Origin: Actinomycetospora termitidis
GTDB taxonomy: Bacteria; Actinomycetota; Actinomycetes; Mycobacteriales; Pseudonocardiaceae
Length of the DNA stretch: 64,000 nucleotides
Reading direction: 5' to 3'
Assembly (NCBI RefSeq): GCF_030286555.1
Contig: NZ_JASVWF010000010.1
Coordinates: forward strand, 124,001-188,000
Both the position numbers and the translations under genes were made by a program. The number at the start of each line of letters is the position of its first letter. Within the stretch, counting starts at the first letter, position 1. Below, in pieces: positions 1-64,000 of the stretch. Under the pieces are notes generated by a model. It searched no databases and was not told the origin of the DNA. It saw nothing but the letters and a program-made list of their open reading frames with translations.

Positions 1-16
1 GCGCGGTCCGGGCCGG

Positions 17-559
17 TCAGTTCTCCTCCAGGCCGGAGAGCTCGGCGATGACGTGCGCGATGAGCGGGGTCAGGGTCGCCATGCCGTCGCGCACGGCCGC
101 GCGCGAGGAGGCGAGGTTGACCACCAGCGTCGACCCCGAGACGCCGACGAGCCCGCGCGAGAGTCCCGCGTCGACGGCTCCGGCGGCCAGCCCGGAGGAA
201 CGGATCGCCTCGGCGATGCCCGGGATCGGCCGGTCGAGCACACCGGCGGTGGCGTCCGCGGTGACGGCGCGCGGCGACACGCCCGTGCCGCCGACCGTGA
301 TCACGACGTCCACCCCGCCGATGACGGCCGTGTTCAGCGCGTTGCGGATCGCGACCGACTCGCCGGGCACCACGATCGTGCCGTCCACGACCAGCCCGGC
401 CTCGCCGAGCAGCTCGGTGACCAGCGGACCGGTCGTGTCGGTGACCTCACCCGTCGAGATGCGGTCGTCGACGATGACGACGAGCGCCCGACCGAGCAGG
501 TCGTCGCCGCCGCCCATGGGACCGTTCTCGATCGACACGGTCGCCTGCGGGTGCTCCAT
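17..559 (-). CDS. moaB: MogA/MoaB-family molybdenum cofactor protein (MoaB2-like)
   Basis: A 180-residue MoCF-domain protein. Members of the family bind molybdopterin and take part in its adenylylation before molybdenum insertion in the cytoplasm. The MoCF fold is visible in the VVIVDDRISTGEVTDTTG strand-loop near the N terminus and in the TVGGTGVSPR substrate loop. The start is ATG at 559; a longer reading frame exists upstream but runs into the divergent epimerase gene and has no homologous look. In Mycobacterium a moaB2 gene sits next to mprA-mprB-pepD, and homologues of all three are found within the next 10 kb here, which supports the MoaB2 assignment. Its catalytic role in the MoaB2 branch is less certain than for MogA. 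Confidence 0.85.
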   Translation of the reverse strand: MEHPQATVSIENGPMGGGDDLLGRALVVIVDDRISTGEVTDTTGPLVTELLGEAGLVVDGTIVVPGESVAIRNALNTAVIGGVDVVITVGGTGVSPRAVTADATAGVLDRPIPGIAEAIRSSGLAAGAVDAGLSRGLVGVSGSTLVVNLASSRAAVRDGMATLTPLIAHVIAELSGLEEN

Positions 560-605
560 ACCCCAGACCTTAGCCGCGCCCCGGCGAACGCCTACCGTGA
601 CCGCC

Positions 606-1676
606 GTGCGCGTCCTCCTCACCGGCGGTGCCGGGTTCATCGGCTCCGCGATCGCCGACCTGCTCGCCGAGCGCGGCCACACCCCGGTGCTGCTCGACGC
701 CCTCCTCCCGCAGGCCCACGCCGAGGGCAAGGCGCCGGAGTGGGCGGACCGCTACGAGCTCGTGCGCGGCGACGTCCGCGACGCCGACCTGCTCGACCGC
801 CTCCTGCCCGACGTCGACGCCGTCTGCCACCAGGCCGCGATGGTCGGGCACGGCGTGGACCCGAACGACGCACCCGCGTTCGCCGAGAACAACGACGTCG
901 CCACCGCCGTCCTCCTCGCCGCGATGTACCGCTCCGGGCACCGGAGGCTGGTGATGGCGAGCTCGATGGTCGTCTACGGCGAGGGCCGCTACTCCTGCCC
1001 GGAGCACGGCGTGCAACCGCCGCCCGCACGCACGCAGGCCGACGTCGACGCGGGGCGCTACGACCTCCCGTGCCCGGTCTGCGGTCGCGACCTGCAGGGC
1101 GAGCTCATCCCCGAGGACGCCGCCCTCGAACCGCGGTCGACCTACGCCGCGACGAAGCTCGCCCAGGAGCACCTCGCCGTCGCCTGGTCCCGCGCGACCG
1201 GCGGTCGCGTGTACGCGATGCGCTACCACAACGTGTACGGCCCGCGGATGCCGCAGAACACGCCGTACGCCGGGGTCGCGTCGATCTTCCGCTCGTCGCT
1301 CGAGCGAGGCGAGGCCCCGCAGGTCATGGAGGACGGTCGGCAGCGCCGCGACTTCGTGCACGTCAGCGACGTCGCCGCCGTGAACGTCGCCGCCCTCGAG
1401 GCCGCCGAGGACACCACCCCCGCCGGCACGTGCACGCCGCTCAACGTCTGCTCGGGCGAGGTCCGCACCATCGCCGACCTCGCCGGCCAGCTCGCCGAGG
1501 CGATGGACGGCCCGGCCCCGGAGATCGTCGGCGGCGCCCGCCCCGGCGACGTCCGCCACGTCACCGCCGACCCTGCGCGGGCCGCCGATCTCCTCGGCTT
1601 CCGCGCACAGGTGACCTTCGCCGACGGCATCACGCGCTTCGCCACGGATCCCCTGCGCGCGGCGATCCGTTCCTGA
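606..1676 (+). CDS. NAD-dependent nucleotide-sugar epimerase/dehydratase
   Basis: Extended short-chain dehydrogenase of 356 residues. The N-terminal Rossmann motif TGGAGFIG (residues 6-13) binds NAD, and the catalytic pair is Tyr180/Lys184 (YAATK) after SSMVVYGEG. Unusually, the segment between the catalytic Ser and Tyr carries Cys131-Pro-Glu-His134 and Cys156-x-x-Cys159, which looks like a zinc-knuckle insert. From memory, dTDP-L-rhamnose 4-epimerase-type proteins of actinobacteria carry such an insert, so a 4-epimerase acting on a dTDP- or UDP-sugar for cell-wall glycans is likely. The GTG start at 606 lies directly before the beta-strand of the Rossmann fold. Only 46 bp separate it from the divergent moaB start. 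A palindromic terminator follows at 1705. Confidence 0.85.
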   Translation: MRVLLTGGAGFIGSAIADLLAERGHTPVLLDALLPQAHAEGKAPEWADRYELVRGDVRDADLLDRLLPDVDAVCHQAAMVGHGVDPNDAPAFAENNDVATAVLLAAMYRSGHRRLVMASSMVVYGEGRYSCPEHGVQPPPARTQADVDAGRYDLPCPVCGRDLQGELIPEDAALEPRSTYAATKLAQEHLAVAWSRATGGRVYAMRYHNVYGPRMPQNTPYAGVASIFRSSLERGEAPQVMEDGRQRRDFVHVSDVAAVNVAALEAAEDTTPAGTCTPLNVCSGEVRTIADLAGQLAEAMDGPAPEIVGGARPGDVRHVTADPARAADLLGFRAQVTFADGITRFATDPLRAAIRS

Positions 1677-1704
1677 CGGCGGATCCGGGCCCCGCGATCC
1701 CGAG

Positions 1705-1749
1705 CGAACGGCACTCTCGCTCGCGTAGAAGCTGCGAGAGTGCCGTTCG
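1705..1749. terminator. Palindrome family A, copy 1 (bidirectional terminator-like)
   Basis: Perfect 16-bp inverted repeat, CGAACGGCACTCTCGC at 1705-1720 and its complement at 1734-1749, around a 13-nt loop ending in TAGAAGCT. It lies between the convergent epimerase and membrane-protein genes. A near-identical element, including the loop, is present at 60348-60400, so this is a dispersed element and not a chance hairpin. There is no T-tract, as is usual for actinobacterial terminators. Confidence 0.7.
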
Positions 1750-1785
1750 TTCCGGAGGCGGGGGCCTGAATCCTGGCGCGGCGAC

Positions 1786-3216
1786 CTACCAGGTCGTGAG
1801 CAGCAGGCTGTTCACCAGCAGCGCGAGGACCGCCTGCGCCGCGAGCCACCACCGCGCGGAGCGGACCGGCAGCAGCGCGCACGCCAGGACCAGCCACGTC
1901 CCGAACGGCAGCCAGATGCGTTCCACCTCGGACTTCGACAGCCCCGAGAGGTCGGCGACCGCGATCGCGACGAGGGCCGCCGCGACCAGGGCGAGCAGGG
2001 CCACCGGTGCGCGCCGCGGCCACCACACCGTGCGCCGCAGCCCCGCCACGACGGCGGGCCCGAGCGCCAGGAGCAGGGCCGCGAGGTTCGCCCACACCCA
2101 GTAGCGGTACGGCCGGAGCAGGCCGTACTCGCCGACCTGGTAGTAGCGCAGCTTGACCTGCGTGTACCCGTCGAACCAGAAGAACCCGCCGAGGTGGAAC
2201 AGGCCGACCACGACCAGCACCCCCACCGCGGCGACGGCGAGCGGCCACCACCGGCGCACGAGCACCGCGACCGCCACCGGCAGCAGGCCCGCCGCGGCCA
2301 GCCCGTAGGACAGGAAGAGCGACGCGCCGAAGACCAGCCCGGCGAGCAGGCACAGCAGCGATCCGCCCACCCCGCGCCGCACCGCGCCGAGGGCGAAGAA
2401 CGCGACCGCCCAGGCGAACACGGCGGCGAACAGGCCGTCGGCCGAGACCCCGACCCACACCGCGCCGGGGAACAGCACGCCGAAGGGGATGTACCGCCGC
2501 GCGATCGCCCGGCCGGCCTCGGAGGCCGACCGCAGGTCCGACTGCGACCCCCACCGCAGCCCGCCCAGCGCCCCGATCGTCACCGCGACGGCCACCGACG
2601 CCGACGCACCGACGAACAGCGTGACCAGCCCGGCCGGCTCCCCGCCGACCCCGAACAGGTCGGCGATCCAGACGTAGACCAGCGTCGCGAGCGGCGGGTG
2701 CCCGGAGGAGTGCGTGACCAGGGTGTCCGGGGTCATCCCGACGATCCGGTCCGCGAAGGTCGTCAGGAACGGCACCAGGCCCGGGTAGCGGTCGACCTCG
2801 ACCAGGTACTCCGTCGGCGTGGTCAGCCGGTCGACGATCCCGACCTGGTAGCCGTCGATCAGCGCCAGCGAGAACGTCCACGCGGCCGCGGCGAGGTAGG
2901 TGACCGCCAGCAGGGCGCCCCAGCGCAGGCGGGCGGCGAGCGTGGGCCCGAACGTCACGACCAGGACCGCGACGACGACGGCCGCCACCCCGCCGCGGGC
3001 GAAGTGCGGCATCCACTCGGCCAGGACCGGCGGCCACCCCACGAGGATCGGGACACCCGCGTCGATGCGGTTCCACCCGTACAGCGCCGACGCCGCCACG
3101 AGCGCGCAGCCCAGGGCGACGGCGACGAGGTCGCCCCGCAGCCGGGGACCGCGACGCTCCGGCGTCCCGGGGACCTCGTCGTCCTGCGGGCGCGTCGGCC
3201 CGAGCACCGTGCTCAT
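1786..3216 (-). CDS. Polytopic membrane protein, mannosyltransferase/GT-C-like
   Basis: A 476-residue protein with many hydrophobic segments (for example around residues 29-45, 70-90 and 100-125, and throughout the C-terminal half). The long loop containing DRYPG and THSSGHPPL resembles the extracytoplasmic loops of GT-C-fold glycosyltransferases that use polyprenyl-phosphate sugars, but no diagnostic DxD-type motif is clear. It is probably an inner-membrane transferase or a related hypothetical. The ATG at 3216 was preferred over an upstream extension of 29 residues with poor coding character. It is divergent from the GT2 operon at 3369, a context consistent with envelope glycan assembly. 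Confidence 0.65.
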   Translation of the reverse strand: MSTVLGPTRPQDDEVPGTPERRGPRLRGDLVAVALGCALVAASALYGWNRIDAGVPILVGWPPVLAEWMPHFARGGVAAVVVAVLVVTFGPTLAARLRWGALLAVTYLAAAAWTFSLALIDGYQVGIVDRLTTPTEYLVEVDRYPGLVPFLTTFADRIVGMTPDTLVTHSSGHPPLATLVYVWIADLFGVGGEPAGLVTLFVGASASVAVAVTIGALGGLRWGSQSDLRSASEAGRAIARRYIPFGVLFPGAVWVGVSADGLFAAVFAWAVAFFALGAVRRGVGGSLLCLLAGLVFGASLFLSYGLAAAGLLPVAVAVLVRRWWPLAVAAVGVLVVVGLFHLGGFFWFDGYTQVKLRYYQVGEYGLLRPYRYWVWANLAALLLALGPAVVAGLRRTVWWPRRAPVALLALVAAALVAIAVADLSGLSKSEVERIWLPFGTWLVLACALLPVRSARWWLAAQAVLALLVNSLLLTTW

Positions 3217-3368
3217 CGCCACGCAGAGTACGAAGCCGACGTCTGTCCGCGGTGAGCAGGGCCCGCACGGCGGGACGAGGTGACCCGAACGGCGGGAACT
3301 CACGTCGGCTTCACGGTGGACCTGGGGAAGTCAACCCCGTTGTGCGCGTTCGGAAGCGACCTCATAGC

Positions 3369-4070
3369 GTGACCACGGTGAGCGGTCGTGTCGATGTCGT
3401 TCTCCCGTGCCTCGACGAGGTCGAGGCCCTCCCCGCGGTGCTCGACGCGCTGCCGGAGGGGTTCGACGCGGTCGTGGCGGACAACGGCTCCACGGACGGC
3501 ACCCCGGAGCTGGCGGAACGCCGGGGCGCGCTCGTCGTCCACGAGGCCCGCAAGGGCTACGGCGCCGCCGTCCACGCCGGGCTCGAGGCGAGTCGCACGG
3601 AGGTCGTCGCCACCATCGACGCCGACGGGTCCCTCGATCCGGCCGAGCTGCCGGCGATGGTCCGGATGCTCCTGGACACCGACGCGGACCTGGTCGTCGG
3701 TCGGCGCGTCCCGGCCTCCCGCGGGGTCTGGCCGTGGCACGCACGGATGAGCAACCTCGTGCTGTCCGGGCTGATGCGGGTCCAGGGCGTGGGGGTGCGC
3801 GACATCGCGCCGGTGCGCGTGGCCCGCCGGCAGGCCCTGCTCGACCTCGGGATCACCGACCGCGCCTTCGGCTACCCGCTCGAACTGCTCATCCGCGCCG
3901 GCGCGGCCGGCTGGACCATCCGCGAGGTCGACGTCGCCTACCGGCCCCGGGGCGGCGGCCGGTCGAAGGTCTCCGGCTCGGTGCGCGGCACCGCACGAGC
4001 GGTCCGGGACATGACGAAGGCCCTCGCCCGCACCCGCGCGCACGGCGCGTCGATCCGGGTGAACCGATGA
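3369..4070 (+). CDS. Family 2 glycosyltransferase
   Basis: A 233-residue GT-A-fold transferase of the DPM1/polyprenyl-sugar synthase type without membrane helices. VDVVLPCLDE opens the domain, the nucleotide-binding DNGSTDG follows near residue 40, and TIDADGSLDP holds the metal-binding DxD-like Asp pair. It probably transfers a sugar from a nucleotide donor to a lipid or small acceptor on the cytoplasmic face. The start is GTG at 3369, with GTG at 3378 as an alternative; the region upstream does not look coding. It is the first gene of a three-gene operon: the next gene starts at 4067 with an ATGA overlap. The combination of GT2, DUF2064 and methyltransferase recurs in actinobacteria, but its product is not known to me. 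Confidence 0.85.
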   Translation: MTTVSGRVDVVLPCLDEVEALPAVLDALPEGFDAVVADNGSTDGTPELAERRGALVVHEARKGYGAAVHAGLEASRTEVVATIDADGSLDPAELPAMVRMLLDTDADLVVGRRVPASRGVWPWHARMSNLVLSGLMRVQGVGVRDIAPVRVARRQALLDLGITDRAFGYPLELLIRAGAAGWTIREVDVAYRPRGGGRSKVSGSVRGTARAVRDMTKALARTRAHGASIRVNR

Positions 4071-4879
4071 CGCGCCCGGCTGCGAACGCGTCGATCATGC
4101 AGGACGACGTGGCAGGGGCGAGCGGAGCGACGGGAAATCGCTCTGTGGCGAGCGGAGCGACGGGGAACGCCGCGGTCGCCCGGGTGGTGCTGGTGCTGGC
4201 GAAGGCACCGGTGCCCGGGCGCGCGAAGACCCGGCTCACCCCGCCTGCGACGCCGGAGGGCGCGGCGGGGATCGCTGCGGCGGCCCTCCTCGACACCCTC
4301 GACGCCGCGGCGGCCGTCCCGAACGCCCGCGTCGTGGTCGCCCTCGAGGGCGACCTCGCCGACGCCGTCCGTGGGGACGAGATCGCCGCGGCCGTGGCCG
4401 GGCACACCGTCGTCCGGCAGCGCGGCGACTCGCTCGGCGAGCGCATCGAGGCCGCGCACGCCGACACCGCGGCGCTCTACCCGGGTGCCGCGACCGTGCA
4501 GGTCGGCATGGACACCCCGCAGCTGGACGCGGCCCGGCTCGACGCGGCCCTGCGGCACGTCCAGACCTCCGCGCTGGCCGCGTTCGGGGTCGCCCACGAC
4601 GGTGGTTGGTGGGCCATGGCCCTGCGCGACCCCCGCCGGGCCGCCATCATCGCCGGCATCCCGACCTCCCGCGACGACACCGGCGCCCGCACCCTCGCCG
4701 CGCTGCACGACGCCCTGGGCGCCGACGCGGTGGCCGAACTCGACGCCCTGTCGGACGTGGACACCGCCGCCGACGCCGCCGCGGTGGCCGCCCTCGCGCC
4801 GCACGGCCGCTTCGCCCGTGCGGTCGAGGAGTTCCTCGGACCCGTGACCACCGGTGCAGTCGGAGGGACCCGCCCGTGA
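4067..4879 (+). CDS. DUF2064 / TIGR04282-type glycosyltransferase-like protein
   Basis: A 270-residue protein whose core starts with VVLVLAKAPVPGRAKTRL, the signature of the TIGR04282/DUF2064 GT-A-like family. QVGMDTPQL and AHDGGWWAMAL supply the later family motifs. Function in this branch is unproven; a nucleotidyl- or glycosyl-transfer role is inferred. ATG at 4067 overlaps the GT2 stop (ATGA). The first 39 residues contain two copies of ASGATGN encoded by a direct repeat at 4118-4164 and look unlike family members, so GTG at 4184 is a serious alternative start. It ends with GTGA coupling to the methyltransferase. Confidence 0.8.
   Translation: MTRPAANASIMQDDVAGASGATGNRSVASGATGNAAVARVVLVLAKAPVPGRAKTRLTPPATPEGAAGIAAAALLDTLDAAAAVPNARVVVALEGDLADAVRGDEIAAAVAGHTVVRQRGDSLGERIEAAHADTAALYPGAATVQVGMDTPQLDAARLDAALRHVQTSALAAFGVAHDGGWWAMALRDPRRAAIIAGIPTSRDDTGARTLAALHDALGADAVAELDALSDVDTAADAAAVAALAPHGRFARAVEEFLGPVTTGAVGGTRP
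4118..4164 (+). repeat. Two identical 17-bp direct repeats
   Basis: GCGAGCGGAGCGACGGG occurs at 4118-4134 and again at 4148-4164. The two copies are in phase (30 bp apart) and would encode ASGATGN twice near the start of the DUF2064 gene. They may mark an intergenic repeat that was captured by, or misread as, coding sequence. Confidence 0.7.
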
Positions 4880-5640
4880 CGTCATCGATCAGCCCCATGA
4901 CCGAGCCGTTCGCCGTCGTGGACGCCGCCCGCGAACGTCTCGCCGACGGGCCCGCCGTCACCGCGACCGTGTTCGACGCCGCCCTCGCCGGCTTCTCCCA
5001 CCGCCTCGTGCGCACCGACGGCGTGGTGCTGCCGCTGGCCGTGCAGCGCTGGCAGGACGACGCGGACGACCTGGACGCCTGGCTCCTGGAGCGATGTTCG
5101 GGCGCGACCCTGGACCTCGGCTGCGGCCCGGGCCGCCTCGTCGTCGCGCTCACCGACCGCGGGATCCCGGCCCTCGGCGTCGACGTCTCGGTGCAGGCCA
5201 TCCAGCGGTGCCTGCAGCGCGGGGCGGCCGTGCTGCACCGGGACGCCTTCGAACGGCTGCCCGGCGAGGGCCGGTGGCAGCACGTGGTGCTCGCGGACGG
5301 CAACATCGGCATCGGCGGCGACCCGGTGGCCCTGCTGCGCCGGTGCCGCGACCTGCTCACCGACGGCGGGACCGTGCTGCTCGAGCTGGAGCCCGGGGCG
5401 GGGCTCTGGCGGGGGGCTGCGCACCTCGAGCGCGACGACGTCGACGAGAGCGGGGAGCACACCGACGCGCCGCACACCCGCTTCCCCTGGGCCGTGCTCG
5501 GGCCCGAGGCGATCGACGAGGTGGCCGAGGCCGCCGGGCTGCGGGTGAGCGAGCGTTCGTGGGACGACTCGGGCCGGCTCGGACCCGTCGTCGAGCGGAT
5601 CCTCCCCGACGGGCGTGCGTTCGTCGTGCTGTCCCGCTGA
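4876..5640 (+). CDS. Class I SAM-dependent methyltransferase
   Basis: A 254-residue Rossmann-fold methyltransferase. Motif I is TLDLGCGPGRLVVAL near residue 75, followed by the acidic motif II in ALGVDVS and a post-II segment VLADGNIGIGGDP. The substrate is unknown; being the third gene of the GT2/DUF2064 operon, it probably methylates a sugar or lipid intermediate. GTG at 4876 overlaps the DUF2064 stop as GTGA, and ATG at 4897 is an alternative start. The reading frame stops 10 bp before the convergent pepD-like gene. Confidence 0.8.
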   Translation: MTSSISPMTEPFAVVDAARERLADGPAVTATVFDAALAGFSHRLVRTDGVVLPLAVQRWQDDADDLDAWLLERCSGATLDLGCGPGRLVVALTDRGIPALGVDVSVQAIQRCLQRGAAVLHRDAFERLPGEGRWQHVVLADGNIGIGGDPVALLRRCRDLLTDGGTVLLELEPGAGLWRGAAHLERDDVDESGEHTDAPHTRFPWAVLGPEAIDEVAEAAGLRVSERSWDDSGRLGPVVERILPDGRAFVVLSR

Positions 5641-5650
5641 TTCCCCGGGA

Positions 5651-7096
5651 TCAGCGCCCGCCGATCACCCGGCTGCCCAGCGTCACCTGCACCTGACGAG
5701 GTGCTCCCCCGCCGGAGCTCACGGTCAGCGTGACGACCTGCCCCGGCGCGCTCGACTGCACCGCCGCGACCAGCGCGTTGGCGTCCTCGACGGCGCGGTC
5801 GTCGACCCGGGTCACCAGGTCCCCGGCCTGCAGCCCGGCCGACCCGGCCGGTGACCCCGGCGTCACGCTCGCGACGGTGGCGCCGCGCGCCCCGCCGTCG
5901 GTGACCTGCACCCCGATGATCGCCTGCGTGGCCCGGCCGGTCTCGACGAGTTCCGTCGCGATGCGCCGCGCGTGGTTCATCGGGATCGCGAACCCCAGCC
6001 CGATCGACCCGCCCTCCTGGCCCGCTCCCCCGCCGGTCACGCTGGCGATCGCGGTGTTGATGCCCACGACGCGGCCCTGGGCGTCGGCCAGCGGCCCGCC
6101 CGAGTTGCCGGGGTTGATCGCGGCGTCGGTCTGGATCGCGTCGAGCGTGCTCTCCTGGCCCGCACCGGATCCGCCCGCGGCGACCGGGCGGCGCAGCGCC
6201 GAGACGATGCCGGTCGTCACGGTCCCGGACAGCCCCAGCGGCGAGCCGACCGCGACGACGGCCTGTCCCTGGCGGAGCTGGGTCGAGTCGCCCAGCGTGG
6301 CCGGGCGCAGGTTCGACACCCCGGTCGCGCGCACCACCGCGATGTCGGCGGCCGGCGCGGTGCCGACCAGCGACACCGGCGCCGCCGACCCGTCGGCGAA
6401 CACCGCCTGCAGCCCCCCGCTGCGGCCGGCGGCGAGCACGTGGTTGTTCGTCATGATCAGGCCGTCGGCGGAGATGACCACGCCGGAGCCGGCGCCCGAC
6501 GACCCGATGATCTGCACGGTGCTCGGGAGCACCGTCGCCGCGATCGCCTCGACGGACCCGGCGGGTGCGGGCGGGAGCGGGTCCGAGGAGCCGACCGCTC
6601 CCAGCGACGTGCCGGAGGACGACGACGTGAACAGCGCGCCCGCGATCGCCCCGCCGACCAGCCCGGCGACCAGCGCCACCAGCGCGACGAGCACGAGACC
6701 GGTGCGTCCGACGGCTCCGGCGCCGGCGAGGAGGCCGCGGCGGCGTCCCTCCGGAGGCGGCGGCTGCCCCGGCCCGGGCGTGCCCCAGCCGGCCCCGCTG
6801 TCGGCGGGGAACCCGCCGGGCGGCGTCGGGGTCATTCCCGACGCCGGGTCGGGGCGGCCCCAGCCGTACGGCGACGACTCGCCCCCGGACGCCCCGAACG
6901 GCGCCCCCGACCAGGAGCGGGGGGCCTCGGGCGCCGGAGCCGCGGTGCCCGCCCGGTCCGCCTCGTCGGTCCACCGCACACCCGCGCCCCGGTACCCGGT
7001 GCCCAGACCGGGCCGCTCGATCGTCGCCGGGTCGTCGCCGACCCCCGGGGCCCCGACGCGGTCCGGCTCGTCGTCCCGACGGGGCGTCTCGCTCAT
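5651..7096 (-). CDS. pepD: Membrane-anchored HtrA/DegP serine protease (PepD-like)
   Basis: A 481-residue envelope quality-control protease. The order is a Pro/Gly-rich cytoplasmic N terminus (1-130), one membrane helix at about 133-156, a trypsin-like domain with His219 (TNNHV), Asp251 (AADIAVV) and Ser332 (NPGNSGGP), and one PDZ domain at about 390-475 (GLQAGDLVTRVDDRAV). Family knowledge: PepD acts outside the membrane and feeds back on MprAB. It is divergently transcribed from the mprB-like kinase with 87 bp between the starts, so the two probably share a stress-responsive promoter region. Confidence 0.92.
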   Translation of the reverse strand: MSETPRRDDEPDRVGAPGVGDDPATIERPGLGTGYRGAGVRWTDEADRAGTAAPAPEAPRSWSGAPFGASGGESSPYGWGRPDPASGMTPTPPGGFPADSGAGWGTPGPGQPPPPEGRRRGLLAGAGAVGRTGLVLVALVALVAGLVGGAIAGALFTSSSSGTSLGAVGSSDPLPPAPAGSVEAIAATVLPSTVQIIGSSGAGSGVVISADGLIMTNNHVLAAGRSGGLQAVFADGSAAPVSLVGTAPAADIAVVRATGVSNLRPATLGDSTQLRQGQAVVAVGSPLGLSGTVTTGIVSALRRPVAAGGSGAGQESTLDAIQTDAAINPGNSGGPLADAQGRVVGINTAIASVTGGGAGQEGGSIGLGFAIPMNHARRIATELVETGRATQAIIGVQVTDGGARGATVASVTPGSPAGSAGLQAGDLVTRVDDRAVEDANALVAAVQSSAPGQVVTLTVSSGGGAPRQVQVTLGSRVIGGR

Positions 7097-7183
7097 GCCC
7101 GCCAGCCTTCCTCATCGGGAGGCGCCGGGCCCGCCGGGGAGGTCACGGTCTCCCCACGGCGTCGTCGGGGAGGATCGGGGGCG

Positions 7184-8662
7184 ATGAGCACGTCAGCCGG
7201 GACGGCCCCGAGCCCCGGAGCGGGCGACGCCGAGGAGCCCGACCGCCCCGCCCCGCCGTCGGGATGGCACGTCCTGCTCGAGATCCCCCTGCGGCGCCGG
7301 GTGGCGATCCTGGTGTCGGTCGGCGCCGGCCTGCTCGTCGCGCTGATCGCGGTCGCGGTGTTCTTCACCGCCTACCGGGCGCTCTACGACCAGCTCGACG
7401 AGAGCCTCGTCGAACGGGCGACCGCCGCCTCCTCCAGCGACCTCGCCGACCCCGCACTCCTGTTCCGGGTGGTGTCGTCGGACGCGCTCGCGGCCGGCGA
7501 CTTCCGGGTGGCCATCGTGTCCGCGACGACCAACCGCGCCACCTTCATCCAGGGCAACCAGCCCCCGATCGGCGCGCCGGAGTTCTCCGTGGCGACCGGC
7601 ACCCCCCAACCGCCGCGCACCGGCTTCGTGGACGGCGCGCCGTACCGGGTGGTGGCGGTGCAGTCGGGCAACGGGCGTGCGCTGGTGCTCGCCCAGGAAC
7701 TGGAGCCGACCCGGCGGACCCTCTCCCGGCTGGCGATCGTGCTCGTCGTCGTCGGGATGATCGGGGTGGTGCTGGCCGCCCTGGTGGGGGTCGCGATCGC
7801 CCGCGCCGGGCTGCGTCCGGTGGAGCGGCTCATCTCGGCCACGGAGCGCGTGGCGCGCACCGGCGACCTGCAGCCGATCACGGTGACCGGCGGCGACGAG
7901 ATCGCCCGCCTGACCCGCAGCTTCAACGCGATGCTCGCCGCGCTCGCCTCGTCGATCGACCGCCAACGACGGCTGGTCGCCGACGCCGGGCACGAGCTGC
8001 GGACCCCGCTGACGTCGCTGCGCACCAACCTGGAGCTGCTGGTGGCCGCGGAGGAGGGCGCGGCGTCCGGCCGTCCCGACGCGCCCCGGCTGTCGTCGGA
8101 GGACCGGGCGGAGCTCACCGCCGACCTGCGCGCCCAGATCGACGAGCTGGCCACCCTGGTCGGCGACGTCGTCGAGCTCGCGCGCGACGACCCGCCCGAG
8201 GTCGCCGCCGAGCACCTCGACCTGTCCGAGGTCGTCGAGCGGGCGCTGGACCGCGCCCGCCCGCGGGCCCCGGGCGTGACGTTCGCCGCCGAGCTGGTTC
8301 CGCTGGAGGTCGTCGGGGACGCCAGCGCCCTCGAGCGCGCCGTGCTGAACCTGCTCGACAACGCCGCGAAGTGGAGCCCGCCGGGCGGGACGGTCACCGT
8401 GCTGCTGCGCGAGGGCGTGGCGCCGGAGCGGCCGGGCACCGCGGTGCTCGAGGTCGCCGACGCCGGGCCGGGCATCGCCCCCGAGGAGCGGGCGCTGGTG
8501 TTCGACCGGTTCTTCCGGTCCGCCGACGCGCGCACCATGCCGGGGTCGGGCCTCGGGCTCTCGATCGTCGCGCAGACCGCGGCCCGCCACCACGGGGGCG
8601 TCTCGGCCCACGAGGCCCCGTCGGGCGGCGCGCTGCTGCGGCTCTGGGTGCCGCGGGCCTGA
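7184..8662 (+). CDS. mprB: Sensor histidine kinase (MprB-like)
   Basis: A 492-residue two-component sensor. TM1 lies at about 41-62, an extracytoplasmic sensor segment at 63-180, TM2 at about 184-207 and HAMP at 208-260. The phospho-acceptor is His270 in DAGHELRTPL. The N box has Asn393 (NLLDNAAKWS), followed by the G1 (DAGPGIAPEE), F (FDRFF) and G2 (GSGLGLSIV) boxes. It should respond to envelope stress and phosphorylate the OmpR-type regulator at 9906-10592. In mycobacteria mprA and mprB are adjacent and co-directional; here two genes intervene and the regulator is on the other strand. ATG at 7184 was chosen because the upstream frame runs through pepD. Confidence 0.9.
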   Translation: MSTSAGTAPSPGAGDAEEPDRPAPPSGWHVLLEIPLRRRVAILVSVGAGLLVALIAVAVFFTAYRALYDQLDESLVERATAASSSDLADPALLFRVVSSDALAAGDFRVAIVSATTNRATFIQGNQPPIGAPEFSVATGTPQPPRTGFVDGAPYRVVAVQSGNGRALVLAQELEPTRRTLSRLAIVLVVVGMIGVVLAALVGVAIARAGLRPVERLISATERVARTGDLQPITVTGGDEIARLTRSFNAMLAALASSIDRQRRLVADAGHELRTPLTSLRTNLELLVAAEEGAASGRPDAPRLSSEDRAELTADLRAQIDELATLVGDVVELARDDPPEVAAEHLDLSEVVERALDRARPRAPGVTFAAELVPLEVVGDASALERAVLNLLDNAAKWSPPGGTVTVLLREGVAPERPGTAVLEVADAGPGIAPEERALVFDRFFRSADARTMPGSGLGLSIVAQTAARHHGGVSAHEAPSGGALLRLWVPRA

Positions 8663-8669
8663 CCCGGGC

Positions 8670-8831
8670 CTAACCCGCCGGGCGCGCGACCGGGAGCCGA
8701 CGGGAGATCGTGCGCGCCAACGCCACCGCGCCCTGACCGAGCAGGTCGAGCGAGTCCACCGTCACCGCCGCCAGCCACGCCACCGCGCGCCGGGTGCCCC
8801 GGAAGGGCCTCGGGTCCTGCCACACCACCAT
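8670..8831 (-). CDS. Small hypothetical protein (53 aa)
   Basis: An unrecognised 53-residue reading frame, basic, with an amphipathic middle (AVAWLAAVTVDSLDLLGQ). A GAGGGG ribosome-binding site lies 5 nt before the ATG at 8831, which is the main support for translation. It converges on mprB with 7 bp between the stops. No domain is recognised. Confidence 0.4.
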   Translation of the reverse strand: MVVWQDPRPFRGTRRAVAWLAAVTVDSLDLLGQGAVALARTISRRLPVARPAG

Positions 8832-8884
8832 GTCCACCCCTCGATGGTGCGCCCGCCGGGAGGTCGACTCCATGAGACGGAGGT

Positions 8885-9904
8885 GTGAGTTCGCTGGGTC
8901 CTCCGAGGCCGGACGACACCTGGTCGGCGGCTCCTCGACCCGACACACCGCCTCCCGGGGGTGAAGCCGCGCGCATCCGGGTGACCCGGGAGGTCGTTGG
9001 ATCCGGCGTGGGGCAGACGGGCGGGGTCACGACGGCGGGTCGGCAGGCCGCGCCGTCGCCGACCCGGCTGCGCCTGGTCCTCGCCGCCGTCCTCGCGGGC
9101 GCCGTCCTCGCCGTCCCGCCGTTCCTGGCGCAGGGCCACGGGCCCGCGCCGGACCCGGTGCGCGCCCGGGCGCAGGTGGTCACCGCCGGGGCGCCACCGA
9201 CCACCGCCGCCCGCGTCGACCCCCTGGCCGCCGGGCGGGCCCTCGCCGCCCTGCCCGCCACCGGGAAGGGCGTGTTCGACTCCGCGACCGGCGACTTCGC
9301 GTCGCACTTCGACGACGTCGGGGACTCCGACCAGACCCAGGGCGGCGCCCGCCCGCGCGTGGTGGCGGGCCCCGCGATGCGCTTCGCCCTGCCCGGCGGC
9401 GGCCGGCGCTCCGAGGTGCTCCCCCGCACGCCCGAGTACCGCGAGGGCGACGACGTGTGGGTGCACGACGTCAGCGCCCTGCACGGGCTGCCGACCGGGA
9501 CCTCGACCTGGCAGCTGATCCTGCAGTGGCACCAGCGGGCGAACTCCGGCTCGCCACCGGTCGCCCTGGAGGCCGGGGGCGGCCGGCTGCGCCTGGCGAA
9601 CGTCGGCGGGGACCAGCAGGACCTCGGCCCGCTGCGCCCGGACGACCGGCTCGACGTCGTCCTGCACGTGCACTTCTCGCGCTCCGCCGCGAAGGCCGTG
9701 ATCGACGTGTGGCGCGACGGGAAGGCGGTCCTGCGCGACTACCACCCGCCGCGGGGCACGCTCCTCGACGGGGCGGACTACCTGAAGCTCGGCCTCTACC
9801 GCGACCCGTCCATCGCGCAGGACTCGGCGATGACGACGACGCGCCTGGTTGCGGGCCCCACCGCGGAGTCGATCAACGTGCAGGGCATCACGCCGGGCCG
9901 GTGA
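8885..9904 (+). CDS. Secreted/anchored polysaccharide lyase-like protein
   Basis: A 339-residue protein with one hydrophobic N-terminal segment (LRLVLAAVLAGAVLAVPPFLA, about 61-81), then a low-complexity linker and a C-terminal jelly-roll region. Features such as EYREGDDVWVHD, TWQLILQWHQR, DVVLHVHFS and YLKLGLYRD match the heparin-lyase-I-like polysaccharide lyase fold (PF14099 type), which cleaves uronate-containing glycans outside the cell. Substrate is unknown and catalytic residues are not assigned. The GTG start at 8885 sits too close to a GGAGG; GTG at 8981 or 9008 are alternatives, all upstream of the hydrophobic segment. Its stop is 1 bp from the stop of the convergent response regulator. 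Confidence 0.7.
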   Translation: MSSLGPPRPDDTWSAAPRPDTPPPGGEAARIRVTREVVGSGVGQTGGVTTAGRQAAPSPTRLRLVLAAVLAGAVLAVPPFLAQGHGPAPDPVRARAQVVTAGAPPTTAARVDPLAAGRALAALPATGKGVFDSATGDFASHFDDVGDSDQTQGGARPRVVAGPAMRFALPGGGRRSEVLPRTPEYREGDDVWVHDVSALHGLPTGTSTWQLILQWHQRANSGSPPVALEAGGGRLRLANVGGDQQDLGPLRPDDRLDVVLHVHFSRSAAKAVIDVWRDGKAVLRDYHPPRGTLLDGADYLKLGLYRDPSIAQDSAMTTTRLVAGPTAESINVQGITPGR

Positions 9905-9905
9905 C

Positions 9906-10592
9906 TCAGGCGTCCGCGCGCAGGACGTAGCCGACGCCGCGCACGGTGTGGATCAGGCGCGGCTCGCCGTCGGCCTCGGTCTTGCGGCGCAGGTACCCGA
10001 TGTACACCTCGAGCGCGTTCCCCGTCGTCGGGAAGTCGTAGCCCCACACCTCCTCGAGGATCCGGCTGCGGGTGAGCACCCGGCGCGGGTTGGAGATCAG
10101 CAGCTCGAGCAGGCTGAACTCGGTGCGGGTCAGGGTGATCGGCCGGTCACCGCGCCGGACCTCGCGGGTCGCGGGGTCGAGCGAGAGGTCGGCGAAGGTC
10201 AGCGGGTCGGGCGTGTCGTCACGCTCCTCCGGGGAGGTGCGCCGCAGCAGGGCGCGCAGCCGCGCGAGGAGCTCCTCGAGCGCGAACGGCTTGGCCAGGT
10301 AGTCGTCGGCGCCGGCGTCGAGGCCCGCGACCCGGTCCGAGACGGCCTCGCGGGCGGTCAGCACGAGGACGGGCAGGTCGTCGCCCGCGCTGCGCAGCCG
10401 CCGGCACACCTCGAGCCCGTCGAGGCGGGGCATCATGACGTCGAGCACCAGCGCGTCCGGGCGCTGGGTCGAGATCGCGTCCAGGGCCTGCTGGCCATCG
10501 GTCGCGAGCTCGACCTGGTAGCCGTTGAACGCCAGGGACCGGCGCAGCGAGTCGCGCACGGCCCGGTCGTCGTCCACGACGAGGATCCGCAT
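9906..10592 (-). CDS. mprA: OmpR-family response regulator (MprA-like)
   Basis: A 228-residue regulator. The receiver domain (1-120) has the acidic pair Asp7/Asp8, phospho-acceptor Asp51 (ALVLDVMMP), the conserved Thr (VLTARE) and Lys ([14 protein letters not shown]). A winged-helix DNA-binding domain follows at about 130-226 ([27 protein letters not shown]). It is the expected partner of the MprB-like kinase at 7184 and, by analogy with mycobacteria, controls pepD and envelope-stress genes. It is alone on its strand, with a convergent polysaccharide lyase-like gene downstream and a separate minus-strand gene upstream. Confidence 0.88.
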
Positions 10593-10640
10593 GGGCCCAC
10601 TATGGGCCGACGGCCTGAGAGGTACCTGAGGTGGCTGCGC

Positions 10641-11210
10641 CTAGAACTCGACGCGGGCCAGCCCCACGACCTCGGCGCGCCAGTCCGCGTACGCCTTGCC
10701 GATCGCGGCGTCGTCCGAGCCCTGCTCGCCGGGCCCGCTCGGGCCGGTGCCCGTGACCTTGGCGGCGATCTGCTCGGCGGTCCAGGTCGAGTTCGCGACG
10801 CGGACGGTGAGACGGTCCGGGGCGCGCTCGGCGCGCAGGGCGTGGGCCAGCACCCGCAGCATGGCGGCGCGGGCGTCGGCGTCGTCCGGGGCGTCCACGT
10901 CGACGTTCGTCTGGCCGCCGACGAGCATGACGTTCGCCTCCGGCGCGAGCGTCGGCAGCACGGTGGCCGCCGCGCGGAACCGCGAGAGCATCCCCTGCGT
11001 GAGGAACTGCTCGACCTTCGCGACGACGCTGCCCTCGGTCGGGGTCATCGCCACCGGCAGCTGCACGTAGCCGTCGAACGTCTTCCCGGTCACGGCCTCG
11101 CCGAGCTGCCCCGGGTCGTCCACCACGACGGTCTCGGCCCCCGCCGCCTTCACCGCCGCCGCCACCTGCTCGAGCCGCTCGCCGCCACCGGTCACCAGCA
11201 CCGTCGTCAT
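10641..11210 (-). CDS. Rossmann-fold short-chain dehydrogenase-like hypothetical
   Basis: A 189-residue protein beginning MTTVLVTGGGERL, a glycine-rich nucleotide-binding start of SDR type, with a central GYVQLPVAMTP and a late NSTWTAEQIAAKV. The classical Tyr-x-x-x-Lys pair is not visible and the protein is shorter than a normal SDR (about 250), so it may bind a nucleotide without dehydrogenase activity. Standalone between the mprA-like and WYL-regulator genes, on the same strand as both. No function is claimed. Confidence 0.6.
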   Translation of the reverse strand: MTTVLVTGGGERLEQVAAAVKAAGAETVVVDDPGQLGEAVTGKTFDGYVQLPVAMTPTEGSVVAKVEQFLTQGMLSRFRAAATVLPTLAPEANVMLVGGQTNVDVDAPDDADARAAMLRVLAHALRAERAPDRLTVRVANSTWTAEQIAAKVTGTGPSGPGEQGSDDAAIGKAYADWRAEVVGLARVEF

Positions 11211-11260
11211 GGGCGAACCCTAACCAGCGGACGCCCGGTCCGGGCAGGGATGAGATCGGT

Positions 11261-12208
11261 TCAGCACGACGGCCCGTAGAGCGCCACCACCTCGGCCGCC
11301 CGGGCGGCCATCTCCGCGCGCACGTCGACCGGACCGAGCACCTCCACCGCGGCCCCGAACCCGAGCAGCGCTCCGACCGCGGCGCCCGCGGACCGGAACG
11401 GCAGGTCGAGCGCGTCCACGGCCTCGCGCGGGTCGTCGACGAGCTGCGGCGCGACCACCCGCAGCAGCCGGTCGCGCCAGTCGGGCACCACCCGCACGCG
11501 CACGTCGACGGCCTCGGGGGCCGCCTCCAGCCGGTCCCGCAGGTCGGCCCACACCTCCTCCAGGCCCCGCTCGTCCGGACGGCGGGCCGGCACACCGGTC
11601 GCCTCGGCCTCCTGCACCCGGTCCACGCGGAACATCCGCGGCGAGCCCCGCCGCGCGGCGATCAGATACCAGGTGCCGGCCTTGCTGACGAGGCCGTAGG
11701 GGTCGACGGTCGACGTGCTGACCGTGCCCGTGGACGCCGAGCGGTACCGCATCCGGACGCGCTCGTCGACCGCGACCGCCCGCTCCAGGACGCCCAACGC
11801 CGGCGGTGCCGCGGTCGGTCGGCGCCACGCGTGCTGCTCGACGATCACGGTGCGGCGCGCCTGCGTGATCCCGGGCCGCCGGGCCTCGGGGATGGCCGCG
11901 AGCAGCTTGCGCACCGCGGACGCGAGCTCCCGGCCGAGCGCCCCCGCGCGGTCGTCCGTCAGCGCCAGCAGCGCCCGCATCTCGGTGTCCGTCAACCCGG
12001 AGACGTCGGTGCGGAACCCGGGCATCAGCACGACCCCGCCGAGCCGTCCGCGCTCCGCGTACACCGGCACCCCGGCCGACGAGAGCGCCTCCACGTCGCG
12101 CGCCACCGTGCGCGTGGACACCTCGAGACGCCGCGCGATCTCCGGGGCGGACAGACGGCCGTGGGCCTGCAGGAGCAGCAGGGTCGCGAGCAGCCGATCG
12201 GAGCGCAT
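11261..12208 (-). CDS. WYL-domain HTH transcriptional regulator
   Basis: A 315-residue YafY/PafC-type regulator. An N-terminal helix-turn-helix at about 5-60 (LLLLQAHGRLSAPEIARRLEVSTRT is its helix pair) is followed by a WYL domain, in which TWYLIA near residue 180 and FRVDRVQ give the ligand-binding signature, and by a C-terminal WCX-like extension. WYL proteins often sense nucleic acids and regulate DNA-repair genes. This one is divergent from an AlkA-like DNA glycosylase (starts 65 bp apart), which fits that role. TGTCG/CGACA half-sites lie between the two genes. Confidence 0.85.
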   Translation of the reverse strand: MRSDRLLATLLLLQAHGRLSAPEIARRLEVSTRTVARDVEALSSAGVPVYAERGRLGGVVLMPGFRTDVSGLTDTEMRALLALTDDRAGALGRELASAVRKLLAAIPEARRPGITQARRTVIVEQHAWRRPTAAPPALGVLERAVAVDERVRMRYRSASTGTVSTSTVDPYGLVSKAGTWYLIAARRGSPRMFRVDRVQEAEATGVPARRPDERGLEEVWADLRDRLEAAPEAVDVRVRVVPDWRDRLLRVVAPQLVDDPREAVDALDLPFRSAGAAVGALLGFGAAVEVLGPVDVRAEMAARAAEVVALYGPSC

Positions 12209-12220
12209 GGTGGGAGAGAT

Positions 12221-12248
12221 TGTCGCAGAATCACGACAGCACGTGTCG
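12221..12248. promoter_or_regulatory. Candidate WYL-regulator operator (TGTCG half-sites)
   Basis: Three half-sites, TGTCG at 12221-12225, CGACA at 12234-12238 and TGTCG at 12244-12248, form two overlapping inverted repeats in the 65-bp gap between the divergent regulator and DNA glycosylase genes. Assignment to the WYL protein is inference from position. Confidence 0.35.
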
Positions 12249-12273
12249 GGTATCGAGGCGCATCGTTCCGCCC

Positions 12274-13200
12274 ATGACCAGCACCCACCCCGACGTCAGC
12301 AGTGCGGCCATGCTGACACCGGACGTCACGATCTCCACCAGCTCGATCCGCCCCGACGGCCCGTTCTCGCTCACGGCCGCGCGGTCGTCCGTGATGCGGT
12401 GGGCGCCGGTCGCGCGCCACGCCGGTCCCGACGACGGGGGCCCGCTCGTCCTCGGCGCGATCGCCGACGACGACCTCGCACCCCTCGCCGTCACCGTCGA
12501 CCAGGACCGGCCCGACGGCCCGGTGACGATCGGGACGGTCGGCACCGGCTCGCCGGATCGGGCCCTCGCCCAGGCCGCGCGCATCCTGTCGCTCGACCGT
12601 TCCGGCGCCGGGCTCGACGACGTCGCGCGCCGCGATCCCGCCGTCGGGACGGTCCTGGCCGCGCACCCCGGACGGCGGCCGGTGCTGTTCCCCTCGGTCT
12701 ACGAGGCGGCCGCGTGGGCGGTGATCTCGCCGCGCGTCGGGAAGGCGCAGGCCGCCACGCTCACCCGAGGGATCGCGGCCGATCACGGCACCCGGCTCGC
12801 CGGGGTGGACTGCTTCCCGTCGCCGGCCACGCTGCTCCGGGTCGAGGAGATTCCCGGGCTGCCGGCCGAGAAGGTCCGCCGGCTGCACGGGGTGGCCCGG
12901 GCGGCGCTCGACGGCGACCTCGACGTCGAGCGCCTCCGCGCCCTCGGACCCGTCGGCGCCCGGGCGGCGCTGCGCCGGGTGCGTGGGATCGGGGAGTTCT
13001 GGTCGTCCGGGATCTGGCTGCGCGCGTGCGGGGTCGTCGACGAGTGGCCCGACGAACCGCGGGCCACCGCCGCGCTCGCCCGGCTCCACGGCCGGGACCC
13101 CGCCGACTACGCGGACCCCGCGGTCCTCGCGGCGGCCCTCGCACCCCTCGCGCCCTACCGCACCTGGATCGCGTTCCTGCTCCGCATCACGAACAGCTGA
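12274..13200 (+). CDS. DNA-3-methyladenine glycosylase II-like (AlkA/HhH-GPD)
   Basis: A 308-residue base-excision repair glycosylase candidate. The C-terminal half holds the helix-hairpin-helix (VRGIGEFWSSGIWLRA) and the Asp-containing stretch VVDEWPDEPRA, where the family's catalytic Asp is expected. The segment FPSVYEAAAWAVISPRVGKAQA is the usual helical entry of the HhH-GPD domain. It would excise alkylated bases such as 3-methyladenine from DNA. The N-terminal 110 residues resemble the AlkA-type N domain. Start ATG at 12274; regulation by the divergent WYL protein is likely. Confidence 0.8.
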   Translation: MTSTHPDVSSAAMLTPDVTISTSSIRPDGPFSLTAARSSVMRWAPVARHAGPDDGGPLVLGAIADDDLAPLAVTVDQDRPDGPVTIGTVGTGSPDRALAQAARILSLDRSGAGLDDVARRDPAVGTVLAAHPGRRPVLFPSVYEAAAWAVISPRVGKAQAATLTRGIAADHGTRLAGVDCFPSPATLLRVEEIPGLPAEKVRRLHGVARAALDGDLDVERLRALGPVGARAALRRVRGIGEFWSSGIWLRACGVVDEWPDEPRATAALARLHGRDPADYADPAVLAAALAPLAPYRTWIAFLLRITNS

Positions 13201-13205
13201 GCCGG

Positions 13206-14093
13206 TCAGTCGGCCAGTCTGACCGCCTCCAGCAGCGAGACCCCACCCATCAGGTCGGCGACCTCGTCGTCGAGCGGGCGGCGGTAGGCGACGGCGAGGT
13301 CACGGGCGCTCGCCCCGAGGGTCTTCCACCCGAGTTCGGCGAGGTGTGCCTCCGGGGTGCGCTCACGGGGCTCGAGGTAGATCAGGTCGGCGACGTCGAC
13401 GCCGAACACCTTGCCCATCTCGGCGAAGCGGGGATGGTCGGCGAAGTGGTCGGCCGCGAGGGCGAAGTGCTCGACGGCGACCCGGCTGCCCGGGGCGGAC
13501 AGGGTCTGCAGCCGGTCGAAGAGCAGGGTCTCGGCCTCGGCCGGCAGGTACGGCAGGAGTCCCTCCGCCAGCCAGGCGGTGGGCTGCGCCGGGTCGAACC
13601 CGGCGGCAGTGAGGGCCGCGGGCCAGTCGTCGCGGAGGTCGACGGCCACCGGGACACGGCGCGTCGTGGTCGTCGCCCGCTCCGCGTCGAGGACCTCGTC
13701 CTTGAACTGCAGGACGGCCTCCTGGTCGACCTCGTACACCGTGACGTCGCCCGGCCAGGCGAGGCGGAAAGCCCGGGCGTCGAGGCCGGCGGCGAGCAGG
13801 ACGACCTGCCGCACCCCGTCACCCGCCGCGGCGCGGAAGAACTCGTCGAAGAACCGGGAACGCACGCCCATGTAGGTCGACATCGTGTTCCAGAGGGCCT
13901 CGGAGTCGGCGTCCGCGGACGGCGTCCCGGGGAGCTTGACGTCGAGTCCGGCACGGTCGACGAAGGCCTGCGCGTACGGATCCTCGACGAGTGGCTCGTC
14001 GTGCCTGCTCTCCACCGCGCGCGCTGCGGCGACGCCCAGCGCCGTCGCGCCGACGCTCGTCGTGATGTCCCACCGGTCCCCGTCGGTTCGCAT
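13206..14093 (-). CDS. SAM-dependent methyltransferase, TIGR00027 / LCMT-like family
   Basis: A 295-residue protein of the leucine carboxyl methyltransferase-like family that is expanded in mycobacteria and relatives. Diagnostic segments are the N-terminal TTSVGATALGVAAARA, EDPYAQAFVDRAG, the SAM-binding QVVLLAAGLDARAFRL, YEVDQEAVLQFK and TAWLAEGLLPYL. The substrate is unknown for most members; O-methylation of a carboxyl or hydroxyl group is assumed. It is convergent with the DNA glycosylase (5 bp between stops) and divergent from the NTF2-like gene at 14203. Confidence 0.88.
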   Translation of the reverse strand: MRTDGDRWDITTSVGATALGVAAARAVESRHDEPLVEDPYAQAFVDRAGLDVKLPGTPSADADSEALWNTMSTYMGVRSRFFDEFFRAAAGDGVRQVVLLAAGLDARAFRLAWPGDVTVYEVDQEAVLQFKDEVLDAERATTTTRRVPVAVDLRDDWPAALTAAGFDPAQPTAWLAEGLLPYLPAEAETLLFDRLQTLSAPGSRVAVEHFALAADHFADHPRFAEMGKVFGVDVADLIYLEPRERTPEAHLAELGWKTLGASARDLAVAYRRPLDDEVADLMGGVSLLEAVRLAD

Positions 14094-14110
14094 GCCTAAC
14101 GATTACCCGT

Positions 14111-14132
14111 TGTCCGCAACCGGAAGCGGACA
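14111..14132. promoter_or_regulatory. Short inverted repeat in divergent promoter region
   Basis: TGTCCGC at 14111-14117 and GCGGACA at 14126-14132 form a perfect 7-bp inverted repeat with an 8-nt spacer, in the 109-bp region between the divergent methyltransferase and NTF2-like genes. It could be an operator; no regulator is identified. Confidence 0.35.
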
Positions 14133-14202
14133 GTGAGGATCAGGTCACACTCCGGCACGACGACGTCGTCCCGCGACGACGGCCGTGCGGCAGGCTGCCC
14201 CC

Positions 14203-14601
14203 ATGACACTCGCGGAGACCCTCGACCGGTGGCACGACATGGTGGCCCGCCGCGACATGACCGACCTCCCGGAGATCGTCCACCCGGACGCCGTCTTCCG
14301 GTCCCCGGTCGCGCACACGCCCTACCCGACGCGCGACGCGGTGGTCCTCGCGCTGCGCACGGTCCTCACCGTCTTCGAGGACTTCCGCTACCACCGCACG
14401 TTCCGCGAGGGCCACGACGCGGTGCTGGAGTTCTCTGCGCGGGTGAACGGCAAGGACCTCAGGGGCGTGGACCTGATCCGCGTGGACGACGACGGGTTGA
14501 TCACCGAGTTCGAGGTCATGGTGCGCCCGCTGTCCGGGCTCCAGGCGCTCGGCGAGGAGATGGGTCGCCGGATCGGGGCACAGCTCAAGGACCTCGCCTG
14601 A
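14203..14601 (+). CDS. NTF2/SnoaL-like protein
   Basis: A 132-residue alpha+beta cone-fold protein typical of the NTF2-like superfamily: an N-terminal helix (LAETLDRWHDMVARRDM), then IVHPDAVFRSPVAHTPYPT and a C-terminal sheet (LEFSARVNGKDLRGVDLIRVDDDGLI is spread over two strands). Members are ligand-binding proteins, cyclases or isomerases, so function cannot be assigned. ATG at 14203 was preferred over GTG at 14185 since MTLAETL matches the usual length. It may be co-transcribed with the methyltransferase 10 bp downstream. Confidence 0.75.
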   Translation: MTLAETLDRWHDMVARRDMTDLPEIVHPDAVFRSPVAHTPYPTRDAVVLALRTVLTVFEDFRYHRTFREGHDAVLEFSARVNGKDLRGVDLIRVDDDGLITEFEVMVRPLSGLQALGEEMGRRIGAQLKDLA

Positions 14602-14611
14602 TCCTCGGGCG

Positions 14612-15097
14612 ATGAGTTCCCGGCCGACACGCGGTCCAGGGAGCATGACCCTCTCGCCGCGCCTGGCCGCGATCGTCGACGCCCTGCCGCTGGACTCGAC
14701 ATCCCGTGTCCTGGAGATCGGCTGCGGGCCCGGCGCCGCCGCTCGCGAGGTCGCACGCCGGGTGCGGCACGTCCTCGCGATCGACCGCTCCCCGGCCGCG
14801 GTCCGCCGGGCGACGGCGGCGGGTGCCGCCGAGATCGCGGCCGGGCGGCTCTCGGTCCGGTGCGTGGCGATCGAGGACCTCGCGCTCGATCCGCACGACG
14901 AGCCGTTCGACCTCGCGTTCGCGGTCCGGGTGGGCGTGCTCGACGGGCGGCACCCGGCGGACCGCGCGCTCACGGCGATCGCCGCGGCGTTGCGGCCCGG
15001 AGGACGACTGGTCGTCGACGGCGTCGAGCGGGTCTCGGGCGTCGTCGCCGCACCACGAGAAGGGCATGACGTGGAAGCCAGGTCGTCGGGCCCGTGA
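14612..15097 (+). CDS. Small class I SAM-dependent methyltransferase
   Basis: A 161-residue, minimal methyltransferase. VLEIGCGPGAAAREVA is motif I, VLAIDRS is motif II, and FDLAFAVRVGVLDGRH with LRPGGRLVVDG are the later motifs. It is shorter than most of the family (about 200-250) and ends soon after strand 5, so it may be naturally short or recently truncated. ATG at 14645 is an alternative start. Substrate unknown. It lies 10 bp after the NTF2-like gene and 81 bp before the phosphatase gene. Confidence 0.7.
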   Translation: MSSRPTRGPGSMTLSPRLAAIVDALPLDSTSRVLEIGCGPGAAAREVARRVRHVLAIDRSPAAVRRATAAGAAEIAAGRLSVRCVAIEDLALDPHDEPFDLAFAVRVGVLDGRHPADRALTAIAAALRPGGRLVVDGVERVSGVVAAPREGHDVEARSSGP

Positions 15098-15178
15098 GCG
15101 GCGACGCCCGCGACGGGTGAGGCGGGGACGACGATCCGCGCCGGGCGGCGGATGCCTAGGATCGCGCGCGGGAGGAGC

Positions 15179-16960
15179 ATGCGCGCCGAGCACCACCGTG
15201 GGGAGAGCACCGGGGACGTCGACGTCCTCGGCGACCCCGCGCGCCTGCGATCGCTGCACGAGTCCGGGCTGTCCGCGGAGGCGGACGCACTGCTGGACGA
15301 GATCGCCGAGCGGGTCCGTCGGCTGCTCGGGGTGCCCGTGGGCCTGGTCTCCCTGGTCGACCCGGACGGACAGTCCTTCCCCGGCCAGGCCGGCCTGCCC
15401 GAGCCCTGGTCCGACGAGCGCCGCACACCGTTGAGCCACTCGTTCTGCCGGCACGTCGTCGTCACGGCCGAGCCCCTCGTCGTCGTCGACGCCCGCGAGG
15501 ACGCCCGCGTGCACGAGAACCTCGCCGTCCCGGACCTGTCCGTGATCGCGTACGCCGGCATGCCGCTCACCGACGGCGACGGGAACGTTCTCGGATCGCT
15601 GTGCGCCATCGACGACCGCCCGCGGGAGTGGACGGCGCACGAGCTCGACCTGCTCGCCGGACTCGCCGCGGGCTGCTCGGCCGAGCTCCGGGTGCGGCTC
15701 GCCGTGGTCCAGGCCCGCCGGGAGCGCGAGCGGCGGGACCTCGTCGAGCGGGACCTCAACGCGTCGTTCGACCGCAGCCAGTCCCTGCTGCGGGCCTCGC
15801 AGGCGTTCACGGACGCCGCCGGCCTCGCCGACGTCCGTGGTCGCCTGGGCGAGCTGCTGGCGCGGACGCTCGAGCCCTCGTGCGTGCGGGTCGCCATCCT
15901 CGACGGGAACGGCACCTACCGGCTGTCCGACGGCGAGGAGCTGCCGTGGGACTGGTCCGGGACGGCGGACGGCGAGGAGCTCCTCGTCGTCGGGAGGCAG
16001 GACGGTTCCGACGACGGGTTCTCCGCCTGGCTCGCCCGCGAGGACGCGCGGGTGGCCCTCGTCGTGCGCCTGCGGGAGGGCGGCGAGCTCGGCCTGATGG
16101 TGGTCGGCTGGCCGTCCGATCCGGTGCTCGACGCCGCCGACCGGCTCTACGCCCGCACGATCGCGGGCTACGTGGCCCGGGCCGTGGCGCGGGTGCGCTT
16201 CGTCGAGCGACGCGTGACCGTCGCCCACGAGATGCAGGTCGCCATGCTCGCGCCGTTGCCCGAGGTGCCGGGCCTCGAGCTGGTCGCCCGCTACCTGCCC
16301 GCCGACGACGACGAGGACGTCGGCGGCGACTGGTACGACGTCTCGCTGCTCCCCGACCCGGACCCCGCGGCGGGCCCGGTGGTGGCGGCGTCGGTCGGCG
16401 ACGTCGTCGGGCACACCCTGGACTCCGCCATCCGCATGGGCCAGGTCCGCTCGATGCTGCGACAGGCGGCGTGGGACGTCGACGGGTCGCCCTCGGAGGT
16501 GCTCTCCGCCGTCGAACGGGCCGTCGACGGTGACGACCTGGGCCACGCCGGCACCGCCGTGCTCGCGCGGCTCCGGCACGGCGCCTCCGGGCGGTGGGAG
16601 ATGACGTGGACGAACGCCGGGCATCCACCGCCGGTCGTCGTCGAGCCGAGCGGTGTCGTCCGCGTCCTGGACGGGGTCGACCCGCTGTTCGGCTTCCCCT
16701 CCGTGGTCCGGCGGCCCCGCACCGACCACACGGTCGACCTGCCGGACGGTTGCACGGTGGTGCTGCACACCGACGGGCTGATCGAGCGGCCCGGGGAGGA
16801 CCTCGACGAGGGGGCGCGACGGCTCCGCGAGGCCCTCACCCTGCACGCCGGGCTGCCGCTGGACCGCCTCGTGGACGCCGCCATCGCGGACGTCGCCCCG
16901 GCGGCCGTCGACGACGTCGTCGTCCTCGCCATCCGGTTGGGTGCCACGGAACACGCGTGA
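15179..16960 (+). CDS. GAF-domain PP2C/SpoIIE serine phosphatase
   Basis: A 593-residue signalling phosphatase. A GAF domain at about 30-175 (GVPVGLVSLVDPDGQSF, HSFCRHVVVTAEPLVV) is followed by a second, less clear sensor region (about 190-340) and a C-terminal SpoIIE-type phosphatase at about 375-590. Metal-binding and family motifs are VGGDWYDV, VGDVVGHT, NAGHPPPVVV, HTDGLIERPG and DDVVVLAIRL. It would dephosphorylate an anti-sigma-factor antagonist in a partner-switching pathway. The ATG at 15179 has GGAGGAG just before it, with short spacing; ATG at 15152 is an alternative. The RsbW-like kinase gene follows 37 bp downstream. Confidence 0.88.
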   Translation: MRAEHHRGESTGDVDVLGDPARLRSLHESGLSAEADALLDEIAERVRRLLGVPVGLVSLVDPDGQSFPGQAGLPEPWSDERRTPLSHSFCRHVVVTAEPLVVVDAREDARVHENLAVPDLSVIAYAGMPLTDGDGNVLGSLCAIDDRPREWTAHELDLLAGLAAGCSAELRVRLAVVQARRERERRDLVERDLNASFDRSQSLLRASQAFTDAAGLADVRGRLGELLARTLEPSCVRVAILDGNGTYRLSDGEELPWDWSGTADGEELLVVGRQDGSDDGFSAWLAREDARVALVVRLREGGELGLMVVGWPSDPVLDAADRLYARTIAGYVARAVARVRFVERRVTVAHEMQVAMLAPLPEVPGLELVARYLPADDDEDVGGDWYDVSLLPDPDPAAGPVVAASVGDVVGHTLDSAIRMGQVRSMLRQAAWDVDGSPSEVLSAVERAVDGDDLGHAGTAVLARLRHGASGRWEMTWTNAGHPPPVVVEPSGVVRVLDGVDPLFGFPSVVRRPRTDHTVDLPDGCTVVLHTDGLIERPGEDLDEGARRLREALTLHAGLPLDRLVDAAIADVAPAAVDDVVVLAIRLGATEHA

Positions 16961-16997
16961 CGGGGCGTGTGGGTGGTATCCCTCTCAGCCGGTGCCC

Positions 16998-17516
16998 ATG
17001 AGCTTCGTGGGTGGAGGCGCACCCGAGGAGTACCCCATCGCACCCGAGTCACGGACCACGACGATCCCGACCGGCGGCCCGGTCTGTGACTGCGCACCCG
17101 CCGTCGACGTCCCAGGCGCACCCTCCGGCGGCTTCTGCTCGCGCGAGCCCGCGATGCCACCCGCCGTACGGACGCTCCGGCGGGGGTTGCGGGAGTGGAT
17201 GACCGACCGCGACCTCGACGACGACCTCGCCGACGCCGTGCTCCTGCTCGCCGACGAGGCCGTGACGAACGCGGTCGAGCACGCCGGCGGCGAGCGCCGC
17301 TGCACCGTCGAGGTCGTGGCGAACACCCGCGGGTGCGGGGGCGGGATCGCGGTCATGATCCGCGACGACGGGACGTGGCGGCGGCCGCCCGAGGACCCCG
17401 GTTTCCGCGGTCGCGGGGTGACGCTGATGGGTCGCCTCGCCGACCGGTCGAGCATCAGCACGTCCCCTGCCGGCACCACGGTCCGCCTGTGCTGGGCCGT
17501 CCCCTCGATGAATTGA
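16998..17516 (+). CDS. RsbW-like anti-sigma serine kinase (HATPase_c_2)
   Basis: A 172-residue GHKL-type ATP-binding protein. After a poorly conserved N terminus, the ATPase core carries the N box DEAVTNAVEHAGG at about 94-106, the G1 box MIRDDGTW and the G2-like GFRGRGVTLMGRLAD. Family members bind sigma factors or phosphorylate STAS antagonists. Position directly after the SpoIIE phosphatase suggests a kinase/phosphatase pair of one switch; no STAS antagonist or sigma factor is encoded in the window. The start at 16998 (ATG) was preferred to an upstream ATG that overlaps the phosphatase gene. Confidence 0.8.
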   Translation: MSFVGGGAPEEYPIAPESRTTTIPTGGPVCDCAPAVDVPGAPSGGFCSREPAMPPAVRTLRRGLREWMTDRDLDDDLADAVLLLADEAVTNAVEHAGGERRCTVEVVANTRGCGGGIAVMIRDDGTWRRPPEDPGFRGRGVTLMGRLADRSSISTSPAGTTVRLCWAVPSMN

Positions 17517-17624
17517 CGAAGCAACGGATTCGGACGCCCGGGCCTCGGGATCGCCACGTCCGCGCCCGGCGGTGCCGCCCGGTCACCCCTGCCGGCGCCG
17601 ACCGACCGCTACGCTGCACCACGG

Positions 17625-17697
17625 GCCCCCGTAGCTCAGGGGATAGAGCACCGCTCTCCTAAAGCGGGTGTCGCAGGTTCGAATCCTGCCGGGGGCG
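17625..17697 (+). tRNA. tRNA-Arg (anticodon CCT)
   Basis: A 73-nt cloverleaf. The acceptor GCCCCCG (17625-17631) pairs with CGGGGGC (17690-17696), with discriminator G17697. The D arm is GCTC/GAGC, the anticodon stem CCGCT/AGCGG, and the loop CTCCTAA puts CCT at 17658-17660. The T arm contains GGTTCGAATCC. It decodes AGG. CCA is not encoded. The tRNA is flanked by the anti-sigma kinase gene and a frameshifted SDR; I saw no second copy of its 3' end in the window that would mark an integrated element. Confidence 0.97.
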
Positions 17698-17716
17698 CCC
17701 TCGTCACCGGGCCCGG

Positions 17717-18524
17717 TCAGCGGAAGCCCGCGGTGACCCCGCCGTCGATCGAGAAGTTCTGCCCGGTGACCCACACCGACTCGTCGGAGGCCAGGTAGAC
17801 GGCGAGGTGGGCGATGTCGACGCCCGTGCCGGGCCGGCGCACGAGGTGCATGCCCAGCTGGAAGTTCCGCAGTTCCTCGCCGACGAACATGTCGGTGGCC
17901 GGGGAACCCCGGCGAGATCGCGTTCGCGCGCACGCCCCGTTCCGCCCCCTCTGCCGCGAGGGAGCGCGTCATCGCGATGACCCCGCCCTTCGCCGCCGAG
18001 TGCGCCACCTGCCCGAGCGGCGCGATGCCCCGCTGCCCGGACATCGAGGCGGTGTTGATGATCGAGGCGTTGCCGGTGGCGACCAGGTGGCGCCAGGCCG
18101 GCCGCGTGGTGTGGAAGACGATGTCCAGCTCCACGTGCAGGACGTGGCTCCACAGCTCGAGCGACATGTCGTCGAACGGGGCGAAGCCGGCACCGGCCGC
18201 GTTGTTGTAGAGCACGTCGATGCCGCCGAGGCGCTCGGCGCTCTCGTCGACCCAGCGGGCCGCTGCCTGCGGGTCGGCGAGATCGACGGTGGCGCCGGAG
18301 ACGTCCAACCCCTCGTCGGCGAGCGCGCCGGCTGTGCGTTCCGCGGCGCCGTCCTGTACGTCGCACCCGACGACCCGCGCGCCCTCGCGCGCGAACAGCG
18401 CCTGGGCGGCCTCGCCCTGACCGCCGGCCGTGCCGGTGAGGAGCACCCGCTTGCCCGCGAGGCGCCCGCCGGGCGCCGGGGCCGGAGCGGACACGGGTGC
18501 GGAGGCGGTGCGCGGCGTCGTCAC
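17717..18524 (-). pseudogene. Short-chain dehydrogenase with a +1 frameshift
   Basis: An SDR split over two reading frames. From GTG at 18524 the protein reads through TGTAGGQGEAA (NAD site), NNAAGAG, NTASMSG and RANAISPGF, then loses homology. One nucleotide later the other frame continues with ATDMFVGEELRNFQ, VYLASDES and NFSIDGGVTAGFR to a TGA at 17717. The extra base lies in or beside GGGGAACCCC at about 17910-17920, a run prone to sequencing error, so this is a disrupted gene or an assembly error. The usual catalytic Tyr is His (AHSAAKGG). It is divergent from the extradiol dioxygenase at 18648 and would belong to the same catabolic island. Confidence 0.8.
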
Positions 18525-18532
18525 GAGTAGAG

Positions 18533-18544
18533 ACTGTGCACACT
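18533..18544. promoter_or_regulatory. Island operator candidate, site 1
   Basis: ACTGTGCACACT, a near-perfect palindrome 9 bp upstream of the SDR start. On the minus strand it reads AGTGTGCACAGT and matches AGTGT-R-Y-N-CA-S-W, shared with the sites at 18594, 21054 and 24783. It is a likely binding site for the GntR/FCD regulator at 21045. Confidence 0.5.
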
Positions 18545-18593
18545 TGCGACGAGACGCGTCAAGGATCGGCGAACAGCTTGACAGGGAGCACGA

Positions 18594-18605
18594 AGTGTAT
18601 TCAGT
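18594..18605. promoter_or_regulatory. Island operator candidate, site 3, with TTGACA box upstream
   Basis: AGTGTATTCAGT lies 42 bp before the extradiol dioxygenase start. A TTGACA hexamer at 18578-18583 precedes it, so the site would overlap the expected -10 region of that promoter, a position suited to repression. Confidence 0.5.
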
Positions 18606-18647
18606 GTGACCTGCACAACGTCGTCGTCGAGCGAGGAGGGCCCGGGC

Positions 18648-19541
18648 GTGATCGAGCTGACGGACATCGCGTACGTCCGGTCCGGCGTGGCCGATCTGGA
18701 CCGGGCGGTGCGCTTCGCGACCGAGGTCGTCGGGCTCGAGCACGTCGGGTCCGACGAGGTCGGGGTCGCGCACCTGCGGGCCGACGCGCGTCACCACTGC
18801 CTGGCCTTCGTCGAGGGCGCCTCGGGGGTCATCGCCTCGGCGTTCACGGTCGCCGACGAGGACGCGCTCGCGCTCGCCGAGACGGAGCTGGAGACCCGCG
18901 GGTTCCACGTGTGGCGGGGCACGGCGGAGGACGCGCGCACGCGGCGGGTCGGCGCGGTCGTGGGCTTCGACGACCCGTTCGGCAACCGCCTCGAGCTGGT
19001 CTGCGCCCAGCAGAGCCTGGGGCGGCCGGTGGTGCCGGGCCGCGCCTCGGGGATCACGGAGTTCGGGCACCTCTGTCTGGACGCCCCCGACGTCGCCGAG
19101 GCCCACCGGTTCTTCTCGACGACGTTCAACGCGCGCGCGTCCGACTGGATCGGCGACGCCGCGTGCCTCATGCGCATCGACGAGGTCCACCACAAGCTCG
19201 CGGTGTTCCGCGGGGACCACCCCGGGCTGTGCCACGTGAACTTCCAGGTCGCCGAGCTCGACGACGTGTTCCGCAACTGGCACCACCTGCAGGACCTCGG
19301 CGTCGAGATCGAGATGGGGCCGGGGCGCCATCCGCAGTCCGGCGCGGTCTTCCTCTACTTCCTCGGGCCCGAGGGCCTGACCTACGAGTACTCCTACGGC
19401 GTCCGGCGGATCACCGACGAGGCGGCCTGGCGGCCCCGGTTCTTCGACCCGGCCGAGCGGGGCTCGATCGACATGTGGCTCGGGCCGACGCAGAAGCCGA
19501 TCACCCAGCCCCAGCTGCTCCCGGAGGGTGTCCGCCCATGA
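18648..19541 (+). CDS. Type I extradiol ring-cleavage dioxygenase (VOC fold)
   Basis: A 297-residue two-domain vicinal-oxygen-chelate protein of the BphC/2,3-dihydroxybiphenyl dioxygenase class. The C-terminal domain keeps the iron triad His141 (FGHLCLD), His196 (GLCHVNF) and Glu247 (TYEYSYG). It would cleave a catechol-type ring next to the hydroxyls. GTG at 18648 has AGGAGG 8 nt upstream, better than the earlier GTG at 18606. It begins an operon with the AtaL-like, SnoaL-like, aldolase-like and GntR genes; the next gene starts with an ATGA overlap at 19538. A second dioxygenase of the same class is at 21808-22698. The true substrate is unknown. Confidence 0.85.
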   Translation: MIELTDIAYVRSGVADLDRAVRFATEVVGLEHVGSDEVGVAHLRADARHHCLAFVEGASGVIASAFTVADEDALALAETELETRGFHVWRGTAEDARTRRVGAVVGFDDPFGNRLELVCAQQSLGRPVVPGRASGITEFGHLCLDAPDVAEAHRFFSTTFNARASDWIGDAACLMRIDEVHHKLAVFRGDHPGLCHVNFQVAELDDVFRNWHHLQDLGVEIEMGPGRHPQSGAVFLYFLGPEGLTYEYSYGVRRITDEAAWRPRFFDPAERGSIDMWLGPTQKPITQPQLLPEGVRP

Positions 19542-20002
19542 TCTTCGTGACCCACGCGTTGCCCGTGAACGGGCCGGGCGAGCCGCTGATCACTCGCGAC
19601 GCCCTGTGGGACGGGCTCGTGCGCAAGGCGGACAACGCCCTGCCGTTCGTCCCGTCGATGACCGACTGCACGGTCACGGCGAGGCACGGCGACACCGTAT
19701 TCGACCGCGACATCGTGTTCGCCGGGGAGCCGTTCTCCGAGCGGATCACGCTGGAGCACCCGCACCGCGTCGTCTTCACCCGGATCGCCGGGTCGGTGCT
19801 GGGCACGATCGCCAACGAGATCGAGGGGGAGGGTCCGGACGAGCTCACGCTGCGGTTCAGCTTCGCGCTGACCGTGGCCGGAGAGCCGGGCGGATCGGTG
19901 GGCGAGCAGGCCTACGCCGACCGGATGACCGACAGCTACCGCGCCGCGGTGGCCGCCACGTTGGGCGCCGTCCGCCGGATCGCGGCCGGCGCAGGAGTCT
20001 GA
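19538..20002 (+). CDS. AtaL-like (DUF1857) SRPBCC protein
   Basis: A 154-residue START/SRPBCC-fold protein resembling DUF1857/AtaL-like proteins: MIFVTHALPVNGPGEPLITRD at the start (strand and helix of the fold) and the segments ITLEHPHRVVFTRIAG and LTLRFSFALTV. These proteins form a ligand pocket; enzymatic activity is unproven. The ATG overlaps the dioxygenase stop (ATGA), so it is translated with the ring-cleavage gene and may bind a catabolic intermediate. Confidence 0.7.
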   Translation: MIFVTHALPVNGPGEPLITRDALWDGLVRKADNALPFVPSMTDCTVTARHGDTVFDRDIVFAGEPFSERITLEHPHRVVFTRIAGSVLGTIANEIEGEGPDELTLRFSFALTVAGEPGGSVGEQAYADRMTDSYRAAVAATLGAVRRIAAGAGV

Positions 20003-20011
20003 GGAGCCACC

Positions 20012-20404
20012 GTGTCCGACTGGGTCACCGACTACTACGCCGACGTCGACGGGATGGCCCTCGAGCCGTTCGTCGCGCACCACACCGAGGACGCCGAGGT
20101 CGTCTTCGGTAACAACTCGCCGGCGAAGGGCCGGCAGGCCATCGGTGAGGCCATCGGCGGCTTCTGGTCGATGATCGGGGCGATGCGCCACGAGGTGCAC
20201 CACCGCTGGGACGTCGACGACGGTGCCACCGCGGTCCTCGAGGTGACGACGCACTACTGGACCCGGGGCGGCGCCCACGTGCCGCTGCCCTGCGTCTCGA
20301 TCCTGGACCGGGCGCCCGACGGGCTCGTGGCCTCCCTCCGCATCCACATCGACCTCGCGCCCCTGTTCGCGGCCATGGAGCAGGAGGCCGCAGCCGTCCC
20401 GTGA
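20012..20404 (+). CDS. SnoaL/NTF2-like protein
   Basis: A 130-residue NTF2-like protein (WVTDYYADVDGMALEPFVAHH, GNNSPAKGRQAIGEAI, LEVTTHYWTRGG). GTG at 20012 is preceded by GAGGAG. It is the third gene of the meta-cleavage operon and ends with a GTGA overlap into the aldolase-like gene. Members of this superfamily in aromatic pathways act as isomerases, dehydratases or dioxygenase small subunits; which applies here cannot be told. Confidence 0.75.
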   Translation: MSDWVTDYYADVDGMALEPFVAHHTEDAEVVFGNNSPAKGRQAIGEAIGGFWSMIGAMRHEVHHRWDVDDGATAVLEVTTHYWTRGGAHVPLPCVSILDRAPDGLVASLRIHIDLAPLFAAMEQEAAAVP

Positions 20405-21048
20405 CCGACACCGACCTCCGCGGGCAGGTCGCGCTCGCGGCCCGCGTGCTGGCCCGCCACGGACTCGTCACCGCCTTCGGCCACGTCTCCGCGCGGGTCG
20501 GCCGGCAGGTCGTCGTCACGCCGCCGATCCCGCCGGGCGACGTCACCGCGGAGATGCTCGTGACGGTGGACGTCGCCGCCGACGAGCTCCCGGACGGGGC
20601 CGCCCCGGAGACCTGGGCGCATCTGGCCGTCTACCGGGCGCGCCCCGACGTCGCGGCGGTCGTCCGCGCCCAGCCCGAGTCCGCGTTCGCCGCCGCGGCC
20701 GTCACCACCGAGCTGGCCCCGCTGCACGGCCAGGCCGCGTGGCTGGGGCGGCGCGTGCCCGTGCACCCCGTCGGTCGACTGCTGCGCACCCCGGCGCTCG
20801 CCGCTGCAGCCGCGGCGACCCTCGCCGACGCCGACGCCGTGCTGCTGCGGGCCAACGGTGCGCTCACCGTCGGGGACACGCCCGGCGTCGCGGTCGCCCG
20901 CATGTGGCTGCTCGACGCCGCCTGCCGGGTGCACCTCGCGGCGGGTCCGGCGGCGCGGGTGCTCGACGACGACGACGTCGACGCCTGGCGCGCGGCGGGC
21001 CCGCCGTTGCTCGATCGTCTCTGGCGCCACCTCGCCGGGCTGCCGTGA
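20401..21048 (+). CDS. Class II aldolase/adducin-fold protein lacking the metal ligands
   Basis: A 215-residue protein that aligns with L-fuculose-phosphate-aldolase-like enzymes: AFGHVSARVG, ETWAHLAVYRARPDVAAVV and AVLLRANGALTVGD. The fold and the acidic residue (Glu70) are kept. The zinc-binding His-x-His is Arg89-Ala-Gln91, and the third His (NHG in the family) is Asn152. All three metal ligands are therefore missing, so ordinary class II aldolase or decarboxylase chemistry is unlikely. It overlaps both neighbours by GTGA and is clearly maintained within the catabolic operon, which argues against simple decay. A metal-free or binding function is possible. Confidence 0.75.
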   Translation: MTDTDLRGQVALAARVLARHGLVTAFGHVSARVGRQVVVTPPIPPGDVTAEMLVTVDVAADELPDGAAPETWAHLAVYRARPDVAAVVRAQPESAFAAAAVTTELAPLHGQAAWLGRRVPVHPVGRLLRTPALAAAAAATLADADAVLLRANGALTVGDTPGVAVARMWLLDAACRVHLAAGPAARVLDDDDVDAWRAAGPPLLDRLWRHLAGLP

Positions 21049-21851
21049 CCCGTTCTGCATACACTCCGGACGTGTCGATCGGCGAGCTCCTCGAGGGGCG
21101 GGACGGGCTGCGCATCCCCGACCCGCGTCAGACGAGCGTCAGCGTGCACGCCTACCTGCGCGATCTGATCATCAGCGGCGACCTCCCCCCGGGCACGCAG
21201 CTCAAGCAGGCCGAGCTCGCCCGCGTGCTCGCGGTGTCCCGGACGCCGCTGCGCGAGGCGTTCCGGATGCTGCAGGAGGAGGGGCTGATCTCCGCCGAGC
21301 CCAACCAGCGCAGCCGGGTCGTCGGCCTCGACGCCGACGAGCTCGACTCGCTCTACGCCGCGCGCGTCACGCTCGAGGCCCTCGGCGTACGCCTGACGGC
21401 AGGCCGCCTGACCCGGGAGGAGACCCGGGCCACGACGGCCGCGTTCCGGGAGATGGAGCGGACGTACCGGGCCGGCGACATGGCGAGCTGGACCGTCGCG
21501 CACCGCGCGTTCCACCGCCTGCTGGTGGGCCGGTGCGGGGCGACGATGCTGCGCACGATCAACTCCTACGCCCAGCAGAGCGAGCGGTACGTCCGGATCG
21601 ACCAGAACCGGCACCGCACCGGCTTCGCCGACCGCCAGCGCGAGCACCAGGCGATCTTCGACGCCGTCCGCGACGGCGACCCGGTGGCCGCCACGGCGCG
21701 GATGGCCGCCCACCTCGCCGGCACCGCCCGGCGCGTGGTGGACGGTCACGCGCCGGGCCACGGCACGCCGTGCGTGGACGCGGCGATGGACCTGCTGGCC
21801 GGAGCCCCTAGTGATCCAGCGACGGCGGGTCGATCGGCCCCCACTGGTTGA
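21045..21851 (+). CDS. GntR-family regulator, FadR/FCD type
   Basis: A 268-residue regulator. The winged helix-turn-helix at about 30-95 (LIISGDLPPGTQLKQAELA, VSRTPLREAFRMLQEEGLI) is followed by an all-helical FCD domain at about 105-235 with candidate metal/ligand His residues (HRAFHRLL and EHQAIFDAV). It probably senses a pathway intermediate and represses the island. GTG at 21045 overlaps the aldolase stop (GTGA); GTG at 21072, just after the operator-like site 4, is an alternative start. The 3' end overlaps the convergent dioxygenase gene by 44 bp. Confidence 0.82.
   Translation: MTRSAYTPDVSIGELLEGRDGLRIPDPRQTSVSVHAYLRDLIISGDLPPGTQLKQAELARVLAVSRTPLREAFRMLQEEGLISAEPNQRSRVVGLDADELDSLYAARVTLEALGVRLTAGRLTREETRATTAAFREMERTYRAGDMASWTVAHRAFHRLLVGRCGATMLRTINSYAQQSERYVRIDQNRHRTGFADRQREHQAIFDAVRDGDPVAATARMAAHLAGTARRVVDGHAPGHGTPCVDAAMDLLAGAPSDPATAGRSAPTG
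21054..21065. promoter_or_regulatory. Island operator candidate, site 4
   Basis: TCTGCATACACT, which reads AGTGTATGCAGA on the minus strand and fits AGTGT-R-Y-N-CA-S-W. It lies inside the first codons of the GntR gene if GTG 21045 is used, or just before GTG 21072, and would suit autoregulation. Confidence 0.4.
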
Positions 21852-22698
21852 CCGTCGCCAGGTCGACCTCCCAGGTCCGCGGACCCATGGGGATCTCCTC
21901 GTGCCAGGGGCGCGGCTCCCAGTGGCCCGTGGCCTCGTCGTGCACGACGTCGATCTGGGTGAACAGCTCGACGACGTTGCCGTCGGGGTCGCGGTGGTAG
22001 GTGAACAGGTTGTGCCCCGGCCCGTGTCGTCCCGGACCCCAGTGCAGGCGGTAGGAGTGCTGGGCCAGGTGGTCGAGCATCGAGATCAGGTGGTTCGGGT
22101 CGCGCATCTCGTAGGCGATGTGGTGCATGCCCGAGTACTTCTGGCTGGCCATGAAGTTCGCGGCGTGGTGGTCGGCGTTGCAGCGCAGGAAGACGAAGAA
22201 GTCGCCGACGGTGTCCGACCAGCGGAAGCCGAGGAGGTCCTGGTAGAAGGCCTGCATCGTCGCCAGCTCGGGGGTGTAGGCCGCGACGTGCCCGAGCTTG
22301 GTCGGGCGCAGCGGGGTGAAGCGGTCGACCCCGCTGGTCTGCTGGCCGTCCATGAGGTGCAGCGCCACCCCGGTGCCGGGTTCGGAGAGCACGAGCACGT
22401 CCGGGGTGCCGGGGCCGATGTCGGTGCGCCGCTCGGTGGCGTACCCGGCCTCCTTCAGCCGCTGCTCGGCGCCGTCGAGGTCCTCGTGGAGCTCGTAGCC
22501 CACCAACTGGCGGGCGCGCGTGTCGCCCCGGGTGACCACGACGCAGTGGTGGTCGCTCCCCGTCGTCAGGAAGGCCCCGCGGTCGTCGCCCTCGACGAGC
22601 ACGAAGTCCAGGACCTTCGTGTAGTACTCGACGAGCCGCTCGACGTCCGGGGTCTCGAACCCGACGTAGCCGAGCTTCGAGACGTTCACCGTGCCCAT
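21808..22698 (-). CDS. Second type I extradiol dioxygenase (VOC fold)
   Basis: A 296-residue catechol 2,3-dioxygenase-like protein. VOC modules start at SKLGYVGFETPDVERLVEYY and KLGHVAAYTPEL. The iron ligands are His137, His193 (GMHHIAYE) and Glu244 (NVVELFTQID). It lies downstream of the FAH hydrolase gene on the same transcript (stop of one and ATG of the next are 1 bp apart). Two ring-cleavage enzymes in one island suggest either two catecholic substrates or one acting as a non-dioxygenase VOC enzyme. Its stop overlaps the end of the GntR gene. Confidence 0.85.
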   Translation of the reverse strand: MGTVNVSKLGYVGFETPDVERLVEYYTKVLDFVLVEGDDRGAFLTTGSDHHCVVVTRGDTRARQLVGYELHEDLDGAEQRLKEAGYATERRTDIGPGTPDVLVLSEPGTGVALHLMDGQQTSGVDRFTPLRPTKLGHVAAYTPELATMQAFYQDLLGFRWSDTVGDFFVFLRCNADHHAANFMASQKYSGMHHIAYEMRDPNHLISMLDHLAQHSYRLHWGPGRHGPGHNLFTYHRDPDGNVVELFTQIDVVHDEATGHWEPRPWHEEIPMGPRTWEVDLATVNQWGPIDPPSLDH

Positions 22699-22699
22699 G

Positions 22700-23611
22700 T
22701 CACGTCCTCTCGGTGGTGTTCTCGACGACGGGGTTGCGCAGCAGGCCGACCCCGTCGATCTCGGCGACGACCTCGTCGCCGGGGGCCAGGAACTCGCCCC
22801 GCGGGAACCCGACCCCCGCGGGCGTGCCGGTGGCGACGACGTCCCCGGGTTCCAGGGTGACGGCCCGGCTGGCCGCCGCGATCAGCTCGGCGACGGGGGT
22901 GACCATGTCGGCCGTCGTCGAGTCCTGGCGGACCACCCCGTTGACCGACAGGCGCAGGGCGACCGCCTGCGGGTCGTCCACCATCCACGCGGGGACGACG
23001 CCGGGTCCGAGCGGGCAGAACGTGTCGCCCCCCTTGGCGGCGACCCAGTCGTGCGCGAAGGGAGGCGCGACGGGGTCGTGGCGGTCGAGCAGGTCGCGCG
23101 CGGACACGTCGTTCACGACGGTCCAGCCGGCGACCACCTCGAGTGCGCGCTCGACCGGGACGTCGACGCACCGGCGGCCGATCACCGCCGCGAGCTCGAC
23201 CTCCCAGTCGATCTTCCGGCCGTGCCGGTCGGGCAGCACGATCGGGTCGCCCGGTCCGATCACCGACGTCGTCGGCGGCTTGAGGAAGAAGTACGGCTCG
23301 ACGGGGCCCGCGGGCCGCGGCACGCCCATCTCGGCGAGGTGGGCGTAGTAGTTGGCCCCCGCGCAGAGCACCTTCGGCGGGAAGCGCAGCGGCGCGAGCA
23401 GCACCGCGTCGTCGACCGGGTCGAGTCGGTCGGGGTCGAGGCCGTGCAGCACCGGGGCGAGGGCGTCCCACTCCCCCAGCACGTCGAGCAGGGTGCGCCC
23501 GGCGAGCTCGGCCGGCGCCCGGCGCACCTGCCCGCCGACGGCCACCCCCACCTCGGCCTTCCTCGGGTCGCCCTGGTAATGGGTGACCAGCATCCACGCG
23601 GGCTCGCGCAC
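22700..23611 (-). CDS. Fumarylacetoacetate hydrolase-family protein
   Basis: A 303-residue FAH-fold hydrolase/isomerase. The N-terminal lid (residues 1-70) is followed by the catalytic domain, with VLCAGANYYAHLAEMG, the metal-binding DWEVELAAVIG pair of Glu residues, NDVSARD, and the later KGGDTFCPLGP and TGTPAGVGFPRG. In meta-cleavage pathways it hydrates, decarboxylates or hydrolyses the ring-opened dienoate. GTG at 23611 has GGAG 5 nt upstream. It sits between the Zn-ADH and extradiol dioxygenase genes, all on the minus strand and closely spaced. Confidence 0.88.
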   Translation of the reverse strand: MREPAWMLVTHYQGDPRKAEVGVAVGGQVRRAPAELAGRTLLDVLGEWDALAPVLHGLDPDRLDPVDDAVLLAPLRFPPKVLCAGANYYAHLAEMGVPRPAGPVEPYFFLKPPTTSVIGPGDPIVLPDRHGRKIDWEVELAAVIGRRCVDVPVERALEVVAGWTVVNDVSARDLLDRHDPVAPPFAHDWVAAKGGDTFCPLGPGVVPAWMVDDPQAVALRLSVNGVVRQDSTTADMVTPVAELIAAASRAVTLEPGDVVATGTPAGVGFPRGEFLAPGDEVVAEIDGVGLLRNPVVENTTERT

Positions 23612-23619
23612 GTCTTCTC

Positions 23620-24750
23620 CTAGGTCCGGACGGCGGGTCGGGGTGCGGCCGCCTCGGTGGTCAGGACGACGCGGCCCATGGCCTCGTCGGCCTCGAGGAG
23701 GCGGTGGGCGTCCGCGGCGGCCGACAGCGCGAACCCCCGGTCGACGACGGGCCGGAAGCCGCGCGCGACCTCCGCCCACAGCGCCTCGGCGCTCGCCGCG
23801 TTGCCGGTGCGCACGCCGAGGACGCGCTGGTTGAGCGTGTAGAGCCGAGCCAGGTCGAGCGGCACCTTCCCGCCGAGGAAGGCCCCGGAGGAGACGACGA
23901 CGCCGCGCGGCGCGAGGACGTCCATGGTGCGGGAGAAGATCTCCGGCTCGCCGAGGTCGTCGACGGCCACCGCCACCCCGGCCCCGGCGGTGAGCGCCCG
24001 CACCTCGTCGACGAACCCGTCGGCGGTCGGGTCGAGCGCCGCGTCCAGGCCCAGCCCGAGGAGGCGCTCGCGCTTCCAGGCCGCCCGCGAGGTGCCGATG
24101 ACGTGCGCGCCGAGGTGGCGGGCGAGCTCCGCGGTGGTGGCTCCGAGCGCCGAGCTCGCGGCGTGCACCAGCACCCAGTCCCCCGCCCGGACGCCGGCCT
24201 GCCGGAGCTGGTTCATCGCCACCGGCCCGGCGAGGGCGAGGCTCGCGGCGGTCGCCGGGTCGAGATCCGCGGGGAGGGCGTAGATCGCGTCCGTGGGGAC
24301 GACGGAGTACTCGGCGTAGGCGCCGGTGGAGTGGACCCCGGCGATCTGCAGCTGCGGGCAGGCCTCCTTGTGCCCGTCGAGGCAGGCGGCGCACCGGTCG
24401 CACCCGAGTACCGGCCACACGGCCACGTGCCGGCCGACGTCGATCCCGACGACGTCCGCGCCGGTCGCGACGACCGTGCCCGCGTGCTCCACGCCGAGGA
24501 CGTGCGGGAGCGCCGGGCGGACCGGGTGCCGTCCGGCGCGCAGGGCGACGTCGAGGAACCGTCCGACACACACCGCCGCGACACGGACCAGGACCTCGCC
24601 GGACCGCACCTCCGGGACGGCGACGGTGTCGGTGTGCAGGACGTCGGGCGGACCGAACTCGTCGAACACGACCGCCGTCATCGTGCGCGGCCGCGTGGCC
24701 GGGACGTCCGGCCAGGCGACGGGGACGGGACTCGCGGAGAGGGTCGTCAT
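23620..24750 (-). CDS. Zinc-dependent medium-chain alcohol dehydrogenase
   Basis: A 376-residue MDR-family enzyme. The catalytic zinc site is Cys (AAVCVGRF) with the HE pair in GVEHAGT. The structural zinc site is the four-Cys stretch CDRCAACLDGHKEAC, and the Rossmann region is around VLVHAASSALGATTAELA, which is less canonical than GxGxxG. It oxidises an alcohol or reduces an aldehyde/ketone in the catabolic island. ATG at 24750 has AAGGAG 8 nt upstream and is chosen over a 13-residue longer frame. It is the first gene of the minus-strand half of the island; operator site 2 lies 33 bp upstream. Confidence 0.85.
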   Translation of the reverse strand: MTTLSASPVPVAWPDVPATRPRTMTAVVFDEFGPPDVLHTDTVAVPEVRSGEVLVRVAAVCVGRFLDVALRAGRHPVRPALPHVLGVEHAGTVVATGADVVGIDVGRHVAVWPVLGCDRCAACLDGHKEACPQLQIAGVHSTGAYAEYSVVPTDAIYALPADLDPATAASLALAGPVAMNQLRQAGVRAGDWVLVHAASSALGATTAELARHLGAHVIGTSRAAWKRERLLGLGLDAALDPTADGFVDEVRALTAGAGVAVAVDDLGEPEIFSRTMDVLAPRGVVVSSGAFLGGKVPLDLARLYTLNQRVLGVRTGNAASAEALWAEVARGFRPVVDRGFALSAAADAHRLLEADEAMGRVVLTTEAAAPRPAVRT

Positions 24751-24782
24751 CGACGGGCTCCTTCGCGCCGGGGCGACCTCAT

Positions 24783-24794
24783 AGTGCACACACT
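24783..24794. promoter_or_regulatory. Island operator candidate, site 2
   Basis: AGTGCACACACT, which reads AGTGTGTGCACT on the minus strand, next to a possible -10 CACTAT of the ADH-FAH-dioxygenase operon (with TTGCGT 17 bp before it). It shares the consensus AGTGT-R-Y-N-CA-S-W with three other sites in the island. Confidence 0.5.
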
Positions 24795-24817
24795 TTGACA
24801 GCGACGCAACGCGCCCC

Positions 24818-25453
24818 TCAGGCCAGTTCCGAGAGCGTCACCGCGGACAACCCGCGGCGGACCGTGCGCTCCAGGAGCCCGTCGACGGTGCCGGCGACGC
24901 CCACCCGCTGCGGGCCCTCGTGCAGGACGACCACCGTGCCGCGGCGCACGACCGGGCTCAGCCACCGGTCGGTCGTCGCCGTCCCGGCCCCGGAGCCGGC
25001 GATCGCGACCGCGGAGCCCAGCACGCAGTGCAGGCCCTCCTCCTCGGCGACCGTGAGGTGCGCTTGTGTCGGCCACCCGGAGCCGGGGCGGAACCAGCGC
25101 ACCGGCCCGTGGGCCGACAGCTCCCGCTGGGTCCGCCGCAGGTTCTCCCGGAACTCCTCGAGCGGCAGCAACCACGTCGGCTCGTCGCGCCAGGTGTGGT
25201 TGCCGATCTCGTGCCCCTCGGCCGCGATGCGCGCCACGAGCCCCGGGTGGGCCGCGGCGCGCTCGCCGATCAGGAAGAACGTCCCGCGCGCCCCGTGCCG
25301 AGCCAGAACGTCGAGCAGCGCGGGCGTCGTCGCCGGGTCCGGGCCGTCGTCGAAGGTCGGCGCGAACCGGGGCGTCCGGGTCGGGACGGAGAAGAGCACC
25401 CGGCCACGCAGGACGGGAGCGATCGCGGTGACCAGCGGCAGCACGTCGTCCAT
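24818..25453 (-). CDS. Polysaccharide deacetylase (NodB domain)
   Basis: A 211-residue NodB-homology protein. The catalytic base motif FDDGPD and the metal-site motif EIGNHTW are present, but the second His of the usual His-(Ser/Thr)-x-x-His is Asp (HTWRD). The later RPGSGWPT and VVVLHEG motifs fit the family. It would remove N- or O-acetyl groups from a glycan or related amide. There is no signal peptide, so it may be cytoplasmic. ATG at 25453; a longer frame to 25528 runs through an inverted repeat and is less likely. Confidence 0.8.
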   Translation of the reverse strand: MDDVLPLVTAIAPVLRGRVLFSVPTRTPRFAPTFDDGPDPATTPALLDVLARHGARGTFFLIGERAAAHPGLVARIAAEGHEIGNHTWRDEPTWLLPLEEFRENLRRTQRELSAHGPVRWFRPGSGWPTQAHLTVAEEEGLHCVLGSAVAIAGSGAGTATTDRWLSPVVRRGTVVVLHEGPQRVGVAGTVDGLLERTVRRGLSAVTLSELA

Positions 25454-25462
25454 GATCCCGCC

Positions 25463-25520
25463 GCGAGTGCGACACAGCGCAGGGTGCCGGGGCGCCGGGC
25501 CTGCGTGGCGTCGCACTCGC
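25463..25520. repeat. Inverted repeat upstream of the deacetylase gene
   Basis: GCGAGTGCGAC at 25463-25473 and GTCGCACTCGC at 25510-25520, perfect 11-bp arms around a GC-rich 36-nt loop, directly upstream of the ATG at 25453. Role unknown. Confidence 0.45.
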
Positions 25521-25535
25521 ACCCCCACTTACTAG

Positions 25536-25550
25536 TAGACATGCTGTCTA
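25536..25550. promoter_or_regulatory. Probable TetR operator, TAGACATGCTGTCTA
   Basis: Palindrome TAGACA-TGC-TGTCTA in an unusually AT-rich patch 48 bp upstream of the esterase gene. The TetR regulator encoded directly after that gene (26586-27215) is the obvious candidate ligand. Confidence 0.55.
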
Positions 25551-25597
25551 GTTAGGGTGACGACTCGTCAACCACGGGACCTGACCCCGGGAGTGCC

Positions 25598-26584
25598 ATG
25601 ACCGCCGTCGCTCGCCTGGCCTCGCTCGCCACCCTCGTCGTCGCGCTCGCCGCGCTGACGTTCGCCCCGCCGGGTCACGCGGCCACCGGCACTGCCGGCG
25701 ACCACGACGCCACGCACACCGACGCGAACGGCGCCGTGAGCTACCAGGTCCACGTGCCGCCGCAGCAGGCCACGGGCCGGCCGCTGCCGGTCGTCGTCGC
25801 CCTGCACGGGTGCACGATGACCGGCTCGGCGCTGAACTCGATGAAGGACCTGACCGCGCTGAACGCCCTGGCGGACCGCGAGGGCTTCCTGGTCGTCTAC
25901 CCCAGCCAGAGCATCCTGCGGAACGCGCTGCTGTGCTGGAACGCCCTCGACCCGGCCCACCAGCACCGCGCGACGGGTGAACCCGCGCTCCTGGCCGGCA
26001 TGACGCAGGACGTGCTCCGCGACTACGACGGGGACCGCTCGCGCGTGCACGTGCTCGGCGCGTCCTCCGGCGCCGGCACGGCCGTGATCCTCGGCGTGAC
26101 CTACCCGGACGTGTTCGCCACGGCGACCTCGATGGCCGGCGGCGAGTACGCCGTGGACCAGGCCGATCCGGAGAACCCGGACGCGGTGACCCCGCAGGAC
26201 ACCGCCGAGAAGGCCCTCGCCGAGATGGGGCCGCGGGCCCGCGCGGTGCCGTTGCTCGTGGGCCAGGGCGACGCCGACACGACCGTCGACCCGCTCCTGG
26301 CCGATCGACTGGTGTCGCAGTTCGCCACGATCGACACCCGCGCCGGCACCCCGGTGGACGACGTCGCGGACCGCGTCGAGCAGGTCGACCCGCCCGGGAA
26401 GCAGTCGTACACGCACTCCAGCTACGCAGCCCGCGACGGCGGCCGACCGCTCATCGAGAAGTACCTCGTGCACGGCATGGGACACGCGTGGCCCGGACCC
26501 GGCACCGGCCCGTTCGCCGACGGCCAGGGCCCCGACCTCACTCGCATCTTCTGGGACTTCGCTCGCGATCGGCGGCTTCCCTGA
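25598..26584 (+). CDS. Secreted PHB-depolymerase-type esterase (LpqC-like)
   Basis: A 328-residue alpha/beta hydrolase. A signal peptide covers about residues 1-29 (LATLVVALAALTF, cleavage near GHAAT). The mature protein shows VVVALHGCTMTG (oxyanion), the nucleophile Ser in LGASSGAGTAV near residue 154, an Asp in GQGDADTTVD and the catalytic His in HGMGHAWPG. Relatives hydrolyse short-chain polyhydroxyalkanoates or feruloyl/acetyl esters outside the cell. The TetR gene follows 1 bp after the stop, and the palindrome at 25536 is the likely control site. Confidence 0.85.
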   Translation: MTAVARLASLATLVVALAALTFAPPGHAATGTAGDHDATHTDANGAVSYQVHVPPQQATGRPLPVVVALHGCTMTGSALNSMKDLTALNALADREGFLVVYPSQSILRNALLCWNALDPAHQHRATGEPALLAGMTQDVLRDYDGDRSRVHVLGASSGAGTAVILGVTYPDVFATATSMAGGEYAVDQADPENPDAVTPQDTAEKALAEMGPRARAVPLLVGQGDADTTVDPLLADRLVSQFATIDTRAGTPVDDVADRVEQVDPPGKQSYTHSSYAARDGGRPLIEKYLVHGMGHAWPGPGTGPFADGQGPDLTRIFWDFARDRRLP

Positions 26585-26585
26585 G

Positions 26586-27215
26586 ATGCCGGAACGACGC
26601 ACCCGGATGTCCCGGGAGGCCCGCGGCGCCCAGCTGCTGGACGTCGCCGAGAAGCTCTTCGCCGGGCAGGGCTTCGACGGCACGTCGATGGAGGACATCG
26701 CCCGTGCCGCGGGCGTGACGAGGCAGGTGGTCTACGCCCACCACCCGTCCAAGGACGCGGTGTTCGTCGCCTGCGTGCGCCGCGCCCGGGGCGAGCTCGA
26801 GGCCGGCATCCGCGAGCCCGAGATCATGATCGAGGCCGGGGCCGGGATGGACGTCGTCATCCAGCGCGCCGGGGAGATCTTCTTCGGGCTGCTCGAGCGC
26901 GATCCGCAGCGCTGGGCGGTGCTGTTCGACCCCGGCACCGCCCTCGCCCCCGGGCCGACCGAGGAGCTGGCGACGATGCGCCGTCGCACGATCGGTCGCA
27001 TCGAGCAGATGGTCCGGCACTTCTCCCCCGACGACGGTGCCGCTGCCGACGAGGTGCGCGACGTCGCCTTCGCCCACGCGATCAGCGGCGTCGGGGAGCA
27101 GCTGGGCCGCTGGTGGATCGCGAACCCCGAGCTCCCCCGCGAGCGGGTCATCGGGCTCTACCGCGACTTCATCACCGGCGGGCTCGCGTCGCGCCTGCCG
27201 ACCAAGGAAGCGTGA
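26586..27215 (+). CDS. TetR/AcrR-family regulator
   Basis: A 209-residue repressor. The N-terminal helix-turn-helix is LDVAEKLFAGQGFDG, MEDIARAAGVTRQVVYAHHPSKDAVFVA (residues about 18-60). The C-terminal ligand domain is unremarkable. It is co-transcribed with the secreted esterase and probably autoregulates the pair through TAGACATGCTGTCTA at 25536. It converges with the hydrolase gene at 27220 with only 4 bp between stops. Confidence 0.85.
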   Translation: MPERRTRMSREARGAQLLDVAEKLFAGQGFDGTSMEDIARAAGVTRQVVYAHHPSKDAVFVACVRRARGELEAGIREPEIMIEAGAGMDVVIQRAGEIFFGLLERDPQRWAVLFDPGTALAPGPTEELATMRRRTIGRIEQMVRHFSPDDGAAADEVRDVAFAHAISGVGEQLGRWWIANPELPRERVIGLYRDFITGGLASRLPTKEA

Positions 27216-27219
27216 GGCG

Positions 27220-28167
27220 TCACCGCATCAGGGCGATCAGCGCCGCGTCGACCTCGTCCGCCTCCTCCATCGGCAGGGAGTGCGTCGCGTCGGGCCAGAG
27301 GCGCACCGTCGCGGCGGGGAGGTCGCGCTCTGCGGCGGCCGCCGCCGCGCCGCCGTCGTGGACCTCGCTCCGCCCGGCCAGGCCGACGAACACGGGCATC
27401 GTGAGCCGGGCGAGGTCGTCGGCCGAGGGCTGCTCGGGCAGGGGCAGCTTCGCCGCGTGGTGCCGGGCTCCCGCCGCGATCATCGCCGCGACCGGGTCGC
27501 CCGGGGCCGCGTCCTCGGCGGCGGCGAGACCGCCGAGCCCGAGCGCGGAGGGGACCGTCGAGAGGACGAAGCCGAGCCGCAGGCCGGCGACGGTGCGGAC
27601 CGGTTCGAGCAGGGCGAGCGTCGCGACCCGGTCGGGACGGCGGATGGCGTAGTTCGCCGCCGCCCAGCCGCCGAAGGAGTGCCCGACCAGGTGCACCGTC
27701 GGCACCCGGAGCCCGACGAGCGTCTCGTCCAACCACTGCGCCTGGTCCGCCGCGCCGGTCAGCTCGCGGGTCTGGACGCTGAGCCCGGCGTCGCCGATCG
27801 GGTCGACGACGTACACCGGGCGCTCCGCCGCGAGCGCGGGGAGGTTCTGCGACCACATCGGGCCGGCGGACGCACGGCCCGGGACCAGCAGCGCGGGGAC
27901 CGCGCCCGGGTCGCGTGCCTGTCCGGCGAACTCGAGGACGTGCACGGTGCCGAACGTCGTCGGGAGGTCGAGGACGCGGGTCGGCGCGGGCATCGTCGCG
28001 AGTGCCGCGTCGTAGGCGCGGTCGAAGGCCTGACGCCCCTCGGTCGAGCGCCAGTAGCCGACCGGGGACGGGTCGCGGACCAGGTACGCGACGGTGGCCA
28101 CGGCGAGCACGACCACCCCGACGACGACGGCCGCGGTCCTCCGGACGGCCCTGGCGCGCTGCGGCAC
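27220..28167 (-). CDS. Membrane-anchored alpha/beta hydrolase
   Basis: A 315-residue hydrolase with an N-terminal signal anchor (AAVVVGVVVLAVATVAYLV, about 12-30). The oxyanion region is LLVPGRASAG, the nucleophile lies in HLVGHSFGGWAAAN, the acid near VFVGLAGRSEVHD and the His in WPDATHSLPM. The GTG start at 28167 has AGGGGG 6 nt upstream, a convincing site inside a much longer open frame. It is divergent from a TetR regulator across a palindromic operator, so it is probably that regulator's target. Substrate unknown. Confidence 0.8.
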   Translation of the reverse strand: MPQRARAVRRTAAVVVGVVVLAVATVAYLVRDPSPVGYWRSTEGRQAFDRAYDAALATMPAPTRVLDLPTTFGTVHVLEFAGQARDPGAVPALLVPGRASAGPMWSQNLPALAAERPVYVVDPIGDAGLSVQTRELTGAADQAQWLDETLVGLRVPTVHLVGHSFGGWAAANYAIRRPDRVATLALLEPVRTVAGLRLGFVLSTVPSALGLGGLAAAEDAAPGDPVAAMIAAGARHHAAKLPLPEQPSADDLARLTMPVFVGLAGRSEVHDGGAAAAAAERDLPAATVRLWPDATHSLPMEEADEVDAALIALMR

Positions 28168-28188
28168 GGTGATCCCCCTGGGTACGCT

Positions 28189-28210
28189 GTACGCTGTGGG
28201 TACACCGTAC
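28189..28210. promoter_or_regulatory. Palindromic operator between hydrolase and TetR genes
   Basis: GTACGCTGT-GGGT-ACACCGTAC: 9-bp arms with one mismatch, preceded by an extra GTACGCTGT-like direct repeat unit starting at 28182. It is placed midway between two divergent starts (28167 and 28276), as expected for a TetR autoregulatory site. Confidence 0.55.
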
Positions 28211-28275
28211 GCACGCCGGGGAGCGGCGGGCAACCGGCTACCGTCGGGGCCGACCCCACCGAGGAGGAGCGGACG

Positions 28276-29031
28276 TTGGCCGACGCCGAGCAGACCGCGG
28301 CCGACGGCCTCGACCGCCGGGTCGCCGCGCTCTGGTCGGACGGGACCGACCGGCGACCCGCCCTGACCCGGCACCGGATCATCACCGCGGCGATCTCCGT
28401 GGCCGACGCCGAGGGGCTCGACGCGCTGTCCATGCGACGGGTCGCGACGGAACTCGGCGCGGGCACGATGTCGCTCTACCGCCACGTCGCGGACAAGGCC
28501 GAGCTGCTCGGCGCCATGGTCGAGGCCGTGAACGCCGAGTCGCCCGATCTCGCCGAGGTCGCCGGCGATTGGCGCGCCAAGCTCGAGCACGCGGCCCGCG
28601 AGGAGTACGCGCTCTCGCACCGCCACCCCTGGGTGCTGGGCGTGCCCTGGAGCCGGTCCCCTCTCGGTCCGAACTCCCTCGCCGCCGTCGAGTCGGTCCT
28701 GGGCGTCGTCGCGGACCTCGGGCTGGACCACCACGACCGCGTCGCCGTGGTCTTCAGCGTCTTCCGCTACGTCCGCGGGGCGGCCCGCGACGCCGTGGAC
28801 GCCGCCGCCGAACGCCGGGACGGCGTCCCCGACGAGGAGTGGTGGGCCGGCAGCGAGGACGTGATCGCCCGCTTCGTCGACCCGGCGCGCTTCCCCGAGG
28901 TGGTGGGGGCCTACCGCGCCGGGGCCCTGACGCAGACCGGACCGGACGGCTTCGAGTTCGGCCTCGCCCGGGTGCTCGACGGGGTCGAGGCCTACGTGCG
29001 GTCCCGGACCGACGCGGAGCGGGGCCCGTGA
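28276..29031 (+). CDS. TetR-family regulator with TetR_C-type ligand domain
   Basis: A 251-residue regulator. The HTH is RIITAAISVADAEG and MRRVATELGAGTMSLYRHV (residues about 35-75). The larger C-terminal domain resembles the tetracycline-repressor C-terminal class (HRHPWVLGVPWSRSPLGPN). No ATG or GTG is in frame nearby; TTG at 28276 with GGAGG 8 nt upstream is the best start. It is divergent from the alpha/beta hydrolase and probably controls both genes through the palindrome at 28189. Confidence 0.82.
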   Translation: MADAEQTAADGLDRRVAALWSDGTDRRPALTRHRIITAAISVADAEGLDALSMRRVATELGAGTMSLYRHVADKAELLGAMVEAVNAESPDLAEVAGDWRAKLEHAAREEYALSHRHPWVLGVPWSRSPLGPNSLAAVESVLGVVADLGLDHHDRVAVVFSVFRYVRGAARDAVDAAAERRDGVPDEEWWAGSEDVIARFVDPARFPEVVGAYRAGALTQTGPDGFEFGLARVLDGVEAYVRSRTDAERGP

Positions 29032-29043
29032 CCGGACGACCGG

Positions 29044-29622
29044 TCAGGGGCGCGCGGGCCCGACCGGGTCGGGACCGTCCGGGAGGCGCCAGAAGTCCCC
29101 GAGGAACCGGCGCACGGAACCCCACGTCGTGGTCGGGACGGGCTCGGCGTCCACGACGCGGACGCCCTCACCGACCGGCAGGGCGTCGCGGTCCTGGACG
29201 GCGTCGACCACGGGCCGGTCGTCCCCGGCCTCGAGGACGTACTCGTCGGGCCACTCGATCCAGTACGGCTCCAGGAGCCGGACCGAGATCCACTCGCCGC
29301 TCGTGGTGAGCGGGACGATCTCGACCTCCGGCACCCGGAACGCCGCGGCGAGCCGCGCCGCCCGCCGCGCGACGTCGACCGGGAGCTGCCCGGCCCGCAG
29401 CCGCACCGTGAACCGCGCCGGGACGGAGTCGAGAGTGATCCGGCCGATCGTCGGCACCTGCAGCTTCGCTCCGGGCGGTGGGATCACCTGCGCGAGCTGG
29501 GTCGTCAGGCAGACATTGGTCCAGATGTCCCGGAGCTCGTGCTCGAGCTCCGTCACCTCCCGGGCGTGCCACTCACGATCGGCGCGGCACGCTCCGGGCA
29601 GTAGCGGCGGAATGATCCACAT
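29044..29622 (-). CDS. Hypothetical protein resembling the N-terminal region of integrative-element FtsK proteins
   Basis: 192 residues, unrecognised as a whole. The stretch FTVRLRAGQLPVDVARRAARL followed by AAAFRVPEVEI resembles the domain that precedes the motor in FtsK/TraB proteins of actinomycete integrative elements (F/VVRM.xGQ.P.D followed by LA.AF). There is no Walker motif, so it is not a translocase. Codons near its 5' end (AAT, CTA, ACA, GGA) are atypical for the window. ATG at 29622 has GAGGGGG 8 nt upstream; extension to GTG at 29709 is possible. It follows the 87-aa gene on the same strand. Confidence 0.5.
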   Translation of the reverse strand: MWIIPPLLPGACRADREWHAREVTELEHELRDIWTNVCLTTQLAQVIPPPGAKLQVPTIGRITLDSVPARFTVRLRAGQLPVDVARRAARLAAAFRVPEVEIVPLTTSGEWISVRLLEPYWIEWPDEYVLEAGDDRPVVDAVQDRDALPVGEGVRVVDAEPVPTTTWGSVRRFLGDFWRLPDGPDPVGPARP

Positions 29623-29723
29623 GTCGGCGACCCCCTCGGCGAATCCCCCTGTCGAGGACGATAGGCCGATTCGCGGCAGCATCCCGTAACGATTCGGGTG
29701 GACCTCCACCCCGAACGGCCCAA

Positions 29724-29987
29724 TCAGCGCTTCCGACAGGCGTCGTAGATCGCCCGGTACTGCTCGTCGGTGATCCGGCCGTCGCTGTGCGCAGCGTCCA
29801 TCGTCATCACCCAGCCACCCGGGGGGAACGGGTCCCGGTCGTCGAGACTCCGGTGCGCCGGCGTCGCGTCCGGCCACTCGTGGTCACGCAGGGCGGCCAC
29901 CGTCTCGTCGAGGGTCACCGTCCCGCCCTCGAGGGCCAGCAACCACCGGTCCGGCACCGAGTCACCCGGCTGCCACGATCCCGCCAT
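29724..29987 (-). CDS. Small hypothetical protein (87 aa)
   Basis: An 87-residue acidic protein ending GRITDEQYRAIYDACRKR, vaguely like the short helical hairpins (SHOCT-type) that close small regulatory proteins. The ribosome-binding site GGGAGG lies just before ATG 29987, supporting translation. It precedes the FtsK-like hypothetical and probably shares its transcript. Function unknown. Confidence 0.6.
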   Translation of the reverse strand: MAGSWQPGDSVPDRWLLALEGGTVTLDETVAALRDHEWPDATPAHRSLDDRDPFPPGGWVMTMDAAHSDGRITDEQYRAIYDACRKR

Positions 29988-30104
29988 CGATCCTCCCGCG
30001 CTGGAGATCCTCGTGTCCCTGCCGAGTATCTCGGGTGGCGGCGGGACGCGCGAGCCGTCGAGGGGGCCCACCCGACCGCCCGAACAGGACATAAGCTCCG
30101 CGTC

Positions 30105-31049
<945 letters not shown>

Positions 31050-31076
31050 CGAGGCTCCGGCAACCCGCCGCCCGGG

Positions 31077-31388
31077 TCAGGACCGGGCGATCCGGAGCTC
31101 CGCGCGGGCCGGCGACGGGTGCTCGACCTCCGTCGTCGAGTGGACCAGGGTGATCCCGCGCGCGGGCTCGGCGCCGGACCCGTCGTCGAGAGCCTGGAGC
31201 GCCTCGACGAAGTAGCGCAGCAGGGCCGACGGCGGGATCGCCCGGGAGAGCCACACCTCGCGGGTCGCGGGGTCGGCGACCCAGGCGGTGCGCCCGTCGA
31301 GGTGTTCCCAGTACACGCTCACACCGGCCTCCCGCAGGACCGGCAGGGCCGCCAGCGGGTCGGGGACGGATTCGGGGGAAGCGTTCAC
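31077..31388 (-). CDS. Small hypothetical protein (103 aa)
   Basis: An unrecognised 103-residue protein with GTG start at 31388. It has an alternating hydrophobic pattern (VSVYWEHLDGRTAWVADPATREVWLSR split over two strands) followed by an amphipathic helix (SALLRYFVEALQAL), so a folded domain is plausible. Codon bias is normal for the window. It is convergent with the DUF808 gene. No ribosome-binding site stands out. Confidence 0.5.
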   Translation of the reverse strand: MNASPESVPDPLAALPVLREAGVSVYWEHLDGRTAWVADPATREVWLSRAIPPSALLRYFVEALQALDDGSGAEPARGITLVHSTTEVEHPSPARAELRIARS

Positions 31389-31503
31389 ATCGGGACGTCC
31401 GCGCCGTGGACGGTCATCGGATCGACGCGATCCGGAAGTTCGTCCGAACCTCCGGTCGGTGCCGTCGCAAGCGGCCGAACACGATCGACGATGTGGCGCT
31501 ACG

Positions 31504-32838
31504 TCAGCCGAGTCGCCCGGCGACGTCGGTGACCAGGAGCGCCAGGAAGAGCACGGAGGACGCTCCGAGCAGGGTGTTCGACAACCACCCCGAGCGCCCG
31601 CCGGCCGCGACCCGGCCCGAGTTCAGCAGGAGCATCAGCGTGATCGCCAGGAACGGCATGAACACCGACCCGAGCACCCCGTAGACCAGGGTGAGCGCGA
31701 ACGGCCGGTCGATGAACAGCAGCACCATCGGAGGCACCGTCAGCCAGAGCAGGTATGCCCGGAACGGCCACGAGCGCTCGACGGTGGCCGCCTCGTAGGC
31801 GCCCCGCTCCCCCTCCTCGCCCTCGACGGCGGCCTCGGCGCCCACCGTGTCGGCCGCCTTCCCGTGCGGGAGGCGCAGGGTGCGCAGGGTGTCGGCGAAC
31901 AGCAGACTGACGCCGTTCCACACCCCGAGCAGCGAACTCGTCGTCACCGCGAGGAAGCCGACGAGGAACAGGATCCGGGCCCACTGGCCGTAGTCGGTAC
32001 CGAGGACCTCGCCGAGGGTGAGCAGGCCGCGGTCGGACTCGGTGAGGTCCTGGCCGAGCAGCAGCGTCGACCCGACGATCAACATCGCCACGACGAAGAT
32101 GCCCGTCATGACGTAGCCGACGGCGTTGTCGAGCCGCATCATCGACAGCCAGCCGGTGCCCTTCCAGCCCTTGGCGAACATCCAGTAGCCGTAGGCGGCC
32201 ATCGTGATCGTGCCGCCGACGCCGCCGACCAGCCCGAGGACGTAGACGGTCGACCCCTCCGGGAGGCGGGGCACGAGCCCGGACGCGAGGTCGCCGAGGT
32301 TCGGGGTCACGAGGATCGCGACCGACACGACGGTCACGAACTTCAGCGCCACCAGCACCGTCACGAACTTCTCGAAGACCTGGTAGCGCTGGGCCCACAC
32401 CAGGGCGAGGCCGACGACGCCGGCGATCATCGCCCAGTAGCGCACCGACAGGCCCCCGAACAGCGCGTTCAGCGGCAGCCCGACCGCCGACATCGCGGTC
32501 GCGCCGTAGACGAAGCCCCAGATCACGATGTAGACCGCGAAGAACCCGGTCGCCCAACGACCGAGGCGGCGCCAGCCGTCGAGCAGGGTCGATCCCGACG
32601 CCAGGTGCCAGCGGCCGACCCCCTCGCCCAAGGCCAGCTTGAGCCCGGTGCCCACGAGCGCCGCCCACAGCAGCGCGGTGCCGTACTCGGCGCCCGCGAC
32701 CATCGTCGCGACGAGGTCGCCCGCGCCGACGCCGGCCGCGGCGGCCAGGATGCCCGGCCCGAGGCTGCGCAGGCGGGCGGCGCCGGTGGGCGGCTCGAGC
32801 GGTTCGGCCGGGTCCTGCTGGACGGAGGCGTGTGTCAT
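31504..32838 (-). CDS. Nramp-superfamily transporter without the canonical metal-binding motif
   Basis: A 444-residue LeuT-fold membrane protein with about 11 hydrophobic segments. It begins like Nramp (LGPGILAAAAG), but where manganese/iron transporters have Asp-Pro-Gly-Asn in TM1 this protein has GAGDL (residues 39-42), and where TM6 should carry the Met-Pro-His motif it reads AAYGYWMFAKG. It therefore probably does not carry Mn2+ or Fe2+ by the classical site; magnesium or an organic substrate is possible. ATG at 32838 with GGGAG upstream. It is divergent from the acyl-CoA ligase, with a short inverted repeat between the two. Confidence 0.8.
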   Translation of the reverse strand: MTHASVQQDPAEPLEPPTGAARLRSLGPGILAAAAGVGAGDLVATMVAGAEYGTALLWAALVGTGLKLALGEGVGRWHLASGSTLLDGWRRLGRWATGFFAVYIVIWGFVYGATAMSAVGLPLNALFGGLSVRYWAMIAGVVGLALVWAQRYQVFEKFVTVLVALKFVTVVSVAILVTPNLGDLASGLVPRLPEGSTVYVLGLVGGVGGTITMAAYGYWMFAKGWKGTGWLSMMRLDNAVGYVMTGIFVVAMLIVGSTLLLGQDLTESDRGLLTLGEVLGTDYGQWARILFLVGFLAVTTSSLLGVWNGVSLLFADTLRTLRLPHGKAADTVGAEAAVEGEEGERGAYEAATVERSWPFRAYLLWLTVPPMVLLFIDRPFALTLVYGVLGSVFMPFLAITLMLLLNSGRVAAGGRSGWLSNTLLGASSVLFLALLVTDVAGRLG

Positions 32839-32920
32839 GGCGACTCCCGGGTCGGGCGGAGCCCGATTCGTCCCACACGTGCCGCCCGAAGGCAATCGCG
32901 GTCTGGTCGTGACGGGTGCC

Positions 32921-32949
32921 GCCGGTGTACACCGTTCCGGCACACCGGC
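32921..32949. promoter_or_regulatory. Inverted repeat upstream of acyl-CoA ligase
   Basis: GCCGGTGT at 32921-32928 and ACACCGGC at 32942-32949, perfect 8-bp arms with a 13-nt spacer, 17 bp upstream of the ligase ATG and in the divergent promoter region of the Nramp-like gene. Possible operator; no regulator gene is adjacent. Confidence 0.35.
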
Positions 32950-32965
32950 TCGTGGAGGGGGCACC

Positions 32966-34501
<1,536 letters not shown>

Positions 34502-34564
34502 GCCGGCCTTCCGCTCGATGGCAGAGGGATGGTCCGGGTCACATCGGGCGGCGAGGATGGGCGT

Positions 34565-35743
34565 GTGACTGCCGTCCGCGACATCCCGGTCAGCGACGTC
34601 GACCTGTTCTCCGACGAGGCTCGCGTCGACCCGTACCCGACCTACCGCGAGCTCCGGGACGCCGGACCCGTCGTCGAGATGGCTCGGCACGGCCACTACG
34701 CGCTCCCCCGCTACGCCGACGTGCGCGCCGCGCTCATGGACTGGCGCACGTTCTCGTCGGCGAAGTCGGTCTTCGTCGACGAGGAGACCAACCGCAACCT
34801 CGAGGGCATCACGCTCTGCTCCGACCCGCCGGACCACACGATGATGCGCTCGGTCCTCGGGCGCCCGTTGCGGCCCGACCGCATGCGGGAGATCACGCCG
34901 ACCGTCGAGGAGGAGGCCGACCGGGTCGTCTCCCGCGTGGTCGAGGCGGGCCGGTTCGACGCCGTCACCGACCTGGCCGAGCACCTGCCGATGGCGGTGG
35001 TCTCGCAGCTGGTCGGGCTCGGCGAGGAGCACCGGGTGAAGATGCTGGAGTGGGCGGCCGCGATCTGGGACGTCCAGGGCCCGCGCAACCAGCGGTTCCT
35101 CGACGCCGGACCGAAGGTCGGCGAGTTCCTCGACTTCGCCGCGAACGACGCCGTCCCCGGGCGGATCGACCCGAACGGCTGGGCCGCGCACCTCTACGAG
35201 GCCGCCGACCGGGGCGAGATGCCGCGCGAGAAGTGCCCGGTGATGATGCTCGACTACGTGACGCCGAGCCTCGACACCACGATCCTCGGGATCGCCTCGA
35301 TGATCGCGCTGTTCGCGGACCACCCCGACCAGTGGGACCTCCTGCGGGCGGACCGGTCGCTGATCCCGCACGCGATCAACGAGGCGCTGCGCATCGAGAC
35401 CCCGGTCCCCCAGTTCACCCGCGTGCTCACCGAGGACCACGAGATCGACGGCGTCGCGCTGCCGGCCGGGAGCCGGGTCGCCCTGCTCTACGGCTCGGCC
35501 AACCGCGACGAGCGCAAGTACCCCGACCCGGAGCGCTTCGACATCACCCGCAAGCCGTCCGACCACCTCGCGTTCGGTCGCGGCGAGCACGTGTGCGTGG
35601 GCATGCACCTGGCGCGGTTGGAGATGTCGACGCTGCTCGAACGCCTCGCGGACCACGTCTCCCGGTTCGAGATCGTCTCCCGCACCCCGATGATCAACAA
35701 TGGCCTGCGCGGGTACGAACACCTCGAGGTGACGGTCCGCTAG
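34565..35743 (+). CDS. Cytochrome P450
   Basis: A 392-residue soluble P450. The heme loop is FGRGEHVCVGMHLARLE with the thiolate Cys at about 350. ExxR is in NEALRIE and the PERF-like segment is DPERF. The I-helix oxygen-activation motif is VTPSLDTT, where the usual Ala/Gly-Gly pair is absent but the Asp-Thr-Thr is kept. It would hydroxylate or dealkylate a small substrate using ferredoxin partners that are not encoded nearby. GTG at 34565 was preferred to ATG 34529. It overlaps the convergent AKR gene by 4 bp. Confidence 0.9.
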   Translation: MTAVRDIPVSDVDLFSDEARVDPYPTYRELRDAGPVVEMARHGHYALPRYADVRAALMDWRTFSSAKSVFVDEETNRNLEGITLCSDPPDHTMMRSVLGRPLRPDRMREITPTVEEEADRVVSRVVEAGRFDAVTDLAEHLPMAVVSQLVGLGEEHRVKMLEWAAAIWDVQGPRNQRFLDAGPKVGEFLDFAANDAVPGRIDPNGWAAHLYEAADRGEMPREKCPVMMLDYVTPSLDTTILGIASMIALFADHPDQWDLLRADRSLIPHAINEALRIETPVPQFTRVLTEDHEIDGVALPAGSRVALLYGSANRDERKYPDPERFDITRKPSDHLAFGRGEHVCVGMHLARLEMSTLLERLADHVSRFEIVSRTPMINNGLRGYEHLEVTVR

Positions 35744-36519
35744 GGCCGCCGGCGCATCCGGTCGATCGCCCGGAGGTCACCGGGCGAGAGCCGGACGTCG
35801 ACGGCGCCGAGGTTCTCGGCCAGACGCGCGGAGGAGGTCGTCTTCGGGAACGCGATCAGCCCGCGCTCCAGGTGCCAGCGCAGCAGCACCTGGGCCGGGG
35901 TCGCGCCCACCCGCTCGGCCACGCGGCGGGCGGTCGGGTGCTCGGTGAGCCGTCCCTCACGCAGCGGCCCCCACGCCTCCGTGGCGATGCCGTGGCGCCG
36001 GTGGAAGGCCTGCATCGCCCGGTGCGGCGTGCGCGGGTTGGCCCGGATCTGGTGCACCGCGGGGACGACCCCGGTCGCGTCCACGACCGCCCGCACCTGC
36101 CGTCGGGAGAAGTTCGACAGCCCGATCGAGCGCGCCAGGCCCTCGTCCCGCAGCGCGACGAGCGTCCGCCAGGTCTCGACGTCCCGGTCCCCGGGGCGGT
36201 GGACCAGGAACAGATCGACGTACCCGGTGCCGAGCCGCTCCAGGCTCTCCGCGAGCGCCGCGCGGGGGTCGCCGTGGCGGCCGTCGTCGAGCTTCGTCGT
36301 GATCCACACGTCCTCGCGGGGCACGCCCGACTCGCGGAGCCCCTGCCCCACCGGCGCCTCGTTGCCGTAGCCCTGCGCCGTGTCGACGTGGCGGTGGCCC
36401 AGCGCGAACGCGGTGCGGGCGACGCGGGCGGTGTCCTCGGGCGGCACGTGGTACACGCCGAACCCGAGCTGCGGGACCGATCGGCCGTCGTTCAGTGTCA
36501 CGCGAGGGATGCCGTCCAT
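35740..36519 (-). CDS. Aldo/keto reductase
   Basis: A 259-residue TIM-barrel oxidoreductase using NADPH. The catalytic tetrad is visible: Asp and Tyr in HVDTAQGYGNE, Lys in ITTKLDD and His in FLVHRPGD. The phosphate-binding C-terminal segment is IAFPKTTSSARLAENL. It resembles the 2,5-diketo-gluconate reductase/AKR5 type. Start ATG at 36519, only 9 bp from the divergent flavoprotein start, so the promoters of the two genes must overlap each other's 5' ends. Confidence 0.88.
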   Translation of the reverse strand: MDGIPRVTLNDGRSVPQLGFGVYHVPPEDTARVARTAFALGHRHVDTAQGYGNEAPVGQGLRESGVPREDVWITTKLDDGRHGDPRAALAESLERLGTGYVDLFLVHRPGDRDVETWRTLVALRDEGLARSIGLSNFSRRQVRAVVDATGVVPAVHQIRANPRTPHRAMQAFHRRHGIATEAWGPLREGRLTEHPTARRVAERVGATPAQVLLRWHLERGLIAFPKTTSSARLAENLGAVDVRLSPGDLRAIDRMRRRP

Positions 36520-36528
36520 CAGAATCCG

Positions 36529-37614
36529 ATGATGGACCTCGACGTGGCCGTCGTCGGCGCCGGCTTCTCCGGGCTGCTCGCCCTGCACCTGCTGCGCGAG
36601 CGGGGGCTGCGGGTGCACGCCTTCGACGAGGCCGGCAACGTGGGCGGCACCTGGTGGTGGCACGCCTACCCCGGCTCGCACCTCGACACCGAGGGCCACC
36701 TCTACCAGTACCTCGTCTCCGAGCAGCTCTACCGGGACTGGGGCTGGAGCGAGCGCCACCCCGCGGGCTACGAGGTGCAGCGCTGGTTCCGGTTCGTCGC
36801 CGACCGGCTCGACCTGCGGCGGCACGTCTCCTTCGGGGCACGGGTGGTCTCGCTCGCGGCCGTCGACGGCGGGTGGGCGGTGCGGACCGACGACGGCGAG
36901 GTGGCCCGGGCCCGGCACGTCGTGGCCTGCACCGGCCGGCTGCCCCGCGAACCCGGGGTCGTCGTGGACGCCTTCGGGGGCCTCGTCCTGCGGACGGCGG
37001 CGTGGACCGAGGACGGCAACGACCTGTCCGGACGGCGGGTCGGACTGCTCGGGACCACCGCCGCCACGATCCAGCTCGCACCGTGGATCGTCGGGAAGGT
37101 CGCGTCGCTGGCCGTCGTCGTGGACGCGCCCCGCGACGTCCTCGCCCGCGAGAACCCGGTGTACGGCTGGCGCGAGCGCGACGACTACCGCGACGGGTTC
37201 GCGTCGCTGCGCGAGGCGCCCCCGCCGGTCGGACCGCTCGTCCCGGACCGTGCGGCGATGCGGGCTCGTCTCGCCGACCCGCAGCTCGCCGACCTGCTCG
37301 TTCCCGACGCCGGGTCGGGGCGGGTCGTGCTCGACGACGGGTGGCTCGAGCTGTTCGCCCGCCCCGAGGTGACGGCGGTGCCGTGGCACGACCTCGCCCG
37401 GGTGCGCGGCGAGGGCCTGGAGCTCACCGACGGCACCGTGCACGAGCTCGACGTCCTCGTGGTGACCGACGAGTTCGACGCGGGCGAGCCGGCCGTCGGG
37501 CGCATCGCCGGCGCGCAGGGCGTGCACCACGTCGTCGCCCCGCCGGGTGGTGGCACGGTGTCGTTCGACCTCATCCGCCAAGTGGAGGCCGTCGTCGAGG
37601 GGATCCCGGGATGA
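36529..37614 (+). CDS. Short Baeyer-Villiger-type flavin monooxygenase-like protein
   Basis: A 361-residue FAD protein. GAGFSG (10-15) binds FAD, and GGTWWWHAYPGSHLD with the conserved Asp53 is typical of Baeyer-Villiger monooxygenases. The second dinucleotide site GLLGTTAATIQ is present. The BVMO fingerprint F-x-G-x-x-x-H-x-x-x-W is F149-G151-R155-W159, so the His is Arg. BVMOs are usually about 500 residues or more, so much of the C-terminal half is missing. The stop overlaps the trmO-like start (ATGA), showing an intact operon and not an obvious truncation. Confidence 0.75.
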   Translation: MMDLDVAVVGAGFSGLLALHLLRERGLRVHAFDEAGNVGGTWWWHAYPGSHLDTEGHLYQYLVSEQLYRDWGWSERHPAGYEVQRWFRFVADRLDLRRHVSFGARVVSLAAVDGGWAVRTDDGEVARARHVVACTGRLPREPGVVVDAFGGLVLRTAAWTEDGNDLSGRRVGLLGTTAATIQLAPWIVGKVASLAVVVDAPRDVLARENPVYGWRERDDYRDGFASLREAPPPVGPLVPDRAAMRARLADPQLADLLVPDAGSGRVVLDDGWLELFARPEVTAVPWHDLARVRGEGLELTDGTVHELDVLVVTDEFDAGEPAVGRIAGAQGVHHVVAPPGGGTVSFDLIRQVEAVVEGIPG

Positions 37615-38021
37615 CCTACACGCTGCGCGTGGTCGGCCACGTCGAGTCGACGCTGACCGACCGCGACGACGCCCCCAAGCAGGCCGACGAGGGCGCCCCG
37701 GACGCGTGGCTCGTGATCGACCCCGACCTCGCCGACGCGTGCGCCGACCTCGCGGTCGGGGACGAGCTCGTCGTGATCACCTGGCTGCACGAGGCCGACC
37801 GGGACGTGCAGGTCGTCCACCCGCGCAGCGACCCGACCCGCGCACCCACGGGCGTGTTCAGCACCCGCTCCCCCGCGCGGCCGAACCCGCTCGGGCTGCA
37901 CACCGCCCGGGTGCTCGCCGTCGACGGCACCCGCATCCGGGTGGACGCACTGGAGGCGTTCGACGGGACGCCCGTCGTCGACCTCAAGCCGACGCTCGCG
38001 GCGCGCCGCGCTGAGCGATGA
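37611..38021 (+). CDS. TrmO-family tRNA methyltransferase (TsaA/YaeB-like)
   Basis: A 136-residue beta-barrel protein of the TrmO family, which N6-methylates t6A37 in tRNA-Thr in characterised members. The signature VFSTRSPARPNPLGLHTARV and the DLKPTL end motif are present. It is shorter than E. coli TrmO (no C-terminal extension), as in other small VirR/TrmO-like proteins, so the substrate may differ. Translationally coupled to the flavoprotein gene. Confidence 0.82.
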   Translation: MTYTLRVVGHVESTLTDRDDAPKQADEGAPDAWLVIDPDLADACADLAVGDELVVITWLHEADRDVQVVHPRSDPTRAPTGVFSTRSPARPNPLGLHTARVLAVDGTRIRVDALEAFDGTPVVDLKPTLAARRAER

Positions 38022-38028
38022 TGGCCAG

Positions 38029-38820
38029 GTGGAGCTCACGACGCTGACCCGCTACCCCGTCAAGTCGATGCTCGGCCAGCAGGTCGAGCGGATCGCCGTC
38101 GGGGCCACCGGCCTGGAGAGCGACCGGTGGCGCGCCCTGCTCGACCCGACGACGGGGTACGTCTGCACCGCCAAGCACCCCCGGCTCTGGCGCCGCCTGC
38201 TGCAGTACTCGGCGGCGGTGCAGGACGACCGCGTCGTCGTGACGACGCCCGGCGGGGAGACGATCGACGCGGAGGATCCGCGCCTCGTCGAGACCCTGTC
38301 GGCCGACCTCGGACGGGCCGTGGAGATCCACGCGCAGCGGCCCGCGGGGTCCTCGGTGGAGCGACCCGACCCCGAGGAGGTGCTCGCGCAGGGTGTGGAG
38401 GCCGAGATCGAGGCCCCGACGCTGGAGATCAGCCAGGGCACCGAGGGCGACACGTTCGTCGACCACTCGCCGATCCACCTGATCACGACGGCGACCCTCG
38501 ACCACCTCGGCGTCGAGGCCCTGCGCTACCGGCCGAACCTCGTGATCGCGGGCGGCACCCCGTTCGAGGAGAACTCCTGGCTCGGCCGGGAACTGCACGT
38601 CGGCGAGGTGGTGCTGCGCCCGACGCTGCCCACGCCCCGCTGCTCGGTGCCGACCCTGGAGCACGGCGACCTGGGTCGCGAGCCGCGGGCGATCACGCCG
38701 CTGATGCGCGAGAACCGCGTGGAGGTGCCCGGGTTCGGGGTCCTGCCGTGCGCGGGCGCGTACGCCGAGGTCGTCCGCGGCGGCACGATCGCCCGCGGCG
38801 ACAGCGTCACCCTGGTCTGA
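38029..38820 (+). CDS. MOSC-domain protein with N-terminal beta-barrel
   Basis: A 263-residue protein. The MOSC_N barrel starts at LTRYPVKSMLGQ, and the MOSC domain follows at about 120-255 with the conserved Cys in TPRCSVPTL. MOSC proteins handle sulfur attached to molybdenum cofactor or act as molybdo-enzymes that reduce N-hydroxylated compounds. GTG at 38029. It lies 7 bp after the TrmO-like gene and is followed by a strong hairpin at 38830. The window also encodes MoaB and a molybdenum hydroxylase subunit, both distant. Confidence 0.85.
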   Translation: MELTTLTRYPVKSMLGQQVERIAVGATGLESDRWRALLDPTTGYVCTAKHPRLWRRLLQYSAAVQDDRVVVTTPGGETIDAEDPRLVETLSADLGRAVEIHAQRPAGSSVERPDPEEVLAQGVEAEIEAPTLEISQGTEGDTFVDHSPIHLITTATLDHLGVEALRYRPNLVIAGGTPFEENSWLGRELHVGEVVLRPTLPTPRCSVPTLEHGDLGREPRAITPLMRENRVEVPGFGVLPCAGAYAEVVRGGTIARGDSVTLV

Positions 38821-38829
38821 GACGACGAC

Positions 38830-38867
38830 GGCCCGGGCCGGCTGCTCGTGAGCAGCCGACCCGGGCC
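38830..38867. terminator. Strong hairpin terminator after the MOSC gene
   Basis: 18-bp stem with one mismatch: GGCCCGGGCCGGCTGCTC at 38830-38847 and its near complement at 38850-38867, loop GT. It begins 10 bp after the MOSC stop, in the convergent gap with katG. Confidence 0.75.
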
Positions 38868-38877
38868 ATGTGCTTCG

Positions 38878-38923
38878 CAGGTGAGCACTAAGAGGGCGTA
38901 TAGCCCCTCGAGGTGCTCACCTG
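38878..38923. terminator. Palindrome family B, copy 1
   Basis: Arms CAGGTGAGCAC (38878-38888) and GTGCTCACCTG (38913-38923), with partly paired inner sequence around a central TATAGCCCC. It lies 9 bp beyond the katG stop. Copies with the same stem and central CTAYAG-like core occur at 44810 and 51555. Confidence 0.7.
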
Positions 38924-38931
38924 AGTGCAGC

Positions 38932-41599
<2,668 letters not shown>

Positions 41600-41617
41600 G
41601 ACCCCACCGTGCCAGCC

Positions 41618-41638
41618 AAACTGGAACGGATCAAGTTT
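41618..41638. promoter_or_regulatory. Probable FurA operator
   Basis: AAACT at 41618-41622 and AGTTT at 41634-41638 form an AT-rich interrupted inverted repeat 19 bp upstream of the furA start. A possible -35 TTGATC lies inside it on the minus strand. The mycobacterial furA box is a similar AT-rich sequence just upstream of the gene. Confidence 0.5.
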
Positions 41639-41813
41639 CTCCGGCCATCGGCAGATTTCGCACCGCTGACGAGGGGTTTTCCGACGACGGACGTGTGACA
41701 GCTCCATGACGATGAACAGAGCCGCTGTGGGCACTGGTCACGGGCGACGATCCATGTGAGCATCGCCACCGCTGCATGTGTGATGTGTCCATCGCCGAGG
41801 AGGACGTTTCCCT

Positions 41814-42932
41814 ATGAAGACCAAGGCTGCGGTCGTCTACGAGACCGGCAAGCCGATCGAGGTCGTCGAGCTCGACCTCGCGGGGCCCGAGGAGGGCGAG
41901 GTCCTGATCCGGTACACCCACGCCGGGCTGTGCCACTCCGACATCCACATCGCCAACGGCGACCTCGAGGCGCGCCTGCCGATGGTCCTGGGCCACGAGG
42001 GCGCGGGCATCATCGAGGAGGTCGGCCCCGGCGTCACGCGCGTGAAGCCCGGCGACAGCGTCGTCTGCTCCTTCATCCCCAACTGCGGTGTCTGCCGCTG
42101 GTGCGCCACCGGTCAGCAGGCCATCTGCGACATGGGCGCGAACATCCTCTCCGGCGAGCTGCCCAGCGGGCGCTTCCCCTTCACCGGGCCCGGCGCGGAG
42201 AAGAACTACGGCGCGATGTGCATGATCGGCACGTTCAGCCAGTACGGGACGATCAGCCAGACCTCGGTCGTCAAGGTCGACGACGAGCTGCCGCGCGAGA
42301 AGGCCGTGCTCGTCGGCTGCGGCGTCCCGACCGGCTGGGGCTCGGCGGTCTACGCCGCCGACGTGCAGCCCGGTGAGACCGTCATCGTCTCCGGTGTCGG
42401 CGGCATCGGCATCAACGCCGTGCAGGGTGCGCGCTTCGCGGGCGCGAAGAACCTCATCGCCGTCGACCCGCTGGAGAACAAGCGGGAGAAGGCCATGGAG
42501 CTCGGCGCCACGCACGCCGTCGGCTCCATCGAGGAGGCCGCCGACCTCGCCCGCCAGATGACCAACGGCAACGGCGCCGACAAGGCGGTCGTGACGGCCG
42601 GCCTGGTCACCGAGCAGATCATCACCGGCGCGTTCGACGCCATCGGCAAGGGCGGCACCGTCGTCCTCACCGGTCTGAACAAGCTGACCGAGCAGAACGT
42701 CCACATCCCGGGCTCGATCATGACCCTGTTCAAGAAGACGATCAAGGGCACGCTGTTCGGCGACTGCAACCCGACCACGGACATCCCGAAGATCCTCGGG
42801 ATGTACCAGAGCGGGGACATCAAGCTCGACGAGCTGATCACGAAGACCTACACCCTGGAGCAGGTCAACGAGGGCTACGCCGACCTCGAAGAGGGCAAGA
42901 ACGTCCGCGGCGTGCTCATCCACGAGCACTGA
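41814..42932 (+). CDS. NDMA-dependent alcohol dehydrogenase (TIGR03989 type)
   Basis: A 372-residue zinc MDR dehydrogenase. The catalytic zinc site uses GLCHSDIH and GHEGAG, the structural site is CGVCRWCATGQQAIC, and NAD binds at GVGGIGINAVQ. The long insert PSGRFPFTGPGAEKNYGAMCM is characteristic of the NDMA-dependent/Rxyl_3153 group, whose members keep NAD tightly bound and are often reoxidised through the mycofactocin redox system. No mycofactocin genes are in the window. ATG at 41814 with GAGGAGG upstream. The MoxR/vWA pair follows 35 bp downstream. Confidence 0.9.
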   Translation: MKTKAAVVYETGKPIEVVELDLAGPEEGEVLIRYTHAGLCHSDIHIANGDLEARLPMVLGHEGAGIIEEVGPGVTRVKPGDSVVCSFIPNCGVCRWCATGQQAICDMGANILSGELPSGRFPFTGPGAEKNYGAMCMIGTFSQYGTISQTSVVKVDDELPREKAVLVGCGVPTGWGSAVYAADVQPGETVIVSGVGGIGINAVQGARFAGAKNLIAVDPLENKREKAMELGATHAVGSIEEAADLARQMTNGNGADKAVVTAGLVTEQIITGAFDAIGKGGTVVLTGLNKLTEQNVHIPGSIMTLFKKTIKGTLFGDCNPTTDIPKILGMYQSGDIKLDELITKTYTLEQVNEGYADLEEGKNVRGVLIHEH

Positions 42933-42967
42933 GCCACCCTCGAGCACCGAGAACGGAGCACCACACG

Positions 42968-43891
42968 TTGGTGGACACCGTCGCCACCGTCGGGCGCGGC
43001 CGGGAGACCGAGCTTCTCCAGGCCGCGCTCGACGGCGGTACCCATGTCGTCCTGGAGGGCCCGCCGGGCACCGGGAAGTCGACCCTGCTGCGCGGGGTCG
43101 CGCACTCCCGCAGCATCGGCTTCCACTTCGTCGAGGGGAACGCCGAGCTGACGCCGGCGCGGCTGGTCGGGCACTTCGACCCGGCCCGCGTGCTGGCCGA
43201 CGGGTACGTCGAGGAGATCTTCGTCGACGGCCCCCTCGTCTCGGCGCTCCGCGAGGGCGGGCTGCTCTACATCGAGGAGCTCAACCGCGTCCCCGAGGAG
43301 ACCCTCAACGTCCTCATCACGGTCATGAGCGAGGGCGAACTGACCGTCCCGCGCCTCGGCCGGATCCCCGCCGAGACCGGCTTCCGCATGGTCGCGGCGA
43401 TGAACCCGTACGACGCGGTCGGTACGGCGCGGATCTCCGCGGCCCTGCACGACCGCACGTGCCGGATCGCCATGGGCTACCAGTCCGCGGCCGACGAGGC
43501 GCAGATCGTGGCGGGACGCGCGCCGGTCACCCCGGACGCGTGGCGGGAGAAGGCCGTCGACCTCGTGCGCCGCACCCGCGAGCACAAGGACCTGCGGACC
43601 GGCTCGTCGGTCCGCGGCGCCATCGACCTCGCCCGGGTCACCGTCTCGCTGGCCGCGACCCGCGACCGGTCCGTCGACGACTGGCGGGTCGGACTCGACG
43701 CCGCCACGGTCGCGCTATCGGGCCGGATCAAGGTGATCGAGTCGGCGCGGCGCACGCCGGAGGAGGTCATCCGGGAGCTCTACGAAGCGGTCTTCGGGCG
43801 TGAGCCGTCGGAGGACGATCCGTCCGACTCCTCCGGGGATGATGCGTCGGGGGGAGCCAGAGCCCGCCCGGCGCGGGCAGCGGAGGGGTAG
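42968..43891 (+). CDS. MoxR-family AAA+ ATPase
   Basis: A 307-residue AAA+ protein of the MoxR/CbbQ/CoxD type. Walker A is GPPGTGKST (about 31-39), Walker B LLYIEELNRV, sensor 1 in AAMNPYD, and arginine-rich helices follow. The C-terminal 30 residues are Asp/Ser/Ala-rich. MoxR ATPases work with vWA partners to insert or remodel metal cofactors or complexes. TTG at 42968 has GGAG 9 nt upstream and GTG at 42971 is next to it. The vWA gene starts at or shortly after its stop, and the ADH upstream is a possible client. Confidence 0.88.
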   Translation: MVDTVATVGRGRETELLQAALDGGTHVVLEGPPGTGKSTLLRGVAHSRSIGFHFVEGNAELTPARLVGHFDPARVLADGYVEEIFVDGPLVSALREGGLLYIEELNRVPEETLNVLITVMSEGELTVPRLGRIPAETGFRMVAAMNPYDAVGTARISAALHDRTCRIAMGYQSAADEAQIVAGRAPVTPDAWREKAVDLVRRTREHKDLRTGSSVRGAIDLARVTVSLAATRDRSVDDWRVGLDAATVALSGRIKVIESARRTPEEVIRELYEAVFGREPSEDDPSDSSGDDASGGARARPARAAEG

Positions 43892-44040
43892 ACCGCAAGT
43901 CCCGCCAGAAGGCCGCGCCGAAGACGTCGCGGGCGGACCTCGCCCGTCGTCACGAGGACTTCGAGTCGGTCTCGCCGCAGGTCGGCGAGATCGACCAGGA
44001 GACCTTCGACGCGCTCCTGCGGGAGGACCCGGGGGCCGCG

Positions 44041-44793
44041 ATGGAGCTCCTGGTCGACATGACGAAGGCGACCGACGAGACGCTGCGGGAGAAGGCACGC
44101 CGACTGGCGGGCACGCTCCTGCTGGAACGCTCCAAGGTCGGGCCGTCGCGCGCCCGGGGCTCCTCCAAGCTCCGGCTGCGTCCGGCCGACCGCGGCGGGG
44201 ACATCGACATCGACGCGTCGATGGAACCGCTGGTCGAGGCGCGGGCCGCCGGCCTGCCCCCGCACCTGGAGGACCTCCACGCGATCGACTGGGCCCAGCC
44301 GGGCATCGCGTTGTGCCTGCTCGTCGACACCTCCGGGTCGATGACGGGCGGGCGACTGGCGGCGGCGGCCCTCACGGCGGCCGCGTGCGCGTGGCGGGCG
44401 CCGGAGGAGTTCGCGGTGGTGTCGTTCGAGCGGGAGGCGACCGTGCAGCGCGGGCTGCACCAGCCGACGCCCCCGGAGATCCTGGTCGACCAGCTCCTGG
44501 CCCTGCGGGGTCACGGGGTGACGGGGTTGTCGGCGGCGATGCGTTCGGCGGCGGACCAGCTCGTGGCGGCGCGCTCGTCCCGACGGGTCACGGTGCTGCT
44601 CTCGGACTGCCGGGCGACCGACGACAAGGACCCGGTGCCCCTCGCCGCGTCCCTGGACGAGCTGCTGATCCTTGCCCCGGCCGACGACTCGTCGGACGCC
44701 GTCGCGCTGGCGGAGGCGGTCGGGGCGCGGGTCGAGACGATGGCCGACCCGTCGGAGGCCCCGGCGGCGCTGGCGCGGTTGCTCGACGCGTAG
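44041..44793 (+). CDS. von Willebrand factor A domain protein (MoxR partner)
   Basis: 250 residues from the first normal start codon, ATG 44041. The vWA domain holds the MIDAS motif LLVDTSGSM near residue 100, and later VTGLSAA (Thr region) and VLLSDCRATDDKDP. High-quality coding sequence in the same frame continues upstream to 43891, right at the MoxR stop (DRKSRQKAAPK, DLARRHEDFESVSPQV), with a GGAGGGG site before it. That 50-codon stretch has no ATG, GTG or TTG, so either the original start was lost or an unusual codon is used. CoxE-like vWA proteins act with MoxR ATPases in cofactor maturation. Confidence 0.75.
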   Translation: MELLVDMTKATDETLREKARRLAGTLLLERSKVGPSRARGSSKLRLRPADRGGDIDIDASMEPLVEARAAGLPPHLEDLHAIDWAQPGIALCLLVDTSGSMTGGRLAAAALTAAACAWRAPEEFAVVSFEREATVQRGLHQPTPPEILVDQLLALRGHGVTGLSAAMRSAADQLVAARSSRRVTVLLSDCRATDDKDPVPLAASLDELLILAPADDSSDAVALAEAVGARVETMADPSEAPAALARLLDA

Positions 44794-44809
44794 GAGGTGG
44801 CTTCGCCTC

Positions 44810-44849
44810 GTGAGCACTCAGTGGGGCTACAGCCCCACTGAGTGCTCAC
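44810..44849. terminator. Palindrome family B, copy 2
   Basis: Perfect 19-bp arms, GTGAGCACTCAGTGGGGCT at 44810-44828 and its complement at 44831-44849, separated by AC. It begins 16 bp after the vWA stop, and the convergent carrier-protein stop codon (44846-44848) lies inside the right arm. Confidence 0.8.
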
Positions 44850-45106
44850 ATGGGGCTCGCCCCCACCTCCACGAGGAAGTCGGCCATCGCCGCGACCGAG
44901 CGGAAGCGCTCGATGTCGAAGTCGTCGAGCGGGAGCTGCACGCCGAAGGTCTCCTCCAGCGCCACGATCAGCGTCACCAGCGCCAGGGAGTCGATGAGGC
45001 CGGCCTCGAGGAGGTCCTCCTCGGCGGACGGCACGTCGATGCCCGCCCGGTCGCTCACCACGTCCGCCACCTGGGACCGGAGCGCGGCCGTGGTCTCGGT
45101 CAACAT
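44846..45106 (-). CDS. Free-standing acyl/peptidyl carrier protein
   Basis: An 86-residue carrier protein. The phosphopantetheine attachment site is Ser40 in EAGLIDSLALVTL, within a four-helix pattern (ALRSQVADVVSDRAGI, LVTLIVALEETFGVQL, SVAAMADFLVEV). ATG at 45106 shares its A with the stop of the adenylation gene (TGATG) and has AAGGAGAG upstream. The adjacent amino-acid-activating enzyme would load it, making a type II NRPS-like thiolation module of the D-alanyl carrier protein style. Confidence 0.9.
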   Translation of the reverse strand: MLTETTAALRSQVADVVSDRAGIDVPSAEEDLLEAGLIDSLALVTLIVALEETFGVQLPLDDFDIERFRSVAAMADFLVEVGASPM

Positions 45107-46686
45107 CACTCGCTCTCCTTCGGCGCCGGTCGGAACCGCTCCCGCAGCACCGGCCGGTCGATCTTCCCGTTCACGTTCTTCGGCAGTTCGTCGAGCACGA
45201 GCCACTTCGCCGGCACCATGTAGCGCGGCACGAGCGTCCCCACCGCCCGGCGCATGTCGTTGACCGGCAGCTCCGCGCCCTCGGTCACGGAGTACGCGCA
45301 GCAGATCGTCGTGCCCTCGAACCCGCCGAGGTCGACGCCCACCACCGCGCACTCGCGCACGCCCGACACGGTGTTCACCGCGGTCTCGATCTCGCCCAGC
45401 TCGATCCGGTAGCCGCGCGACTTGATCTGCGAATCGGTCCGTCCGAGGAAGTGGACGACGCCGTCGGCGTCCGCGCGGGCCAGGTCGCCGGTCTTGTAGA
45501 TCCGCTCTCCGTCCGGCCCGGTGACGAACGCGGCGTCGGTCTTCTCCTGGTCGCGCCAGTACCCCGGCGACAACCCGACCCCGCCGATGTACAGCTCGCC
45601 GATCTCCCCGACGGCCGCCTCCCGGCCCTCGTCGAGCACGACCAGCGACTCGCCGTCGCACGGCCGCCCGATCGGCACCGGGACGGACTCGTCCTCCGGG
45701 ACCGAGGGAACGTCGTAGTACGACGAGGCGATCGTCGCCTCGGTCGGCCCGTACAGGTTCGTGAACCGCACCCGCGGGAGCTTGCGCATCCAGTGCGCGA
45801 GGATCGGCGTCGGCAGCACCTCGCCGCACCACAGCAGCCGCTCCAGCGCCGGGAAGTCGTCCTGCCCGACGGCGTCGAACCGCGCCAGGTAGGTCAGCAC
45901 CGACGGCACCGAGAACCACTGCGTGAGCTCCCGGTCGCGGATGAACGCCGCCGTCCTCCGCGCGTCCAGGCCCAGCGACGCCGGCACGAGGTGCAGCTCC
46001 GCACCGGCGGCGAGCGTCGCGTAGATGTCGAACGTCGAGAGGTCGAAGTGCAGCGGCGGGTGCCCCGAGATCCGGTCGCCCGGCTTCGTCCCGAAGTGCC
46101 CGAGCGCCCAGTCGACGAACGCCGACACCATGTCGTGCGTGATCATCACGCCCTTCGGGATCCCGGTGGATCCCGAGGTGAAGAGCAGGTGCGCGAGCGG
46201 ATCCTTCCCGACGTCGGGTCGGGTCGGGTCGAGCGCCGCGATGTCACCCGCGGCGAACGCCGTCGTGAAGCGCTCCCCCTCCAACGGCGACTCCAGCGAG
46301 CCCACCGTGAGGTCCGGGAGGCCTTCGTCGACGAGGCCGTCGACGAGCGTCTCGGCCGTCGCGTCCGCGAGCAGCACCGTGGGCTCGGCGGAGCGGACGA
46401 TCCGCGCGACCCGCGCGGCCGGGCTCGCCGAGTCGACCGGCACGTAGACCCCGCCGGCCTTGAGCGTCCCGATCAGCGACGCGATCGTCCACGGCGTCTT
46501 GGCCGCGAGCACCCCGACGCGGTCGCCCGGCGCCACACCGCGGTCGACGAGCATCGACGCGATCCGGTTCGTCAGCGCGTCCAGGTCGGCGTAGGAGAGG
46601 GTCTCGACGCCGTCCGGCCCGACCAGCGCCGTCGAGCCCGGGGAACGTTCGGCCGAGGCGGTGAGCAGGTCCTCGAGACGAGTCAC
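45106..46686 (-). CDS. Amino-acid adenylation enzyme (NRPS A-domain / DltA-like)
   Basis: A 526-residue stand-alone adenylation enzyme. A3 is LLFTSGSTGIPKGVMITH, A4 HFDLSTFDIY, A5 TNLYGPTEAT, A7 YKTGDLA, A8 GRTDSQIKSRGYRIELGEIE and A10 PKNVNGKIDR with the catalytic Lys. The Asp after Phe in A4 is the residue that holds the alpha-amino group in A domains, so the substrate is an amino acid; which one cannot be read by eye. GTG at 46686 overlaps the monooxygenase stop (GTGA). It charges the carrier protein encoded next. Confidence 0.9.
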   Translation of the reverse strand: MTRLEDLLTASAERSPGSTALVGPDGVETLSYADLDALTNRIASMLVDRGVAPGDRVGVLAAKTPWTIASLIGTLKAGGVYVPVDSASPAARVARIVRSAEPTVLLADATAETLVDGLVDEGLPDLTVGSLESPLEGERFTTAFAAGDIAALDPTRPDVGKDPLAHLLFTSGSTGIPKGVMITHDMVSAFVDWALGHFGTKPGDRISGHPPLHFDLSTFDIYATLAAGAELHLVPASLGLDARRTAAFIRDRELTQWFSVPSVLTYLARFDAVGQDDFPALERLLWCGEVLPTPILAHWMRKLPRVRFTNLYGPTEATIASSYYDVPSVPEDESVPVPIGRPCDGESLVVLDEGREAAVGEIGELYIGGVGLSPGYWRDQEKTDAAFVTGPDGERIYKTGDLARADADGVVHFLGRTDSQIKSRGYRIELGEIETAVNTVSGVRECAVVGVDLGGFEGTTICCAYSVTEGAELPVNDMRRAVGTLVPRYMVPAKWLVLDELPKNVNGKIDRPVLRERFRPAPKESE

Positions 46687-47696
46687 TCGCCGCCACCCAC
46701 TGCCACCACGCCCGCCCGGCGGAAGACCTCGCCGATGTGGTCGAGCTCCTCGGCCGACGGCGGGATGTCCAGCACGAACACCCGGGTGCCCTGCCCGGCG
46801 TAGTGCGCGATCGCGGCGGCCACGCGGTCGTAGGAGCCGACCAGGTACGGGCAGAACGTCTGGTAGTTCTGGAACGGCCCGAGCCAGAACGGGTCGGGCT
46901 CGCCGTCGACGGTCACCGGCTGGGCCTTCGCGGCCTCCGAGAGCTGGGCGTGCCACGACGAGTCGCTCGCCCGCATCGCCATGGAGTGCGCGATCTGGCC
47001 CTTGCGGTCGGTCGGGAAGCGCTCCTCCGCGACCTTCCACGCATCGGCGGTGTCCTCGCGCGCGACGATCCCGACCCGCACGCCCCCGCCGGTCGGGGCC
47101 TCGGAGGTCTCCTGGCCGAGCGGCTCCGGGTACCGGATCGGCACCGCGCCGATCGCCTCGGCCGCCGCGCGGCCGGCGGGCGACGACCCGGAGATCAGCA
47201 CCTCCGGCATCAGCTCGGCCGGCAGCGCCGGGGCGAGCTTGAGGTTGTGCACCTGGTGCCAGCGACCCTCGTGCGTGACGGTCTCGCCACGCAGCAGCGC
47301 CATGAGGATCTGCGTGTACTCGGTGGTGCGCGCGTAGCGGTCGTCGTGCTCGGTCGGGTCGCCCAGTGCGAGCAGGTCGTTGCGGAACCCGCCCGCGAGC
47401 ATGTTGAGGTGCACCGACCGGCCGTGCAGGTAGGACAGTGAGGACACCATCGACGCCGCCGTGAACGGGTGCATGTACACCGGCTGCACCGCGACCAGCG
47501 GGGCGAGGCGCTCCGTGGCCGTGATCGCGTGCTGGGCGACCAGCCACGGGTCCGCGATGCCGTTGTCGGTGTAGACGAGCATCCCGGTACAGCCCGCGGC
47601 CTCGCTCCACCGCGCGACCTCGGCGACCGCTCCCGCGTACTCCCCCGCCGGCACGTCCTTCGACTGCGGGCAGGTGGAGTAGATCTGGACGCTCAC
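46683..47696 (-). CDS. Luciferase-like flavin-dependent monooxygenase
   Basis: A 337-residue member of the bacterial luciferase/alkanesulfonate monooxygenase family. It has the TIM-barrel start VQIYSTCPQS, YTDNGIADPWLVAQHAI, VYMHPFTAASMVSSLSYL, LNMLAGGFRNDLLALGD (flavin site) and EVLISGSSPAGRAAA. It uses reduced FMN supplied by a separate reductase. In NRPS-type pathways such enzymes hydroxylate carbon or nitrogen of carrier-bound amino acids, which fits its place between carbamoyltransferase and A-domain genes; all are coupled by GTGA overlaps. Confidence 0.88.
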   Translation of the reverse strand: MSVQIYSTCPQSKDVPAGEYAGAVAEVARWSEAAGCTGMLVYTDNGIADPWLVAQHAITATERLAPLVAVQPVYMHPFTAASMVSSLSYLHGRSVHLNMLAGGFRNDLLALGDPTEHDDRYARTTEYTQILMALLRGETVTHEGRWHQVHNLKLAPALPAELMPEVLISGSSPAGRAAAEAIGAVPIRYPEPLGQETSEAPTGGGVRVGIVAREDTADAWKVAEERFPTDRKGQIAHSMAMRASDSSWHAQLSEAAKAQPVTVDGEPDPFWLGPFQNYQTFCPYLVGSYDRVAAAIAHYAGQGTRVFVLDIPPSAEELDHIGEVFRRAGVVAVGGGE

Positions 47697-49435
47697 CGCG
47701 CGGTGCCTTCCACGACGAAGCCCTCGATGTACAGCCGGTCGAGGGCGATCCGGGCGAACGTGTCGACCGCGGTGGCCGGGTCCATGATCAGCGGCTGGCC
47801 CTTGACGTTGAACGACGTGTTCACGACGCAGCCGGTGCCGGTGCGCTCCTTGACCTGCGCCAGCAGAGACGCGAACGTCGGGTTCAGCCCGGGCGTCACG
47901 GTCTGGATCCGGGCCGAGTCGTCCTCGTGCACGATGCCGGACAGGACCGGCTTCGCCTCCGGCCGCACGTGGGCGGTGCAGAGCATGTAGTGGTCCGGCT
48001 CGAAGCCGCGGGTGACGAAGAGCCGGTCCCGGTCGTCGACGTGCACCGCGGGGGCGAACGGACGGAACGCCTCGCGGAACTTCACCGCCGAGTTGATCCG
48101 GTCCTTGATCCGGTCCCCGTCGGGGCGGGCCAGGATCGAGCGGTTGCCCAGCGCGCGCGGCCCGAACTCCATGCGGTCGTGGAAGACCGCGATGATCCGG
48201 TCCGCAGCGATGTCGTCGGCGGCCGCCGCGAGGTACTCGTCGGTCATCCCGACCTCGCGCCACTGCAGGTCGGGCCGCGCCTCGAGCACGGCCCGCACCT
48301 CGTCGGCGGAGTAGCGGGCGCCGAGGTAGGGGTCGAACGGCGTCGCGACCGGCTTCAGGTCCTCCGCCACCGCGTACGCCGCGCCCAGCGAGGTCCCGTC
48401 GTCCCCGGAGGCCGGCTGGACGAACAGGCGCTGCACGCCGGGGAGGTCGGCGATCGACTGGTTGGACTTGCAGTTGAGGAACGTCCCGCCGGCCAGCGCC
48501 AGGTTCGTCTCTCCGGTCTTCTCCAGCCAGTACCCGACGAGGTCCACGAGCAGGTCGGTCAGGCACTCCTGCATCGAGGCCGCGAAGTCGGCCTCGTCGC
48601 GCTGGATCGAGCCGTCCGGGAGCGACGGGGTGAACGTCTGCTCCTCGAGCATCGTCCGGGCGTACGGGTAGCCGTGTTCGGCGTCGGAGAGTGCTCCCGT
48701 GGGCCAGTCGATCACGACGGAGCCCTTGTCGTGATCGAATCGGGTGAGCTTGCGGAAGACCTCGCGGTAACGCTCCGGGTCGCCGTAGGGCGCGAGGCCC
48801 ATGACCTTGTACTCGTCATTGTTGAACTGGAAACCGAGGAACCGCGTCCCGATGGAGTACAGAATGCCGAGGGACGCGGCGATCGGCTGCGAGTGCAGCT
48901 TCTCCAGCTCACGCCCGTCGAAACGGAAGATCGTCACCGAGTCGACCTCGCCCATGCCGTCGGAGACGACGGCGAGCCCACGGTCGAACCCGCTGGGCAC
49001 GACGGCGGACAGCGCGTGGGCCCGGTGGTGCTCTACCGGCGTCAGCGCCGCGGCCAGCTGCGGCCACCCCGCGTCGGTGAGCGCGTCGCGCACCGTCTGC
49101 GAGCTCAGGACCTCCTTGAAGTGGGTCCGGTTCAGGACGAACGCCCGCTCGTGGCGGTCGTAGTCGAAGCCGTGGGCCACGACGTCGACGTCGTCGGCGG
49201 ACACCCCCGCCTCGGCCAGGCACCAGGCGATGGCCTGCCGGGGCAGGGCGCCGGTGCCCTTGTCGCCGTCGAACCGCTCCTCGGACGCGGCGGCCACGAG
49301 CGTCCCGTCGACGATGATCGCGGCGGCGCTGTCGAGTCCCTGACAGATTCGCGCGTCGAGCGGATCGATGTCCGGGTTGTCCTCGTGAAGCTTCCGTTGC
49401 GAATTCGGAAGACCACTGAGTCCGAGAACGATCAT
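47693..49435 (-). CDS. Carbamoyltransferase (NodU/CmcH/TobZ family)
   Basis: A 580-residue enzyme that carbamoylates a hydroxyl group using carbamoyl phosphate and ATP. The Kae1-like part carries the metal motif VEHHRAHALSAV (His136/137/140), VVSDGMGEVDS and FNNDEYKVMGLAPYG. The YrdC-like C-terminal part carries FGPRALGNRSILA and NTSFNVKGQPLI. The 5' end uses less GC-rich codons than its neighbours (around 48830-48880 and 49380-49435), a possible sign of transfer. It is the first gene of the four-gene operon, and the monooxygenase gene overlaps its stop. Confidence 0.92.
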   Translation of the reverse strand: MIVLGLSGLPNSQRKLHEDNPDIDPLDARICQGLDSAAAIIVDGTLVAAASEERFDGDKGTGALPRQAIAWCLAEAGVSADDVDVVAHGFDYDRHERAFVLNRTHFKEVLSSQTVRDALTDAGWPQLAAALTPVEHHRAHALSAVVPSGFDRGLAVVSDGMGEVDSVTIFRFDGRELEKLHSQPIAASLGILYSIGTRFLGFQFNNDEYKVMGLAPYGDPERYREVFRKLTRFDHDKGSVVIDWPTGALSDAEHGYPYARTMLEEQTFTPSLPDGSIQRDEADFAASMQECLTDLLVDLVGYWLEKTGETNLALAGGTFLNCKSNQSIADLPGVQRLFVQPASGDDGTSLGAAYAVAEDLKPVATPFDPYLGARYSADEVRAVLEARPDLQWREVGMTDEYLAAAADDIAADRIIAVFHDRMEFGPRALGNRSILARPDGDRIKDRINSAVKFREAFRPFAPAVHVDDRDRLFVTRGFEPDHYMLCTAHVRPEAKPVLSGIVHEDDSARIQTVTPGLNPTFASLLAQVKERTGTGCVVNTSFNVKGQPLIMDPATAVDTFARIALDRLYIEGFVVEGTAR

Positions 49436-49522
49436 CGAGCGGGGCCCCCTCGTGGACGACGAATAGTCGGCTCCCTCACTATGACGTGCGAGTTCGCCTC
49501 CGGTTCATCCGGGGTGTGGGAC

Positions 49523-51532
49523 TCAGAGCCGCTCGGCCGTCTCCGTCGCTCCCGGGAACGGGTGGCCCAGCACCGAGACGAACGCCCGCTGGTAGGCGTC
49601 GACCATGGCGTCGTCGGTGTAGAGCGCCAGCGCCCGCTCCCGCCCCGCCCGTCCGAGGCGGGCGAGCTCGGCGCGGTCGTCGAGGACGCGACGCAGCGCC
49701 TCGGTCCACGCCGGGACCGTCACGGGGTCGACGACCACGCCCGCGGCGCCGAAGTCGAGCATCTCGGGCACCGACCCGCTCGCCGACGCCATCACCGGCA
49801 TCCCGCGCGTCATCGCCTCGACCATGACGAGCGGGAACGCCTCGAATCCGCTGGGCACGCACAGGACGTCGGTCTCGGCGAAGGCGTGGTCCGGCCCCGG
49901 GGACACCCCCCGCCAGCGCACCCGGCCCCGCAGGTAGGCCGGGGTCTCGGCCTCCATCTCGGCCTGGTCAGGCCCGACGCCGAAGATGTCCAACGTCCAC
50001 TCGTCGGGCCGCGCGAGGGCGTCGAGGGCCTTGATCAGCAGCGTCGTGTTCTTGTAGGTCTTCAGCCGGGTCAGCATGCAGAAGCGCACCGGCCCGGTCG
50101 CGGACACCTCGCCCAGCGGCTCCCCCGGGGTCAACCCGTTCGGCGCGACCATCACGGTGTCGGTGAGCCGCTGGTGGCGCGACAGGTCGGTGTGGTGCTG
50201 CCGGGACAGCACGAGCAGGGCGTCCGCGGTGCGCAGCGCCCGGGCCTGCGCCGCGGAGTAGGTGGGCCGCTCGAGCTCGGCCGGGTCGTGCGCGGCGGGG
50301 ATCCAGTACCGCCGCTGACCCGCCGCCCGGCCGAGCGCGCGCCACGCCGTCGCGAACCCGATCTCGGTCTTCGTGCAGCCCCCGACGACGATGGCCTCGT
50401 CGGTCGCGGCGACGTCGACGACCGGCTGCCACCAGGGCTGCATGAGCAGGCGCACCCGGGGGTCGAGCTCCGCGATGTACTGCCCGAGGTGCTGGAGGAC
50501 CACGAGGGTCACCGGGTGCCCGCGCTCGACGAGCTCGTTGGCGAGCACCACGCGCTGGCGTTCGGCGCCGCCGGGCCGCAGCCCGTTGCTGATCACGACG
50601 ACGGCGGGTCGTCCCCCGGCCTCGCGGGCCAGGGCGTCGAGCCGGGCCCGACGGGGACCGCGCTTGGAGCGCTGCACGCGGTCGAGCAGCGTGGAGCCGG
50701 CGGCGTAGAGCGACCCGCGCCCGGCGTTGTGCTCGAGGCCGAGCACCATCACCTGCGCGCTGCGCAGCAGGTCCGAGCCGCGCAGGGAGGCCAGGGGGTC
50801 GTCGGCGACGGTGCCGCCGGAGGAGTGCCGTACCTGGGGCCCGGCCTCGTCGTCGACCAGGCGCAGGTCCCACCCGGCCTTCCGGGCGGCGGGCTGCCAC
50901 GTGGCGTCCTCGCCGTAGACGAAGAACTGCTCGTCGAACGGGCCGAGGGCGTCCCAGGCGTCGCGGGCGATGAACAGCGCGCACCCGGTCAGGTAGCCGT
51001 CCACGTGCTCGGGTGCGGACGGGTACAGGTCGCTGATCGTGCGGCCTCGGAGCCGCTTCGCGTAGCCCGCCGAGTTCAGCAGGTTGCGCACCACGCCCTG
51101 CTCCCGGTGGGCCACGTCCCACGGCTGGTCGCGGCCTTCGGGGTCGAGCACGGTCGGCGAGACGACGGCGACCTCGGGCTCCTCGAGTACCTGGCGGGCC
51201 CGCGTGCAGGGCCCGAGGAGCTCGGCGTCCGGGTTGAGCTGGAGCACGTCGTGCTCGGGGACCTGGGCCATCAGCGCGTTCATGGCGGCGATGTAGCCGA
51301 GGTTGAACTCGGAGAACGTCCACGTGACGTCCGGCCGGGACGCCGCCAGCTCGCGCACCGCGGGCGAGCCGGAGGACGCGTTGTCCCACACGTGCACCCG
51401 CGCGTCGGGCAACCACTTCTCCACGCTCGCGAGCGCACGGTCGAGCAGGTCGGCGCGCCGGTAGGAGACGATCAGGACGGCCAGACCCCGCCCGTCGGGT
51501 CGAGCTCCGCTGCGCTTCGTCTCCTGGGACAC
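49523..51532 (-). CDS. Two-domain glycosyltransferase (GT2 plus GT4)
   Basis: A 669-residue fusion. The N-terminal GT2 domain (about 15-260) has LIVSYRRADLLDRAL, VWDNASSG, LNPDAELLG and EDATWQPAARKAGW. The C-terminal GT4/GT-B domain (about 300-660) has VISNGLRPGGAERQRV, RFCMLTRLKTYKNTTLLIKA and the donor-site PSGFEAFPLVMVEAMTRGMPV. Such fusions build rhamnan- or galactan-type glycans. GTG start at 51532. It lies 87 bp upstream of the carbamoyltransferase operon on the same strand and might glycosylate that product, but a cell-envelope role is equally likely. Confidence 0.85.
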   Translation of the reverse strand: MSQETKRSGARPDGRGLAVLIVSYRRADLLDRALASVEKWLPDARVHVWDNASSGSPAVRELAASRPDVTWTFSEFNLGYIAAMNALMAQVPEHDVLQLNPDAELLGPCTRARQVLEEPEVAVVSPTVLDPEGRDQPWDVAHREQGVVRNLLNSAGYAKRLRGRTISDLYPSAPEHVDGYLTGCALFIARDAWDALGPFDEQFFVYGEDATWQPAARKAGWDLRLVDDEAGPQVRHSSGGTVADDPLASLRGSDLLRSAQVMVLGLEHNAGRGSLYAAGSTLLDRVQRSKRGPRRARLDALAREAGGRPAVVVISNGLRPGGAERQRVVLANELVERGHPVTLVVLQHLGQYIAELDPRVRLLMQPWWQPVVDVAATDEAIVVGGCTKTEIGFATAWRALGRAAGQRRYWIPAAHDPAELERPTYSAAQARALRTADALLVLSRQHHTDLSRHQRLTDTVMVAPNGLTPGEPLGEVSATGPVRFCMLTRLKTYKNTTLLIKALDALARPDEWTLDIFGVGPDQAEMEAETPAYLRGRVRWRGVSPGPDHAFAETDVLCVPSGFEAFPLVMVEAMTRGMPVMASASGSVPEMLDFGAAGVVVDPVTVPAWTEALRRVLDDRAELARLGRAGRERALALYTDDAMVDAYQRAFVSVLGHPFPGATETAERL

Positions 51533-51554
51533 GGCTGTCGATTATGTGCGCTCC

Positions 51555-51606
51555 GCGCAGGTGAGCACTTCGGGGGGCTATAGGCCCTCGAAGTGCTCAC
51601 CTGCGC
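51555..51606. terminator. Palindrome family B, copy 3
   Basis: Perfect 18-bp arms, GCGCAGGTGAGCACTTCG at 51555-51572 and its complement at 51589-51606, with a partly paired centre containing CTATAG. It starts 11 bp beyond the stop of the GNAT-like gene and lies just upstream of the glycosyltransferase start. Confidence 0.75.
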
Positions 51607-51616
51607 TCCGCCCACA

Positions 51617-52678
51617 TCACTGGCGCACCGCATGCGAGACCAGCCACTCGCCGTCGAGGTGGCTGCACAGCGACGTGGTCGAGCTCAGCAGGCCGAGCAC
51701 GTTGGCCTCGGCGTGGACCAGTGCCCGGGCGTTCTTGCGGACGAGCACCCCGGGCCGCCCCAGCAGCCCGGCGGTGACCGGCTCGAGCCGGCCCTGGACG
51801 GCGGCCGCGCCCTGCGTGGCGGCGTGCGCGACGAGGTGGTCGAGCACCGGCTCCGGGTCGGGCCCGGTGACGCCGATCTGGAGGACCTCGGCCACCCCGC
51901 CGGGCGGGAGCAGGTAGAGGAACCAGCCGAGCACCCGCCCCTGCGGTCCGCGGACGAGCTCGGCGGAGAGCGCGCCGCGGTCGAGACGGCGCAGTTCGGC
52001 GAGGACCCACTCCAGCCAGGCAGGGTCGTAGTCCGGCCGCAGCCGCAGCCGACGGCCCGCCGCCGCAACCTGCTCGGCAAGGGTCTCCGCGGTGAGCGGC
52101 TCGGTGGTCCCGGCGGGTCGCGGCGGGGGCGGGACGAAGCGCCCGCCGAGGGCGTCGACCGGCCGGGACAGCACCCGGGCGGCCCGTCCGAGGCGGTCCG
52201 AGCGCCGGGACACCAGGCTCTCCGCCGTCGAGCCGGGCGAGAGCACCCGGAACCACGCCAACGAGGCGCCCGGCAACTCCTGGCCGCCGAGGCCGAGCCA
52301 GAGGCCGCGGGACTCGTCGTTCGCGCGGTCGGCGACGGTGAACTCCTGCGGCCCACCCAGCAGCTTGCGATTGAGCAGGGCGCCCACGCCCTTCGACCGC
52401 CAGTCCGGGTGCGCGACGAGGTTGCTGCTCACCGCCATCCGCACCTTGCGGCCGTCGAGCACCATGCGCCGGGTGCTCGCGGCGATGAACCCGACGACGC
52501 CGCCGTCGGAGCCCTCGTGCACCAGCGGCGGGATCTCGGGGTCCGCCCACGGGTCCTCGATCAGGATCCGCTGGAGGTAGGGCGCGACGCGTTCGGCCGA
52601 CGCCCCTCCCATGACCTGGGCGAACAGGGTGCTGACCTGCGGGAGGTCGCTGCGCTCCAGCGCACGGATGCCGGCCAT
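51617..52678 (-). CDS. GNAT-superfamily acyltransferase-like protein (double domain)
   Basis: A 353-residue protein. The N-terminal half is a recognisable GNAT domain (IRALERSDLPQVSTLFAQV, GGVVGFIAAS, the acetyl-CoA-loop-like SNLVAHPDWRSKGVGALLNRKLL near residue 90). The C-terminal half looks like a second, degenerate GNAT/FemAB-like domain (GRVLGWFLYLLPPGGVAEVLQIGV). The same layout is seen in proteins of surface-polysaccharide clusters. ATG at 52678 was chosen; GTG at 52687 is possible. Palindromes flank the gene on both sides. Confidence 0.7.
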   Translation of the reverse strand: MAGIRALERSDLPQVSTLFAQVMGGASAERVAPYLQRILIEDPWADPEIPPLVHEGSDGGVVGFIAASTRRMVLDGRKVRMAVSSNLVAHPDWRSKGVGALLNRKLLGGPQEFTVADRANDESRGLWLGLGGQELPGASLAWFRVLSPGSTAESLVSRRSDRLGRAARVLSRPVDALGGRFVPPPPRPAGTTEPLTAETLAEQVAAAGRRLRLRPDYDPAWLEWVLAELRRLDRGALSAELVRGPQGRVLGWFLYLLPPGGVAEVLQIGVTGPDPEPVLDHLVAHAATQGAAAVQGRLEPVTAGLLGRPGVLVRKNARALVHAEANVLGLLSSTTSLCSHLDGEWLVSHAVRQ

Positions 52679-52763
52679 CCGCGGCACTCTACGACCGTCC
52701 GCGACCGGCCCACGAGCCGCCGTCGTCCACCTCGTCGTCGCCGCTCGGGGTCCCGAAACGCAC

Positions 52764-52807
52764 GAACGGGCCGTTCGTCACCTTCTTGGGTGACGAACGG
52801 CCCGTTC
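52764..52807. terminator. Long perfect hairpin after the molybdenum hydroxylase gene
   Basis: 19-bp perfect arms, GAACGGGCCGTTCGTCACC at 52764-52782 and its complement at 52789-52807, loop TTCTTG. It lies 20 bp beyond the hydroxylase stop. The arm contains GAACGG/CCGTTC as in palindrome family A but is otherwise different. Confidence 0.75.
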
Positions 52808-52827
52808 ATGCGGAACCGGGGGCGGGA

Positions 52828-55224
52828 CTACGCGTCCGTGCCGTCCGGGACGTGCTCGGTCTCGGACTTGCCCGCGTACTCCGGGCCGGCCTGGTGGCGG
52901 GTGCCCGGGTCCGAGGCGGAGGCGCCGTGGATGGCGCGCCACACCGCCTCCGGGGTCAGCGGCATGTCGATGTGCCGCACCCCGAGGGGCGAGAGGGCGT
53001 CGATGACGGCGTTGTGCACCGCCGGCGTCGACCCGATCGTCCCGGACTCCCCGATCCCCTTCGCCCCGATGGGGTTGAGGTGGGTCGGGGTCTCGGTGTT
53101 GGAGGCCTCGTAGGAGCAGAGGTCCGCCGCCGAGGGGATCGTGTAGGACGCCAGGTTGCCCGTGGTCGGGTTGCCGTCCTCGTCGAACGTGACCCGCTCG
53201 AAGAGCGCCTGCGAGATGCCCTGCGCGATCCCGCCGTGCTGCTGACCGGCGACGAGCATCGGGTTGAGGATCTTGCCGCAGTCGTCGACCGCGACGTGGC
53301 GCAGCGGCTTCACCATGCCGGTGTCGAGGTCGACCTCGACCACCGAGATGTGCGTGCCGAACGGGAAGCTCGACTGGCCCTGCTTGAAGTCGAGGTCCTC
53401 GCGCAGCGCGCGCCCGTTGCCGTCCTCGAGGCCGGTGCCGTCCTCCGACGCCGTGGCGACCTGCTGCCAGGTGATCGTGTTGCCGGCGACGCCGCGCACC
53501 CCGAAGCCGTCGTCGGAGTGCTCGATGTCCTCGACGGCCGCCTCGAGCAGGTGCGCCGCGATCTCACGCGCCCGGGAGACGAGCTCCTGGGACGCGTTGT
53601 GGATCGCCGAGCCGCCGGTCTGCAGCGAGCGGGAGCCGAGGGTGCCCGCACCGGAGCGCACCACGGCGGTGTCGGACTGGACGACCTTGACCTTCTCCAT
53701 CGGCACGCCCAGCACCGAGGAGGCGAGCTGCGCGAACGCGGTCTCGTGGCCCTGGCCGTGCGCGCTGGTGCCGGCCATGACGGTGAAGGTGCCGTCGGGG
53801 TGGGCCTGCGCGGAGCCGTACTCGCCGTCGAGGCCCAGCGGGGCGGTGACCTCGACGTAGGAGCCGACGCCGATGCCGAGGGCGACCCGGTCGCCCGCGT
53901 CGCGGCGGCGCTTCTGCTCGGCGAGCAGCTCCTGGTAGCCGGAGGCCTGGATCGCGGCGTCGAGCGCCTTCTCGTGGTCGGCGTTGTCGTACTCGGCGCC
54001 GGTCAGCGAGGTCATCGGGTACTGCTCGGGCTGCAGGTAGTTCATGCGGCGCATCTCGAGCGGGTCCACGCCGATCTCGTCGGCGGCCATGTCGATGATG
54101 CGCTCGAGCAGCTGGGTCGCCTCGGGACGCCCGGCCCCGCGGTAGGCGCCGACCGTGGTGGTGTTGGTGACGACGGTCTTCCAGGCGAAGTCGATCGCCG
54201 GGATGTCGTAGACGCCCTGGGCCAGCAGCTGGGTGAGGCTCGGGAGGATCGTGCCGACCGCGGGGTAGGCCCCGCCGTCGCCGATGACCGAGGCGCGCAG
54301 CCCGACGATCTTGCCGCTGCGCTTGACGCCGAGCTCGACCCACTGGACCTGGCTGCGCCCGTGGACCATCGAGAGCATGTTCTCCGAGCGCGTCTCGTTC
54401 CAGCGCACCGGCCGGCCGAGCAGCAGCGCCGCCTTCGCGGCGATCGTGTACTCCGGGTAGGCCGTGGCCTTCGGCCCGAAGCCACCACCGACGCGCGGCG
54501 CGACGACGCGGACCTGGTCGGCCTCGAGGCCGAGGTCGCCGGCGAGGGCGTCCCGGGCGCCGTGCGGGGTCTGAGTGGAGAGCCAGAGGGTGATGCCGCC
54601 CTCGGGCGTGCCGGGCTCGGCGACGCACGCGTTCGGCTCCATCGGCACGCCGGCGACGCGCTGGTTGAGGAACTTGCCCTCCACCACGACGTCGGCCTCG
54701 TCGAAGATGCCCTCGACGTCGCCGGTGCCCGCGCCCGCCGCGAGGTTGCTGCCGACCTCGTCGAAGAGCAGCGGCGCGCCCTCGGCGAACGCCTCTTCGA
54801 TGCCGGTGACGGCGGGTAGCGGCTCGATGTCGGGGAAGACGGTCTCGGCCGCGTCGAGCGCCTGGCCGGCCGTCTCGCCGATCACCGCGGCGACGATGTC
54901 GCCGACGAACCGGACCTTGCCCTTGGCCAGGTGCGGGCGGGCCATGGCGTCGGGGACGACGCCCGGCAGCCCGGGGCGGTCGGCCACGTCGAGGTCGGCC
55001 GCGGTGTAGATCGCGACGACGCCCGGCATGGACCGGGCCTCCTCGACGTCGATGTCGCCGAGCGTCCCGTGCGCGATCGGCGACCGGACGAAGACCGCGT
55101 GCAGCGACCCCTCCACGGGCAGGTCACCCGTGTAGAGGCCGGCACCGGTGATCAGCTCCTGGTCCTCGGTGCGCTTGACCGGGTGTCCCAGGATCGAGCC
55201 ACCGGTGTGGGTCGTGACGGACAC
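52828..55224 (-). CDS. Molybdenum hydroxylase large subunit (xanthine/CO dehydrogenase family)
   Basis: A 798-residue molybdopterin-cytosine-dinucleotide-binding subunit. It begins with GGSILGHPVKRTED. Cofactor motifs include PRVGGGFGPKA, GAYRGAGRPEATQ, GTSAHGQGHETAFAQ and the catalytic Glu in GAKGIGESGTIG. The active-site loop AYRGAGR is not the AYxCSFR loop of true (form I) CO dehydrogenase, so this is a form II/aldehyde-purine type hydroxylase. The FAD and iron-sulfur subunits normally encoded beside it are absent from the window. GTG at 55224 with AGAGGAG upstream; terminator at 52764. Confidence 0.92.
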   Translation of the reverse strand: MSVTTHTGGSILGHPVKRTEDQELITGAGLYTGDLPVEGSLHAVFVRSPIAHGTLGDIDVEEARSMPGVVAIYTAADLDVADRPGLPGVVPDAMARPHLAKGKVRFVGDIVAAVIGETAGQALDAAETVFPDIEPLPAVTGIEEAFAEGAPLLFDEVGSNLAAGAGTGDVEGIFDEADVVVEGKFLNQRVAGVPMEPNACVAEPGTPEGGITLWLSTQTPHGARDALAGDLGLEADQVRVVAPRVGGGFGPKATAYPEYTIAAKAALLLGRPVRWNETRSENMLSMVHGRSQVQWVELGVKRSGKIVGLRASVIGDGGAYPAVGTILPSLTQLLAQGVYDIPAIDFAWKTVVTNTTTVGAYRGAGRPEATQLLERIIDMAADEIGVDPLEMRRMNYLQPEQYPMTSLTGAEYDNADHEKALDAAIQASGYQELLAEQKRRRDAGDRVALGIGVGSYVEVTAPLGLDGEYGSAQAHPDGTFTVMAGTSAHGQGHETAFAQLASSVLGVPMEKVKVVQSDTAVVRSGAGTLGSRSLQTGGSAIHNASQELVSRAREIAAHLLEAAVEDIEHSDDGFGVRGVAGNTITWQQVATASEDGTGLEDGNGRALREDLDFKQGQSSFPFGTHISVVEVDLDTGMVKPLRHVAVDDCGKILNPMLVAGQQHGGIAQGISQALFERVTFDEDGNPTTGNLASYTIPSAADLCSYEASNTETPTHLNPIGAKGIGESGTIGSTPAVHNAVIDALSPLGVRHIDMPLTPEAVWRAIHGASASDPGTRHQAGPEYAGKSETEHVPDGTDA

Positions 55225-55342
55225 GCATGCTCCTCTGCGTCGTGATCACGGGTCTCGCCTTGGACACTAGACGAATACTGTGACTGCGTGCACAGCTCGT
55301 TTCCACCGTCCGGGAACCCGCTCACCTGCGGTTGAGGGCAGT

Positions 55343-56449
55343 TCAGGAGCCCGCATCCGCGGAGATCAGGAGCGGTACCAGCCGCTCCGCGTCGGTGGTC
55401 GACCCGTGCTGGCCCGGCAGCCGGGACAGCATCGGCTCGTCCTCGCTGCGTACCACGGCGGCCGTCCCGCGCAGCGCGACCAGCAGGTCGGGCACGCGGT
55501 CCGCGACCGCGTCGTCCAGCGGTCCGAACCAGCCCTCGTCGAGGATCTCCTCCTTCCCGACGACGAGCGCGTCCGCGCCCAGGACCTCGGTCCAGGCCGC
55601 GCGGACGTCGTCGGCGGTGCCGGGCCGGGTGTAGACCAGCCGGGCCCGCGGGTCGCCGCCCACGAGCGGCTCGCCGGCCCGGAGGGCGGGGTCGGTGTCG
55701 GCGTCGTACCGGCGGTCGACGGCGACCATCCCGTGGTCCCCGGTGATCGCGAGCAGGGTCCCCGACGGCAGGTCCTCGGCGAGCCGGGCGACGAGGTGGT
55801 CGATCGCGCGCAGCTGCCACCGCCAGGCCAGAGAACCCGGTCCGTGGAGGTGGCCGAGCTGGTCGAGGTCGGCGTGGTAGGCGTAGACGAGGCCGGGCGC
55901 GGCGGCCGCGGTGAGGATCTCGGCGGCCAGGTCGCCGAGCGACCCGATCCCCCGGTACGTCGCCCCGCGCAGCCCGGAGCGCGTGAGACCGGACTCGCGG
56001 AAGGCGCGGTCGGAGACGACGGTGCAGGCGACGCCGGCCGCGGCGGCCCGCTCGAAGACCGTCGGGTGCGGCTGGACGCGTTCCGGGACGAGCCGGTCGC
56101 GGAGGTCGGTCGTCCCCTGCGTCCACGTGAGGGCGTCGAGCAGGGTGTCGTCGACGCGGAAGCGCACCCCGAGGGTGCCGTGCGCGCCGGGCGGCAGGCC
56201 GGTCCCGAGGCTCGTCAGGCTGATCGGGGTGCTGCTGGGGAAGCCGACGGCGAGGGGCCCGGCGTCGGTGAGTGCGGCCAGGAACGGCGCGTCGGCGGCG
56301 TGGGCGTCGAGCAGCTCGCGCCCGAGACCGTCGACGAGCAGGAGCACGGCCGCCCGTGCAGATGGGAGCGCGAGGTCGTCCGCGGTAGGGCCCAGGTCGT
56401 GGCCCAGCGACCGCAGGAGGGCGGGGAGCACCGCGTCGAGTCCGGTCAC
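55343..56449 (-). CDS. Alkaline phosphatase-superfamily phosphodiesterase/nucleotide pyrophosphatase
   Basis: A 368-residue enzyme with the two-metal phosphodiesterase (PF01663-type) pattern: VLLLVDGLGRELLD (first Asp), the nucleophile region FPSSTPISLTSLGTG, YHADLDQLGHLHGPGS, TGDHGMVAVD and the late His in PGQHGSTT. It should hydrolyse phosphodiester or pyrophosphate bonds. No signal peptide is evident. The GTG start at 56449 lies at the natural beginning of the domain. It is divergent from the carboxylesterase gene. Confidence 0.85.
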   Translation of the reverse strand: MTGLDAVLPALLRSLGHDLGPTADDLALPSARAAVLLLVDGLGRELLDAHAADAPFLAALTDAGPLAVGFPSSTPISLTSLGTGLPPGAHGTLGVRFRVDDTLLDALTWTQGTTDLRDRLVPERVQPHPTVFERAAAAGVACTVVSDRAFRESGLTRSGLRGATYRGIGSLGDLAAEILTAAAAPGLVYAYHADLDQLGHLHGPGSLAWRWQLRAIDHLVARLAEDLPSGTLLAITGDHGMVAVDRRYDADTDPALRAGEPLVGGDPRARLVYTRPGTADDVRAAWTEVLGADALVVGKEEILDEGWFGPLDDAVADRVPDLLVALRGTAAVVRSEDEPMLSRLPGQHGSTTDAERLVPLLISADAGS

Positions 56450-56541
56450 GGCGTCGATCCTGCCCTGCTCCGGGCGCTGGCGGCTTCCGGTGATCGGACG
56501 CCGCGTTGCCCGGCTGACCCGGTCGAACGAGGCTCGGACTC

Positions 56542-58014
56542 GTGACCGAGATCCACACGACGTACGGGCGGGTCCGCGGGCGCGTCGAGGACGGACTGCA
56601 CGTGTTCCGCGGCATCCCGTTCGCGGCGCCGCCGGTCGGCACGCGACGGTTCGCCGCGCCGGAGCCGCCGGAGCCGTGGGCGGACATCCTCGACGCGACC
56701 GCGTTCGGCCCGGTGCCGCCGCAGTCCGCGATGTCCGTCGCCGGCCCTGACGCACCCCGGCCGGTTGACGACGGGCGCGGCTGGCTGACCGCCAACGTGT
56801 GGTCGGCGGACGTCGACGGGCGGCGCCCGGTCATGGTGTGGATCTACGGCGGCGCCTACCGGGCGGGCAGTTCCGCCGAGCCCGGCTACGAGGGGACCGT
56901 GCTCGCCCGTGAGCACGGGGTCGTCGTCGTGACCTTCAACCACCGCGTCGGCGTCGAGGGCTACGGACAGATCGAGGGCGCGCCGGCGAATCGCGGACTG
57001 CTGGACCAGGTGGCCGCGCTGGAGTGGGTCCGCGACAACGCCGCGGCCGTCGGCGGGGACCCGGCGCAGGTGACGGTGTTCGGCGAGTCCGCGGGTGCCG
57101 GGGCCGTCGCGTCGCTGCTCGCGATGCCGCGGGCCGTCGGGCTGTTCCGGCGTGCGATCGCGCAGAGCGTGCCCGGGACGTTCTTCTCCGCCGACCTCGC
57201 GGCCGACGTCATGATCACGATCGCCGCGGGCCTCGACCGGCGCGCGACGGTCGACGACCTCCGCGACGTCGACCCCGACGAGCTCGCGACGGCCGCGGAC
57301 CGCCTGCGCATGCGCGAGCACCTCGACCGTTGGGGGGTCGTCGCGCTGACCCCGACGCCGTTCTCCCCGGTCGTCGACGGCGACGTGCTCCCGACGACGC
57401 CGTGGCGGGCACTGCGCGAGGGCGCCGCGGCGGACGTCGAGCTGATCGTCGGGCACAATCGCGACGAGTTCCGGCTCTTCCTCGCGCTCGCCGGCGTGCT
57501 CGGGACCGTCACGCCCGGGATGGCCGAGGGCACGCTGACTGCGTTCGCGCCCGACGCCGACGCCTTCCGGGCCGCCTACCCGGACGCGTCCGACGAGAAG
57601 CTGGTCGAGCTGGTGCAGTCCGACTGGCTCTTCCGGATGCCGTCGCTGCGGCTGGCGCAGGAGCACCAGGGGCGCTCGCACGTCTACGAGCTGACGCTGG
57701 AGGCCCCCGGGCGGGGCGGCGTGCTCGGCGCGTGCCACGGGCTCGACGTCCCGCTGGTGTTCGGCACCGCGGGCGGAGCGCTGGGCACGATGCTGCTCGG
57801 GGCGGAGCCCGGGCCCGAGGTCGAGGCGGCGTCGGCGGCGATGCGCGCGGCGTGGACGGGCTTCGCGCGCGGCGAGGGCCCGGGGTGGCCGGCGTGGTCG
57901 GAGGCCCGGGAGGCCTGGGTGGTGGACGCCCGACCCGTCGTCGGGACCTACCCGGAGGAGACGTCGGCCGCGCTGTGGGCCGGGCACGAGTTCGCGCCCC
58001 TGCCCCTGACGTAG
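56542..58014 (+). CDS. Type B carboxylesterase/lipase
   Basis: A 490-residue alpha/beta hydrolase. VFRGIPFAAPPVG and VMVWIYGGAYRAGS (oxyanion) precede the nucleophile in VFGESAGAGAVAS near residue 184. The acidic residue is in GHNRDEF and the His in GACHGLDVPLVFG. It hydrolyses carboxylic esters with broad specificity; no secretion signal is seen. GTG at 56542. A hairpin follows the stop at 58021. Confidence 0.9.
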   Translation: MTEIHTTYGRVRGRVEDGLHVFRGIPFAAPPVGTRRFAAPEPPEPWADILDATAFGPVPPQSAMSVAGPDAPRPVDDGRGWLTANVWSADVDGRRPVMVWIYGGAYRAGSSAEPGYEGTVLAREHGVVVVTFNHRVGVEGYGQIEGAPANRGLLDQVAALEWVRDNAAAVGGDPAQVTVFGESAGAGAVASLLAMPRAVGLFRRAIAQSVPGTFFSADLAADVMITIAAGLDRRATVDDLRDVDPDELATAADRLRMREHLDRWGVVALTPTPFSPVVDGDVLPTTPWRALREGAAADVELIVGHNRDEFRLFLALAGVLGTVTPGMAEGTLTAFAPDADAFRAAYPDASDEKLVELVQSDWLFRMPSLRLAQEHQGRSHVYELTLEAPGRGGVLGACHGLDVPLVFGTAGGALGTMLLGAEPGPEVEAASAAMRAAWTGFARGEGPGWPAWSEAREAWVVDARPVVGTYPEETSAALWAGHEFAPLPLT

Positions 58015-58020
58015 GAGGAC

Positions 58021-58053
58021 CGCCCGGGACGCAGGCGACGGACGTCCCGGGCG
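58021..58053. terminator. Hairpin between convergent genes
   Basis: CGCCCGGGAC at 58021-58030 and GTCCCGGGCG at 58044-58053, perfect 10-bp stem with a 13-nt loop, 6 bp after the carboxylesterase stop and 15 bp from the stop of the opposite gene. Confidence 0.65.
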
Positions 58054-58068
58054 GTCGGGGAGGGTGGT

Positions 58069-58536
58069 CTACAGGGAGAGCAGGCGGTCGAAGAACTCGC
58101 GGTAGCGCTGCAGCGCCTGGCGCAGCTCCTCGGTGCCCGGCTCGGCGTTGCCGCTCCACTCGGCCTCGAGCTCCGAGCGCTGGTCGCGGAACACCCGACT
58201 GACCTCGTCGAGCACCTCGCCGACGAGCTGGTCGGCCTCGGTCACCGACTGCCGCGGCTCGTCGACGAAGCCGGCCTGCACCTCCTGCCAGCGGCCCCGC
58301 AGCCGCTCCGAGGCACCGGGGTCGAGGACCGTGACGGAGCTCTTCCCGGCGTCGTGGTCGTGCTGCCCGGCGTGGTCGCCGTGCTGGCGGGTGTATCGGC
58401 CCGGCTCGTCGTCGCGGTCCCGGCCGGCGTCGGAACGCGTGTCGGCGCGGTCGTCGTGGCGGTCGTCGGGCCGATCGTCGGGCCGGTCCTCGCGGCGGTC
58501 GGCACGGTCCTCGCTGGTGTGGGCGTCGGTGCTCAC
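58069..58536 (-). CDS. Charged low-complexity protein with conserved C-terminal helical domain
   Basis: 155 residues. The first 65 are almost entirely Asp, Arg and His in short repeats (for example DRPDDRPDDRHDDR). The rest is a helical domain, LDPGASERLRGRWQEVQAGF through EELRQALQRYREFFDRLL, that is clearly paralogous to the middle of the upstream protein (LKPIDPQTRERFRGDWKRIQ). It has no membrane segment. GTG at 58536 overlaps the upstream stop (GTGA). Function unknown; such tails may form flexible, metal-binding or phase-separating regions. Confidence 0.7.
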   Translation of the reverse strand: MSTDAHTSEDRADRREDRPDDRPDDRHDDRADTRSDAGRDRDDEPGRYTRQHGDHAGQHDHDAGKSSVTVLDPGASERLRGRWQEVQAGFVDEPRQSVTEADQLVGEVLDEVSRVFRDQRSELEAEWSGNAEPGTEELRQALQRYREFFDRLLSL

Positions 58537-59297
58537 CGTCGGCTCCTGTCGTCGTCGCGGGCCTGGTCGTGGTCGGCCGGGCGGTCGGTCCGGTCGGCGC
58601 CCGCGCGGTCGTGGCCGGCGCGGTCGCGGTCGGCGCGGTCGCGGTCGTCGACGTGGTGTCCGTCGTCCCGGTGGCGGCCGCGGTCGGAGTCGTCGGGGCC
58701 GCGGTCGTGGTCGTCGCGGCGGTCGTGGTCGCGGCCGTCCCGGCCGTGCTCCCCGCCGTCCCGGTCGCCGCTCTCGTCGAGCAGGGCGTCCACGAGGCTG
58801 CGGTAGGACGTGACCGCGCCGCGCAGGTCCTCGGTGTCGGCGCTCCCGTCGCGCTGGGCGTCCCGGACCCGCCGGGCCTCACGGTAGTTCTCGACGACGC
58901 GCGGGTGCTCGACGGAGATGTCGTTCGCGCGCTGGTCGAAGTCGTCGACGGGATAGCCCCGCTCGCGCATGATCGTCGTGACCAGGGAGTCGGCCTTCTC
59001 GACCGCACCGCCCGGGTCGTCCACGAACTCGCCCTGGATCCGCTTCCAGTCGCCGCGGAAGCGCTCACGGGTCTGCGGGTCGATCGGCTTCAGGTCGAGC
59101 TGCTGGTGGCGCTTGCGGCGCTCGGCCAGCTCCTTCTCGGCCTCGCCCTTGCTGCCCGAGCCCTCGAGCACGCGGTCGTACTCCGGGCCGAACTCCTGCT
59201 GGAGCTGGTCGGAGCGCTTCTTGCGCGCGAGGGCGAGGCCTCCGCCGACCAGTGCCAGCACGACGACGACCACGATGATGACGATGACGGTGGTCAT
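58533..59297 (-). CDS. Single-pass membrane protein with Asp/Arg/His-rich tail
   Basis: 254 residues. An N-terminal membrane helix (VIVIIVVVVVLALVGGGLAL, about 4-23) is followed by a helical domain (about 40-165) with RERFRGDWKRIQGEFVDDPG and ADSLVTTIMRERGYP, then a tail of about 80 residues dominated by Asp, Arg and His. The helical domain is shared with the next gene, indicating duplication. The ATG at 59297 has GGAGGGG 5 nt upstream. Proteins with this helix-domain layout are widespread hypotheticals in actinobacteria as far as I recall; no function is known to me. Confidence 0.78.
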   Translation of the reverse strand: MTTVIVIIVVVVVLALVGGGLALARKKRSDQLQQEFGPEYDRVLEGSGSKGEAEKELAERRKRHQQLDLKPIDPQTRERFRGDWKRIQGEFVDDPGGAVEKADSLVTTIMRERGYPVDDFDQRANDISVEHPRVVENYREARRVRDAQRDGSADTEDLRGAVTSYRSLVDALLDESGDRDGGEHGRDGRDHDRRDDHDRGPDDSDRGRHRDDGHHVDDRDRADRDRAGHDRAGADRTDRPADHDQARDDDRSRR

Positions 59298-59519
59298 GGC
59301 GACCCCTCCGAGGGGCGGGTGAACATGACTCAGAGCGTCGTCGCGCACACGGCCGGTATCAATCGACCGTCAAGCGGCTCGTGCGCTGCGTCACACGGCG
59401 GGCAGCCGGATTCCGCAAACCTCGACACGCCGGGCCGGGCCGGGCCGCAGCTCCCTCGATCGAGGACGGGCCCCGCTCTCCCACCGTGCCGCATCGGGCC
59501 GACGTCGGGAAGACCCTTC

Positions 59520-60320
59520 TCAGCGCTCGAGCAGGGCCTCGACCTCGGCCAGCCACTCCTCGCGGTGGGCGAGCTCGTCGTGGATGACGTGGCCCGCCCG
59601 GGGGAAGCGTCGCACCGGGACGTCCGGGTACGCGTTCGCGAGTGCGGCCTCGGCGCTCGCGGGGAGGACCGACCCGGTCGACTCGTCGGCCGCCAGCACC
59701 CGGACGGGGACGGTGACGGGCGTGGTGAGGTCGAGCGCGGCGAGCCCTGTCCCGTCGGCGACCGCACCGAGGGCCGCGGGGTCGACGTCGAGCAGGCCGC
59801 GGGCGCGGGCCTCGAGCACGTCCGGGCCCTGCACCTCGGCCGCCGGGCGCCCGCCGAACACCGGCATCGCGCCCAGCGCGGCGGCGACCGTGGCGGGGTC
59901 GACGTCCCCGTCCTGCCAGCGGGTCACCTGGTGGCGCAGCGCGCGGAAGATCGGCGACAGCGTGCTCACGTCGGCCGGTCGCAACGGCGGGTCCTCGAGC
60001 AGCGCGGCCCGGATCAGCTCGGGACGCCGCTGGGCCAGGGTCCACGCGATCGCCCCGCCCAGCGAGTTCCCGACGACGTACGCCGGCCCGACCTCGTCGA
60101 GCAGCGCCTCGACGTCGCCGACGTAGTCCGGGAGCCGGTACCCGTCCGGCACGCGGGGTGAGGCGCCGTGGCCGCGCAGGTCGGCCAGCAGCACGTGGGC
60201 GCGGTCGGCCAGGGCGTCCGCCGCGAACCCGAAGGTCCGCTGGCTGTTCCCGACGCCGTGCAGGAACAGCAGCGTCGGCGCGTCCGCCCGACCCGCCTCG
60301 ACCACGTGCAGCGCGACCAT
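59520..60320 (-). CDS. Alpha/beta-fold hydrolase
   Basis: A 266-residue soluble hydrolase. FLHGVGNSQRTFG (oxyanion), LLADLRGHGASPR, the nucleophile in YVVGNSLGGAIAWTLA near residue 92, an Asp in VLAADESTGS and the His in PRAGHVIHDE. It resembles enol-lactone or C-C bond hydrolases such as those for aromatic ring-cleavage products, but the substrate is not certain. ATG at 60320. Palindrome copy A2 lies between it and the catabolic operon upstream. Confidence 0.85.
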   Translation of the reverse strand: MVALHVVEAGRADAPTLLFLHGVGNSQRTFGFAADALADRAHVLLADLRGHGASPRVPDGYRLPDYVGDVEALLDEVGPAYVVGNSLGGAIAWTLAQRRPELIRAALLEDPPLRPADVSTLSPIFRALRHQVTRWQDGDVDPATVAAALGAMPVFGGRPAAEVQGPDVLEARARGLLDVDPAALGAVADGTGLAALDLTTPVTVPVRVLAADESTGSVLPASAEAALANAYPDVPVRRFPRAGHVIHDELAHREEWLAEVEALLER

Positions 60321-60347
60321 GATCGCCAGTATCGCCCGGCCCCGTCA

Positions 60348-60400
60348 TGAACGAACGGCACTCTCGCGCGCATAGAAGCTGCGGGGGTGCCGCTCGTTCA
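60348..60400. terminator. Palindrome family A, copy 2
   Basis: 20-bp arms at 60348-60367 and 60381-60400 with one mismatch and two G-U pairs, and a 13-nt loop ending TAGAAGCT. Arm and loop match the element at 1705-1749. It begins 26 bp beyond the stop of the MetE-like gene and would terminate the right-hand catabolic operon. Confidence 0.75.
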
Positions 60401-60426
60401 CGGGCGACGGGGGACGGCGGCCGAGA

Positions 60427-61452
60427 TCAGCCCAGCTCGGCCCGCAGGATCGCCGCAGCCTCCGCCATCGCCCGCATCTTGCCCTCCGCCGCCTCGCGGG
60501 GCAGGTACTTCATCCCGCAGTCGGTGGCGATGACGACCTGCTCGGGCGGGAGGTAGTCGAACGCCCGGCGGACCCGGGCAGCCACCGTGTCGGCCGATTC
60601 GACGGACGGGTCCGACAGGTCGATGACGCCGAGGATGATCGTCTTGTCGGTGAGGTCGCGCAGCACGCCGAGGTCGAGGCCGGACTGCGCGGTCTCGATC
60701 GAGATCTGGTCCACGGGACTGCCCGCCAACTCCGGCAGGAACGAGTAGCCCTCGGGCCGCTCGTGGATGATCGCGGCGTAGCCGAAGCAGATGTGCACGG
60801 CCGTCGTCCCGGTGACGCCGTCGAGGGCCGCATTCAGCGCCGCCAGCCCGTACTGCCGCGCCGGTTCCGGCCGGGCCTGCATGTACGGCTCGTCGATCTG
60901 CACCACGTCGGCGCCCGCGTCGAACAGGTCGCGCACCTCGGCGTTCACCGCCGCCGCGTAGGCCATCGCCGCGGCCTCGTCGTCGGGATAGAAGTCGTTC
61001 TGCGCCTGCTGGGACATCGTGAACGGGCCGGGCACGGTGATCTTGATCGTGCGGTCGGTGTTCGCGCGGAGGAACTCGACGTCGCGACGCTCGATCGGGC
61101 GCGTCCGCCGGATCTCGCCGGCGATCCGTGGCACCGGGTTCGGGTGGCCGCTGCGATCCAGTGCGGTGCCGGGGTTGTCCACGTCGACGCCGTCGAGCGC
61201 CGTCGCGAAGTGGTTGGAGTAGCTCTCGCGGCGCATCTCGCCGTCGGTGAGCACGTCGAGGCCGGCCCGCTCCTGGGCGCGGATCGCGAGCAGCGTGGCG
61301 TCGTCCTGGGCCTGCTCGAGGAACTCCGGGTCGACGCGCCACAGCTCCTTCGCCCGCACGCGCGGCGGGAAGCGGCCGGCGAGCTTGGAGCGGTCGATGA
61401 GCCAGTCCGGCTGGGCGTAGGAGCCGACGAGGGAGGTGGGCAGCACCGTCAC
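60427..61452 (-). CDS. Cobalamin-independent methionine synthase (MetE) C-terminal-domain-like protein
   Basis: A 341-residue TIM-barrel protein equivalent to the catalytic C-terminal half of MetE: LPTSLVGSYAQPDW, LTDGEMRRESY, KITVPGPFTM, VVQIDEPYMQ, the zinc ligands in VHICFGY (His-x-Cys) and ATDCGMKYLPRE (Cys). Lacking the folate-binding N-terminal half, such proteins use other methyl donors or act as demethylases or C-C lyases in catabolic clusters. GTG at 61452 overlaps the dioxygenase stop (GTGA). It is the last gene of the operon before the A2 hairpin. Confidence 0.85.
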   Translation of the reverse strand: MTVLPTSLVGSYAQPDWLIDRSKLAGRFPPRVRAKELWRVDPEFLEQAQDDATLLAIRAQERAGLDVLTDGEMRRESYSNHFATALDGVDVDNPGTALDRSGHPNPVPRIAGEIRRTRPIERRDVEFLRANTDRTIKITVPGPFTMSQQAQNDFYPDDEAAAMAYAAAVNAEVRDLFDAGADVVQIDEPYMQARPEPARQYGLAALNAALDGVTGTTAVHICFGYAAIIHERPEGYSFLPELAGSPVDQISIETAQSGLDLGVLRDLTDKTIILGVIDLSDPSVESADTVAARVRRAFDYLPPEQVVIATDCGMKYLPREAAEGKMRAMAEAAAILRAELG

Positions 61453-62330
61453 CGGGAGGCCTCCTGCAGCACGAAGTCGTACTCCGCCTCGAGCCACGGG
61501 ACGTCGCTCGACCCGCCGTCGGGCGTGGGCCCCGGGTCGCGCTCGACGAAGCGCACGATCAGCTCGCGCTTCACCCCGTAGACGACGTCGGTGTCGAGGT
61601 ACTGCGCGCCGTCCTGGAACAGGTGCGTGATCAGCGGCTCGTAGCCCGGCACCTCCATCCAGAAGTGGACGTGCGCGGGGCGCATCCAGCTGATGTCCGT
61701 GGCGTGGATGAGCTCGCCGACCGGCCCGTCCATCGGGATCGCGTAGCCCTTCGGCGCGATCGTGCGCAGGCAGTACGACCCGTCGTCCCGCGAGCGGTAC
61801 TTGGCCCGCAGCCGGGCCTCGTCGACGTCGAGCTGCGACTCGTACGCGCCCTCCGCGTCGGCCTGCCAGACGTCCATCTCCGCGTCCGCGATCGGCGTCC
61901 CGTCGAGCGAGCGGACGACGCCGTGCACGAAGAGCGGGGTGCCCTCGACGCCGTCGGACATGTCGCCGCCGAACCCGAGGGACGGCGACTCGTCGATGAA
62001 GAACGGCCCGAGCACGGTCGCCGGCGTCGCGCCCTCGGAGAGGCGATTGTTCTGCTGGACGACGAGCATGGACAGCCCGAGCACGTCGGAGGCGAGGATG
62101 AACTCCTCGCGCTTGTCGTCGCTGATCTGCCCGGTGCGGGTGAGCCAACGGATCGCGGCCATCCACTCGGACTCGGACAGCTGCGTCTCGCGCGCGAAGG
62201 CGTGCAGGTGGCGCACGAGCGCGGTCAGGAGCTCGGCGGTCCGTGGGTCGTGAGCGGTGGCCCACCGCTCCACGGCGACGTCGGTGATCGTCTCCTCGGT
62301 GACGGTCCGCGGCGTGGTGGAGTGCGTCAT
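61449..62330 (-). CDS. Intradiol ring-cleavage dioxygenase (hydroxyquinol/catechol 1,2-dioxygenase type)
   Basis: A 293-residue Fe(III) dioxygenase. The N-terminal helical dimerisation domain (about 10-100, with SEWMAAIRWLTRTGQIS) is followed by the catalytic beta-sandwich with LGPFFIDESP. The iron ligands are the Tyr in AEGAYESQ, the Tyr in APKGYAIP and the two His in RPAHVHFWM. It cleaves between two ring hydroxyls to give a muconate or maleylacetate-type product. ATG at 62330 overlaps the lyase stop (ATGA) and has GAGGAGGG upstream. Confidence 0.9.
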   Translation of the reverse strand: MTHSTTPRTVTEETITDVAVERWATAHDPRTAELLTALVRHLHAFARETQLSESEWMAAIRWLTRTGQISDDKREEFILASDVLGLSMLVVQQNNRLSEGATPATVLGPFFIDESPSLGFGGDMSDGVEGTPLFVHGVVRSLDGTPIADAEMDVWQADAEGAYESQLDVDEARLRAKYRSRDDGSYCLRTIAPKGYAIPMDGPVGELIHATDISWMRPAHVHFWMEVPGYEPLITHLFQDGAQYLDTDVVYGVKRELIVRFVERDPGPTPDGGSSDVPWLEAEYDFVLQEASR

Positions 62331-63148
62331 CGTCCCTCCTCGGTGATGGACGGCGGCTGATAGGGATCAGGGTCCACCGGTCGGTTGTTCAGGTCGACCG
62401 ACAGGAAGATGTCGTTCGCGACGGGGTGGCGCAGTTCCTCGGCGAGCTGGCCGATCAGGCCGGCCGTGCGGGCGAGCAGCGCGAAGCCGCGCAGCAGCTC
62501 CAGCGGCAGCCCGAGGTCGGCCAGCACCGCGCCGCAGACGCCGGCGCCGTTGAGCGGCAGCGTCTTCCCCAGCACCTGCGGGTGCACCCGGCCGATCGCG
62601 GTGAACAGCGCCAGGTGCGGCCCGGTCACACCCTCCTCGGCGGCGAGCGCCATGAGCTTCGGCGTGCGCGGGTCGCCCTGCTTGTGGACGTGGTGGCCGA
62701 GGCCGGGGACGAAGCGCTTCTGCGCCCGCTGCTCGGTGACCACCCGCAGCGCGAGCTCGTCCCACCCGGCGTCGTCGACCGGGAGCGGGGCCCTCAACTG
62801 CTCGTGTAGGAACCGCCCGCAGTCCTCGGTGACGCCGAGGAACCGGGAGCCGCCGGCCAGGAGACCGGCCGCGATCGCGCCCTGCACCGAGTCCGGCGCC
62901 GAGAGGTGCGTCAGGCGCGTGACGATGGCCGTGGGCGTGTAGCCGTGGTCGGCCAGGGCGGCGAGGACGGCCTCGAAGACCCGGGTCTCCCCCGGCGTCG
63001 GCCGCCGCTGCGTCGCCAGCCAGAACGCGAGCTCGCCGAACCCGACCTGCCCCATCACGTCCTCGACGAGGTCGTGACCGAGCAGGGTGATCTTGTCCGG
63101 CGACGCCGCCCCGAGGGCGGTCTCGTAGGTGTTCACGTGGTCAGCCAC
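62327..63148 (-). CDS. Citryl-CoA lyase / citrate-synthase-like protein
   Basis: A 273-residue protein with the citrate synthase small fold: HLSAPDSVQGAIAAGLLAGGSRFLG, the CoA/substrate His segment FVPGLGHHVHKQGDPRTPKL, and LPLNGAGVCGAVLADLG. Its size and sequence match the group annotated as citryl-CoA lyase rather than full citrate synthase (about 400 residues). It probably cleaves or condenses a CoA-activated hydroxy-polycarboxylate. GTG at 63148 has GAGGAG 8 nt upstream and overlaps the CoA-transferase gene by 16 bp; GTG at 63136 is an alternative. Confidence 0.85.
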   Translation of the reverse strand: MADHVNTYETALGAASPDKITLLGHDLVEDVMGQVGFGELAFWLATQRRPTPGETRVFEAVLAALADHGYTPTAIVTRLTHLSAPDSVQGAIAAGLLAGGSRFLGVTEDCGRFLHEQLRAPLPVDDAGWDELALRVVTEQRAQKRFVPGLGHHVHKQGDPRTPKLMALAAEEGVTGPHLALFTAIGRVHPQVLGKTLPLNGAGVCGAVLADLGLPLELLRGFALLARTAGLIGQLAEELRHPVANDIFLSVDLNNRPVDPDPYQPPSITEEGR

Positions 63149-64000
63149 GCGCGCAGCTCCTCACCGTGCTCGTCCAGGTCGGGCGGGGGCAGTTCGTAGA
63201 CCGCCGGGGTCGCGGAGAACCGGATCGGGTGCCTCGTCGTCGGGACCGCGCGGTCGCCCTCGCCGACCTCGACGACCGGGTCGAGCCCGAACCGCTCCGC
63301 CATCGCGAACCCGCCGTCGATCGACTGGATCGGTCCGCACGGCACGCCCGCGTCGACGAGCAGCTCGAACCACTCGACGGCGGACTTCTCCTTCAGCTTC
63401 CCGACGAGGATCGGGCGCAGCTCCTCGCGGTTCTCCGTCCGGGAGGCGTTCCGGGCGTAGCGCTCGTCGGCGGCCACCTCCGGGATGCCGAGCACGTCGC
63501 AGAGCTTGCGGAACTGGCCGTCGTTCGCGGCGGCGATGATCAGGTCGTCGTCGGCGGTCGCCAGCGGCTCGTACGGGAAGACGCTCGGGTGCGCGTTGCC
63601 CATCCGGTGCGGCACGACGCCACCGGCGACCCAGGCGCTGGAGTGGTTCACCAGCCCCGTCAGCGCCGAGGACAGCAGGTTGAGCTCGACGTGCTGGCCC
63701 TCGCCGGTGGCGTCGCGGTGGCGCAGCGCGGCGAGGATGCCGATGACGGCGTGGTTGCCGGCCATCACGTCGAACACCGAGATGCCGGCCCGGAAGGGCT
63801 CGCCGTCAGGATCGCCGGTCAGGTCCATCAGCCCGGAGATCGCCTGGACCATCAGGTCGTAGCCGGGGACGTGCGCACCCTTGCCGGAGCCGAAGCCCGA
63901 GATGCTCGCGTAGACGACGCCGGCGTTGGCCTCCTTCACGGTGTCGAAGTCCAGGCCGTACTTGCGCATCCCGCCCGGGCGCAGGTTCTCGATGACCACG
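63133..64000 (-). CDS. CaiB/BaiF-type CoA-transferase (5' end beyond window)
   Basis: 289 residues of a class III CoA-transferase are present; the N-terminal part lies past the right edge. VIENLRPGGMRKYGLDF is the usual stretch about 100 residues into the family, and the catalytic Asp is in GYDLMVQAISGLMDLTG. NLLSSALTGLVNHSSAW and NDGQFRKLCDVLGIPE follow. It moves CoA between carboxylic acids, here presumably activating the substrate of the citryl-CoA-lyase-like enzyme encoded next. First visible gene of the coupled operon. Confidence 0.92.
   Translation of the reverse strand, partial: VVIENLRPGGMRKYGLDFDTVKEANAGVVYASISGFGSGKGAHVPGYDLMVQAISGLMDLTGDPDGEPFRAGISVFDVMAGNHAVIGILAALRHRDATGEGQHVELNLLSSALTGLVNHSSAWVAGGVVPHRMGNAHPSVFPYEPLATADDDLIIAAANDGQFRKLCDVLGIPEVAADERYARNASRTENREELRPILVGKLKEKSAVEWFELLVDAGVPCGPIQSIDGGFAMAERFGLDPVVEVGEGDRAVPTTRHPIRFSATPAVYELPPPDLDEHGEELRAWLTT

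What the first reader, a model, noticed from the sequence alone, without database searches (positions are those of the whole stretch)
44846..49435. Compact carbamoyltransferase / luciferase-like monooxygenase / A-domain / carrier-protein operon
Four genes with GTGA or TGATG overlaps encode a NodU-type O-carbamoyltransferase, a luciferase-like monooxygenase, a free-standing amino-acid adenylation enzyme with all core motifs, and a carrier protein with Ser40. There is no condensation, thioesterase or ketosynthase domain. Seen directly: domains and coupling. Known: A domain plus carrier tether an amino acid; luciferase-like enzymes in such pathways hydroxylate carrier-bound amino acids; NodU-type enzymes carbamoylate hydroxyls. 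Inference: an amino acid is tethered, hydroxylated, then O-carbamoylated to give a small carbamate or N-carbamoyloxy product. I do not recognise this as a described pathway.
Basis: partly seen in the sequence, partly recalled or inferred. Interest (0 to 1): 0.78.

Follow-up and report, generated by a model that had tools for sequence, protein, structure and literature searches.

The report
Carrier-bound amino-acid decoration gene set
A small set of bacterial genes, found in very different bacteria, looks built to load one small amino acid onto a carrier, oxidise it, sometimes cap it, and hand it to an acyl-transferring enzyme, probably for a sugar polymer on the cell surface; this has not yet been tested at the bench.

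Summary
The genus is Actinomycetospora. Two things change the picture. The carbamoyltransferase is optional (12 of those 16). (2) The core trio, monooxygenase + A domain + carrier, recurs outside the genus: 39 further loci, with the A gene directly downstream in 35. There the cap enzyme varies: formyltransferase in 10, small acetyltransferase in 8, carbamoyltransferase in 14. The A-domain ten-residue code is identical in 36 of 53 (window included), even at about 36% overall identity. Many flanks hold exopolysaccharide genes, and in two Actinomycetospora genomes the GNAT gene lies among glycosyltransferases. Best reading: a carrier-bound, oxidised, capped small amino acid is transferred onto a surface glycan. 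Substrate, oxidised atom and acceptor are inferred. Against: monooxygenase relatives on plasmids work with other A domains, and one strain's published O-polysaccharide shows no amino sugar.

The parts
51617..52687 (-). p6: tandem-GNAT acyltransferase (356 aa), proposed transfer enzyme
49523..51532 (-). GT2-GT4 fusion glycosyltransferase (669 aa)
   Evidence: PF00534, PF13692, PF00535; of 10 genus genomes with a match at E<=1e-60 it adjoins p6 in 8, lies one gene away from a p6 piece in G013, and G009 has it without p6
47693..49435 (-). NodU/CmcH-type carbamoyltransferase, optional cap enzyme
   Evidence: PF02543 + PF16861; 310.6 bits to NovN structure 9s2t, HH..H and EFGPRALGNRSI motifs aligned
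46683..47696 (-). luciferase-like flavin monooxygenase
   Evidence: PF00296; SsuD relative, but several SsuD pocket residues changed
45106..46686 (-). free-standing amino-acid adenylation enzyme, code DLFFLCLIAK
   Evidence: TIGR01733 above cut-off; code read
44846..45106 (-). carrier protein, phosphopantetheine Ser40
   Evidence: PF00550 48.8 bits; the Ser follows D or N in the carrier sequences printed
44809..44850 (.). 19-bp perfect hairpin between the operon and a convergent vWA gene, overlapping the carrier stop codon
   Evidence: -47.1 kcal/mol for the 66-nt fold, z -8.6; no T-run terminator found

Best explanation
The operon makes and delivers a modified aminoacyl group. Step 1 (family knowledge): the A domain adenylates one small alpha-amino acid and loads it on the carrier's Ser40 phosphopantetheine. 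Step 2 (inferred): the monooxygenase, using reduced FMN from a flavin reductase, oxygenates the carrier-bound aminoacyl group. Step 3 (inferred, optional): a one- or two-carbon cap is added: carbamoyl here, formyl or acetyl in other bacteria. Step 4 (inferred): the tandem-GNAT enzyme p6 moves the group from the carrier thioester to an amine, most likely on a sugar of an exopolysaccharide or its precursor, with the neighbouring glycosyltransferase acting on the same glycan. It works like a soluble, GNAT-based counterpart of the Dlt system with a butirosin-like oxidation on the carrier.
For: Trio order conserved: the A gene starts within 82 nt downstream of the monooxygenase gene in 35 of 39 non-genus loci, 15 of these with a 4-nt overlap; carrier found in 34 of 39 and p6-family genes in 25 of 39. 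p6 has exactly the same genus distribution as the monooxygenase, 16 of 18, and overlaps it by 4 nt in all 7 genomes that have both at the second site. Nine Bradyrhizobium loci and L092 carry C6 instead, a profile relative of p6 (97.4%, E 1e-11). A-domain code identical in 36 of 53 (window plus 52 scan loci), including two A domains only 36% identical overall (L105, L109); none of 14 A domains of 35-43% identity found in a draw of 396 Actinomycetota genomes (three candidates scored per genome), with no such monooxygenase within 1.5 kb, has it. L110 has a flavin reductase (PF01613) between carrier and p6. Glycan context: of 98 flanking ORFs scanned, 10 are GT4, 4 Wzy_C, 4 polysaccharide deacetylase, 3 sugar transferase; XrtA-type kinase and O-ligase models match in L086, below cut-off; in G011 and G012 p6 lies beside GT4 genes, on another contig than the trio.
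Against: No biochemical evidence for any step. Azospirillum halopraeferens Au4 has a published O-polysaccharide of Rha, Fuc, Xyl and Glc without amino sugars (PMC4902059, abstract and passages); the genome record L084 is of A. halopraeferens DSM 3675 (the same type strain, recalled) and has trio + formyltransferase + a weak p6 relative, so the target there would have to be another glycan. On plasmids, all 7 records with monooxygenase relatives at E<=1e-40 are 40-54% identical; in the 5 I opened the A domains have other codes and the neighbours are halogenases, P450s, PPTases or NRPS genes, so the family also serves natural products. Read by eye, the flanks of the second Actinomycetospora site and of the Bradyrhizobium loci are not glycan genes. 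Two of the 14 control A domains without the monooxygenase also have a GT4 match nearby (L131, L132), so glycan context is not special to this set. 14 of 39 loci show no p6-family gene; five of these (L076, L078, L091, L106, L108) run off their contig close behind the trio. SsuD's Arg226 is kept (R207).
Confidence: 0.5

Rival explanations
1. One reading: the operon makes a free small carbamate amino acid (tether, hydroxylate, O-carbamoylate, release).
For: All four enzymes present and coupled. Monooxygenase relatives on plasmids lie in natural-product-like clusters with halogenase, P450, NRPS and PPTase genes. FVG, a free N-O amino acid of Pseudomonas fluorescens WH6, requires a NodU-family carbamoyltransferase gene, and its formyltransferase is postulated to act last (PMC8067088, passages).
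Against: Carbamoyltransferase not found in 4 of 16 genus genomes with the trio. No thioesterase among the 8 proteins scanned at the site; an acyltransferase with a fold of thioester-to-amine acyltransferases is in the set (reaction of that fold recalled). Glycan genes are the commonest recognised flank families elsewhere.
Confidence: 0.22
2. Natural-product or signalling metabolite whose last step is acylation by p6 with ordinary acyl-CoA; the carrier-bound amino acid is a side building block.
For: NMT and GNAT enzymes mostly use acyl-CoA donors (recalled); PF13527 match in relatives.
Against: p6-family genes occur together with a separate formyl or acetyl cap gene in 12 loci (L079, L080, L082, L084, L085, L087, L089, L095, L097, L110, L113, L114), so a capping role for p6 would be redundant.
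Confidence: 0.15
3. A Dlt-type D-alanylation system of cell-wall polymers.
For: After TIGR01733 and one NRPS model, DltA models score next for the A domain; CGEVLP motif (likeness to DltA recalled); carrier's best model is DltC.
Against: DltA 282.8 vs cut-off 559.85 and DltC 32.2 vs 52.35; no MBOAT (DltB family) match in the window's genome while the control search finds it in B. subtilis; Dlt has no monooxygenase (recalled).
Confidence: 0.04
4. Sulfonate-sulfur scavenging (SsuD-type) genes that happen to lie beside an A domain.
For: Closest solved relative is SsuD (1m41), 92 bits; below-cut-off hits to TIGR03565; SsuD Arg226 is kept as R207.
Against: Positions aligned to SsuD His228, Arg297, Cys54 and His333 are G209, Y278, I47 and P313, and none of the 54 aligned rows (window + 53 loci) has the SsuD residue at any of the four; SsuD roles of these residues are recalled. 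Linkage to A + carrier.
Confidence: 0.02

Closest known systems
Butirosin side-chain pathway (BtrI/BtrJ/BtrK/BtrO/BtrH)
   Same: Amino acid on a free-standing carrier, oxidised there by a flavin monooxygenase of this superfamily, then transferred to a sugar amine (BtrO hydroxylation: PMC2922099 passages; the rest recalled).
   Different: Activation by an NRPS-type A domain instead of the ATP-grasp ligase (recalled), a tandem GNAT instead of the papain-like BtrH, and swappable formyl/acetyl/carbamoyl caps.
Dlt system (DltA/DltC/DltB)
   Same: A domain + small carrier, CGEVLP motif (recalled for DltA) and DltC-like carrier; cell-surface polymer as proposed target.
   Different: Below DltA/DltC cut-offs, no MBOAT match in the genome, extra monooxygenase, cap enzymes and GNAT.
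LgrA-type initiation (formyltransferase-A-carrier of linear gramicidin)
   Same: Best PDB match of the A domain is LgrA; a carrier-bound amino acid can be formylated (recalled for LgrA), as the formyltransferase gene in 10 loci suggests.
   Different: Stand-alone proteins, no peptide elongation, added monooxygenase.
4-formylaminooxyvinylglycine (gvg) operon
   Same: NodU-family carbamoyltransferase and formyltransferase in one small amino-acid pathway.
   Different: No A domain, carrier or luciferase-like enzyme among the gvg genes in the passages seen; product is free.

Membership tests
NRPS-type amino-acid adenylation enzyme (TIGR01733) | Score above curated cut-off; Asp at code position 235 | tested here: met
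   378.9 vs 317.4 bits; D215 in HFDLS (position mapping recalled, but it returns codes that I recall as Ser- and Gly-type for other A domains)
DltA D-alanine ligase (TIGR01734) | Score above 559.85 | tested here: not met
   282.8 bits
Dlt system | MBOAT membrane acyltransferase DltB | tested here: not met
   PF03062: no match in the own genome (97.7% complete), control positive
NodU/CmcH O-carbamoyltransferases | Both Carbam_trans domains with conserved motifs | tested here: met
   PF02543 128.3 bits, PF16861 192.4 bits; motifs aligned with NovN and GdmN
NodU equivalog (NF041651) | Score above 1000 | tested here: not met
   131.7 bits
Luciferase-like monooxygenases (PF00296) | Domain above gathering score | tested here: met
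   95 vs 27.9 bits
SsuD alkanesulfonate monooxygenase (TIGR03565) | Score above 518.2 and sulfonate pocket residues | tested here: not met
   105.2 bits; His228, Arg297, Cys54, His333 positions changed, Arg226 kept
Phosphopantetheine carrier (PF00550) | Domain and attachment Ser | tested here: met
   48.8 bits, Ser40
GNAT superfamily (p6) | GNAT domain or fold | tested here: met
Butirosin-type pathway | ATP-grasp aminoacyl-carrier ligase and papain-like transferase (recalled) | tested here: not met
   Activation gene is an A domain and the transferase gene is GNAT-like
Glycan decoration by this set | Modified aminoacyl group on a polysaccharide | not testable with these tools
   Needs biochemistry; context only

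The most novel reading that the evidence does not exclude
The monooxygenase hydroxylates the amino nitrogen of carrier-bound glycine or alanine, and the alternative caps (formyl, acetyl, carbamoyl) turn it into N-acyl-N-hydroxy amino acids: a hadacidin-like hydroxamate or a hydroxyurea-type group, which p6 then attaches to surface polysaccharides. This would be a widespread, unrecorded way to put metal-binding hydroxamates on bacterial glycans. It would explain why three unrelated cap enzymes swap for each other, as formyl- and acetyltransferases do after N-hydroxylation in hydroxamate siderophores (recalled).
Probability: 0.2. Interest if true: 0.85.

Novelty: new variant of a known kind. Interest (0 to 1): 0.6.

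Why it matters
If right, bacteria from nine phyla (as labelled) share one compact cassette for building an oxidised, capped amino acid on a carrier and handing it to a tandem GNAT, with the cap exchanged between lineages. That would link NRPS-type activation to glycan decoration without peptide synthesis, give a function to an unannotated GNAT family, and give concrete predictions (one small amino acid, +16 Da, then +28, +42 or +43 Da caps) that carrier-protein mass spectrometry can check.

Tried and rejected
Rejected: SsuD function (pocket residues changed); Dlt membership; the small membrane genes behind the carrier at the second Actinomycetospora site as members of the set (the one tested is in 17 of 18 genus genomes, also where the set lies elsewhere or is absent). 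Viral contigs: 16 stretches matched a pattern, none encodes a relative.

Led nowhere: promoter and terminator scan, 0 hits. Ten paper searches, of which I saw listings and then opened three papers, showed no paper describing the set among the titles and abstracts listed; the library is open-access only, and MIBiG and antiSMASH were not available, so absence in print is not shown. A Foldseek search of p6 and a structure of C6 could not be run. All 50 rows are N-myristoyltransferases, so other GNAT families are not excluded.

Own errors: two outgroup rows were translated in a wrong frame and the rooted drawing is meaningless; the tree was rebuilt without them and only that change count is used (phylum labels are read). 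Both are quick trees; 20 of 53 inner branches were weak. The code mapping to GrsA numbering and the DltA comparison rest on recall; DltA itself was not aligned here.

Counts to read with care: the scan used two peptide patterns, so 53 loci is a lower bound and biased to relatives that keep them. The mutual exclusion of caps is descriptive: 9 of the 39 loci are Bradyrhizobium. The flanking-ORF scan: one search listed 127 ORFs from 25 of the 30 non-Bradyrhizobium loci; I dropped 29 by eye (doubtful frames, pieces of known genes, but also some long ORFs) without a fixed rule, so a bias towards glycan genes is possible; if none of the 29 is a glycan gene, GT4 is 10 of 127. The 98 include 5 AMP-binding proteins and cap or partner genes of L081, L110, L113 and L114. 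The control scored three candidates per genome.
Full report
What is there. The window lies in a genome of 6.56 Mb whose genus is Actinomycetospora, as the record titles of its 74-95% identical relatives show. On the - strand, in reading order: p6 (52687-51617), a GT2-GT4 fusion glycosyltransferase (51532-49523), carbamoyltransferase (49435-47693), luciferase-like monooxygenase (47696-46683), A domain (46686-45106), carrier (45106-44846). A 19-bp perfect hairpin closes the operon.

Genus survey. Of 18 genus genomes, 16 have the monooxygenase (74-95% identity among the other 15); the two without are G004 (83% complete) and G009 (97%). In the 43 other genomes of family and order the listed matches are at most 36% identical (the list is cut). 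p6 is in the same 16, the carbamoyltransferase in 12 of these 16. The set lies in two different places: seven genomes share the window's site (window included), nine another. At the second site the order is carbamoyltransferase (5 of 9), p6 (7 of 9), monooxygenase, A, carrier; p6 overlaps the monooxygenase gene by 4 nt in all seven, and in L067 the first four genes are chained by 4-nt overlaps. In the two genomes without p6 at the site (G011, G012), p6 lies on another contig beside its glycosyltransferase partner, with further GT4 genes and, in G012, an epimerase gene. This is the clearest glycan link in the genus itself.

Outside the genus. A scan of 84,980 species genomes with the monooxygenase alignment gave 53 loci: 14 Actinomycetospora and 39 others at 49-63% identity, labelled Gemmatimonadota, Acidobacteriota, Myxococcota, Pseudomonadota (Bradyrhizobium, Azospirillum, Thioalkalivibrio and others), Planctomycetota, Rokuibacteriota, Binatota, Deinococcota and other Actinomycetota. 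In 35 of the 39 an A gene starts within 82 nt downstream on the same strand; the misses are L085 (opposite strand), L094 (a broken A copy lies between), L100 (none found) and L111 (A upstream). Carrier: 34 of 39. p6 family: 25 of 39, counting p6 in 14 (weak in L084), its relative G51 in L114, and C6 in 10. C6 is a profile relative of p6.

Caps. Formyltransferase (PF00551, PF02911) in 10 of 39; a small GNAT acetyltransferase between A and carrier or nearby in 8, one of them only a partial match (L110); carbamoyltransferase in 14, one broken (L101), plus a weak 28% match in L092. Formyl and carbamoyl enzymes share no locus, formyl and acetyl none, acetyl and carbamoyl one (L081). On the unrooted quick tree of the monooxygenase the cap state changes at least 16 times with five states, 8 times among formyl, acetyl and carbamoyl alone. 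So the core stays and the cap is exchanged.

Substrate. My ten-residue code for the A domain is DLFFLCLIAK. It is identical in 36 of 53 A domains (the window and 52 scan loci; 21 of the 38 outside the genus). Two more lack only the last position because they are incomplete; of the other 15, 13 differ at position 239. Bradyrhizobium A domains, 36-38% identical overall, keep DLSFLC(L/I/V)IAK; L105 and L109, at 36%, keep the exact code. As a control, 14 A domains of 35-43% identity from a draw of 396 Actinomycetota genomes, with no such monooxygenase within 1.5 kb, have other codes. The same mapping returns DVWHVSLVDK and DILQLGVVWK for other A domains of the window's genome, which I recall as serine- and glycine-type. 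The Asp and the code suggest a small alpha-amino acid; which one is open. Against a strict rule: in the five plasmid records that I opened, with monooxygenase relatives of 40-54% identity, the A domains have other codes.

Monooxygenase. It is an SsuD relative that has lost four recalled SsuD pocket residues and kept one (Arg226); 89 positions are at least 98% conserved over the window and 53 loci. A flavin reductase gene in L110 fits a reduced-FMN enzyme. A precedent for such an enzyme in amino-acid tailoring is BtrO of butirosin (PMC2922099, passages read; that it acts on a carrier-bound substrate is recalled).

Context. Of 98 flanking ORFs scanned from 25 non-Bradyrhizobium loci, 10 match GT4 domains, 4 Wzy_C, 4 polysaccharide deacetylase, 3 sugar transferase, 4 AAA_31 (selection caveat under Tried and rejected); L086 holds XrtA-type kinase and O-ligase relatives, below their cut-offs. 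By eye, the second Actinomycetospora site and the Bradyrhizobium loci lack such flanks. Two control A domains without the monooxygenase also have a GT4 match nearby. The O-polysaccharide of A. halopraeferens Au4 has no amino sugar in the published structure, so in that species the acceptor, if a glycan, is another one.

Verdict. Shown: a conserved trio, a linked GNAT gene, exchangeable caps, a shared A-domain code within the scanned set, frequent glycan context. Inferred: the order of steps, oxidation on the carrier, and transfer to a glycan. Ten paper searches showed no description among the papers listed (see Tried and rejected), which does not exclude one elsewhere.

Noticed in passing
L145-L149 (plasmids of Tritonibacter, Gemmobacter, Rhizobium, Streptomyces): Relatives of the monooxygenase (40-54%) beside halogenase, P450, acyl-CoA dehydrogenase, PPTase and other A domains; in Streptomyces beside an NRPS gene with hydroxyphenylpyruvate dioxygenase and aminotransferase genes. 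Suggests a wider role in carrier-bound amino-acid tailoring.
   Followed up: partly
L110:11138-11617: Flavin reductase gene (PF01613) inside the set, between carrier and p6.
   Followed up: partly
L084:5607-6614, L114:5619-6626, L082:12070-13050: NAD-synthase-like gene near the set, with a second A-domain gene and a small carrier-like gene nearby; role unknown.
   Followed up: no
L086:12093-16681: Second A-domain gene, an aminotransferase and a protein with weak carrier and ATP-grasp matches directly after p6, inside an exopolysaccharide-type cluster.
   Followed up: no
window 44809-44850: 19-bp perfect inverted repeat without T-run between two convergent transcription units.
   Followed up: partly
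G000:C27:134231-135157: A decayed p6-like stretch (35% identity, four stops) elsewhere in the window's genome.
   Followed up: no
window 52828-55224 and 42968-44793: A molybdenum hydroxylase large subunit gene upstream and MoxR/CoxE-like vWA genes downstream flank the set at this site.
   Followed up: no
L105:10984-11649, L109:10989-11630: Hexapeptide-type transferase gene (Pfam-tested in L109, similar in L105) directly after the carrier in two loci that also have the carbamoyltransferase; possibly a fourth kind of modification.
   Followed up: no
L131-L138, L141: A related group of A domains with codes such as DLFYLALVCK in other Actinomycetota, some with GT4 matches nearby and no such monooxygenase within 1.5 kb.
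   Followed up: no

What the first reader, a model, noticed from the sequence alone, without database searches (positions are those of the whole stretch)
44846..49435. Compact carbamoyltransferase / luciferase-like monooxygenase / A-domain / carrier-protein operon
Four genes with GTGA or TGATG overlaps encode a NodU-type O-carbamoyltransferase, a luciferase-like monooxygenase, a free-standing amino-acid adenylation enzyme with all core motifs, and a carrier protein with Ser40. There is no condensation, thioesterase or ketosynthase domain. Seen directly: domains and coupling. Known: A domain plus carrier tether an amino acid; luciferase-like enzymes in such pathways hydroxylate carrier-bound amino acids; NodU-type enzymes carbamoylate hydroxyls. 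Inference: an amino acid is tethered, hydroxylated, then O-carbamoylated to give a small carbamate or N-carbamoyloxy product. I do not recognise this as a described pathway.
Basis: partly seen in the sequence, partly recalled or inferred. Interest (0 to 1): 0.78.

Follow-up and report, generated by a model that had tools for sequence, protein, structure and literature searches.

The report
Glycine tailoring-and-transfer operon, carbamoyl variant
A six-gene bacterial operon appears to load glycine onto a small carrier protein, oxidise it, cap it and pass it to another molecule; in other bacteria the carbamoyl-capping enzyme is often replaced by a formyl-adding one, which points to an undescribed way of decorating molecules with a modified glycine.

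Summary
The four genes are as described and overlap. With an upstream glycosyltransferase and GNAT acyltransferase the run is six genes (44846-52687, minus strand).

The constant unit is monooxygenase (LLM) + adenylation (A) + carrier (ACP), clustered in 31 of 33 related loci from four phyla. The carbamoyltransferase is not constant: it is near the trio in 14 of 33 loci, one formyltransferase subfamily in 10, neither in 9, both in none. That subfamily scores high in 12 of 20 LLM-bearing genomes (10 of the 12 helped build the profile), 0 of 60 LLM-lacking ones, and 0 of 6 carbamoyltransferase-type genomes outside the genus. Within Actinomycetospora 5 of 12 carbamoyltransferase genomes carry both.

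The A pocket (DLFFLCLIAK) is nearly constant across two deep lineages and matches the glycine enzyme AlmE at 7 of 10 positions, including residues reported to enforce glycine; a cysteine code also matches 7.

Best reading: glycyl-ACP is oxygenated, probably on nitrogen, capped by carbamoyl (here) or formyl (elsewhere), then transferred to an acceptor, perhaps a glycan. Substrate: fairly strong inference; chemistry: moderate; acceptor: weak. New variant of a known kind.

The parts
51617..52687 (-). Tandem-GNAT acyltransferase-like protein (356 aa); proposed transferase of the finished acyl group
49523..51532 (-). GT2-GT4 fused glycosyltransferase (669 aa); present in one Actinomycetospora clade only
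   Evidence: Pfam Glycos_transf_2 and Glycos_transf_1; in L025-L028 and L039 but not in L029-L034 or L046.
47693..49435 (-). NodU-superfamily carbamoyltransferase (580 aa), the exchangeable capping enzyme
46683..47696 (-). LLM flavin monooxygenase (337 aa), proposed oxygenase of glycyl-ACP
45106..46686 (-). Stand-alone amino-acid adenylation enzyme (526 aa), pocket DLFFLCLIAK, predicted glycine
44846..45106 (-). Carrier protein (86 aa), Ser40, nearest models DltC-like
44809..44850 (-). Strong hairpin overlapping the carrier stop codon, possible transcript end
   Evidence: 19 pairs, -43.3 kcal/mol for the 60-nt stretch, z -8.43; no T tract, not reported by the terminator scan.

Best explanation
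A carrier-protein-based glycine tailoring and transfer operon. The A enzyme adenylates glycine and loads it on the carrier (fairly strong sequence inference). The LLM, probably an FMNH2-dependent two-component oxygenase, oxygenates glycyl-ACP; on glycine the likely sites are N or C-alpha, and N is favoured because the partner enzymes are of kinds that add formyl or carbamoyl groups (inference). The carbamoyltransferase then caps the product (here), where other bacteria have a formyltransferase (inference from gene alternation). The GNAT moves the finished acyl group from the carrier to an amine or hydroxyl of an acceptor, perhaps an envelope sugar or glycan (weak inference). Shown: gene content and overlaps, co-conservation, pocket conservation, local alternation of carbamoyl- and formyltransferase. 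Inferred: glycine, site of oxygenation, order of steps, acceptor.
For: LLM, A and ACP genes are clustered in 31 of 33 loci besides the window (the ACP of L078 was missed by my caller and read by translation). Pocket code: identical in 24 of 32 A domains, one or two letters changed in 7, different in L075. Between the two deep A lineages (tree) the code columns are 92% identical against 33% over all columns; 0 of 20000 random nine-column sets from the same region reach that. The window code matches AlmE (glycine) at 7/10, L042 at 8/10; DltA and LgrA module 2 at 5/10 each (letters read). A review passage says AlmE L248 and C316, checked by mutagenesis, restrict it to glycine, and that a Leu-to-Thr change near that Leu helps DltA take D-Ala; the window has Leu216, Cys287 and Leu311 at the matching columns (my mapping). 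Formyltransferase subfamily: 347 bits or more in 12 of 20 LLM genomes, 180 bits or less in 60 of 60 LLM-lacking genomes, and below that line in all 6 genomes with an adjacent carbamoyltransferase outside the genus. In Actinomycetospora 4 of 4 genomes with LLM but no carbamoyltransferase carry it elsewhere. An acyltransferase is within six genes in 26 of 33 loci. Glycan-type genes are near L035, L037, L038, L069, L070, L071 and L077.
Against: Five of 12 carbamoyltransferase-bearing Actinomycetospora genomes also carry the formyltransferase, so the two are not strict substitutes. Ten of the 12 formyltransferase genomes supplied sequences to the search profile, so only L036's and L074's genomes are new finds. 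A cysteine code quoted for PchE, DLFNLSLIWK, also shares 7 of 10 letters with the window, as many as AlmE (6 for L042; my count). Seven of 33 loci have no recognised acyltransferase nearby (in L041 and L074 the contig ends close by). The glycan-type neighbours I scanned were picked because they looked so, and no background rate was computed; L036, L042, L043, L068, L072, L076 and L078 have mostly other kinds of neighbours by eye, as do Actinomycetospora loci without the glycosyltransferase. LLM relatives also occur with P450, halogenase-like or NRPS genes and other A codes, so the LLM does not imply glycine. L040's genome had no such formyltransferase, and its carbamoyltransferase was not searched for. 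Nothing was measured in a test tube.
Confidence: 0.42

Rival explanations
1. The carbamoyltransferase and the formyltransferase act on the acceptor sugar, not on glycine: glycine is loaded, oxidised and transferred, while formyl or carbamoyl groups decorate the same glycan.
For: Best solved relatives of the formyltransferase by E-value are ArnA (sugar amine) and methionyl-tRNA formyltransferases; glycan-type genes lie near several loci; the window has its own glycosyltransferase.
Against: The formyltransferase subfamily was not found in 60 LLM-lacking genomes; in Actinomycetospora it stands away from the operon with no glycan gene recognised beside it by eye; it is adjacent to the LLM trio in 10 loci.
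Confidence: 0.25
2. The LLM hydroxylates the alpha carbon of glycyl-ACP (or oxidises it further), leading to breakdown of the hemiaminal or to an oxime; the caps serve that product.
Against: Alpha-hydroxyglycine with a free amine is unstable (established chemistry), and in the carbamoyltransferase loci outside the genus no N-acylating formyltransferase was found.
Confidence: 0.15
3. One reading: a diffusible small carbamate made from a hydroxylated amino acid, with no macromolecular acceptor.
For: The four genes are clustered in 14 of 33 loci; LLM relatives occur in secondary-metabolite-like clusters on plasmids.
Against: The carbamoyltransferase is replaced or absent in the other loci, and an acyltransferase is near the trio in 26 of 33.
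Confidence: 0.13

Closest known systems
AlmE-AlmF-AlmG (glycylation of lipid A) and the Dlt system (D-alanylation of teichoic acids)
   Same: Stand-alone A enzyme plus stand-alone carrier load one small amino acid for transfer to an envelope molecule; pocket Asp, Leu and Cys as in both, with Leu where DltA has Thr.
   Different: Adds an LLM oxygenase and a carbamoyl- or formyltransferase; the proposed transferase is GNAT or hexapeptide type, not the AlmG or DltB type (their types recalled; operon scanned). AlmE is not the window A enzyme's best solved relative (174.3 bits), though it is for L078's (327.4 bits).
Alkanesulfonate monooxygenases SsuD and MsuD
   Same: Nearest solved relatives of the LLM by sequence and fold.
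   Different: 26-29% identity; far below NCBIfam cut-offs; most SsuD catalytic residues (recalled) are replaced.
NodU-type carbamoyltransferases NovN, GdmN and TobZ
   Same: Both Pfam domains; matched over most of the length.
   Different: 131.7 bits against the 1000-bit NodU cut-off; here the partners are an amino-acid carrier set.
Hadacidin (N-formyl-N-hydroxyglycine), a fungal antimetabolite (recalled)
   Same: Glycine, N-oxygenation and N-formylation would describe the formyltransferase variant.
   Different: Chemical analogy only; no carrier-dependent or bacterial route was seen in the 20 of 25 titles and abstract starts listed.
Palmerolide cluster (LLM plus carbamoyl transferase in a PKS-NRPS)
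   Same: LLM proposed to hydroxylate a carrier-bound chain, and a carbamoyl transferase in the same cluster (passages of PMC8739492).
   Different: A large assembly line; here only one amino acid and one carrier.

Membership tests
AlmEFG / Dlt-type aminoacylation | Stand-alone amino-acid A enzyme with a stand-alone carrier | tested here: met
AlmEFG / Dlt-type aminoacylation | Glycine pocket of AlmE: Asp, Leu, Cys, and Leu in place of DltA's Thr | tested here: met
   Window D215, L216, C287, L311; roles from passages of PMC11253843; AlmE and DltA letters. Mapping of the Leu/Thr position is mine. A cysteine code shares as many letters.
AlmEFG / Dlt-type aminoacylation | Dedicated AlmG-type or DltB-type transferase | tested here: not met
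   No such family among the six operon proteins; the rest of the genome was not searched for one.
AlmEFG / Dlt-type aminoacylation | Acceptor is lipid A or teichoic acid | not testable with these tools
   Acceptor unknown.
SsuD alkanesulfonate monooxygenase | Score above the equivalog cut-off | tested here: not met
   105.2 bits against 518.2.
SsuD alkanesulfonate monooxygenase | Catalytic Cys, His, Tyr and His residues (recalled) | tested here: not met
   In the profile alignment the Cys of TGRSCED, the His of IRLHVI and the Tyr and His of SGYPH face other residues; the Arg of IRLHVI is kept.
NodU-type carbamoyltransferase superfamily | Carbam_trans_N and Carbam_trans_C domains | tested here: met
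NodU proper | NCBIfam NodU equivalog cut-off | tested here: not met
   131.7 against 1000 bits.
Canonical NRPS | Condensation domain | tested here: not met
   None reported for the six operon proteins.
Hadacidin-type pathway | N-hydroxylation, then N-formylation, of glycine | not testable with these tools
   Only gene content and pocket are known.

The most novel reading that the evidence does not exclude
A carrier-bound route to N-hydroxyglycine derivatives: the formyltransferase variants make N-formyl-N-hydroxyglycyl-ACP, a tethered hadacidin, and the carbamoyltransferase variants, as in this window, make the matching carbamoyl derivative. A GNAT or hexapeptide acyltransferase then places this metal-binding or antimetabolite-like group on sugars of the envelope or exopolysaccharide: an oxidised, capped counterpart of lipid A glycylation, found in at least four phyla.
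Probability: 0.22. Interest if true: 0.82.

Novelty: new variant of a known kind. Interest (0 to 1): 0.62.

Why it matters
It ties a family of LLM oxygenases, mostly annotated as alkanesulfonate monooxygenase, to a predicted amino acid and a carrier, with a natural experiment built in: the same trio next to a formyl- or a carbamoyl-transferring enzyme. It makes testable whether bacteria oxidise carrier-bound glycine on nitrogen, and whether such a group decorates glycans. It also shows that the carbamoyltransferase, the part that first drew attention, is the replaceable one.

Tried and rejected
Alkanesulfonate monooxygenase function: rejected because scores are below cut-offs and recalled catalytic residues are replaced. 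Carbamoyltransferase as the core: rejected, 14 of 33 loci. Strict genome-wide exclusivity of the two capping enzymes: rejected within Actinomycetospora; for genomes with the formyltransferase outside the genus a distant carbamoyltransferase was not searched. Cysteine as substrate: PchE's predicted code DLFNLSLIWK (passage) shares 7 of 10 letters with the window, as many as AlmE; set aside because the AlmE match holds the residues reported to set glycine and is better for the second lineage (8 against 6 for L042), but not excluded. L075 departs from the code. The 432-bit LgrA match of the A enzyme sums two domains of 209.1 and 214.8 bits, so it does not favour LgrA's glycine module (its glycine role is recalled).

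Distribution, centres included: LLM profile at E <= 1e-80 in 1 of 396 (the own genome), 2 of 294, 7 of 232, 3 of 199, 1 of 197, 4 of 41 genomes; these samples overlap, and in most genomes only part of the first-look candidates was scored. At E <= 1e-40 with the window LLM: 16 of 61, all in the own genus (own genome plus 15 of 17 congeners). No relative in viral contigs; 7 plasmid records.

Formyltransferase in the genus: 17 of 18 genomes match at E <= 1e-8, 9 of them at E <= 1e-64; I count only those 9 and read the rest as other formyltransferases. LLM-less G004 has a 113-residue end-of-contig piece at 43% identity that could be the subfamily.

Literature: ten searches in one open-licence library; two searches returned no paper, the others listings in which I saw no description of this gene set. 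I read passages of PMC8739492, PMC12930378 and PMC11253843, no whole paper. Subscription journals and MIBiG were not available.

Fold matches of the GNAT show fold, not donor or acceptor. The promoter and terminator scan found nothing. Gene calls come from my own simple caller, which can miss genes: it missed the ACP of L078 and the formyltransferases of L091 and L094. L045 was left out of both trees and the code table, L041 has no A domain to include; Fisher tests on cap exclusivity were run without G457 and G461, and again with G457. Fisher values ignore relatedness, and the formyltransferase profile was built from 10 of the 12 positive genomes plus three Actinomycetospora sequences.
Full report
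WHAT IS THERE. On the minus strand, from 52687 down to 44846, six genes follow each other: a GNAT-fold protein, a GT2-GT4 glycosyltransferase, a NodU-type carbamoyltransferase, an LLM flavin monooxygenase, a stand-alone amino-acid adenylation (A) enzyme and a carrier protein (ACP). A hairpin of 19 pairs overlaps the carrier stop codon.

WHICH PARTS BELONG TOGETHER. I fetched 22 loci by LLM similarity and 11 further neighbourhoods, and called genes with a simple script. In 31 of these 33 loci A and ACP genes are clustered with the LLM (L078's ACP seen). The exceptions are L041, where the contig ends, and L045, a distant NRPS locus. An acyltransferase lies within six genes in 26 of 33: 23 GNAT type, of which those of L042 and L078 are only weakly like the window's, and 3 hexapeptide type. 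A carbamoyltransferase is near in 14 of 33, a formyltransferase in 10, neither in 9, both in none. Twelve of the 33 loci are Actinomycetospora (8 with carbamoyltransferase, 4 with neither nearby) and are not independent. Sources include Actinomycetota, Planctomycetota, Chloroflexota and Pseudomonadota.

THE TWO CAPPING ENZYMES. A profile of 13 formyltransferases (10 from the loci above, 3 from Actinomycetospora) was searched in 80 genomes. Scores leave a gap: 12 genomes at 347 bits or more, all others at 180 or less. The 12 are among 20 LLM-bearing genomes; none of 60 LLM-lacking genomes from the same groups is above the gap. Ten of the 12 supplied profile sequences; the two new ones are the genomes of L036 and L074, whose operons showed neither cap nearby. 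All six genomes outside the genus with a carbamoyltransferase by the trio are below the gap, as are L040's and L045's. A distant carbamoyltransferase in the formyltransferase genomes was not searched. Inside the genus the carbamoyltransferase is in 12 of 18 genomes and a close formyltransferase (E 1e-64 or better) in 9 of 18. The four genomes with LLM and no carbamoyltransferase (G005-G008) all have it, and five genomes have both. Around eight of those nine genes I saw no gene of the trio. So of the 9 loci with neither cap nearby, six have the formyltransferase elsewhere (L046 taken as G007 by matching identities), L040 and L045 do not, and L041's genome was not searched. On trees of LLM and A the labels carbamoyl, formyl and none need at least 10 and 8 changes, so caps were exchanged or lost several times.

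THE AMINO ACID. The ten pocket positions read DLFFLCLIAK in the window and in 24 of 32 A domains in all; seven more differ by one or two letters, and L075 differs. The A domains form two deep lineages; between them the code columns are 92% identical against 33% over all columns, and 0 of 20000 random sets of nine columns from the same region reach that. So the substrate is probably the same in nearly all. Letters of solved enzymes were read from alignments: AlmE DLHLFCLIAK, DltA DLMTMCTVAK, LgrA module 2 DIANLCIIYK; the window shares 7, 5 and 5. Passages of the review PMC11253843 say that Leu248 and Cys316 near the C-alpha make AlmE glycine-specific, verified by mutagenesis, and that smaller side chains near that Leu, one a Leu-to-Thr change, make room for D-Ala in DltA. 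The window has this Leu and Cys and keeps Leu where DltA has Thr. A cysteine code (PchE) also shares 7 letters, so glycine is the best prediction, not a certainty. The A enzyme of L078, in the second lineage, finds AlmE as its best solved relative (327.4 bits); the window enzyme scores AlmE at 174.3 bits.

COMPARISON AND NOVELTY. The logic of one amino acid, one carrier and one transferase is that of AlmEFG and Dlt. The added oxygenase and the exchangeable formyl or carbamoyl cap are not part of either as far as I recall, and the searches listed in Tried and rejected did not show the combination. I call it a new variant of a known kind. The boldest reading not excluded is a tethered hadacidin and its carbamoyl counterpart; hadacidin's structure is recalled, and one search showed no bacterial pathway for it in the 20 of 25 listings seen.

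Noticed in passing
44809-44850: Very stable hairpin overlapping the carrier stop codon, without a T tract; its core is found once in the window with up to 3 mismatches.
   Followed up: partly
42968-44793 and 52828-55224: The operon lies between a MoxR-like/VWA (CoxE-like) pair on the plus strand and a molybdopterin-binding oxidoreductase large subunit on the minus strand; L025 has similar flanks. An empty site was not looked for.
   Followed up: no
L099, L100, L101: Alphaproteobacterial plasmid clusters with an LLM relative beside adenylation and PPTase genes, with carrier, P450, halogenase-like flavoprotein or acyl-CoA dehydrogenase in some; products unknown to me.
   Followed up: partly
L102 3551-14511 and L103: Streptomyces plasmid NRPS clusters with an LLM relative between the NRPS and a gene annotated tryptophan 7-halogenase, plus hppD and aminotransferase genes.
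   Followed up: no
L087-L094: In Actinomycetospora the formyltransferase stands alone; seven of eight regions share one neighbourhood and L093 has another. My caller missed the gene in L091 and L094, where the search had placed it.
   Followed up: partly
L075 7725-9323: A domain with departing pocket code DLLLIGLIAK in an otherwise typical formyltransferase-type locus.
   Followed up: no
L072 11345-16088: The formyltransferase-type operon lies beside a second carrier and A enzyme and genes that resemble aminodeoxychorismate lyase and a PabA-PabB type synthase, judged from sequence starts.
   Followed up: no
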